Of a stretch of DNA of 34,294 nt, positions 1 through 34,294 are shown in pieces. The notes under the pieces are model-generated. The model made no database searches. It was given only the letters and a program-made list of their open reading frames with translations, and was not told where the DNA came from. The stretch lies in the NCBI GenBank assembly GCA_945957555.1, contig CAMFLX010000039.1:1-34294 (forward strand). Direction: 5' to 3'. How positions within the stretch are numbered: the first letter of the stretch is position 1; each line of letters starts with the position of its first letter. The stretch is from an uncultured Cytophagales bacterium. Lineage in GTDB: Bacteria; Bacteroidota; Bacteroidia; Cytophagales; UBA9547. Position numbers and translations under genes: made by a program.

Positions 1-51
1 AATTTGAGGTAGCATTTTGTCGCAGTAAATTTCTAATGATTATTCTGGGTT
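1..51. repeat. Hairpin (MITE-like) element, copy 1, right end only
   Basis: The first 51 bases match the right end of the 177-bp element seen in full at 5232-5408 and 29445-29621, ending in the inverted-repeat terminus TCTAATGATTATTCTGGGTT. The left part lies outside the window. The end of the element is 8 bases from the stop of the broken gene at 60-373. Confidence 0.9.
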
Positions 52-59
52 TAATGACA

Positions 60-373
60 TCATACCATTCCCCTGAATATTTTAGGGGTATTACGTAGGA
101 TTCTTATTTTTTCTTTTAAGATTTCATTGGTAAGGTTGATGGAGCGCTTAAGTTTATCTCCTACTATTTTGAGGTCGGGATGTTGTGTAGCAATATATTC
201 AACAATATCTAGGGGTATTGGCAGCCATTTACAAATTGGCCGTTAAGGAGTAGAATGTTATCATGAGTAAGGGGATTGTCTTGCTCAATCGTTTTGAACT
301 CCTCACAAATAAGAATGAGCTCCGTAACAATAGAGTTAAGCTCTTTCATGAAGTTGGTTTCGTTAATTTTCAT
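60..373 (-). pseudogene. Small gene broken by a frameshift, unknown function
   Basis: Read on the minus strand, an ATG at 373 opens a 54-codon frame starting MKINETNFMKELNSIVTELI and stopping at 209-211. From about base 220 a different frame continues with equally protein-like sequence (PIPLDIVEYIATQHPDLK, then KLKRSINLTNEILKEKIRIL) and stops at 60-62. Joining them needs a single-base shift near the CCCC run around 212-215. Together they would give about 104 residues, largely helical and charged. I do not recognise the family. The reading is either a recent frameshift mutation or a sequencing indel in the homopolymer; two separate small ORFs is less likely, because the second has no nearby start. 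The 3' end abuts the repeat element at 1-51. Confidence 0.5.
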
Positions 374-474
374 ATTTACATTATTTGGTGTGATGAACAG
401 AATCTAATGGAAAAATTATTTTGAGTTAAGAAATAATTTGGGTATATCTTTGTTTCCTAAAGTATACAGTAATA

Positions 475-1617
475 ATGTTTTCCGTCTTTGATTATGTGTG
501 GAGGCATACATTATGGACCCGTACTTGGGTTTGGGTAACATTTTGGTTGTTTTTTCAATTCATTTGTTATGCTTACTATGGTACCAAAGTATTGGTGGAT
601 ACACAACGCTTTGTGGATGAAGCCGCTGCATGGCGATCTGGAATGATTGAAGGATCTTATCATTTTTGGTACTCAGGCTATATCCTTTTTTTGTGCCTTT
701 TTCCTAATCCCTTAGCTCTAGCAAATTGGGTAGTGTTTTTGCAAATGGTGCTAGCATTAGCAGCATTTATTGCGCTATTAAGTCTGGTTGATTTCAAGAA
801 CAACAATCTTGTTAAATGCTTACTGCTCCTATATCTTATGTATTTGCCCTATCACCAGTGGAACGTCTGTTTACTTACGGAATCTTTGTTTTGCTCAGCA
901 CTTATTTTCTTCTTGTATTTTTGGGTCCATCGCAAACGAAGGTTTCATCGATTGGCATTAGTAGGTAGCTTATTATCGGTTTGTCTACTTAGGCCTAATG
1001 GCTTTTTATTAATTTTGGCTCTGGCTATATATATGATTTGGCAATATAGGTATAATTTATCCAAAGGGGTATGGCTTTTTGGGGCAATAGGGATGCTGGG
1101 GCTCATAATCTTGATAAATAACTATACAGATGTTTTTTATTTATTCATTTCCAACTCATTGGCTACAGGCGATTATATTTGTGGCTATCCTTCTTCTCTT
1201 CAAATCCCTTCAAACATTATACACGACATTAATACCAAGTATAGTGGAACACTCATTAAGCTCATTGTACTTTTTGTGGAGCAACCAGGTACTATTTTGA
1301 CCTTGATGTTTTTAAAAGTAGCTTATCTTTTGGCAGAGGTGCGTCCTTATTACAATGGTTATCACAATCTGTTCTCAGCGATATCAATGGTTTTGTTATA
1401 TACAGCACTCTTTTGGAATCTTCGAAAACTGCAAGAGGCTCAGGTTTTGGCCATGATTTTCATCGTGCTCAACATCCTCATGGTGGCGATAACCTACTGC
1501 GATTGGGATGGACGCTTTTTTGCAGCTTTGTTTCCTTATTTGCTATATATGTCGTGTCCTCAAAAATATGAAACAGCAACGTATTCAAATGTGAAACAAC
1601 CGGTTTTGTGTCATTAG
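475..1617 (+). CDS. Polytopic membrane protein, possibly GT-C-like glycosyltransferase
   Basis: This 380-residue protein is very hydrophobic, with about nine to ten predicted membrane helices (for example residues 19-38, 65-80, 84-105, 113-125, 136-150 and 160-190). An aromatic, charged N-terminal stretch is followed by a first extracytoplasmic loop with DTQRF and DEAAAW. The motif LTESLF in the fourth or fifth helix resembles a signature seen in many Bacteroidota GT-C type (ArnT/PMT-like) membrane glycosyltransferases. That is a resemblance only; I see no proven catalytic residue set. The start is the ATG at 475, soon after a stop-rich AT-rich leader. It appears to be a single gene, with divergent or unrelated neighbours. 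It could equally be an uncharacterised integral membrane protein. Confidence 0.75.
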   Translation: MFSVFDYVWRHTLWTRTWVWVTFWLFFQFICYAYYGTKVLVDTQRFVDEAAAWRSGMIEGSYHFWYSGYILFLCLFPNPLALANWVVFLQMVLALAAFIALLSLVDFKNNNLVKCLLLLYLMYLPYHQWNVCLLTESLFCSALIFFLYFWVHRKRRFHRLALVGSLLSVCLLRPNGFLLILALAIYMIWQYRYNLSKGVWLFGAIGMLGLIILINNYTDVFYLFISNSLATGDYICGYPSSLQIPSNIIHDINTKYSGTLIKLIVLFVEQPGTILTLMFLKVAYLLAEVRPYYNGYHNLFSAISMVLLYTALFWNLRKLQEAQVLAMIFIVLNILMVAITYCDWDGRFFAALFPYLLYMSCPQKYETATYSNVKQPVLCH

Positions 1618-1631
1618 GGCCGTATAGTCAT

Positions 1632-1757
1632 GTGAAAGTAGCAATTCAGAGCCGCAAAATCATCTTTCACTCTGATTCCGGTAAAGTGTTGATGCGTTTA
1701 CTTACCAAGTCTTTGAGGGAATTGAATGACGAAATAGCCAAAAGTTTAGGGGCCTAG
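1632..1757 (+). CDS. Possible small ORF or gene remnant
   Basis: A GTG-start frame encodes 41 residues with a basic, helical character, ending in RELNDEIAKSLGA. The same frame is open further upstream, overlapping the end of the 475-1617 gene, without an ATG. This could be a short peptide, the C-terminal remnant of a lost gene, or chance. Nothing identifies it. It faces the J-domain gene tail to tail, with 28 bases between. Confidence 0.2.
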   Translation: MKVAIQSRKIIFHSDSGKVLMRLLTKSLRELNDEIAKSLGA

Positions 1758-1785
1758 CCCTAAACCAATTCTGTTCTTTTTGCTT

Positions 1786-2241
1786 TTATGCGTTCGTGTC
1801 TTCTGCAACAGCCCTAGTCAACATTCTATAGGTATATGTGCCACAAATGTTCCTTCTGATAAATCTACCTGGAACATCAGAATTTACAAGCTTTGTATAT
1901 ACGTTTGCGGGAACATCAAAATATTCATATTTGCTACCATCAGAAAAATCTATTTCCAATATTCTGGATTTGTATCTGAAATCCAGCATGTGTGCCGTGG
2001 TAACGGTCTTGGTGTAATCCTCAAGATTGGCAGCTATGGTTTCTGGTGCTATGGCCAATAAGAAATTATAAGCCTCGATGAGTGCTTTGCTTTTCTCTTC
2101 TGCTTCAAGTTTTAAGGTCTCATCTTGAAATTTGTCAGGGTGCCACTCTTTCATAAAGTTCCTGTAAACTGCTTTCAATTCCTTTACCTCTATCGTCTTG
2201 TCTACACCCAGCAATTTTCTGTAATCAGCAACTTTCTTCAT
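1786..2241 (-). CDS. J-domain protein with C-terminal KTSC domain
   Basis: The protein has 151 residues. Residues 5-65 form a J domain with the diagnostic HPD at 34-36 between the predicted helices II and III (KAVYRNFMKEWHPDKF), so it should stimulate an Hsp70 ATPase. Residues about 85-145 look like a KTSC domain, a small module named for its resemblance to the C-terminus of lysyl-tRNA synthetase. Its motifs here are SRILEIDFSDGSKYEYFDVP and, further on, GRFIRRNICGTYTYR. The zinc-finger and substrate-binding parts of true DnaJ are absent, so this is a specialised J protein. The ATG at 2241 begins MKKVADYRKLLGV, a natural J-domain start. It appears to be monocistronic. The KTSC assignment rests on recalled motif similarity; the J domain is certain. 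Confidence 0.9.
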   Translation of the reverse strand: MKKVADYRKLLGVDKTIEVKELKAVYRNFMKEWHPDKFQDETLKLEAEEKSKALIEAYNFLLAIAPETIAANLEDYTKTVTTAHMLDFRYKSRILEIDFSDGSKYEYFDVPANVYTKLVNSDVPGRFIRRNICGTYTYRMLTRAVAEDTNA

Positions 2242-2369
2242 AAAAACCTTAATATCAATCTAAAATATTTCGCAAATTACGACCTTCCCGACGCGCTCGC
2301 AAGTTTTGGCTAGAATTTAAATTGTAAAATAGCAAAAGTAAATGCTAGCCAATCCATATTGTTCGAATA

Positions 2370-4535
2370 CTATATACGAAGCTTTCTTACAGCGTTCTGT
2401 TGTTCGTCGGTTAAAAAGCGTTCCAGAATTCCCAGTAAATCTATCTGCCACAAGTCTTCCGGTGTTTCTATTTCAAAGAGGTGCTGGAGCAACCATTCTC
2501 CATTGGTAGCGAGTAGGGTAGCCGTGCTCACATCGGGCCAGCCTGCACGAGGCTGTGTCTTACGCAGGTGTAAGACTTTGTTTTGCCATTCCTTTACTTC
2601 TTCGGTAAAGGGCAAAATGTCTTCCCCCTCTTTTTTGATGGTATCGGAGATCGCCTTCGGCCTATGCCTGTCATCTGGTTTCGGTAAAGGCAAAGATCGA
2701 AGGATGATGCTGCCTATGCGCATTTGTTTGGAGGCACTGAGCTCCCCATCATTTGAGTCCCAAGTAATTACTACCTCCTCTTTGACCAAGGGGGCTAAGT
2801 CTTTGGGGTTCAAGGGAGAGGCCATGAAGATCTTGCCAATACCCTCTCTGCCCAGAACATGGGAGATCGCCAACCAAGGTTCATGGGCCAAGTCGTCTTT
2901 GTGTGAGGCCGAGGCATATTTGCCATTAGCCATCTGAAACTGTGCGTTATTACCCGGCCTGGCAAAAGCGATACGCTCAGGATAGGCGTGTGCCAAGATC
3001 AACCCCGTGTCATAAGACTCTGGTAGCTCATTGTCAGCGTCTATTTGTAATAATCTTCTGTAAGCCGTAGCAATCTTTTCGATTTTGTCCATTTGTTTGC
3101 GCTGTCCATTTTCAGCCCTAAATCTACGCAGCGCTTCTATTCTAACATTGATGTCAATGCCTGCTTCTTTGGCCATGGGGTCTCGCTCTTCAAGGAATGC
3201 TGCAATATCTGTGGCTAAGGCTAGTTTTTTACCCGTTCCTGCCATCAATAACATGTGTGCGATCCTTGGATGGCAAGGCAGTTCATGCATTTTTTTGCCA
3301 TGTTCGGTAATCCTACCATTTTCCAAGGCCTGTAACTGGTGCAAGGTTTCCGTGGCATCAGACAAAGCCTCTTTGGGTGGTGGAGTAAGCCAAGTAAGTT
3401 GGGCCACGTCTATAATGCCCCATTGGGCCATGTCTAAAACTAGATCACACAGATCTGCCTCTAAAATCTCTGGCGTACTATATTCGGGCATTCGTTCCTG
3501 CTCTGCTTGAGTCCACATTCGGTAACAGACACCTGCGCTCAATCTTCCTGCTCTTCCAGCGCGCTGATCGGCAGCATCTTTGGCGATTCTTGTGGTTTCT
3601 AGCCTAGAAAGCCCAGATTTGGGATCAAATTTAGAGCTTCGTCCATAGCCGCTGTCTACTACGATCTTAATGCCTTCAATGGTCAAACTCGTTTGGGCAA
3701 TAGAGGTGGCGAGCACCACTTTGCGTTTTCCATTGCGGTCAGGCATGATCGCGCTATATTGCTTGTTGGGAGGCAATTGCCCATATAGAGGGTGAATGGC
3801 AAACTGCTTGAGGCTGTTTTGCAAGAGTAGCTCACATTTTTTGATTTCCCCTTCCCCAGGTAGGAACACCAGCACATCGCCTTCGTGTTCCTTTACGGCC
3901 TTTTGTACCACATGAGCGGCCAGTTCAGGAAGCATCATTGCGTCGTTGCCCTCTGCGTATTTGATGTCTACGGGATATTGCTTGCCCTTGCTTTCGGCTA
4001 CAGGCGCTTTGAGCAATTCTTTGAGGTGAGGCATGTTTAAGGTGGCAGACATAATCATGATGCGCAGGTCTGGTCGCAAAGAAAGCTGGGCTTCCCTACA
4101 CAAAGCCATGGCCACATCCGCATGAATGCTACGTTCGTGAAACTCATCAAAAATCACCAAGCCTACACCCGACAAGCCATTGTCGCTGTGGATCATGCGT
4201 GTCAATATGCCCTCTGTGACCACCTCTATTTTAGTGTGCTCACTTACGCGTGTTTCAAAACGAATCCTATAGCCGACAGTTTTTCCTACTTCTTCGCCTA
4301 AGAGTGCCGCCATGCGCTGTGCTATGGTCTTGGTTGCCAATCTTCGGGGTTCGAGCATTACAATCTTTTGCCCCTTAAGCCATGGTTCTTGATAGACGGC
4401 TAAAGGTAGCAATGTGCTCTTTCCTGCACCTGGAGGGGCATTTACTATGAGGGTATTGCTCTCTATGAGGTGTTGCCTAACGGTGTGAATGATGTCTGTG
4501 ACGGGAAGATTTATCTGAAAAGGATCAAATGACAT
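2370..4535 (-). CDS. hrpB: ATP-dependent helicase HrpB
   Basis: This is a 721-residue DEAH/DExH-type superfamily 2 helicase. The P-loop is APPGAGKS at residues 33-40, motif Ia lies in MLEPRRLA (60-67), motif II is DEFH at 130-133 followed by ERS, and motif III is SAT at 163-165. The second RecA domain contains QRAGRAGR, where the arginine fingers lie. The region after it, with the HA2-like segment and the C-terminal portion (from about 540, AFARPGNNAQFQMANGKYAS), fits the HrpB-specific C-terminus. Family members are often 800 residues or more, so this one is somewhat short but appears complete. The precise role of HrpB in bacteria is poorly defined, though RNA helicase activity is expected. 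The start at 4535 gives MSFDPFQINLPV. It stands alone, followed by the J-domain gene 128 bases downstream. Confidence 0.93.
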   Translation of the reverse strand: MSFDPFQINLPVTDIIHTVRQHLIESNTLIVNAPPGAGKSTLLPLAVYQEPWLKGQKIVMLEPRRLATKTIAQRMAALLGEEVGKTVGYRIRFETRVSEHTKIEVVTEGILTRMIHSDNGLSGVGLVIFDEFHERSIHADVAMALCREAQLSLRPDLRIMIMSATLNMPHLKELLKAPVAESKGKQYPVDIKYAEGNDAMMLPELAAHVVQKAVKEHEGDVLVFLPGEGEIKKCELLLQNSLKQFAIHPLYGQLPPNKQYSAIMPDRNGKRKVVLATSIAQTSLTIEGIKIVVDSGYGRSSKFDPKSGLSRLETTRIAKDAADQRAGRAGRLSAGVCYRMWTQAEQERMPEYSTPEILEADLCDLVLDMAQWGIIDVAQLTWLTPPPKEALSDATETLHQLQALENGRITEHGKKMHELPCHPRIAHMLLMAGTGKKLALATDIAAFLEERDPMAKEAGIDINVRIEALRRFRAENGQRKQMDKIEKIATAYRRLLQIDADNELPESYDTGLILAHAYPERIAFARPGNNAQFQMANGKYASASHKDDLAHEPWLAISHVLGREGIGKIFMASPLNPKDLAPLVKEEVVITWDSNDGELSASKQMRIGSIILRSLPLPKPDDRHRPKAISDTIKKEGEDILPFTEEVKEWQNKVLHLRKTQPRAGWPDVSTATLLATNGEWLLQHLFEIETPEDLWQIDLLGILERFLTDEQQNAVRKLRI

Positions 4536-4669
4536 GTGATGAAATTAATGAGATGTATGTCTGCTGAGCAGAGTAATCTTCTATTTTAGACTGCAAATTT
4601 AAGAGAATAAAACCTGAATTACCTTAGATCTGTGATTTTAAGCATTGAAGTGTTTTAAAGGTTGGATTA

Positions 4670-4725
4670 AAGAAGAAAGATAAAAGAGTAAAGACACAAG
4701 ACAGAGGAGTTTAGAGTGAAGATGG
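4670..4725. repeat. Purine-rich intergenic tract, copy A
   Basis: An A/G-rich run contains AAAGATAAAAGAGTAAAGAC followed by ACAAGACAGAGGAG. Related tracts lie at 8785-8831 and 18700-18740, all in intergenic DNA just after gene ends. The similarity is loose but the shared words (AGAAAAGATGAA, AAAAGAC, CAAGACA) recur in order. Confidence 0.4.
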
Positions 4726-5076
4726 CAGAGCCTATACATGGAATGTATAAGGTTTTAGGGACTGTGACTAGTTGGGGCCTTTTTCTGGGAAAATGGCTGA
4801 GCTTGCGTTTGAAATGTAGTCAGCCAAAAAATAAATAGTGAGGCTTAGGGGCGGATTTGTGAAATGGATAAATTCAAGAAACATAAAGCTTCTAAAAATG
4901 CTAGTTGTTGTACTCATATACTCAAATCTCTTCAATTATGTGACTCATGTATCATATATCCTGTATTATATGTGTTACCGTTAAATAAATAATGAATTGA
5001 TCTGTTGAAACCTTGAGTGATATGTAACTTGTTGTGATGTTGTGTTTTGTGTTTGTTTTGGAGTGGTTTTTTGTGT

Positions 5077-5106
5077 AAATCTAGGTTGTGGATTAAACCT
5101 AGATTT
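5077..5106. other. Perfect 11-bp inverted repeat
   Basis: AAATCTAGGTT at 5077-5087 and AACCTAGATTT at 5096-5106 form an 11-bp stem with an 8-base loop. There is no T-run immediately after it, so it is not a typical terminator. It sits about 125 bases before the hairpin element at 5232. Confidence 0.5.
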
Positions 5107-5231
5107 AAGTGCACAAGATCTTATATTTGGTTTGATGTTGAACTTCAGAATTTGATCAAATGCGCTTGCAAGAAAAGAGATTGATTGATTTTATTAAAAC
5201 TGACAAACTTCCATTGCTTTTAGGTAAATTA

Positions 5232-5408
5232 AACCCAGAATACGCATTTGGGGTTTTGGCGAGACGGAATGGTACAAAAAAGTCATGAGACACGGAGTTT
5301 TTCTGAGTGAAAAGCTAGTAGTTCTAGCTTGAATGAAGAAAAACGAGTATCGAAATGAATTTGAAGTAGCATTTTGTCGCAGTAAATTTCTAATGCGTAT
5401 TCTGGGTT
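5232..5408. repeat. Hairpin (MITE-like) element, copy 2
   Basis: This full-length 177-bp copy has perfect 17-bp terminal inverted repeats: AACCCAGAATACGCATT at 5232-5248 and its complement AATGCGTATTCTGGGTT at 5392-5408. A second dyad in the centre, AAGCTAG (5312-5318) with CTAGCTT (5324-5330), forms the tip of what would be one long imperfect hairpin. Compared with copies 3 and 4 it differs in both arms at matching positions. It carries no transposase, so if mobile it would be non-autonomous. Its right end cuts into the reading frame of the ORF ending at 5745. Confidence 0.9.
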
Positions 5409-5436
5409 AAACAAACGTGCGGGTTATCCGATTGGA

Positions 5437-5745
5437 GTGGATATCGACTGGAACTCATTTGCTAGATATGATGACGGACAACCATTGGGTAGGTTGGATG
5501 TTGTATTTGATGATTTAGACGCCTTTATGCAAAAAATATGTGCCGATAAGGTAATAAGAGAAGCCCTACGGAAAACACTAACCACAATAAAATTGATCAA
5601 TACTCATGATAAAAACGCCTTAAAAATGGAGTTGAAGGTGCATACGCTGTTTTTGACCGTTCAGTTGGCTGGTAGTTCTTTTTTATCGCAAACGGATATT
5701 CAGATCGCCAGCTATGTAGAAGGCTTGTTGAAATATAGTGATTAG
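5437..5745 (+). CDS. Hypothetical protein, probably truncated at its 5' end by the repeat element
   Basis: From a GTG at 5437 the frame encodes 102 residues (VDIDWNSFARYDDGQPLG and on). The frame stays open upstream through NKRAGYPIG to a stop at 5383, inside the hairpin element, and has no ATG. The sequence right after the element end at 5408 already reads like coding sequence, so the simplest explanation is that the element removed or displaced the original start. A GTG start with GGA just before it remains possible. The protein is acidic, mixed alpha/beta in appearance and unrecognised. It precedes the Hsp90-like gene by 150 bases in the same direction, with a probable promoter between them, so it need not be part of that operon. 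Confidence 0.5.
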   Translation: MDIDWNSFARYDDGQPLGRLDVVFDDLDAFMQKICADKVIREALRKTLTTIKLINTHDKNALKMELKVHTLFLTVQLAGSSFLSQTDIQIASYVEGLLKYSD

Positions 5746-5843
5746 CTGTTTTTTTAAGGTAAAGTGTTCTTAAATTCTGAGTAAGCGTGAAGATCTTGAA
5801 GAAACAGTCAAACTAAAACGAATCCAAATTACTTAGCGTGGGG

Positions 5844-5871
5844 TTTGAAAATCATTATTTTTATATATTTG
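5844..5871 (+). promoter_or_regulatory. Candidate Bacteroidota promoter for the Hsp90-like operon
   Basis: TATATTTG at 5864-5871 matches the -7 consensus TAnnTTTG. TTTG at 5844-5847 could be the -33 element, with a 16-base gap that is slightly short. The ATG of the Hsp90-like gene is 24 bases downstream. Confidence 0.5.
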
Positions 5872-5895
5872 TACAGTATATCTATAGCTTAACAC

Positions 5896-7671
5896 ATGGG
5901 AAACGCCATTTTTCAAGTCAATCTCTCTGGAGTTTTAAAAGTTCTTTCTGATAGCCTTTACAGCAATTGGGAAGTATTCATTAGGGAGCTCTTGCAAAAC
6001 GCCAACGACGCCATCTTGGCAAGAAAACTCAAGGAAGATTTTGAGGCATCTATTCATGTCGATTTTTTTGAAACAGCCCAGTCCAAAGTTCTTATCCTTA
6101 AAGACAACGGCATTGGTCTTACCTCTGAGGAAATGGTGGAGTTCCTCTCAAAGATCGGCTCTAGTTCCAAGAGGGATACCGCAGACCTATTCAATCGGGA
6201 ACAACAGTCTTTCATAGGGCAATTTGGCATTGGCCTTTTGTCTTGTTTTATGGTATCGGATACCATAGAGGTGCTGAGTACTTCTATAGCCAATACTAAA
6301 ACTATGAAATGGATTGGCAAGGCTGATGGGACCTATTCCATGGAAGAATCATCCCACAACGATAGGGTCGGCACTACTGTAAAGCTTGAGATCAAAAGTG
6401 ATATTGCGCTTGATCCGGATAAAATGGTCGCGCTCTTGCATAAATATGGAGATTATCTGCCCGTAAACCTTTCTTATTCCTATAATGCCGGGAAAGAAAG
6501 CTTTTTCAACAAAGAATTCCCATGGCTCAAAAAAGACAGCTTGGGCAATGATGCCTTGCTTTTGGGCAATAAAACTTTCAACGAACGTTTCACGCATTTT
6601 TTCTCAATTCAAGATGAGGACGGCAGTACGCGAGGTATTGCTTACATTCTCCCAAGGGCTACGCATACTGCAACGCAGAGCAAACATGTTTTATACATCA
6701 AGAAGATGTTTATCTCTAGTGACTGCGATGAGATCTTGCCTGCTTGGGCCTTTTTTGTGAAGGCGATCGTAAACTCCGACAATCTGGCCACCACGGCCTC
6801 TAGGGAATCGGTATACCACAATGACACCTTGGAGCGCGTAAAGGCCTCTTTGGGCAAAAGCATCATTCAACATTTGGTACAGTTGAGTAAAAACGATCCC
6901 GATAGCCTAAAGGAAATCATCCTGATCCATGGGCAAGCGCTCAAGGCACTGGCGCTTGAAGATGATGCCTTTTTCGAATTCATTTCAGACTGGTTTATAT
7001 TTCCTACCACAGAAGGTGTATTGTCTTTTGCGGAGATCAAAGCGCTGAGTGATAAGATCCTCTTTGTTTCCGATATCGACGAATACAGGCAGATTGCTCC
7101 AGTGGCTCGAGCCAATAATCAATTGGTGATTAACGCGGGTTACATCTACGATACCCCGATCTTGCAAAAGCTCATGATCGCTGATAAGTTTGACCGACTC
7201 ACACTCATAGACCCTGAATATTTTGGCAATATCCTCAACGATCTGGATGTGGAGCTATATGATGACCTGCGTGCAAGGATAGAAGCCATGCAGGTGGTGC
7301 TCATGGAGTTTGATGTGGAACTGGACGTAAAGGCCTTTGAACCCAAAAACTTGCCTGCTATGTTCTATATGTCACAAGACGACGTACAGAAACGTGATTT
7401 CGAAAACATTCAAAGCGAATCGGATGATCTCTGGGCAGGAGTTTCGGATGCTGTGCTCGATTTTGAAACAGGATTCAGGTCTAAGCTCTTTTTGAATTAC
7501 AGTAATGAGATCGTTCAGAAACTCTTGAATACAGACTCTAGCAAAAAGATTGATCCCTATGTGCAGATGATTTATTTTAATGCACTTATGATGGGGCACT
7601 ACCCGATCTCCAATAAGGAGCTCGCCCGAATGAACGAAAACATACTCTTCTTGATCAACAACAATTTGTAA
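5896..7671 (+). CDS. Hsp90-family (HtpG-like) GHKL ATPase
   Basis: The protein has 591 residues. The ATP-binding domain shows the Hsp90 N-box ELLQNANDAI (31-40, catalytic Glu31, Asn35, Asp38), DNGIG (70-74), a glycine lid segment GQFGIG (108-113) and GTT at 159-161. The middle domain keeps the arginine of the Hsp90 SRE motif (Arg303 in TTASRESVY), although the glutamine that usually follows four residues later is replaced by tyrosine. The C-terminal third (from about 440) is divergent and would hold the dimerisation region. This places it with the divergent bacterial 'HSP90 family protein' group rather than classical HtpG, which is usually about 620 residues and more conserved. It is followed after only 3 bases by the helical-repeat gene, so the two are surely cotranscribed. 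Clients are unknown. Confidence 0.88.
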   Translation: MGNAIFQVNLSGVLKVLSDSLYSNWEVFIRELLQNANDAILARKLKEDFEASIHVDFFETAQSKVLILKDNGIGLTSEEMVEFLSKIGSSSKRDTADLFNREQQSFIGQFGIGLLSCFMVSDTIEVLSTSIANTKTMKWIGKADGTYSMEESSHNDRVGTTVKLEIKSDIALDPDKMVALLHKYGDYLPVNLSYSYNAGKESFFNKEFPWLKKDSLGNDALLLGNKTFNERFTHFFSIQDEDGSTRGIAYILPRATHTATQSKHVLYIKKMFISSDCDEILPAWAFFVKAIVNSDNLATTASRESVYHNDTLERVKASLGKSIIQHLVQLSKNDPDSLKEIILIHGQALKALALEDDAFFEFISDWFIFPTTEGVLSFAEIKALSDKILFVSDIDEYRQIAPVARANNQLVINAGYIYDTPILQKLMIADKFDRLTLIDPEYFGNILNDLDVELYDDLRARIEAMQVVLMEFDVELDVKAFEPKNLPAMFYMSQDDVQKRDFENIQSESDDLWAGVSDAVLDFETGFRSKLFLNYSNEIVQKLLNTDSSKKIDPYVQMIYFNALMMGHYPISNKELARMNENILFLINNNL

Positions 7672-7674
7672 ACA

Positions 7675-8781
7675 ATGAGTTTTGAATTTAACACCAAGGA
7701 AGATATAGAGTATAACATATATTCCTTACAATATGCCGATGAGTCTGAGGAAAACGAAAAGGTACTCCAAAAATGCATTCAAAAAGCACAATTATTCAAA
7801 GACAAAGATCTGGAGTTTGATGCCCGCTTGGGCTACTTGCGACAGGTAAACTGGCTCAACAAAAAGGAGAAAGCCATCGCGACCATGCCTTGGCTGCTCA
7901 AAAGGATAGATGAAGGACACAATCAAGATAGTGCCCATACAGTACTTTGGATGTACAAATGGATCATCATTAACCTCTCTGATTTTGCTGCAATTTCTTT
8001 ATCACAAATCGACCAGCTCCTCAACGACATGGAGAAGAGGTTTTTGGATCATGGTACGGGCATGAGGATCATCCACTACTTTAGGATGATCGTGAACAGC
8101 GATTTGGGCAATATGTCTCAAGCACTGGAACACATGAAGTTGTACCTTAAGGACAATAAGTCTTGTGATCTTGACGACTGCAAGGCCTGTCAGCCCAATA
8201 ACCTCTTGGATGTGTATTTGAATCTCAAGGATTTTGATAATTTTCAGAAAAAGGCAAAACCTTTATTGGCGAGGACAGTGACCTGCAAAGAAGTGCCAGA
8301 TTTCACGTATTCCAAGACGGCCATGGTCAATTATATACTGGGTAAATATGATGTTGCTACAGAACAAGCGCTTTTGGCCCGGAAAAAAATCAATCTCAAG
8401 AAAGCGGTACTGAAGGAAATGGGACATTTACTCAGCTATTATGCATTGACCAAGGAGTTTGTTAAAGGTCGTACTATTTTGGAGAAACAATTGGACTTCT
8501 GCGCCCATACTCAACCAGAATTGTTTCTGTTTCGCTTTTATCTAGGCACATTAATGTTTTTCAAAGCACTACAAGGTGCTGGCAAAAAACAAATCAAGCT
8601 CAATATCGCTTCTCAAAACCTCATTCCTGTACAAGATGGGGTATGTAAAGTGCCTGAGGCGGTAACTTGGCTAGAGCAGCAAGTTCAAAGCCTCGCCGAT
8701 AAACTGAATACCAGAAATGGTAATGAGTTTTATAATGAAGAGAAGGTTTATTATTTGGGACTACTCGAAGGGAGAGTTTAG
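7675..8781 (+). CDS. Helical (TPR-like) partner protein of the Hsp90-like ATPase
   Basis: The 368-residue protein is almost entirely predicted alpha-helical, in paired helices resembling degenerate TPR or related solenoid repeats (for example around 25-75, 140-160, 210-240 and 250-275). A cysteine cluster interrupts the helices: C164, C169 and C172 in SCDLDDCKACQP, with C204 downstream, possibly a metal site. There are no membrane segments or signal peptide, so it is expected in the cytoplasm. The ATG at 7675 comes 3 bases after the stop of the Hsp90-like gene, which implies translational coupling and a joint function. Eukaryotic Hsp90 uses TPR co-chaperones; whether this is an analogous partner is inference. 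I do not recognise a named family with certainty. Confidence 0.8.
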   Translation: MSFEFNTKEDIEYNIYSLQYADESEENEKVLQKCIQKAQLFKDKDLEFDARLGYLRQVNWLNKKEKAIATMPWLLKRIDEGHNQDSAHTVLWMYKWIIINLSDFAAISLSQIDQLLNDMEKRFLDHGTGMRIIHYFRMIVNSDLGNMSQALEHMKLYLKDNKSCDLDDCKACQPNNLLDVYLNLKDFDNFQKKAKPLLARTVTCKEVPDFTYSKTAMVNYILGKYDVATEQALLARKKINLKKAVLKEMGHLLSYYALTKEFVKGRTILEKQLDFCAHTQPELFLFRFYLGTLMFFKALQGAGKKQIKLNIASQNLIPVQDGVCKVPEAVTWLEQQVQSLADKLNTRNGNEFYNEEKVYYLGLLEGRV

Positions 8782-8784
8782 AAA

Positions 8785-8831
8785 TTGGAGTTTAGACTTT
8801 AGAGAAAAGATGAAGGTGAAAAGAGAAAAGA
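8785..8831. repeat. Purine-rich intergenic tract, copy B
   Basis: Just after the stop at 8781 the sequence runs GGAGTTTAGACTTTAGAGAA followed by AAGATGAAGGTGAAAAGAGA. It shares ordered words with 4670-4725 and 18700-18740. Its function is unknown; it may be a degenerate intergenic repeat. Confidence 0.4.
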
Positions 8832-8910
8832 ATTCCTTTCGGCGTTTAAATGGTTGATTGAGAGGTCTAATAGCCTGAAGTTTAAATAATAAATAAAACA
8901 GAACAACTCT

Positions 8911-10077
8911 ATGGGCGAGACTATATTTCATTTAGACAATGAAGGTAAACTTACCGAATTAAATGAATCGAATTATATTTCAGAAGATTTATTGCAACAA
9001 CTCTTAGCGGACTACCCCAATTTAATGTCAGGAGCTCAAATAAATAATTTACGTCCAAGAAGATGGTTGCTCATCTCTCGTGAATTTAGAGTTCCTGATG
9101 AAAAGGACACAGCAGGAGGATGGAGTTTAGACCATCTTTTCATTGATCAAGACGGTATCCCTACATTGGTAGAAGTTAAGCGAAGCACGGATACGCGTAT
9201 AAGAAGAGAGGTTGTTGGTCAGATTCTTGACTATGCTGCCAATGCCGTTACCTATTGGGCAATGGAAGAGATAATTCATTGTTTTGAAGAACAATGCAAA
9301 TTGGCAAACAAGGATAGTGAAGAGGCTTTGCAAAATTTTTTGCAAGGTGAAAATGAAGCAACTATTTTCTGGGAACTTACCAAGACCAATCTGAAAGCGG
9401 GAAAAATCAGAATGTTGATCATTGCTGACAGCATACCAAAAGAACTACAAAGAATAATTGAATTTTTAAATGGACAGATGACTCCGGCCGAAATTTTAGG
9501 AGTAGAAATAAAACAGTTTATAGGTCATAATAATGTTAAAACGCTTGTACCTAAAGTAATAGGCCAAACAGCAATAGCCGACAATACAAAAGGGATCAAT
9601 AACGTCTTAAATTCAAACTGGTCAGAAGAAACTTTTTTAGCAACTTTGTCGCAACGTAGCCAAGGGGACGCTGATATTGTACATCAGTTGTTAAACTGGC
9701 TAAGGCCTCAAGTAACGAGGATTTGGTATGGTTCTGGCAAACGAGGATCTATGGTTCCTGTGTTCAAATACTTAGGTGTTGACTATTACCTTTTTGCTTT
9801 GTGGACTTATGGTGTTGTTGAAGTTTATTTTCAGTGGCACAAACTAAAACCCCCATTTGACAGTGATCAAAAACGTTTGGAACTGTTAAATAGATTAAAC
9901 CAGATTAAAGGAGTTGGCATATCTGCTGATAAAATATCGGCCCGACCTACGTTTCCTCTTAGCCTGCTTTCAGAAACAGCACAATTCCAGAAATTTATAG
10001 AAACCTATAAGTGGTTTTTAGAGGAAATCAAAAACCATAATAGCAAACCTAATTCTAATAATCTAAATGCATCATAA
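8911..10077 (+). CDS. PD-(D/E)XK nuclease-domain protein
   Basis: The 388-residue protein has a restriction-endonuclease-like core near its N-terminus: Asp74 in WSLDHLFID, then Glu88-Val-Lys90 in TLVEVKRS, and Gln104 in VGQILDYAA. This is the D...ExK...Q pattern of the PD-(D/E)XK fold, close to NucS-type and DUF-type cytosolic nucleases. The C-terminal part (about 225-370) looks like a separate mixed alpha/beta domain with YGSGKRGSMVPVF and many aromatic residues, perhaps for substrate recognition. No helicase or methylase partner is adjacent. It follows the Hsp90-like pair by 129 bases on the same strand and may have its own promoter. DNA cleavage is inferred from the motif only. A defence or repair role is plausible. 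Confidence 0.82.
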   Translation: MGETIFHLDNEGKLTELNESNYISEDLLQQLLADYPNLMSGAQINNLRPRRWLLISREFRVPDEKDTAGGWSLDHLFIDQDGIPTLVEVKRSTDTRIRREVVGQILDYAANAVTYWAMEEIIHCFEEQCKLANKDSEEALQNFLQGENEATIFWELTKTNLKAGKIRMLIIADSIPKELQRIIEFLNGQMTPAEILGVEIKQFIGHNNVKTLVPKVIGQTAIADNTKGINNVLNSNWSEETFLATLSQRSQGDADIVHQLLNWLRPQVTRIWYGSGKRGSMVPVFKYLGVDYYLFALWTYGVVEVYFQWHKLKPPFDSDQKRLELLNRLNQIKGVGISADKISARPTFPLSLLSETAQFQKFIETYKWFLEEIKNHNSKPNSNNLNAS

Positions 10078-10183
10078 AAGGGCTATTCAATATTTATCAT
10101 TACTGGATCTTGAAAGAACCTACATTGACAGTTCCTATACAACAATCATCAAACTTCCATATCTCAAAATAAATGAAAAATAA
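10067..10183 (+). CDS. Possible 38-residue ORF overlapping the nuclease end
   Basis: An ATG at 10067, inside the last codons of the nuclease gene, opens a 38-codon frame (MHHKRAIQYLSLLDLERTYI and on) ending at 10183. The 11-base overlap is typical of coupled genes, but length and composition alone do not prove coding. No family is recognised. Confidence 0.25.
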   Translation: MHHKRAIQYLSLLDLERTYIDSSYTTIIKLPYLKINEK

Positions 10184-10219
10184 TTTTTGCTTACATTTTA
10201 AAACAAACTATAATACACA

Positions 10220-10738
10220 ATGTCAAACAAAACAACGCTATTCCTAATTGGCACATTGCTCTTCATAGGTCTTTTCGGCTTCATCTTACCGGGTGATAGT
10301 CCCAACAAAGTAACTCAGTTCGGCTTGGGTGCCGCTCACTTAGTGGCTCTGTATATGTTAATCAATAACGGTACCTTGCGAAACACATGGTTTTGGGCTC
10401 TTATTCAGGGCTGTGTACTTCTCGTGCTTTTGGGAGCTATGTTTAAGATCATGCACTGGCCTTATGGAAACCTTATGGTGGCAGTAGGTCTCAGTATTAT
10501 TGGGCTTGCCTACCTAGCTTCATTTATCCGTAAACCCTCCAAGGGTGTTTTTGATGTTCTTAAACTCATTTGGGTCTGGCTCAACTATGGCAGCATAGTA
10601 TTGTTTCTATACAGAATCATTGATGCTTTCGCTTACTACTGGACTGGCATCTTCTCCACCCTGTTGTTTTGGGGACTCGTGATTTACTTCGCTATACAGG
10701 TATTTAGTGAGCGCGAAATTGCAAATGAGACGGAATAA
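10220..10738 (+). CDS. Small polytopic membrane protein, GldL-like
   Basis: The protein has 172 residues with about six membrane helices (roughly 5-23, 33-48, 56-76, 84-102, 112-132 and 138-163). The segment GAMFKIMHWPYGNLMVAVG resembles the first half of GldL, the Bacteroidota gliding and type IX secretion component, where a K-x-x-H-W-P/LP-type motif lies between two helices. However the long cytoplasmic tail of real GldL is missing. Many short proteins of this kind occur in Bacteroidota outside the gld operon, and I take this as one of those. The ATG at 10220 is preceded by an A/T-rich leader. It is followed by the 21-bp tandem repeat region. Confidence 0.75.
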   Translation: MSNKTTLFLIGTLLFIGLFGFILPGDSPNKVTQFGLGAAHLVALYMLINNGTLRNTWFWALIQGCVLLVLLGAMFKIMHWPYGNLMVAVGLSIIGLAYLASFIRKPSKGVFDVLKLIWVWLNYGSIVLFLYRIIDAFAYYWTGIFSTLLFWGLVIYFAIQVFSEREIANETE

Positions 10739-10819
10739 GAAAGCTGGAATTGATATAAACAAGACTCATTCACAAAACCTCACTAATTATTACACGGCAT
10801 AAGATCCTTTGCGTTCTCC

Positions 10820-11092
10820 ATAAGTCATGACTTATGACTCAGAAGTCATAAAGTATAAGCTAGAAGTCACGACCCACGACCTAGAAGTCATGACCTGTGA
10901 CCTAGAAGTCATGACCTACGACCTGGAAGTCATGACTTGTGACTCGGAAGTCATGACTTTTACCCCAGAAGTCATGACCTGTGACCCAGAAGTCACGACC
11001 TGAGATCCGAAAGTCATGACTTTTACCCCAGAACTCATGACTTCTACAGCGGAAGTCATGACTTTTGACACTGGATTTATGACTTTCGGGCT
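10820..11092. repeat. 21-bp minisatellite, 13 units
   Basis: Thirteen head-to-tail units of exactly 21 bases start at 10820, 10841, 10862 and so on to 11072. The consensus is close to AGAAGTCATGACCTGTGACC plus one base. The centre of each unit, GTCATGAC, is self-complementary. The best-conserved part is GAAGTCATGAC; the second half varies. Because 21 is a multiple of 3, several frames stay open for long stretches, including an 85-codon minus-strand frame (10902-11159) with a heptad SHDF repeat. It is interrupted by TAG in one unit and is unlikely to be a gene. Flanking bases 10739-10819 and 11093-11424 show no genes. Confidence 0.92.
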
Positions 11093-11448
11093 TCTTTACA
11101 GAACTTTTGGATGGATAGTCATGTCCAATGCGATGAAGCACATGAAGGGTAAAACCCACTACAAGACTCCTTTATCATGGTTTTTGACTTTTACATGGTT
11201 TTATTTGTACCTGAAGCTTCTCGATATCAAAAGCGGTGTAATTTGATCTACTGTTAAAATCTGATCCATTATTGCGTTGGATTTTTTGGAAAAATATTTT
11301 CTAAAACTTACAAATTTTCATTCGTTTGACTATAGGTTTTAAAGCTTTTACTCTTAATGAGTGATCTATAATCTTTTATTTTTCTTTCATGGCATAGGGG
11401 TATACTTCTGATGAAATGTCTTAGGTGTATAGATTAAAAAATAAAAAC

Positions 11449-12087
11449 ATGAAACACTTCATCAAATTTTTCACACTACTGTTTATAGTTTCTGGCAATA
11501 TCATTTGCCAAGGTCAAGAGATCCAAACATTGTTGGACAGCAATAGGGTCAAATCGTCGGGTGGCTATGGGGCCCTCACTAATAAATTTACAAGTATTGG
11601 AGGTCAGTTTGCCAATTTGACAGGCATTTATGGCGGTTGGTATATCAATCACAAATTTATGCTGGGAGTATCTGGTGCTTCCGCTACCAACAACATACCC
11701 GTACCTAGTAAGTTTAATTCAGTGCCAGGTGTTCTCATGAGCTATGAATATGGGCAATTTGGCCTAATGTCAGAATATGTGCTCAAGTCTAACAGGCTCC
11801 TGCACCTTTCGTTCCAGTTGTTTGCTGGTATGGGTTTTAATACCCAGTACAACCGATTTGCGGACGACAATGAAAAGACTTTTAATGAATATAGAAAAAG
11901 TACAGATTGGTATCTTGTTACTGAACCTGGTGTGAATGTGGAACTGAACATTTTAAAATGGATGCGTTTTTGCCCTGGGGTTTCATACAGATTGGCAATG
12001 GAGACGGGCTCTCCTGTAAACGGCCTCAAGGCTGGTGACATCAGCGGAGCCAGTATCAATGCGGCCTTGAAGTTTGGGAAGTTTTGA
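11449..12087 (+). CDS. Outer-membrane beta-barrel protein
   Basis: Starting at the ATG at 11449 (rather than an upstream GTG-type start at 11425) gives 212 residues with a clean signal peptide: MKH, a hydrophobic core, and probable cleavage near CQGQE. The mature part alternates polar and hydrophobic residues with many Gly, Tyr and Phe (SSGGYGALTNKF, GIYGGWYINHKFMLGVSG, LSFQLFAGMGF). It ends AALKFGKF, with the terminal phenylalanine typical of outer-membrane barrels. It is most likely a small 8-stranded or similar barrel without known substrate. The stop lies 2 bases before the next hairpin element, and an intrinsic terminator follows at 12325. Confidence 0.8.
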   Translation: MKHFIKFFTLLFIVSGNIICQGQEIQTLLDSNRVKSSGGYGALTNKFTSIGGQFANLTGIYGGWYINHKFMLGVSGASATNNIPVPSKFNSVPGVLMSYEYGQFGLMSEYVLKSNRLLHLSFQLFAGMGFNTQYNRFADDNEKTFNEYRKSTDWYLVTEPGVNVELNILKWMRFCPGVSYRLAMETGSPVNGLKAGDISGASINAALKFGKF

Positions 12088-12089
12088 TA

Positions 12090-12265
12090 AGCCCAGATTA
12101 AGCATTAGACTTTGTAGCGAGACGAAATGATAGGAAAAAGTCATGAGGCACGGAGTTTTTCTGAATGAAAAGCTAGTAATGCTAGCTTGAATGAAGAAAA
12201 ACGAGTATCGAAATGAATTTGAGGTAGCATTTTGCCGTAGTAAATTTCTAATGATTATTCTGGGA
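12090..12265. repeat. Hairpin (MITE-like) element, copy 3
   Basis: This near full-length copy is in the same orientation as copies 2 and 4, with termini CCCAGATTAAGCATTAGA and TCTAATGATTATTCTGGG. The central dyad AAGCTAG TAATG CTAGCTT is intact. It begins 2 bases after the stop codon of the barrel gene, in the 3' untranslated region. Confidence 0.88.
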
Positions 12266-12284
12266 TAATTTCAACTTGTTTGAT

Positions 12285-12313
12285 AGAGCTCTCGGGGATT
12301 ACCCAAGAGCTCT
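12285..12313. other. Inverted repeat (AGAGCTCT arms)
   Basis: AGAGCTCT at 12285-12292 and AGAGCTCT at 12306-12313 pair with each other, and an inner GGG/CCC extends the stem beyond one mismatch. It sits just before the terminator at 12325. It may be part of a composite 3' structure. Confidence 0.5.
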
Positions 12314-12324
12314 GTTCTAATCAT

Positions 12325-12355
12325 CTTAACAAAGTAATGTTGTTAAGTTTTTTTT
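12325..12355 (+). terminator. Intrinsic terminator
   Basis: An 8-bp perfect stem, CTTAACAA (12325-12332) and TTGTTAAG (12340-12347), with a 7-base loop is followed by eight T residues. It would end plus-strand transcription from the barrel gene through the hairpin element. Confidence 0.7.
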
Positions 12356-12419
12356 CGAGCCCGAGATATTCCGATTGATTTTGATATGTCACAGATATTG
12401 CTCACATAACGTATAGTTC

Positions 12420-12579
12420 GACCCCATTCAGGGTCGTTGTGAACCATGTAACTTCCATCCCCACGATGCTCGTGGGGCTATTCATATTCAACCCCTACAG
12501 GGTTGTTGCTCGCCTTGCTTAAAACCAACTTAAATAATCATTGACACTTTATACCATGGGACAACTCTGTATGGAGTTG
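12420..12579. repeat. Cluster of REP-like palindromes
   Basis: Four short palindromes follow each other: GACCC/GGGTC (12420-12435), CCCCACGA/CGTGGGG (12459-12477), CAACCC/GGGTTG (12489-12505) and CAACTC/GAGTTG (12562-12579). The linker phrases GGGGCTATTCATATTCAACC and GAGTTGAACATGAATAAATG are, from memory, typical of the widespread REP-like repeats of Bacteroidota. The rest of 12266-12797 shows no gene. Confidence 0.65.
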
Positions 12580-12797
12580 AACATGAATAAATGTCTCGCT
12601 TTTGGAAGCTCTAGATAAAAGAGTACGACACCAGTAAACCTAGTTCGGGATTACTCAACGACATTGCACACAAGAACATATTGCACAGCTATCTTCAAAA
12701 AACACTGTAACACCCTTCGTCTTCGATTGTATTTGCACTAAAATAAAACAACAATAATGTTGGTATATAAGTACTGACACTTCTTTAAAGTTTGAAT

Positions 12798-14042
12798 ATG
12801 CAAATGAAAACAATTCGTACAAAAGTTACTTTTATCATTGTTAATTTCATGGTCTTCGGGGCCTTCTTATCCACCAAAGCAGATGATCTTCTCAAAGTGA
12901 AGAATTCTAAATCGGAAAACGCTTCTTATCCTAGCTACAATACTTCTCCGCTCAAACCCGACACTACAGGTATGAAAAGCAACGCGGTAGAACTTGCTGC
13001 TAAAATAAAAATAGGCTGGAATATAGGGAATACGCTGGAAGCTACAGGTGGAGAAACGGGTTGGGGCAATCCTCGTATCTCAAAGGCCTTAATAGATCTG
13101 GTTAAAAAAAGTGGCTTCAATGCTGTGCGAATCCCATGTGCGTGGGATCAACACTTGTCCAATAGCGCCAAAGCTCAAATACAAACGGAGTGGCTCAACA
13201 GGGTCAAAGAAGTGATACAATATTGTGTAGAAAAGGACATGTATGTGTTGCTCAACATCCACTGGGACGGTGGCTGGCTCGAAAACAACTGCACACCTGC
13301 CAAGCAAGCTGAAAACAATGCAAAACAAAAAGCCTATTGGGAGCAAATTGCTACGCATTTGCGAGATTTTGATGAACATGTCATCTTTGCGAGCGCTAAT
13401 GAACCTAATGTGGAAGACAGTACACAAATGGCAGTATTGAATTCGTACCACCAAACTTTCATAGATGCTGTACGTGCTACGGGTGGTAGAAATAGCTACA
13501 GAGTTTTGGTCATTCAAGGTCCATCCACTGATATTGAGAAGACTAACAAACTCATGAAATCGCTGCCTACAGATCCAACCGCCAATCGCATGATGGTGGA
13601 GGTGCATTATTACACGCCCTGGAATTTTTGTGGGTTAACCGAAGATGCGAGTTGGGGCAAGATGTTTTACTACTGGGGTAAAGACTACCATTCTGAAAAG
13701 GACTTGACACGCAATGCTACCTGGGGCGAAGAGGCAACCGTTGACGCCAACTTCAAATTGATGAAAACCCAGTTCGTGGATAGAGGAATACCTGTGGTCA
13801 TGGGGGAGTATGCCGCTACACGTCGTTCTAGTCTAACGGGCGATGCACTTGCCAAACATTTGGCATCGAGGGCGTATTATATGAAATATGTAACCCAACA
13901 GGCCAGAGTATACGGTATCATTCCGTTTTATTGGGACAATGGCGGTATTGGAGATAATGCTTGCGGCATTTTTAACAGGAACCAAAATACGGTATTCGAC
14001 AAACTGGTCTTGGATGCGATCATTGACGGTGCTGGTAAATAG
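12798..14042 (+). CDS. Secreted glycoside hydrolase family 5 (cellulase-like)
   Basis: Counting from the ATG at 12798 the protein has 414 residues. A signal peptide (about residues 1-28, basic then hydrophobic, ending near STKA) and a Ser/Pro-rich linker precede the catalytic (beta/alpha)8 domain. Family hallmarks are GWNIGNTLE, FNAVRIPCAWDQH, LLNIHWDGGW, the acid/base Glu202 in SANEPN, HYYTPW and the nucleophile Glu337 in VVMGEYAA. Retaining hydrolysis of a beta-glucan, mannan or related polysaccharide is expected; subfamily and substrate cannot be decided here. No carbohydrate-binding module, SusC/SusD pair or type IX sorting tail is visible. An upstream TTG at 12792 in frame is less likely as start. 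A terminator follows directly. Confidence 0.92.
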   Translation: MQMKTIRTKVTFIIVNFMVFGAFLSTKADDLLKVKNSKSENASYPSYNTSPLKPDTTGMKSNAVELAAKIKIGWNIGNTLEATGGETGWGNPRISKALIDLVKKSGFNAVRIPCAWDQHLSNSAKAQIQTEWLNRVKEVIQYCVEKDMYVLLNIHWDGGWLENNCTPAKQAENNAKQKAYWEQIATHLRDFDEHVIFASANEPNVEDSTQMAVLNSYHQTFIDAVRATGGRNSYRVLVIQGPSTDIEKTNKLMKSLPTDPTANRMMVEVHYYTPWNFCGLTEDASWGKMFYYWGKDYHSEKDLTRNATWGEEATVDANFKLMKTQFVDRGIPVVMGEYAATRRSSLTGDALAKHLASRAYYMKYVTQQARVYGIIPFYWDNGGIGDNACGIFNRNQNTVFDKLVLDAIIDGAGK

Positions 14043-14067
14043 TACTCAAAAGATTTATTTAATTATT

Positions 14068-14103
14068 GGACATTGCCCTAGGGTGATGTCCAATTTTGTT
14101 TTA
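14068..14103 (+). terminator. Intrinsic terminator after the GH5 gene
   Basis: GGACATTGCC and GGTGATGTCC pair through a CTAG loop (14068-14091, two wobble pairs). AATTTTGTTTT follows. It lies 26 bases after the GH5 stop codon. Confidence 0.65.
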
Positions 14104-14249
14104 GGAATATTGAAAACGGCGAAACCTTAAGAAAAGGCCTGAAACAGCAGTCTGTGGTGTTCAAATTCATCAAAGACTATAGGAGTTTTGAACTTACGCC
14201 TGAAAGCTACGATGACTATATCAATATCATGTGGGTGGATAGTAGATAA
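14082..14249 (+). pseudogene. C-terminal remnant of an unidentified gene
   Basis: Between the GH5 gene and the next barrel, a frame with no ATG near its start reads as a convincing protein end: FRNIENGETLRKGLKQQSVV, then FKFIKDYRSFELTPESYDDY and INIMWVDSR before TAA at 14247-14249. The frame is bounded by a TAG at 14079-14081, and its first codons overlap the GH5 terminator. Codon use and the charged/aromatic balance look like real coding sequence, so it is probably a fragment left after a deletion. I do not recognise the parent family. The remainder of 14250-14366 holds only an inverted repeat. Confidence 0.4.
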
Positions 14250-14307
14250 AATAATACTCTAATCAACATTCACATTGCTAGGAATCTGTTTTGGACCCAC
14301 TAAACTT

Positions 14308-14339
14308 GAGACTCATACAATATTACAAGTATGAGTTTC
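14308..14339. other. Inverted repeat upstream of the barrel gene
   Basis: GAGACTCATAC at 14308-14318 pairs with GTATGAGTTTC at 14329-14339, with one mismatch. It lies 27 bases before the ATG at 14367. It may end transcription from upstream or act in the leader; the T-run after it is weak. Confidence 0.4.
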
Positions 14340-14366
14340 GTTATTGAACACAAAAGTGTCAATTGA

Positions 14367-15032
14367 ATGAAAATGAGAAATATCATATCAGTGGGTCTCA
14401 ATGTTTGCTTGCTATTGTCAGGGTACTCTCAAGATTCCAGAAAGTTTAATATTGCGGCACTCACAGGTATAGGCGTTTCAGCCTTTCCTACACATAGCAA
14501 ATTATATACACCCAATGGCGAAATGCCTGTATATGGAGGCGCTTGTTATCTGATAGGCCTAAAAGGCGAGTATATTATATCAAACACTTTAGGCTTTAAT
14601 TTGGTATATCAACTCACAGAACAACACCATGAACTTCAAAAGACAATCACACATCCTTTCAGCAGCCAAATTGTTGGTTTGGGTAATATCACCATAGTCT
14701 CCCATCAAGTGCCGATCCTTTTCTTCTATAAAATCTCGCCGATTAGCATGCCCTATAAACATTTTAAAATATCTACAGGCACTACCCTGAACTGGATGGC
14801 TGGAGAACGACTGCTTCCTGCAGAATTTAAATCGGTATGGAACGTGGTAATGGGCTTGAGTTATGGTATTCAGAATAAAAATGGCCGAATCATGGTCTTA
14901 GAAATACAGCACATCTTGTCACTAGGTAAATACCAACTGCAAACCAAAGGAGTTGGCGGTAATGCTAAGACCTTCGAATCCTATATGAAAATTCTGTCCT
15001 TACAATTTCAGTATTATTTGTTTAGAAATTAA
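14367..15032 (+). CDS. Outer-membrane beta-barrel protein
   Basis: The protein has 221 residues. A signal peptide (MKMRNIISVGLNVCLLLSGY, cleavage near SQD) is followed by alternating beta-strand-like segments rich in Gly and aromatic residues (IAALTGIGVSAFP, GFNLVYQLTEQ, WNVVMGLSYGIQ, LSLQFQYYLF). This fits the PorT-like or 'outer membrane beta-barrel' class common in Bacteroidota. No catalytic motif is present. The final residues, YYLFRN, lack the terminal phenylalanine, so the barrel end is slightly atypical. It is not clearly in an operon with the GH5 gene, because a terminator and a remnant lie between. Bases 15033-15184 after it show nothing notable. Confidence 0.75.
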   Translation: MKMRNIISVGLNVCLLLSGYSQDSRKFNIAALTGIGVSAFPTHSKLYTPNGEMPVYGGACYLIGLKGEYIISNTLGFNLVYQLTEQHHELQKTITHPFSSQIVGLGNITIVSHQVPILFFYKISPISMPYKHFKISTGTTLNWMAGERLLPAEFKSVWNVVMGLSYGIQNKNGRIMVLEIQHILSLGKYQLQTKGVGGNAKTFESYMKILSLQFQYYLFRN

Positions 15033-15184
15033 AATGTCATGAAGTATGGATGGGGCAACGGAATATAGCAGTGAGAAAGTTGCTTTGAAAATCGTTTAGA
15101 ATCATGATGGTTTTTCAGAGGTTTTTCGCATCTTTAGGTTGAAAGTACCTGTTTTATTAACAATCATCGCAATTACTACTAAAC

Positions 15185-15664
15185 ATGAACGGAATACATC
15201 ATTATGAATTAACAGTCAAATGGACCGGCAATAAAGGTACTGGCACCAGCGACTACCGCGCTTATGAGCGTAGTCATACTATACTCGTACACCATAAAGC
15301 TGAGATCTTAGGTTCTTCTGATCCGGCTTTTAGAGGGGATCCCACGAGGCACAATCCAGAAGAATTGTTTTTGGCTTCACTTTCTACTTGTCACATGCTT
15401 TGGTTTCTACATCTTTGTGCCGAGGCAGGGGTGGTAGTGCTTGACTATACCGATGAGGCTAAAGGTGTGATGACCGAGACAGAAGATGGGGGAGGACACT
15501 TTACTGCGGTTACTTTACACCCCCTAGTAGTAGTAAGTGATGCTGCTATGGTAGATAAGGCCAATGCTTTGCATCATAAGGCAAACCAACTTTGTTTTAT
15601 AGCCAACTCTTGTAACTTTCCTATTCATAATGAACCTATTTGTAAAGTGCTAAACCATGCTTGA
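15185..15664 (+). CDS. OsmC/Ohr-family protein
   Basis: The protein has 159 residues. Family features are the N-terminal strand with HYELTVKWTG, the loop GDPTRHNPEELFLASLSTCH and the cysteine pair Cys69 (in STCHM) and Cys137 (in QLCFIANSC). These serve as peroxidatic and resolving cysteines in thiol-dependent reduction of organic hydroperoxides. A further cysteine, Cys143, makes the exact disulfide partner uncertain. It is expected to be a cytoplasmic homodimer. The stop overlaps the start of the DUF1272 gene by 8 bases, so the two are translationally coupled. The start ATG at 15185 follows an AT-rich leader. The subfamily (OsmC, Ohr or YhfA-like) is not resolved. Confidence 0.9.
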   Translation: MNGIHHYELTVKWTGNKGTGTSDYRAYERSHTILVHHKAEILGSSDPAFRGDPTRHNPEELFLASLSTCHMLWFLHLCAEAGVVVLDYTDEAKGVMTETEDGGGHFTAVTLHPLVVVSDAAMVDKANALHHKANQLCFIANSCNFPIHNEPICKVLNHA

Positions 15665-15947
15665 GATTAAACCCAATTGCGAAAACTGTGGTAAGTCGCT
15701 CCCCAATGAAAGCCACGAAGCTATGATTTGCTCTTTTGAGTGTACCTTTTGTGCGGATTGCGCCAAGGATGTCTTGTACAATGTATGTCCCAACTGTGGA
15801 GGTGGTTTGGAAAAGAGACCTACTCGGCCTTCGGGCTTGCTCGCCAAATATCCAGCCAGTAGCAAAATGTATATGAGCCCTGTGGATCAAGAGCAGTTTA
15901 AGGAAATGCTTGCAAAGTATAAACATATTGACCCTCGTAAGAGATAG
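15657..15947 (+). CDS. DUF1272-family small cysteine-rich protein
   Basis: The protein has 96 residues and begins MLEIKPNCENCGKSLPNES. The first 55 residues carry CENCG, CSFECTFCADC and CPNCGGGLEKRP, that is, enough cysteines for one or two zinc sites arranged as in DUF1272 proteins. The C-terminal 35 residues are polar and helical (DQEQFKEMLAKYK), an extension not needed for the domain. The gene overlaps the osmC-like gene by 8 bases, which suggests linked expression, perhaps in a thiol or oxidative stress context. Function of the family is unknown. Convergent with the lipoprotein gene that ends 35 bases downstream. Confidence 0.9.
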   Translation: MLEIKPNCENCGKSLPNESHEAMICSFECTFCADCAKDVLYNVCPNCGGGLEKRPTRPSGLLAKYPASSKMYMSPVDQEQFKEMLAKYKHIDPRKR

Positions 15948-15982
15948 TGGTTAGGGGCGGAACCGTTTTGCAGTGTATAATT

Positions 15983-16834
15983 TTATTCTTCTATTGTGTG
16001 GTAATTGGAAATCGTAGCCTCAGGTCTGGATAGGTTTAGGTCGCTTATACTGAGATCATATTCAGCCCCCGATGCCTGATGGCTGACCTCAATATGCACC
16101 TCAAGACCTTTTGGGGTGGATTCACAATGACTGATGGATTCGCCCGTACCTTCGTCAGAGATTAGGTTGTAGTATGGAAAGTTGTCATGAAAGTTTTCTT
16201 CTATGTCGTGTCCCATGTTCATTTCAAGGAGTTTGTAGCTGTCTGTCCCTATTTTCTTGAGTAGGAGTGGGCTGAAATCATCACAACCTGTAAGTCCTTC
16301 GCTATTAGAAGCACCCACTCCAAAGTTGTGGCAAAGTACTAATTCGTAATCTGCACTGGCAATATTGGGTAAAGCTTCTTCGCTGATCTTATAGACGTAA
16401 GCGCCAAAGACCCAAACAGCTTTGTTGTTCAGTTTGATTTTTACAAATGGATATTGATCACAGATTTCGTTTTGACTTTTGTCGAGTAAACTAAAAGCCT
16501 TCTCAGTTTTGCCGATAATCTCGACGACTTGTCCATCAGCTTGGCTCAGGTCATCAATAATTTGCGTATTTGTTTCATAAACGTTTATACTGTTGCCAAT
16601 GAGGATGCCTTTGGCTACTGCAAATTGTGGATCTAGGCCAAAAGAGTCTACATCTATTTCAACCTCCTCGGTATAAGTCTGTTTTGAGTTGCTCTGAGCT
16701 GTTTGCGGTGTAGTTTTGTGTGTATCAACTTGTATTTGCGTTTGAGTACTATCCTTGATTTTGGTGGGTTCTGTGGGTTTGCAAGCAAGTAGGAGTAATG
16801 AAGCCCATAGGGGTATAATTGTGGTGCGTTTCAT
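15983..16834 (-). CDS. Lipoprotein of unknown function
   Basis: The protein has 283 residues. The N-terminus MKRTTIIPLWASLLLLACKP is a lipoprotein signal with lipobox LLAC and Cys18 as the lipidated residue. A Thr/Gln/Lys-rich linker (about 20-55) follows, then a mixed alpha/beta domain with GILIGNSINVYE, VEIIGKTEKAFSL and NKAVWVFGAYVYKIS. The last motif resembles small SH3-like or WVxG-type stretches seen in secreted proteins, but I cannot name a family. It is expected on the periplasmic face of a membrane. The ATG at 16834 is well placed for the signal. No operon partner is evident: the WD40 gene upstream ends 139 bases before. Confidence 0.75.
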   Translation of the reverse strand: MKRTTIIPLWASLLLLACKPTEPTKIKDSTQTQIQVDTHKTTPQTAQSNSKQTYTEEVEIDVDSFGLDPQFAVAKGILIGNSINVYETNTQIIDDLSQADGQVVEIIGKTEKAFSLLDKSQNEICDQYPFVKIKLNNKAVWVFGAYVYKISEEALPNIASADYELVLCHNFGVGASNSEGLTGCDDFSPLLLKKIGTDSYKLLEMNMGHDIEENFHDNFPYYNLISDEGTGESISHCESTPKGLEVHIEVSHQASGAEYDLSISDLNLSRPEATISNYHTIEE

Positions 16835-16933
16835 ATCAAGGTATTTTGTTCAAATATAAACGATTTGATTTAAATGCTCAAGAGTTCATGGGGCAAAATC
16901 TTTTGGAATGATTTTGTGTGCTAATCTCTACCC

Positions 16934-16957
16934 CAAGTTTGTGTCTCCACAAACTTG
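16934..16957. other. Perfect 10-bp inverted repeat after the WD40 gene
   Basis: CAAGTTTGTG (16934-16943) and CACAAACTTG (16948-16957) flank a 4-base loop, 16 bases past the WD40 stop on the minus strand. No T-run follows on that strand, so it is an mRNA-end hairpin rather than a clear intrinsic terminator. Confidence 0.5.
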
Positions 16958-16973
16958 CTTTCTGTGAGATTGT

Positions 16974-17891
16974 CTACAGTTCTTCAATCCCTATCTTCCA
17001 GACATAAACTTTTCTGTCATCACTTACCGAAATGAGCGCTTTTTCCTTCCATAAGAGCTTATTGATGGAGGTGCCATGTCCTGCATGTCTCGATTTGTCA
17101 ATGACCTTGATTAAGGAGAGTGTCTGTGCATCCCAAATTTTGATAGACTTGTCCATGCTACAACTGGCAAAATATTTAAAGTCTGGTCGGTATTGTAAAT
17201 GATTAATGGCAAATAGGTGTGCGGGAATCGATTTTAAATTCAAATACCCTGTTTTAGTATCCCAATAGTTGATCGTGGCATCCCTGCCTGCCGAAAGCAG
17301 ATATTCTCCTCTCGCATCATATTGCAGCGTAAATACCGAGTTCGTGTGGGTTTTGAGCTCAAATTTGAGTTGGAACTCGTCTAGATCGAAAATCCTAATG
17401 CTATGGTCGCTAAAGCCAACTGCGAATTCATTGTTCTGGATGTTAATGGCGATACAGCGCGCACTCATGTTGCTGTAATCTAGAGTTTTAATAAGCGTGA
17501 GGGATTCTAAATGGTAAAGTAAAATCTTTCCGGTGTGTGTGGCTATTATTAATAGGTTTTTGTGGTATTGGATCTCGAAGAAGGTGTATTCTGGAAGGGG
17601 GATATTGGCCGTTTCTTTTCCAGACGCAATATCTAGGAATCTAATGCCTTTGAGGTTTTCGCAAATGACCAAAAGCTGGCGCTCAGGAATGAGCTTCATA
17701 GCATATATAGAGTTCTCAAGTTTTGTGATGAGTTTGCCTTGGTCGGGAATATTCAGATCCCACTTTACCACCATTCCGTCTCCGCCTGCTGTATAAAATT
17801 CTGATTCATTTAGGGCTGGACAGAGTGCATAGATGCAGTCTAAGTGGCCAGAATAGGTGTCCGTTTTCTCGATTTGTATGCGTGGTCTCAT
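16974..17891 (-). CDS. WD40-repeat beta-propeller protein
   Basis: The 305-residue protein is made of about seven WD40-type repeats. The clearest are near the ends: HLDCIYALCPALNESEFYTA then GGDGMVVKWDL; VFTLQYDARGEYLLSAGRD then ATINYWDT; INHLQYRPDFKYFASCSMDK then SIKIWDAQ; and ALISVSDDRKVYVWKI. The middle repeats are more diverged. The protein has no signal peptide and is likely cytoplasmic. It would form one closed propeller acting as a protein-interaction scaffold; the partner is unknown. It is divergent from the phosphopantetheinyl transferase gene, with a 164-base shared upstream region. Similar stand-alone WD40 proteins are common in Cytophagia. Confidence 0.92.
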   Translation of the reverse strand: MRPRIQIEKTDTYSGHLDCIYALCPALNESEFYTAGGDGMVVKWDLNIPDQGKLITKLENSIYAMKLIPERQLLVICENLKGIRFLDIASGKETANIPLPEYTFFEIQYHKNLLIIATHTGKILLYHLESLTLIKTLDYSNMSARCIAINIQNNEFAVGFSDHSIRIFDLDEFQLKFELKTHTNSVFTLQYDARGEYLLSAGRDATINYWDTKTGYLNLKSIPAHLFAINHLQYRPDFKYFASCSMDKSIKIWDAQTLSLIKVIDKSRHAGHGTSINKLLWKEKALISVSDDRKVYVWKIGIEEL

Positions 17892-18055
17892 TTTGTTCGA
17901 TTTGTAAGGTTCTATGTTACTATGTGTTGCGCCTTAGTGTTTTTACGCGGAGATCTTATGTCAGATTTGTTGAGAAAATTATGAACTTCCAAATGCATAT
18001 TGCGTACATTTGAATTACAAAATTACTTTGTATATTGAACTTGTAAAAATTTATT

Positions 18056-18691
18056 ATGGGGTTTATCATCAGTGATCGTCATGATTCACATGTCAGTTGG
18101 GGCGTTTGGGGAGTGCATGAAACAGTAGAAGAGCTATTAGATGGGCTGGTGATGAGCGAGTTTGATAAACATGAGTTTGAATTGATATCTCACCCAACGA
18201 GAATTATGGAATGGGTAGCTGCCCGTAAAGCAATGCAAACTTTGGCTTTAGATTTCGGTATCAACTATAAAGGAATCGTAAAAGAGGCTAATGGAAAGTC
18301 CTTTCTAAAAGACAATAAGACTAGTATTTCTATTTCACATACCAAAGACTATGCGGCAGTGATTGTGCATTCGGAAAAATCCGTAGGTATAGATATAGAA
18401 TTGCTAAAGGAAAAGATTGAGCTCATTGCCCACAAGTTTATTTCTATGGAAGAGTTTGAGTTCATTGAAAAAGATATGGATAAGCTTACCATAGCTTGGT
18501 GTGTGAAAGAGGCAGTGTACAAATGTTTAGGAGTAGATGGTATTTCATTCAAAGATCACATACGTTTGGATAATTTTGAGGTGAAGGCAAAAGGAGAGTT
18601 ACATACGAAAATCATCCATCCTGATTATTTAAGTACTGTGGAGCTAAGGTATATTAAAAAGGATAATTTCTGTTTGGCCTATACGCTTTGA
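18056..18691 (+). CDS. 4'-phosphopantetheinyl transferase superfamily protein
   Basis: The protein has 211 residues. It carries the Sfp-type motifs: the SISHT stretch (Ser94, His95), the Mg-binding GIDIE with Asp113 and Glu115, and WCVKEAVYK (148-156) with the catalytic Glu152 and Lys156. It would move the phosphopantetheine arm of coenzyme A onto a carrier-protein serine, for fatty acid synthesis or a secondary-metabolite or lipid pathway. No carrier-protein or polyketide gene is adjacent. Length fits the single-chain, two-repeat Sfp/EntD class. The start is an ATG at 18056 with no obvious Shine-Dalgarno. The minus-strand operon beyond it is convergent. Confidence 0.9.
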   Translation: MGFIISDRHDSHVSWGVWGVHETVEELLDGLVMSEFDKHEFELISHPTRIMEWVAARKAMQTLALDFGINYKGIVKEANGKSFLKDNKTSISISHTKDYAAVIVHSEKSVGIDIELLKEKIELIAHKFISMEEFEFIEKDMDKLTIAWCVKEAVYKCLGVDGISFKDHIRLDNFEVKAKGELHTKIIHPDYLSTVELRYIKKDNFCLAYTL

Positions 18692-18699
18692 GATTTAGG

Positions 18700-18740
18700 T
18701 TAGAGAAAAGATGAAAGAGAAAAGACGCAAGACACAAAAA
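18700..18740. repeat. Purine-rich intergenic tract, copy C
   Basis: After the transferase stop the sequence runs AGAGAAAAGATGAAAGAGAA and then AAGACGCAAGACACAAAAAC. It matches the tracts at 4670-4725 and 8785-8831 in word order. Its role is unknown. Confidence 0.4.
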
Positions 18741-18799
18741 CCTAAGCCTTAAAACTGCTGCTCTTGAGGTTATGATTTATAACTTAAAAAAACATCCCT

Positions 18800-19783
18800 T
18801 TAGGTCTTCTTTTTGGTTCTGAAAGAATTCTTTTTGATGATTTTATGATCTCGCTCCATGAGAATACGCACAGTATCGATACTTGCATTGAGTTCAAAAC
18901 CAATCAAAATGGTTAATGAGATCAAGTAGAACCAAAGCATTAGGGCGATAAGGGTACCGATAGAGCCATATACCTTGTTGAAACTAGCGAATTTGTTGAG
19001 ATATATGGAGAATCCTAAAGATACTAGTACGATCAATACCGTACCCACGATAGCACCCAAGGAAAGATGGTCGAACTTCTTATGTAGTGAAGGCGCTACA
19101 AAATAGATAAAAGAGAGGCCTAAGAAGAATGTAGCAAAAATAATAATATACCTAAGTATGAGGAAGAAATACAGCTGCAGGCTCCCCATAAAAGATAAGT
19201 GGTCAAAATAAAAGTGTAAGACGACCTCTCCTATAGTAATCACAAAAATGGCGAAAATCAATAAAAAGGAGAGTACAAAGGTAATGTAGAGTGCCGTGAG
19301 GCGCAGAGTGAGGAAATTTCTTTTTTCAACAGTTTTGTAGCATTTGTTAAAAGCTGACATCATGGCTACTGTGCCGTTCATTGCAGAGAAGAGTGCCAAA
19401 ATGAAGCCAAAAGATAAAAGTCCTCCTCTTGGTTTGCTAATGATATCTGTAATTGTAGATTTTGCTTCACTATATACCTTTGTGGGCATAACATCGGACA
19501 GGAACTTTAATATTTTAAGATCCAAATGGTCAACAGGGATATAAGGAATTAAGGTAAATAAGAAGATAATACCAGGGAATACTGATAACATAAAACTAAA
19601 GGCCATCGCATTGGCTTTATTGTTGATGTCATCTTTTGAAATCTGGCTTGAAAATACTCTGAGAACCTCCCAAAGGGGGACTTTGTGGCTACTCACCCTT
19701 ATATTTAACAAGGTATTCTTGAGTTTGTCGTAAAACTTAGACTCAAAGAATTTTGTTTTTATATTCTTAGCGTTATATTTCAT
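18800..19783 (-). CDS. YihY/BrkB-family membrane protein
   Basis: The protein has 327 residues. It has the family's six-helix layout: an N-terminal amphipathic region, then membrane helices near 60-85, 120-140, 160-185, 195-215, 235-260 and 270-295. The family-typical segment NKANAMAFSFMLSVFPGIIF precedes helix 1, and YGSIGTLIALMLWFYLISLT plus IGFELNA lie near the end. The family is of unknown biochemical role despite old names (tRNA-processing 'RbnH', virulence factor BrkB). It is the last gene of a four-gene minus-strand operon, 5 bases after the thioesterase gene. The C-terminal tail is lysine-rich and cytoplasmic. Confidence 0.92.
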   Translation of the reverse strand: MKYNAKNIKTKFFESKFYDKLKNTLLNIRVSSHKVPLWEVLRVFSSQISKDDINNKANAMAFSFMLSVFPGIIFLFTLIPYIPVDHLDLKILKFLSDVMPTKVYSEAKSTITDIISKPRGGLLSFGFILALFSAMNGTVAMMSAFNKCYKTVEKRNFLTLRLTALYITFVLSFLLIFAIFVITIGEVVLHFYFDHLSFMGSLQLYFFLILRYIIIFATFFLGLSFIYFVAPSLHKKFDHLSLGAIVGTVLIVLVSLGFSIYLNKFASFNKVYGSIGTLIALMLWFYLISLTILIGFELNASIDTVRILMERDHKIIKKNSFRTKKKT

Positions 19784-19788
19784 ACGAT

Positions 19789-20199
19789 TTATTCTGTGAA
19801 ATATTTGTTAAGTGTTTCTGTTACGGGATTGGAAGTTTGGGTCGGCTTCATCGTATGTGCATCAACAAAAACTAAAGTTGTTTCGGCGACAGTCAATAGT
19901 TCATTCGATTCGTTAAATACCTCATAATCAAAGACAATTCTTACGGTTGGCATTTTTTTGACACTAATTCTGATCGTTAAGATCTGATCATATTTAGCTG
20001 GTCTGATGAATTTGGTTTTTAATTCCAATACAGGCATCATCACACCTTGTTTTTCCAACTCACTATAGTTAATTCCTAGAGCTCTTAAGGCTTCCACCCT
20101 TGCTACTTCAAAATAAGTCGCATAGTTGCCATAGTATACGTAACCCATTTGGTCAGTCTCGGCATATCGTACTCTTATCTGTATATCTGTAGAAAACAT
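19789..20199 (-). CDS. Acyl-CoA thioesterase, YbgC/4HBT hotdog family
   Basis: The protein has 136 residues and folds as a single hotdog domain. The active-site segment RYAETDQMGYVYYGNYATYF contains Asp16, placed as the catalytic carboxylate of the YbgC type. The remaining strands (KTKFIRPAKYDQILTI, VRIVFDYEVFN) match the family. It would hydrolyse acyl-CoA thioesters as a homotetramer in the cytoplasm; the preferred chain is unknown. It is sandwiched between a small membrane protein (3-base gap) and YihY (5-base gap), so it is clearly cotranscribed. Confidence 0.93.
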   Translation of the reverse strand: MFSTDIQIRVRYAETDQMGYVYYGNYATYFEVARVEALRALGINYSELEKQGVMMPVLELKTKFIRPAKYDQILTIRISVKKMPTVRIVFDYEVFNESNELLTVAETTLVFVDAHTMKPTQTSNPVTETLNKYFTE

Positions 20200-20202
20200 C
20201 TT

Positions 20203-20661
20203 TTATTCAGTCTGGTGGATTTTGTTGTAAAAATCTTTTGAGGTCATCTGCCCCGATTTGATCTGCAATATAGCAAGGTATAAGTTTTTTCTTGTATGTT
20301 TTCGTAAGATTTTAAGGCCTTTAATTCCTAAAGGAATGCCCACTAGAGTGGTAATTCCGCCAAAAGCAATTCCATAGCTAGATAAACTCTTTACTTGGGT
20401 ATGGTCGCTTCCAAAATAGATCGAAGCACACACTAGAGTGGTGGCTATACCAACTGGAAAAGCAATGACTTTATTGATGCCCGTAGCCCTTTTGTCAAAG
20501 TATAAGTTGATAGCTTCTGCTAATGTCGTATCTTCTTGAGCGTACTTTAACAAAAATGCTTTTCGGTTCATTTTATACTCTCTTTTGCTAACTTCTTGCG
20601 AAAAGGTGCTTAAGCCGAAAGCAAATAAAATAAAGAGAAAATAATGTTTTATTGGTTCCAT
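20203..20661 (-). CDS. Hypothetical membrane protein with signal peptide
   Basis: The protein has 152 residues. It starts with a cleavable-looking signal (hydrophobic run YFLFILFAFGLSTFS, then QEVSK) and has two internal hydrophobic segments (about 62-82 and 90-110) rich in Gly. The tail is short and basic. The arrangement suggests a small inner-membrane protein with the central hairpin in the membrane. I recognise no family. It sits in the tight operon between the bestrophin (3-base gap) and thioesterase (3-base gap) genes, so a function in that membrane context is likely. Confidence 0.75.
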   Translation of the reverse strand: MEPIKHYFLFILFAFGLSTFSQEVSKREYKMNRKAFLLKYAQEDTTLAEAINLYFDKRATGINKVIAFPVGIATTLVCASIYFGSDHTQVKSLSSYGIAFGGITTLVGIPLGIKGLKILRKHTRKNLYLAILQIKSGQMTSKDFYNKIHQTE

Positions 20662-20664
20662 GTC

Positions 20665-21528
20665 TTACTTTACTAAAAATTCAATATTCCGCCTAATGTT
20701 GTTTGCTGTTTCTATAATAGGCAAGTCATTGTCATCTTTGCCAAAAGGGTCTTCAATCTCTTCTCCGATCACTTCTATACCAACCAGTACAAAGAAAATA
20801 AGCATGACAACCAATATGGACCAATAACCCAAGTCGTTGATAAGCGTAAATGGAAGCATTAAACAATACAAGAGTATAATCCTTTTAAGGTGGATGGCGT
20901 AAGCAAAAGGGATTGGAGTAAATTTGATCCTTTCGCAGGCTCCTATGACATCGGTAAAAGAAGATATGCAGCCTTCTAAGGTAAGGAGTTGTTCGTTGCT
21001 AAGGGTTCCAAGTTTGTTGAGTTTGAAAAATTCTTTGGATAAGATATCTATAATACACGATGGTTTGTGCATAGCCTCGATAAACTCTTCCTTTATTTTT
21101 TCAGGCATGTGGCTAAGTGTTCTCACAAACCCATTATTTTCTTGCAAATGTTCCGCCATGGCATAAGGATAGCATATGATTACCTTTTCTAGATAGAGTT
21201 TGAGTTCTTTATCTTCTATATAAGCATCGACCTTCATTGACAAAAATCTGCTGGTATTCATAAGTTGACCTATGAGTTTTCTGCCTTCCCACCAACGGTC
21301 ATAAGCCGTATTCATACGGAAGACAAGTAACATTCCAACTACTAGGCTCAGGGCTCCCAACATGGGACTGTTGGTGGGGAATTTGAAGAGGTTGTAGTTG
21401 ATGTGTAACCAACAAAGTACAAATGTGATAAAGCCTATCGTGATCATAGACCATAGCATACCTCGATATAATGTGCCTCTTATTCTGAAAATAAAAGTAA
21501 ACCAGTTCTTGTTGTCGTATTTAATCAT
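20665..21528 (-). CDS. Bestrophin-family ion channel
   Basis: The protein has 287 residues. It shows the bacterial bestrophin (UPF0187) pattern: an early cytoplasmic WFTFIFRIRGTLY, two membrane helices (about 25-45 and 57-72), the signature RMNTAYDRWWEGRKLIGQL (71-89), and later helices around 205-250. The C-terminal stretch GIEVIGEEIEDPFGKDDNDL matches the conserved acidic end. Family members form pentameric anion or cation channels; the ion preference is not readable here. It is the first gene of the minus-strand operon with the small membrane protein, the thioesterase and YihY. Confidence 0.92.
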   Translation of the reverse strand: MIKYDNKNWFTFIFRIRGTLYRGMLWSMITIGFITFVLCWLHINYNLFKFPTNSPMLGALSLVVGMLLVFRMNTAYDRWWEGRKLIGQLMNTSRFLSMKVDAYIEDKELKLYLEKVIICYPYAMAEHLQENNGFVRTLSHMPEKIKEEFIEAMHKPSCIIDILSKEFFKLNKLGTLSNEQLLTLEGCISSFTDVIGACERIKFTPIPFAYAIHLKRIILLYCLMLPFTLINDLGYWSILVVMLIFFVLVGIEVIGEEIEDPFGKDDNDLPIIETANNIRRNIEFLVK

Positions 21529-21644
21529 TTGTAAGAAATTTTAACAAAACTTGGAAAAACCATATTTGTTATCAAGATTTTTCAAAATTAATAAATTTTA
21601 GGTTTAATTAGCTATCGATGTTTTACAAAAAGGAAAATTAGCTA

Positions 21645-21652
21645 TACCTTTG
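21645..21652 (+). promoter_or_regulatory. -7 promoter element upstream of pyrG
   Basis: TACCTTTG fits the Bacteroidota consensus TAnnTTTG exactly. A weak -33 (TTTT at 21621) lies about 20 bases upstream. The pyrG ATG is 23 bases downstream. Confidence 0.55.
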
Positions 21653-21675
21653 CTTCCCGTAGGTAGATACGACTT

Positions 21676-23313
21676 ATGGGTTCAACTAAATATGTTTTTG
21701 TTACAGGTGGTGTAACGTCTTCTCTAGGGAAGGGAATTGTTTCCGCTTCTTTAGCTAAGTTGTTGCAAGCGAGGGGTTTTTCAGTTACTATTCAAAAATT
21801 AGATCCATACATTAATGTGGATCCAGGCACATTAAATCCTTATGAGCATGGGGAATGTTACGTCACCGAGGATGGTGCTGAAACAGATCTTGACCTTGGC
21901 CATTATGAGCGATTTTTAAATGTGCCTACGTCTCAATCAAATAATGTTACGACAGGTAGGATTTACTACAGAGTCATTCAGAAAGAAAGAGAAGGTGCTT
22001 TTTTAGGAAAGACTGTGCAAGTGATTCCTCACATTACTGATGAGATCAAGCGAAGTGTGAAAACACTTGGTGAGACAGGTAAATACGATATCGTGATCAC
22101 GGAGGTGGGCGGTAGTGTTGGTGATATAGAATCATTGCCTTTCATAGAGTCAGTGAGGCAACTGATCTGGGAGCTGGGGAAAGAGAATGCAATTGTCATT
22201 CACTTAACACTTGTTCCTTATCTGAAATCTGCTGGTGAGCTTAAAACTAAACCAACTCAACACTCGGTAAAAATGTTGTCTGAGTCTGGTGTTCAGCCTG
22301 ATATCCTTGTTTGCAGGACAGAGTACCCTCTAACAGATGAGCTCAGAAAGAAAATGGCATTGTTCTGTAACGTGGATATCAGATCAGTAATCGAGTCTAT
22401 AGATGCAGAGTCCATTTATGAAGTGCCTCTATTAATGCAAAAAGAAGGTTTGGATGAAAGGGTAATGGATCTGTTTAAGCTCCAATCCAAACAGACTTGT
22501 GATTTAGAGGAGTGGAAAGAGTTTTTGACCAGACTTAAAAATCCTACAGATGAGGTTACTATTGGCCTTGTAGGTAAATATGTAGAGCTCAAAGATGCTT
22601 ACAAATCTATAGTAGAGGCTTTTATACATGCAGGTGCGAAGAATACATGCAAAGTTAATTTAAAGTGGATCCAGTCAGAGACCATTAATAACGACAATGC
22701 TTCAAATGTTCTAAGCAAACTAGATGGCGTCCTTGTTGCCCCAGGTTTTGGCGAGAGAGGTGTGGAAGGTAAAATTGCGGCCATTAAATATGTTAGAGAA
22801 CATGGAATACCTTTCTTTGGGATTTGTTTAGGTATGCAATGCGCAGTCGTAGAATTTGCTAGAAACGTACTCAAGTATGAGAAGGCAGCGAGTACTGAGC
22901 TATATCCACATACACCACATCCGGTAATTGACATGATGGCCGAGCAAAAGGCCATTACTATAAAAGGAGGAACTATGCGTCTCGGTGCTTATGAGTGTAA
23001 TCTCAAGCCAGGTACATTGGCGAATCAAGCCTATGGGACTACCAAGATCTCAGAGAGACATAGACATAGGTATGAATTCAATAATAAATATATGAATGAG
23101 TTCGAAGCAGCAGGCATGCAAATCTCTGGTGTTAATCCAGACGGAGGTCTCGTGGAAGTTGTTGAGCTTAAAAGTCATCCTTGGTTTGTAGGTGCCCAAT
23201 TCCATCCAGAACTTAAAAGTACGGTTTTGAAGCCACACCCTCTTTTTGTGGGCTTTGTAAATGCTGCCATTGAATATTCGAAACACAAGGTAAACAACAG
23301 TATAGAAGTATAA
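21676..23313 (+). CDS. pyrG: CTP synthase
   Basis: The 545-residue enzyme makes CTP from UTP, ATP and glutamine. The N-terminal synthetase half starts with VTGGVTSSLGKGI (P-loop, 10-22) and includes KLDPYINVDPGTLNPYEHGE and the ITEVGGSVGDIES segment. The glutamine amidotransferase half holds GICLGMQ with nucleophile Cys384 and the dyad His510/Glu512 in QFHPELKS. Length is normal for the family. The ATG at 21676 gives MGSTKYVFVTGG. yidC follows after 13 bases, so the two share a transcript, an arrangement I recall as common in Bacteroidota. Confidence 0.98.
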   Translation: MGSTKYVFVTGGVTSSLGKGIVSASLAKLLQARGFSVTIQKLDPYINVDPGTLNPYEHGECYVTEDGAETDLDLGHYERFLNVPTSQSNNVTTGRIYYRVIQKEREGAFLGKTVQVIPHITDEIKRSVKTLGETGKYDIVITEVGGSVGDIESLPFIESVRQLIWELGKENAIVIHLTLVPYLKSAGELKTKPTQHSVKMLSESGVQPDILVCRTEYPLTDELRKKMALFCNVDIRSVIESIDAESIYEVPLLMQKEGLDERVMDLFKLQSKQTCDLEEWKEFLTRLKNPTDEVTIGLVGKYVELKDAYKSIVEAFIHAGAKNTCKVNLKWIQSETINNDNASNVLSKLDGVLVAPGFGERGVEGKIAAIKYVREHGIPFFGICLGMQCAVVEFARNVLKYEKAASTELYPHTPHPVIDMMAEQKAITIKGGTMRLGAYECNLKPGTLANQAYGTTKISERHRHRYEFNNKYMNEFEAAGMQISGVNPDGGLVEVVELKSHPWFVGAQFHPELKSTVLKPHPLFVGFVNAAIEYSKHKVNNSIEV

Positions 23314-23326
23314 TTCGATCAAAATA

Positions 23327-25093
23327 ATGGATAGAAATTCAACCATAGGGTTAATTCTGATAAGTGTAATTTTATTTGCCTATTTCACATTCTTCAATCA
23401 AACATCCAATCCTGCACCGGTAGTAGAAACTCCGAAAAAGGTATTGTTAAAAAGTGGAACAGATTCTGCAGCAGTTGTAAAGACCGTAAATGCTTTGTCT
23501 GATAGTAATTTTGTGAATATACCTGCTAAGGACATCGTAATAGAAAACGAAAAGCTGAAGGTAGTGTTTTCTTCAGTGGGTGGCGGGATCAAATCTGCAG
23601 AACTTAAAGAGTATAAGGATTACAAGAAAAACCAATTGGTGCTTCTTGATGAACGAAGTTTGGACGCAAAATTGATAGTGCCGACTACATTTGGAGATGT
23701 AGATTTGAATACGCTCAACTATATAAGCCCTGTTTCTAATGTATTTGTAAAAGATACTGATAGTGGATCTGTAGTGTTGGAAACATCTGTAAAGGGTCAC
23801 AAGATCACGCAGACTTTCACGTTGAGGAAAGATGCCTATTTGTTGTCTAGAAAGATTGATTTGGGCGGGCTTGCTCTTAAAAGTAATCTTATTACTTTTG
23901 ACCTTACCAATTACGTAAAAAGAACAGAGGCGGATCCAGCCATCAGTAAAGGTCAAACAACTGTTAATTACTATACTGATAGTTTCAATAGTCTTTCAGA
24001 AACCAGCAACGATAAGGAGGAGCAAGAGCTTTCCAATGCTAAATGGTTTACGTTTAAGTCGAAATTCTTCTTGGTAGGTCTTATTGCTGAAAGTCCAATT
24101 GCTAAACTTAAAGTAACAAGTTTGGGCAATGTAGGTGATACTACGATGATCAAAACTTTAGGGGCTAAGGGGGATTTGGCGGTGAATAATGGTAAAGTGG
24201 GTTTTACCTATTATATAGGCCCCAACCATTATCAAACTTGTAAAAAAATCACTGAGGGTTTTGGCGATAACGTTTATTTGGGTTGGCCAGTATTCAATGC
24301 GATTAATAAATATGTCATCATTCCTGTATTTAACTTTTTGGAAGGGATCTTTAGTAATTATGGTCTGATCATATTTGTATTGGTATTGATTGTTAAACTA
24401 GTATTGTTCCCACTTTCGTACAAGTCATATTTGTCTATGGCTAAGATTAAGGTATTGAAGCCAGAGCTTGATGAAATCAAGGCTCGTGTCGGAGATGATA
24501 TGCAAGCGCAACAACAAGAGCAAATGAAATTGTATCAGTCTGTAGGGGTGAATCCTTTAGCGGGATGTATTCCTGTATTGTTGCAAATGCCAATTTTGCT
24601 GTCCATGTTTAACTTTTTCCCAAATGCAATAGAATTAAGGCATCAATCGTTCCTTTGGGCTGATGACTTGTCGATCTATGATACATTTGTGAAATTGCCT
24701 TTTAGCATACCTTTTGGCTATGGCAATCACGTCAGTATGTTTACTATTTTAATGACGGTAGCTACCTTAGTGAACACTTGGTATACTAGCCAAATGCAGG
24801 CTAATATGAGTGGACCAATGAAATATATGCAGTATGTGATGCCTGTGATTTTCTTGTTTGTATTAAACTCTATGTCTGCAGGGCTTACGTATTACTACTT
24901 TATTTCGACAGTGATTACTATTGCACAGCAGTTTATTATAAAGGCTGGTGTTGACGAAGGCAAAATCAGGGCTAAATTGGATACTTATCAAAAAGGTGTA
25001 AAAGACGGTACTACCAAGAAGTCTCGTTGGCAACAGCGTCTTGAAGACGCCATCAAAGCACAAGAGGAGGCTAAGAAGAGCCGCAAGAAATAA
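23327..25093 (+). CDS. yidC: Membrane protein insertase YidC
   Basis: The protein has 588 residues. A first membrane helix (about 7-23, IGLILISVILFAYFTF) anchors a large periplasmic domain (about 55-330). It is followed by the insertase core with five more helices: helix 2 at about 345-365 (GLIIFVLVLIVKLVLFPLSY), the cytoplasmic coiled hairpin with KIKVLKPELDEIKARVGDDM, GCIPVLLQMPILLSMFNFFP, and later helices up to about 555. The basic tail (KKSRWQQRLEDAIKAQEEAK and on) probably contacts ribosomes. It inserts proteins into the inner membrane, alone or with SecYEG. It is cotranscribed with pyrG, and an intrinsic terminator overlaps its stop codon. Confidence 0.97.
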   Translation: MDRNSTIGLILISVILFAYFTFFNQTSNPAPVVETPKKVLLKSGTDSAAVVKTVNALSDSNFVNIPAKDIVIENEKLKVVFSSVGGGIKSAELKEYKDYKKNQLVLLDERSLDAKLIVPTTFGDVDLNTLNYISPVSNVFVKDTDSGSVVLETSVKGHKITQTFTLRKDAYLLSRKIDLGGLALKSNLITFDLTNYVKRTEADPAISKGQTTVNYYTDSFNSLSETSNDKEEQELSNAKWFTFKSKFFLVGLIAESPIAKLKVTSLGNVGDTTMIKTLGAKGDLAVNNGKVGFTYYIGPNHYQTCKKITEGFGDNVYLGWPVFNAINKYVIIPVFNFLEGIFSNYGLIIFVLVLIVKLVLFPLSYKSYLSMAKIKVLKPELDEIKARVGDDMQAQQQEQMKLYQSVGVNPLAGCIPVLLQMPILLSMFNFFPNAIELRHQSFLWADDLSIYDTFVKLPFSIPFGYGNHVSMFTILMTVATLVNTWYTSQMQANMSGPMKYMQYVMPVIFLFVLNSMSAGLTYYYFISTVITIAQQFIIKAGVDEGKIRAKLDTYQKGVKDGTTKKSRWQQRLEDAIKAQEEAKKSRKK

Positions 25094-25119
25094 AAAGGCG
25101 CCGTAAGGCGCTTTTTTTT
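25092..25119 (+). terminator. Intrinsic terminator of pyrG-yidC
   Basis: GCGCC (25098-25102) and GGCGC (25107-25111) form a stem with GTAA loop, preceded by an A-run and followed by eight T residues. It begins within the yidC stop codon. Confidence 0.85.
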
Positions 25120-25259
25120 GTGCCTAGGCTTTAGTGGGGGAATAATGAAAAATAGGGGTTGTTGGATTCATTTGGAGTGAGATTTAAATTTGTAAAGTTC
25201 AGGATAGTATTTTTAAAATAAATGACGAAATTTGTCGGCATAATTTAGCATCCATTATT

Positions 25260-26330
25260 TTGTTTTTAGCACCATTATATTTAGGTATTTTACTCGTTTC
25301 GGTATTGTTCATTTTTTATATAGAACGCAAAATGCCCGCATTTATACAAGACCGATTGGGCCCAATGGAAACAGGGCCATATGGGATGTTTCAGGCCGTT
25401 GCTGATCTGCTTAAGATGGTACAAAAGGAGGATATCATTCCTTCGAATTCCGACAAAATACTTTTTAAATTGGCTCCATTTGTGATCATCGTTGCGGTTT
25501 TTGCAGGTTATGCCGTGGTTCCTCTTTCGGAAAATCTTCAACCAGCATATTTTGAGACGGGTGTTTTCTTTGTAATAGCTATTGTTTCGCTTGATGTATT
25601 AGGTATGCTCATGGCAGGTTGGGGGTCTGGTAATAAATATGCACTCATAGGAGCGATGCGTTCTATTGCTCAGATCATTTCTTATGAAATTCCAGTAGGG
25701 TTGAGCGTGCTTTGTGTAGTTATGGTTTCGGGCACTTTGGATCTTCAGGAAATGTGTTTGCAACAGCAAATAGGAGCTGATTCATTTTTGTTTGGCATTC
25801 ATTTAGATGTCTTAAATATGTCTTCCAATGGGGGTTTTCTTTCTTGGAATATTTTCAAATACCCCACACTTATATTTGTCTTTTTGATTTTTTACATAGG
25901 AACTCTTGCCGAATGTAACCGTGCCCCTTTTGATCTTCCAGAGGCCGAGTCGGAATTGGTTGCTGGTTTTCACAGTGAGTATTCGGGTTTTAGGTTTGCG
26001 ATTTTCTTTTTGGCAGAATATGGCATGATGCTATTGGTAAGCATGTTGGCGAGCATCTTCTTTTTGGGTGGATGGAATAGCCCATTGCCAGACTTAGGTG
26101 GATTAAAGTTGAATCATTGGAGTGGCGGCGCAGGAGTATTTATACTTTCTGATGTGATGGGCGCTTTTTGGTTGTTGGTAAAATCTTTATGTATAATGGC
26201 AACACACGTATGGGTACGATGGACCTTTCCAAGGTTACGCATGGATCAGTTGATGAGTTTATGTTGGAAATATCTCACCCCTATGGCTTTAGTGTTAGTA
26301 GTGTTGACTGCCTTATTAAAGGCGGTTTAG
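25260..26330 (+). CDS. nuoH: NADH-quinone oxidoreductase subunit H
   Basis: The protein has 356 residues and about eight membrane helices. NuoH hallmarks are all present: YIERKMPAFIQDRLGPMETG after helix 1, the quinone-pocket region FQAVADLLKMVQKED, MRSIAQIISYEIPVG, the acidic loop NRAPFDLPEAESELVAGFH and the C-terminal VRWTFPRLRMDQLM. It would form part of the proton-pumping membrane arm and quinone site of complex I. No ATG is available in frame; the TTG at 25260 gives MFLAPLYLG, and ATT codons just upstream are alternatives. No other nuo gene is within the window: yidC lies upstream behind a terminator, and the gene downstream is convergent. So nuoH is isolated here. Confidence 0.93.
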   Translation: MFLAPLYLGILLVSVLFIFYIERKMPAFIQDRLGPMETGPYGMFQAVADLLKMVQKEDIIPSNSDKILFKLAPFVIIVAVFAGYAVVPLSENLQPAYFETGVFFVIAIVSLDVLGMLMAGWGSGNKYALIGAMRSIAQIISYEIPVGLSVLCVVMVSGTLDLQEMCLQQQIGADSFLFGIHLDVLNMSSNGGFLSWNIFKYPTLIFVFLIFYIGTLAECNRAPFDLPEAESELVAGFHSEYSGFRFAIFFLAEYGMMLLVSMLASIFFLGGWNSPLPDLGGLKLNHWSGGAGVFILSDVMGAFWLLVKSLCIMATHVWVRWTFPRLRMDQLMSLCWKYLTPMALVLVVLTALLKAV

Positions 26331-26342
26331 TACCAAGAAATA

Positions 26343-27017
26343 TTATTTTACCTTTTCCACATTGGGTGCATCAAAGAGGTCTGAGGGCGCCACTACCTTT
26401 TCTGTGTATGGGATGTTGTTGCCATATCGCTCGTGCATTATGCTTTGTACTTCCGTACTGCTGAGGTCAAAATCTTTAAGCGATTTGAGTGGCCCGATTT
26501 CGACATTTAATGCGTTTTTGTAGATCTTCCATACATATTCAGAACAGTAGATTTTGTCGTCGCCCCAGCCGAAATAAATATCGTAATCTCTATTGATATA
26601 TTTGTTGGCCTCGTACTTCATAAGAGTCAAAGTTGAGTCATTGAGGACCTTAGTTGCATTTTTTAACCTTACTACTGAATAAGTTTCTTCAATGCCATTT
26701 TGAATCCATTGCTTCACAGGGGTCTTCCTTACGGGCTGTACGGCTTCATAGATATATCCTTTATGGTCGGGTCCGATAAAATAAATGCCACAGTGGCTAA
26801 ATGTAGAATGGGTAGCCAATTTTACAGCAATGCATTGCCTAGAGTTGCCCGATTGGAAAACGATATCTCCTTCTTTGAATTGGAAAAGTTCTTGATTCGA
26901 TTTGACTTTCTTAACAGATTGTGAAAAAGAGTTAAATGAAATCACAAAATAGATAATCAGCGATATGCTTACGGTACCATAGACCAGTGGTTTCGAATAT
27001 AAAAAGGAAGTTCTCAT
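26343..27017 (-). CDS. YiiX/YebB-like NlpC/P60-type cysteine hydrolase
   Basis: The protein has 224 residues. An N-terminal hydrophobic helix (about 14-33) serves as anchor or signal. The domain begins FKEGDIVFQSGNSRQ and includes ATHSTFSHCGIYF, with the likely catalytic histidine, and IYCSEYVWKIY, with the likely catalytic cysteine. This order (His before Cys) is that of the circularly permuted papain-like YiiX family. Targets could be peptide, amide or lipid bonds at the envelope. It is convergent with nuoH, 12 bases apart. No terminator is seen between them. Confidence 0.88.
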   Translation of the reverse strand: MRTSFLYSKPLVYGTVSISLIIYFVISFNSFSQSVKKVKSNQELFQFKEGDIVFQSGNSRQCIAVKLATHSTFSHCGIYFIGPDHKGYIYEAVQPVRKTPVKQWIQNGIEETYSVVRLKNATKVLNDSTLTLMKYEANKYINRDYDIYFGWGDDKIYCSEYVWKIYKNALNVEIGPLKSLKDFDLSSTEVQSIMHERYGNNIPYTEKVVAPSDLFDAPNVEKVK

Positions 27018-27185
27018 GTTATAAATTGTTTGGGATCAAAACGAAAATGGATACAGGTTTAGTATACGTATGTGCAAAAAAAAAGGTATTGGAATAAAAT
27101 AATTTATTAAACGGTATAAATGAGGTCTTGTATGGGCGTAGTTTATGGTTCTATGCCAATTATATTGGGCCGATTCTGGAAAAAT

Positions 27186-27251
27186 ATCCCCAAGGGACGA
27201 TGCCTTGGGGGTATTCCTATAAGACCAGACTGGTTTGCAGGCGCAGTCTGG
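27186..27251. repeat. REP-like palindrome pair
   Basis: CCCCAAGG/CCTTGGGG (27188-27195, 27203-27210) is followed by CCAGACTG/CAGTCTGG (27225-27232, 27244-27251). Two adjacent hairpins with a short linker (GTATTCCTATAAGA) fit a REP or BIME-type extragenic unit. The family seems different from the cluster at 12420-12579. Confidence 0.6.
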
Positions 27252-27865
27252 GTAGTGCTCCCAATCTAGATTTAGAAGCGATATATGGGTTAAATGTTTC
27301 ATGTGTTGGGCTTGCCAATTATTTTATGTTGAATAAGGAAAGTCTAGGGTTTAATCGTTCTATATACAACATACGCTATTATGAAATCTTTTTGTAAGGC
27401 TTGTAGCTTCTTTGCTTTGTGGTCACCACGGTTAAAAGGCTTTCTGATCCTGTTCGGAGCTTCCCCGCGTTTGGGATGACGATTTTTTTCGTACATTGTC
27501 TTGTTCCTATTTCAGCATCAGTTCTTCCTGTTTAATGCCGTGGTGTGACCGCAAATTTTTATGAGAACCTTGTATTGGTTTGGGTGTTGTGTAAGCTGCT
27601 CAGGCTACATCACGATTGGTCTCTCATGTTTGTCTTCATGGCTTTTTGAATCAGTATTCTGTGTTGAGGTTACAGAATGGATGATGATAGGGATGAAGAT
27701 TTGTTTCGGTTTTTGTTTCATGATCTGTGTCGTTTTCATGATTCAAAGATGCGACACGACTTTCTCAACTAGTGAGACGTCATAATTATTTTAAATCTTT
27801 TTTGAAGATGGATAGGTCTGCTGTTTCTTTAGCAAGATAATGGTGGGAGATTCGTTTAATTTGCC

Positions 27866-27873
27866 TATTTTTG
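27866..27873 (+). promoter_or_regulatory. -7 promoter element upstream of prfB
   Basis: TATTTTTG matches TAnnTTTG, 25 bases before the prfB ATG. No good -33 element is visible. Confidence 0.45.
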
Positions 27874-27898
27874 TGCCTTAAATAAATTATTAACCATT

Positions 27899-28982
27899 AT
27901 GAACTCAAGCCAATTAGGAGAGTTGAAGGACAGAGTAACGTCCTTGGGGAGGTTTCTTTGACTACGCTGCAAAGAAAGAACAAATCCATCACGAAGAGGA
28001 GCTTACGCTAAGCCCTAATTTTTGGGATGCCCCCAAAGAAGCGGAGAAAATCCTCAAATCCATCAAAGCCAAAAAAGTTTGGACAGACCATTTCGAAAAG
28101 ATTAACACCAAGGTCGAAGACCTTGAGGTACTCTATATGATGTGGGAAGAAGATGATTCTCTAGAAAATGAGGTAGAGAAAGAGTATAAGGAGAGTATTG
28201 CTGCTATAGAAGAGCTAGAGTTTAAGCGCATGCTCAGTAGCGAAGAAGATCAATGTAGTGCGATTATGGAGATCAAGCCTGGGGCTGGTGGCACAGAGGC
28301 GCAAGATTGGTCAGAGATGCTGATGCGTATGTATATCATGTGGGGTGAAAGACATGGTTATACAGTTAAAGAGCTTGATTATCTGCCAGGAGACGGTGCG
28401 GGGATCAAATCCGTATCATTGCAGTTTGATGGTCAGTTTGCATTTGGTTACTTGAAAGCTGAAAATGGTGTTCATCGTTTGATCCGTAATTCGCCATTCA
28501 ATGCACAGGGACTCAGACAGACCTCTTTTTCATCAGTATATGTGTATCCTGTAGTTGATGATGAAATCAATATCGAAATCAGAGATGCAGATATAGAGCT
28601 CCATACCTCTCGAAGTGGTGGCGCTGGAGGGCAGAACGTGAATAAGGTAGAGACTAAGGTACAGCTGACGCACATTCCTACAGGAATAGTAGTCGTTTGT
28701 CAGGTGGAGCGCTCTCAGGTAGGTAACCGCGAACTCGCTATGAAGATGCTAAAGTCAAAGCTCTATCAGCTAGAATTAGACAAACGTAATGCTGCTAAAG
28801 CAGAAGTTGAAAGTGGTAAAAAACGTGTCGAGTTTGGATCTCAAATACGAACTTACACCATGCAACCTTATAAATTGGTTAAGGATGAGCGTACCAGGCA
28901 TCAAACTTCTGATGTACAGGCTGTCATGGATGGTGAAATTGATGATTTTATCAAAGCATATTTGATGGATGAAGCAAATTAA
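27899..28982 (+). CDS. prfB: Peptide chain release factor 2, with programmed +1 frameshift
   Basis: Translation starts at the ATG 27899 ([20 protein letters not shown]) and meets an in-frame TGA at 27959-27961 after codon 20. The context CTT TGA C, with GGGGAGG just upstream as an internal Shine-Dalgarno, is the classical RF2 autoregulatory site. Slippage to +1 continues as [20 protein letters not shown] from 27960 and gives a 360-residue protein. RF2 markers follow: the SPF tripeptide (NSPFNAQG) that reads UGA/UAA, and the catalytic [14 protein letters not shown] loop. RF2 ends translation at UGA and UAA; low RF2 favours frameshifting and so more RF2. A strong terminator follows the stop. 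An ORF call starting at 28137 would miss the first 79 residues. Confidence 0.96.
27941..27962 (+). promoter_or_regulatory. RF2 recoding site
   Basis: GGGGAGG (27946-27952) precedes TTT CTT TGA C. The stop codon TGA is at 27959-27961 and the +1 codon GAC at 27960-27962. The purine-rich stretch sits as the stimulatory internal Shine-Dalgarno in known prfB sites, which is notable in a phylum where such sequences are otherwise rarely used. Confidence 0.9.
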
Positions 28983-29006
28983 TCAGTCAAGTCATCTATA
29001 ATGATC

Positions 29007-29043
29007 AAAAAGGTCTATAGCGCAATTGCTATAGACCTTTTTT
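29007..29043. terminator. Bidirectional intrinsic terminator
   Basis: AAAAAGGTCTATAGC (29007-29021) and GCTATAGACCTTTTTT (29028-29043) form a perfect stem with a 6-base loop. The A- and T-runs allow function for prfB on the plus strand and for the convergent gene 29057-29437 on the minus strand. Confidence 0.92.
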
Positions 29044-29056
29044 GTTTAATGATTCA

Positions 29057-29437
29057 TTAAGCCATAATGGCCACTGAGGCAGCGACTTGATAGAGTGGTA
29101 TGGGGTAATTCCAAAGACTAATACTTTTTGTTGTGGTTTTCTTTTCTTGAAATGCCTTCATTAGGTTGGTTTTTGTGAGTGTATCGTCTTCGGCTTTCCA
29201 CCCCTTAAGTACGCTAGCGGTGCGAATAGCATTGTAGTAATTGCACCACGCTTCTTCGTCCTTGAGCTGTTTTTTGAGTTCTTTTTCCCAAAGGTCTCTT
29301 TGTTCATTGTGCCAGGCCACATCGTGATACTTTTTGATGAATGAATGCACATTTTGGCGTTTTTGAGAAAAGGAAATGGTGTTGATGATCAATAAAATGC
29401 CTGCCAATATGATCTTTCTTGATATGAAATGTTTCAT
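29057..29437 (-). CDS. Secreted hypothetical protein, possibly truncated
   Basis: The protein has 126 residues. A signal peptide (ISRKIILAGILLIINTISFS, cleavage before QKRQN) leads to a helical domain with WHNEQRDLWEKELKKQLKDE then EAWCNYYNAIRTASVLKGW. The layout resembles the start of longer Bacteroidota secreted proteins that have tetratricopeptide-like or W/Y-rich helices. The end (IPLYQVAASVAIMA) is hydrophobic and abrupt, so the gene may be cut short. The start lies only 7 bases from a copy of the 177-bp hairpin element, so its promoter must be in or beyond the element. Transcription would end at the shared terminator at 29007-29043. Confidence 0.6.
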   Translation of the reverse strand: MKHFISRKIILAGILLIINTISFSQKRQNVHSFIKKYHDVAWHNEQRDLWEKELKKQLKDEEAWCNYYNAIRTASVLKGWKAEDDTLTKTNLMKAFQEKKTTTKSISLWNYPIPLYQVAASVAIMA

Positions 29438-29444
29438 TTTTTTT

Positions 29445-29621
29445 AACCCAGATTAAGCATTAGACTTTGTAGCGAGACGAAATGATATGAAAAAGTCATG
29501 AGACACGGAGTTTTTCTGAATGAAAAGCTAGTAATGCTAGCTTGAATGAAGAAAAACGAGTATCGAAATGAATTTGAGGTAGCATTTTGTCGCAGTAAAT
29601 TTCTAATGATTATTCTGGGTT
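29445..29621. repeat. Hairpin (MITE-like) element, copy 4
   Basis: This is a full 177-bp copy. The termini AACCCAGATTAAGCATTAGA and TCTAATGATTATTCTGGGTT are inverted repeats with a few mismatches. The central dyad AAGCTAG/CTAGCTT surrounds TAATG. Orientation is the same as in the other copies. It lies 7 bases upstream of the minus-strand gene start at 29437 and 161 bases before the DUF4349 gene start. Confidence 0.93.
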
Positions 29622-29782
29622 TAATGTTGATGTTGAACTGATTTTGTAGAGAAATTCATTGCCGGCCTCTGAAATTCGATACTGATACACGTGACTAAAG
29701 AAAAGGTTCATAGTCATTGAAAAAAAATATTCATATTTGTGTGGAAAAGTTTCGTGTTATGGCTCTAATCAATAAAAATTTT

Positions 29783-30772
29783 ATGAAAAATACAATAATA
29801 GCATTTGCAATGATATGTTCTTTAAGCGCTTGCATGAAGAAAACGGAGGAGGCTTCACAGGCTAGCGCTGATAGTAGTAGTGGGTATACCCAGGCGGCGG
29901 CTCCTAGTGATTTTAAATCCGACTATAAGTCGGAATATGCTAATGAAGGTGTTTCTAGAAATAAAGAGATGAATGGGAATGCTGAAGCTTATGTTTCTTC
30001 TTCGGCTGCCAAAGTAAGTGCGAAAGACTCCAATAGGAAATTTGTGCGCACGGCTGATTTGAGGTTTAGGGTAAAAAATGTGATCAAGGCGACCTATGAA
30101 ATAGAGGATATTGTGGGGCGCCAAGACGGTTTTGTTACACTTACTAATTTGCATAGTACCATTGATTATGTGGAAAATACTCCAATAAGTAAGGATTCGA
30201 CTTTGGAGTCGACCCACTATACTGTTCAAAATAATATGACGATAAGAGTACCCAACACACAATTGGATACCACTTTGAAACAAATCGCCAAACTGGTTGA
30301 CTATATGGATTATAGAGTCATAAAGGCAGAAGACGTGAGCTTGCAGTTGTTGACGAATCGTTTAAGCCAAAAGAGATTGACGCAACATGAGCAACATTTA
30401 CGTGAAGCTATTCAGCAACGAGGTCGAAAGTTGGAGGAAACGGTTAATGCTGAGGAAAACTTATTGGCAAGAAAACAGCAATCTGATGAATCTATGATTT
30501 CAAATTTGAGCCTAAAGGATCAGGTAGATTTGAGCACCATTACGCTTGCGCTCTATCAGAAACAAGCTGTGCAAAGAGAGTTGATTTTAAATGGTCAAAA
30601 CATAGAATCATATCAACCGAGTTTTTGGAGCCAAATTCTTGATGCCTTATTGGTAGGTTGGCATGTATTGCAATCGGTGGTGATTTTCATTGTTAAGATA
30701 TGGTGGTTTATTCTGTTAGTCCTAGGGGCTTATTTCTTGTGGAAGAAATATGGAAGTAAGTTCAGGAAATAG
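29783..30772 (+). CDS. DUF4349 lipoprotein
   Basis: Using the ATG at 29783 the protein has 329 residues. The start is chosen because it gives the lipoprotein signal MKNTIIAFAMICSLSACMKK with lipidated Cys17; a longer frame from 29717 adds 22 unlikely residues. A Ser/Ala/Lys-rich linker is followed by the DUF4349 body: KFVRTADLRFRVKNVIKATY, MTIRVPNTQLDTTLKQIAKL, and a coiled-coil (about 190-250, RLTQHEQHLREAIQQRGRKL). A membrane helix near the C-terminus (about 292-318, VVIFIVKIWWFILLVLGAYF) ends in a short basic tail. Function is unknown; the domain is found in envelope proteins of many bacteria. Confidence 0.9.
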   Translation: MKNTIIAFAMICSLSACMKKTEEASQASADSSSGYTQAAAPSDFKSDYKSEYANEGVSRNKEMNGNAEAYVSSSAAKVSAKDSNRKFVRTADLRFRVKNVIKATYEIEDIVGRQDGFVTLTNLHSTIDYVENTPISKDSTLESTHYTVQNNMTIRVPNTQLDTTLKQIAKLVDYMDYRVIKAEDVSLQLLTNRLSQKRLTQHEQHLREAIQQRGRKLEETVNAEENLLARKQQSDESMISNLSLKDQVDLSTITLALYQKQAVQRELILNGQNIESYQPSFWSQILDALLVGWHVLQSVVIFIVKIWWFILLVLGAYFLWKKYGSKFRK

Positions 30773-30815
30773 GGGGCGTATGATAATGAAGCGATTTTGT
30801 TATTTCTGTGTTATT

Positions 30816-30852
30816 AAAAAAAAAGGCCCTCGCAGCGCGAGGGCCTTTTTTT
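30816..30852. terminator. Bidirectional intrinsic terminator
   Basis: GGCCCTCGC (30825-30833) and GCGAGGGCC (30837-30845) form a perfect 9-bp stem with an AGC loop, flanked by nine A residues and seven T residues. It serves the DUF4349 gene and the convergent hsp20 gene, whose stop codon touches it. Confidence 0.93.
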
Positions 30853-31291
30853 AACCTATATTTATGTTCCTAACCGTTTTTTCTTCTTCTTTAGATTTTT
30901 TGGGGATCTCAATATCCAAGATTCCGTTTTCGTATTTTGCATTGATTCTTTCCGCATCTACTTCGTTGGAAAGTTTGTATGCTTTCTCAAATGAAGCTTT
31001 GTGATATTCTTTTACGGTATATTTCTCTGCGGTATTTTCGTCTTTTTCTGTCGTCTTCGATTCTTCTGCTTTTCCTTGGATTTTCAAGTAATTGTCCTCT
31101 ATAGAAATTGAGAAGTCCTCTTTTTTAAAACCTGGTGCTACCACTTCCAAGTGGAAGGCATCTTTGGTTTCTTTTACGTTAACCGCTACTCTTGCTTTGC
31201 CGTATCCTGCGTGTAGATCTCTTCTAAAGAAATCATCAAAGAATGAATTGAATGCAGGTGAATTGTTGTTTAATTTTACTAGTGTTGTCAT
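30851..31291 (-). CDS. Small heat-shock protein, Hsp20/alpha-crystallin family
   Basis: The protein has 146 residues. After a short N-terminal arm (NNNSPAFNSFFDDFFRRDLH) the alpha-crystallin domain spans about 35-138, with VAVNVKETKDAFHLEVVAPG, FKKEDFSISIEDNYLKIQGK and the conserved YENGILDIEIPK. The C-terminal tail is short (KTVRNINIG) and includes an I-x-I-like sequence, NINI, for oligomer assembly. It would hold unfolding proteins in an ATP-independent manner. The ATG at 31291 begins MTTLVKLNNNSPAF. The 262-base divergent region to uvrB is AT-rich; no heat-shock operator (CIRCE) was recognised. Confidence 0.96.
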   Translation of the reverse strand: MTTLVKLNNNSPAFNSFFDDFFRRDLHAGYGKARVAVNVKETKDAFHLEVVAPGFKKEDFSISIEDNYLKIQGKAEESKTTEKDENTAEKYTVKEYHKASFEKAYKLSNEVDAERINAKYENGILDIEIPKKSKEEEKTVRNINIG

Positions 31292-31425
31292 TTTATTTAA
31301 AGTTTAAATTTTTTCGATTGATGTAAATCCTAATATCCAAATCAATACCAAATCTTAAATAGTGTCAATATGGCATATGTTGTATATATTTAGTTGTAAA
31401 ACAATGTCATTATGTCTTTATTTTG

Positions 31426-31433
31426 TATTTTTG
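31426..31433 (+). promoter_or_regulatory. Possible -7 element upstream of uvrB
   Basis: TATTTTTG matches TAnnTTTG in the divergent spacer. It is 120 bases before the uvrB ATG, and no matching -33 was found. Weak. Confidence 0.3.
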
Positions 31434-31553
31434 TGTCTTGAAGAATGACAAAATGTTTTGGATGTTGTTGTTAATAGGGGGTATTGACCTAGTTGCTGGA
31501 AGTGTCAAAGAATACGAGGAATTTGGAAGCTGAAAAATTATTAAATTTACCGA

Positions 31554-33569
31554 ATGAAATTTGAGATCACTTCAGAATATCAGCCCACGGGCGATCAGCC
31601 CAAAGCCATTGCGGAACTCGTAAAAGGCATAAGGAAGGGAGAGAGCGCACAAGTTTTATTGGGAGCTACAGGTACAGGGAAGACCTTTACTATGGCTAAT
31701 GTGATCTATGAAGTAGATAAACCAGCCTTGATCCTGTGTCATAACAAAACCCTAGCAGCACAGCTATATGGTGAGTTTAAGCAGTTTTTTCCTAAAAATG
31801 CAGTTGAATATTTTATTTCATATTACGATTACTACCAACCAGAGGCCTATATAGCTTCTACCAATACATACATTGAAAAGGACCTTTCTATCAACGAAGA
31901 AATCGAAAAGCTACGATTGAGTGCCACGTCTGCTCTTATTTCTGGAAGGCGAGACGTGATTGTTGTGGCTTCGGTATCATGTATTTATGGTATTGGGAAC
32001 CCAGAAGAATTTGGCAAGCAGGTCATCAGGATCAATAGTGGAGACCGATTTCCTATGACCAAACTGTTGTATGGCTTGGTGGATGTTCTGTATAAAAGGA
32101 CTACCTCTGATTTTCTGAGGGGTACATTTCGAGTGAAGGGTGATACGGTAGACATATTCCCTGCTTATGCAGACTTTGCGTACCGAATCTTATTTTTTGG
32201 AGATGAAATAGACGCCATCCAGACCATAGACCCTTGGACGGGCAAAAAGATTTCTGATGAACCTTATGCTACCATTTATCCAGCCAACCTCTTTGTGACG
32301 GGTAGGGATGGAATAGAGGTGGCGATCAAGGAGATTCAGGACGATTTGGTGCGTCAGGTGAAGCTTTTTGAAAGTGATGGCCGCTTTTTGGAAGCGAAAC
32401 GGATTCAAGAACGGACAGAGTTTGATTTGGAGATGATCAGGGAGTTGGGGTATTGCTCTGGTATTGAAAACTACTCAAGATATTTTGACCGAAGGTCTAC
32501 TGGGCAAAGACCTTTTTGCCTGTTAGACTACTTCCCTGACGATTATTTGTTTATTGTAGACGAGAGCCATGTAACCATGCCTCAAATTAAGGCTATGTGG
32601 GGTGGCGATAGGTCTAGAAAGGTGGCCTTGGTAGATTTTGGTTTTAGATTGCCCTCTGCACTGGACAACAGACCCTTAAAGTTTGAAGAGTTCGAATCTA
32701 TGATCAATCAGATCGTGTACGTGAGCGCTACACCAGCTGACTATGAGCTTGCCCAAACAGGTGGCGTAGTGGTGGAGCAAATCATTCGTCCTACTGGCCT
32801 TTTGGATCCAATAATAGAGGTGCGCCCTAGTTTGAACCAGATCGATGATCTTTTGACGGAAATTGAAGAAAGAATCCAGTTGGGTGATAGGGTGCTCATC
32901 ACAACACTTACCAAGCGTATGGCTGAAGAGCTTACCAAATACATGGAAAATGTAGGGGTACGTTGTAAATACATCCACTCTGAAGTGAAGACCTTGGATC
33001 GGGTTGAGATCTTGAGAGAACTAAGACTCGGAATTTTCGACGTATTGGTCGGTGTGAACTTATTGAGGGAGGGGCTCGATTTGCCCGAAGTTTCGCTTGT
33101 GGCCATCATGGATGCCGACAAGGAAGGTTTCTTGAGAAACGTGAAGTCGCTAGTGCAGACCATAGGCCGCGCGGCTAGGAATGATCATGGTAAAGTGATC
33201 ATGTATGCTGATAAGATGACTGATAGTATGCAAAGGGCTATAGATGAGACCAATCGTAGGCGTAGCATCCAAATGGAATACAATGAGGCCAATGGGATCA
33301 CGCCAAGGACGATCATGAAAAGTAAAGAGGCCATTATGGAAGATCGTGCCGTGGGTTCTATGTCTAAGACCAAGCCTAAGTATTATGTAGAGCCTGATGA
33401 GGTTTCCATTGCTGCAGATCCTGTGGTGCAGTTTATGTCAAAACCCCAGCTTGAAAAAGCGGTGGCTGAACTTCAGAAAAAGATGGAAAAAGCGGCAAAG
33501 GATTTAGACTTTGTGCAAGCAGCACAGTTTAGGGACGAATGGATGGCAATGAAGAAGAAATTGGGTTGA
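31554..33569 (+). CDS. uvrB: Excinuclease ABC subunit B
   Basis: The 671-residue protein is the damage-verifying helicase-like subunit of nucleotide excision repair, loaded by UvrA and recruiting UvrC. Visible features: P-loop GATGTGKT (37-44); the beta-hairpin region [18 protein letters not shown] (about 88-105) that inserts between strands; DESH-type motif II in [12 protein letters not shown]; motif V/VI in [20 protein letters not shown] and QTIGRAARN; and the C-terminal UVR domain ([20 protein letters not shown] and on) for UvrC contact. Length is normal. The ATG at 31554 gives [16 protein letters not shown], the usual start. A strong terminator follows at 33642. Confidence 0.98.
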
Positions 33570-33641
33570 GTTTTCTTAAATAGAAACGGAATTTCCCAAA
33601 TTAAGAAAATCGTCTTAAATAATAACGATTAGACTTTATAT

Positions 33642-33676
33642 AAAAAGGCCTTAATATGGATTGTAAGGCCTTTTTT
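33642..33676. terminator. Intrinsic terminator after uvrB
   Basis: AAAAAGGCCTTA (33642-33653) and TAAGGCCTTTTT (33664-33675) form a 12-bp stem with a 10-base loop, followed by T. It is about 73 bases past the uvrB stop. Confidence 0.88.
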
Positions 33677-33693
33677 GCCTTTTCGAATTACCA

Positions 33694-33814
33694 TGCCAAA
33701 AGAGCAGCACGGTTCTTGGATATCATATATACATAATCACAAAGAAATTAATGATTAGGTTAGTTTAGGGTTTAATATTACAAAGTGGCGCGGTTTCCGT
33801 GCCTTTTTGTTTTT
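33694..33814. repeat. 121-bp direct repeat, copy 1
   Basis: This copy is identical, or nearly so, to 34058-34178; the offset is 364 bases. It starts TGCCAAAAGAGCAGCACGGT and ends with hairpin GGCGCGG-TTT-CCGTGCC (33787-33803) and TTTTTGTTTTT. The hairpin plus T-run is an intrinsic terminator, so the unit may be the 3' part of a small RNA. Confidence 0.9.
33787..33814 (+). terminator. Terminator hairpin of the direct repeat, copy 1
   Basis: A 7-bp stem GGCGCGG/CCGTGCC (one G-U pair) with a TTT loop is followed by TTTTTGTTTTT. It is not needed for uvrB, which already has its own terminator 110 bases earlier. Confidence 0.75.
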
Positions 33815-33874
33815 ATGCGCTTACTCCATTTATATACTGAAAAATACCAGGCTTTCCTCTGATCAAATATCTCC

Positions 33875-33902
33875 TTGAACTGATAGCTCAGCACTACCTT
33901 TG
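33875..33902 (+). promoter_or_regulatory. Candidate promoter between the two direct repeats
   Basis: TACCTTTG at 33895-33902 fits the -7 consensus TAnnTTTG. TTG at 33875-33877 lies at a suitable distance for the -33. There is no ORF downstream before the terminator of the second repeat, so the transcript would be non-coding. Confidence 0.5.
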
Positions 33903-34057
33903 TGGAGTTGCCAACTAAGTCTCAAAATTGAATCATTTCTCAAATAAAGACCAAGCTTCCCAGGTTGGGAACATTGCAGTGTTTGTATAAATGTCCAAGG
34001 AGAATAAAATGTGCCAATAAATGTATTTAAGACCTTTTTTGTGTTTGAATGTCATCG

Positions 34058-34178
34058 TGCCAAAAGAGCAGCACGGTTCTTGGATATCATATATACATAA
34101 TCACAAAGAAATTAATGATTAGGTTAGTTTAGGGTTTAATATTACAAAGTGGCGCGGTTTCCGTGCCTTTTTGTTTTT
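34058..34178. repeat. 121-bp direct repeat, copy 2
   Basis: This is the second copy of 33694-33814. It carries the same terminator hairpin (34151-34167) and T-run. The bases just before it (GACCTTTTTTG) also resemble those before copy 1 (GGCCTTTTTTG), so the duplicated unit may once have been longer. Confidence 0.9.
34151..34178 (+). terminator. Terminator hairpin of the direct repeat, copy 2
   Basis: GGCGCGG-TTT-CCGTGCC followed by TTTTTGTTTTT, identical to 33787-33814. It would terminate the candidate small RNA starting near 33909. Confidence 0.75.
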
Positions 34179-34243
34179 GTGGGGTGTCGAGTTAATAGGT
34201 ATGGGTGTTCAGTGTTCTAATAAGCCAATCTTCTTTTGTGTTT

Positions 34244-34294
34244 AACCCAGATTAAGCATTAGACTTTGTAGCGAGACGAAATGATAGGAAAAAG
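34244..34294. repeat. Hairpin (MITE-like) element, copy 5, left end only
   Basis: The last 51 bases match the left end of copies 3 and 4, beginning AACCCAGATTAAGCATTAGA and running to GATAGGAAAAAG. The rest is outside the window. Confidence 0.9.

Follow-up and report, generated by a model that had tools for sequence, protein, structure and literature searches.

A divergent bacterial Hsp90 lineage is paired with a predicted TPR-superhelix protein, its likely dedicated co-chaperone

Introduction

Does a bacterial Hsp90 have a protein partner of its own? The question is raised by two genes in the window, the whole 34,294-nt stretch of DNA analysed here, which derives from an uncultured Cytophagales bacterium and whose nearest named proteins point to Bacteroidota; gene 1, encoding a divergent Hsp90, and gene 2, encoding a helical protein, lie on the same strand and in the same frame with 3 bases between them (Table 1). 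Eukaryotic co-chaperones of the Hop/CHIP type are built on a three-repeat carboxylate clamp and the MEEVD tail of Hsp90. For bacteria, the available part of Press et al. 2013 (PMC3708813) states that no obligate Hsp90 co-chaperones have been identified, with the hsp90B and hsp90C paralogues left aside. A preliminary description of the locus had proposed a dedicated two-gene chaperone or conflict system. Among the titles and abstracts listed in searches of openly licensed literature we found no description of the pairing; other papers in print may contain one.

Table 1. Features of the Hsp90 locus, in window coordinates
Feature	Position	Strand	Basis or conservation
Possible Bacteroidota-type promoter, TTTG-N16-TATATTTG	5844..5871	+	pattern match alone, weak
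Gene 1, divergent full-length Hsp90, 591 aa, NF010683 / PRK14083	5896..7671	+	
N-terminal ATPase motif E31/N35/D38 with family mark Q34	5986..6009	+	row alignment
GQFGIGLLSCFM, glycine-rich ATP-site motif with family mark C117	6217..6252	+	row alignment
Middle-domain SRE-x-x-Y, R303 retained, glutamine replaced by Y307	6799..6816	+	row alignment
Gene 2, predicted TPR-superhelix partner, 368 aa, 3 bases past gene 1	7675..8781	+	
Partner cysteines C164 (not conserved), C169 and C172 (DCxAC)	8164..8190	+	homologue alignment
Third conserved cysteine C204 with P208 (CKEVP)	8284..8298	+	C204 100/104, P208 99/104
C-terminal RNGN motif, R347-N350	8713..8724	+	homologue alignment

Results

Gene 1 belongs to a separate Hsp90 lineage

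Gene 1 matched the NCBIfam model NF010683 (PRK14083, "HSP90 family protein") over residues 4-589 with 579.7 bits, where the curated cut-off is 455, and scored 203.3 bits against the HtpG model PRK05218, short of that model's curated cut-off of 371. In a FastTree tree it is separated from every one of the 48 HtpG-type rows (support 0.91, read from the rerooted tree), these rows being Hsp90 matches under the NF010683 cut-off whose class was not set by the HtpG model. The N-terminal, middle and C-terminal domains of the Hsp90 superfamily are all present, together with the Bergerat-fold E, N, D, DxGxG and GxxGxG motifs and the middle-domain arginine (E31, N35, D38, DNGIG 70-74, GQFGIG 108-113 and S302-R303-E304). 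E31, N35 and D38 are invariant in the 81 family rows that are ungapped at these positions (the other 8 of 89 have gaps) and in all 48 HtpG-type rows, as is R303 (88/88 and 48/48), so the preliminary description had correctly read the nucleotide motifs and the SRE arginine as kept. Gene 1 thus shares with HtpG its ATP-site residues and middle-domain arginine, and in the predicted model the same three-domain fold.

The family is set apart from HtpG by three marks. Position 34 is Q in all 81 NF010683-family rows with a letter there and S in 48/48 HtpG-type rows; position 117 is C in 77 of 89 family rows and A in 8, against V, A or S in 46/48; and position 307 is Y in 76/89 against Q in 48/48, which makes the diverged glutamine noticed earlier a real difference. 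The C-terminal third, also described earlier as diverged, has 12.1% identity to the other Hsp90 of the same genome, yet the median within its own family is 28.8%, which indicates a line of its own rather than decay. That second Hsp90, the one more detected by a Pfam model, is HtpG-type and lies on a different contig. Gene 1 ends in ...ILFLINNNL, with no MEEVD-like acidic tail.

The available part of Chen et al. 2006 (PMC1525184) divides Hsp90 into groups A, B and C, with deep bacterial lineages beside the main HtpG line, and describes no partner; group C is the probable place of the gene 1 family. The name and description of NF010683 / PRK14083, of which gene 1 is a member, are likewise silent on a partner, and the linkage reported here is the new part.

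Upstream of gene 1, a putative promoter resembles the Bacteroidota-type motif TAnnTTTG. Such patterns occur 5 times in the window against 2.57 expected, and 9 of 100 shuffles reach 5; promoter and terminator scans were near chance.

Gene 2 encodes a predicted TPR superhelix

Gene 2, present in one copy in the source genome, had no match in Pfam (TPR models included), NCBIfam or PADLOC, nor did any PDB sequence match it at E values up to 1. Its predicted model is a confident TPR superhelix (pLDDT 96.8), all-helical except for two short strands, which agrees with the earlier reading of an all-helical, TPR-like protein; structure comparison of the model found helix pairs that stack in the manner of solved TPR superhelices. 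The closest folds include the ligand sensors MalT domain III, Rap and NprR, and the predicted similarity extends to RRNPP sensors (Rap, NprR, AimR) as a type. RRNPP peptide sensors comprise a TPR domain, an effector domain of their own and a cognate peptide gene. Gene 2 differs in having no DNA-binding or ATPase domain, with sequence identity to these proteins and MalT domain III at 7-13%; no extra effector domain is seen in its model.

Across homologues the partner is marked by a conserved DCxAC, by one more cysteine and by an RN motif. The C-x4-C-x2-C cluster of the preliminary description does exist, as C164/C169/C172, but C164 is a cysteine in just 10 of 106 homologues, and we rejected this spacing as a functional cluster; the conserved trio is C169 (102/105), C172 (102/106) and C204. 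As read from the alignment, these three cysteines allow metal binding, no more. Within the RNGN motif, R347 and N348 are each retained in 84 of 87 homologues, G349 in 63/87 and N350 in 65/87. Partner lengths vary among relatives, and those of actinobacteria are usually much extended at the C-terminus by a segment containing canonical TPRs, the Pfam TPR match being clear in L090 and L111 and at the cut-off in L100. A protein search with the partner profile gained just 2 further sequences.

The partner adjoins this Hsp90 across phyla

Eighty named loci were fetched by Hsp90 alone, as the best 80 of 548 confirmed stretches, and a gene 2 homologue adjoins the Hsp90 in 76 of these 80, downstream on the same strand in 75 and convergent in one (L074). 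At L045 the contig end truncates the partner, whose remainder probably lies on another contig, and the L068 contig stops with the Hsp90, too early to show a partner. Flexithrix (L070) and an Oscillospiraceae locus (L097) have no adjoining partner; elsewhere in the genome the first encodes one partner and the second two. Profile A2, which was derived by searching proteins with gene 2 and so takes no account of neighbourhood, detects the partner in 74/80 of the same best 80 of 548, whereas profile A3 favours partners adjoining Hsp90, having been built largely from them. Among 74 measurable pairs, with start codons picked by rule, spacing falls within -60 to +30 nt in 71, including 22 at exactly -4 and 13 at -1, which suggests, from gene layout, coupled translation of the pair.

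No partner was found beside the Hsp90 gene in the 48 HtpG-type loci, 47 of which have short flanks, extending about 1.5 kb past the match and often less than 1 kb past the gene; this limit does not affect the whole-genome searches below. The preliminary description had proposed scoring how often the two genes are adjacent. Adjacency in 76/80 loci against 0/48 HtpG-type loci greatly exceeds chance and strongly supports its dedicated two-gene pairing, homologues of the second gene being rarely apart from Hsp90.

Tandem partners stand beside a single Hsp90 in Listeria (L069, L169) and Micromonosporaceae (L096). Some arrangements depart further from the pair. A plasmid of Actinomyces oris encodes a partner of 1011 aa (L168 4001-7036, +) with no annotated Hsp90 within the 9 kb shown, and in Oscillospiraceae tandem partners of 757 and 385 aa (L163 4298-7721, -) lie in an Hsp90-free 16 kb, the Hsp90 being at L097. 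At L171 a family Hsp90 is reduced to its ATPase domain (5828-6490, +; 220 aa) and has no partner; 80 bases after it begins a 1320-aa ORF whose start, in our reading, resembles an AAA/STAND ATPase.

Partner and Hsp90 co-occur in whole genomes

Across 758 genomes of three phyla (296 + 149 + 199 + 118, minus 4 genomes common to both Bacillota sets, each counted once), in searches that scored only the best first-look candidates, the partner was found in 47 of 48 genomes with an NF010683-type Hsp90, and a full-length partner in 0 of 710 others. Three genomes (G000, G296, G297) were included because they bear the pair; excluding these gives 44/45. The one exception is G667, whose Hsp90 is intact and in which no partner was found. 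In another genome, G759, only the first 220 residues of the Hsp90 remain; the protein scores under the cut-off, no partner is present, and the genome was counted as lacking Hsp90.

In the window's phylum, the Hsp90 exceeded the cut-off in 2/296 genomes and a full-length partner occurred in the same 2 alone; weak partial partner matches in 8 genomes (E 1.9e-6 to 7.4e-4) were not counted. Actinomycetota contributed 4 of 149 genomes, with 5 copies each of Hsp90 and partner, all adjacent. The Hsp90 was present in 3 of 199 Bacillota genomes, the same 3 having the partner (one with tandem partners), and one further genome gave a weak partial partner match (E 4.1e-7), also uncounted. Within the family of Paenibacillus xylanexedens, 42 of 118 genomes have the Hsp90 and 41 of these 42 the partner, in all 41 within 100 nt; tandem partners occur in 4/42, and none of the 76 genomes without the Hsp90 has a partner.

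Distances in the Hsp90 tree correlate with those in the partner tree over 74 pairs (r 0.89, against a maximum of 0.17 among 1000 shuffles), which shows co-inheritance only, since no control gene was compared. The loci compared span 8 named phyla; L070, L088, L097 and L107 were omitted by choice, and L045, L054 and L068 because the partner was too short.

Annotated window genes are housekeeping, and flanks vary among relatives

Window genes include HrpB, cellulase, CTP synthase, YidC, NADH dehydrogenase and UvrB. Gene 1 matched PADLOC models through the shared GHKL ATPase fold only, with TmtA at up to 53.4 bits over residues 9-129 and type II restriction enzyme models weaker than TmtA; the pair matches no described anti-phage system, gene 2 having no match at all. 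From 47 Bacteroidota and Bacillota loci we took 136 flanking ORFs, as longest-ORF picks rather than gene calls, and scanned 130 against PADLOC and Pfam, 6 from Listeria loci (L069, L089) being omitted. Among these 130, with no control set, no recurrent defence family was found, and the cross-matches were scattered. Given housekeeping genes in the annotated part of the window, varied flanks among relatives and no defence family beyond the GHKL fold, the conflict-system half of the earlier proposal is not supported.

A third operon gene was also considered and rejected: after clustering of 690 flanking ORFs, no family is widely shared, the commonest, which resembles ABC-type ATPases, reaching 13 of the best 80 of 548 loci, and ORFs following the pair point either way (53 vs 39).

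Several other genes of the window are recorded here for themselves. The gene 129 bases past the pair (8911-10077, +) matches the PADLOC candidate defence family PDC-S11 (E 7e-15), and its product looks nuclease-like in our reading. A 172-aa product (10220-10738, +) matches the N-terminus of GldL, a type IX secretion motor protein, over a short stretch; a 305-aa WD40 propeller protein is encoded at 16974-17891 (-); and about 3.7 kb upstream of the Hsp90 lies a gene for a small protein with DnaJ and KTSC domains (1786-2241, -).

Discussion

We consider that gene 2 likely encodes a dedicated TPR co-chaperone of the gene 1 Hsp90, the two forming one chaperone machine, with a probability of about 0.55. 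This reading is based on the observed family match, the pairing, the absence of the partner beside HtpG-type genes and the conserved residues, and on the predicted TPR superhelix. Its stronger form, in which an ancient lineage spanning at least eight phyla works only with a TPR-superhelix partner, unlike HtpG, as an obligate dedicated co-chaperone system, is held more tentatively, at somewhat short of even odds. Against a co-chaperone unit stand the partner-less genome G667 and partners apart from Hsp90 in the L070 and L097 genomes and on the Actinomyces oris plasmid. Nor is a contact visible in a joined-pair AF2 run, in which both proteins were modelled with confidence and their mutual placement was not (pTM 0.62; two-residue tether; 12 paired rows, for which 11 in-frame relatives were used), a result that speaks neither for nor against an interface.

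Pairing by itself cannot separate a co-chaperone from a client, and gene 2 might encode a TPR sensor or scaffold folded by a private Hsp90, as steroid receptors and kinases need the eukaryotic one. The tandem partner copies beside one Hsp90 (L069, L169, L096 and 4/42 genomes), the ligand sensors among the closest folds, and lengths that vary as those of clients might, all fit a dedicated client. We nonetheless regard it as unlikely, given that the partner's motif set is retained across the sampled phyla and that the 710 genomes without an NF010683-type Hsp90, many having an HtpG-type one, hold no full-length partner. The proteins could also be co-regulated in a shared pathway and act, without contact, on a common unlinked target. 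The AF2 run, with no interface resolved, is compatible with this, and there is no common third gene to name a pathway; however, start/stop overlap at -4 or -1 in 35/74 pairs and near-strict retention over eight phyla are more usual for complexes, making this explanation improbable.

An anti-phage or other conflict system, with the Hsp90 as ATPase and the TPR protein as sensor or effector, would suit the patchy distribution (2/296 genomes of the window's phylum), the hit on PDC-S11 by the gene after the pair and the existence of defence proteins among GHKL ATPases, such as TmtA. It is very unlikely all the same: annotated window genes are housekeeping, the gene 2 model has no added effector domain, the Hsp90 is common in one Bacillota family (42/118), and the PADLOC matches in the 130 flanking proteins, with at most 6 members per family and no control set, resemble scattered ATPase and helicase cross-matches. 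Accidental adjacency, which just L070 and L097 favour, the genes there standing apart, is refuted by the counts in loci (76/80 vs 0/48) and in genomes (41/42), and its probability is close to nil.

If gene 2 is a co-chaperone, the concave face of its superhelix would bind a client or peptide, which would then be passed to the Hsp90 dimer. It might also tune the Hsp90 ATP cycle, the middle-domain loop having a tyrosine in place of the HtpG-type glutamine, and C169, C172 and C204 would form a thiol site or bind a structural metal. The extended partners of actinobacteria, with canonical TPRs at their C-terminal ends, look like a lengthened form of this adaptor. The likeness to Hop, FKBP51/52 and CHIP, TPR proteins serving Hsp90, would be one of role. 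Gene 2 has no Pfam TPR match and is, as predicted, one long superhelix rather than a three-repeat clamp, and because the gene 1 Hsp90 has no MEEVD tail, the contact would differ from the eukaryotic carboxylate clamp.

The pairing suggests a likely role for an unnamed protein family and a function lead for genes annotated as hypothetical, among them the two that neighbour Hsp90 in Listeria. Gene order in Listeria monocytogenes is fri, an HSP90 family protein, two hypothetical proteins, SMI1/KNR4, a phosphatase and an lmo0937-family protein, and both hypotheticals (L169 5797-7765, +) are tandem partners (E 7.7e-66 and 1.1e-63). Counting up from lmo0937, and with lmo0942 adjoining fri in the available part of PMC3534079, these would be lmo0941 and lmo0940. 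The available part of PMC6901971 lists lmo0941, of unknown function, among loci with selection signatures in neuroinvasive strains; the methods used there differ as to the lineage concerned.

A near-fixed TPR partner of one divergent lineage would offer a simple two-protein system in which to test how Hsp90 acquired co-chaperones. If the stronger reading, an obligate co-chaperone system, is true, bacteria have their own, structurally distinct version of the alliance between Hsp90 and TPR proteins that has been regarded as a eukaryotic trait.
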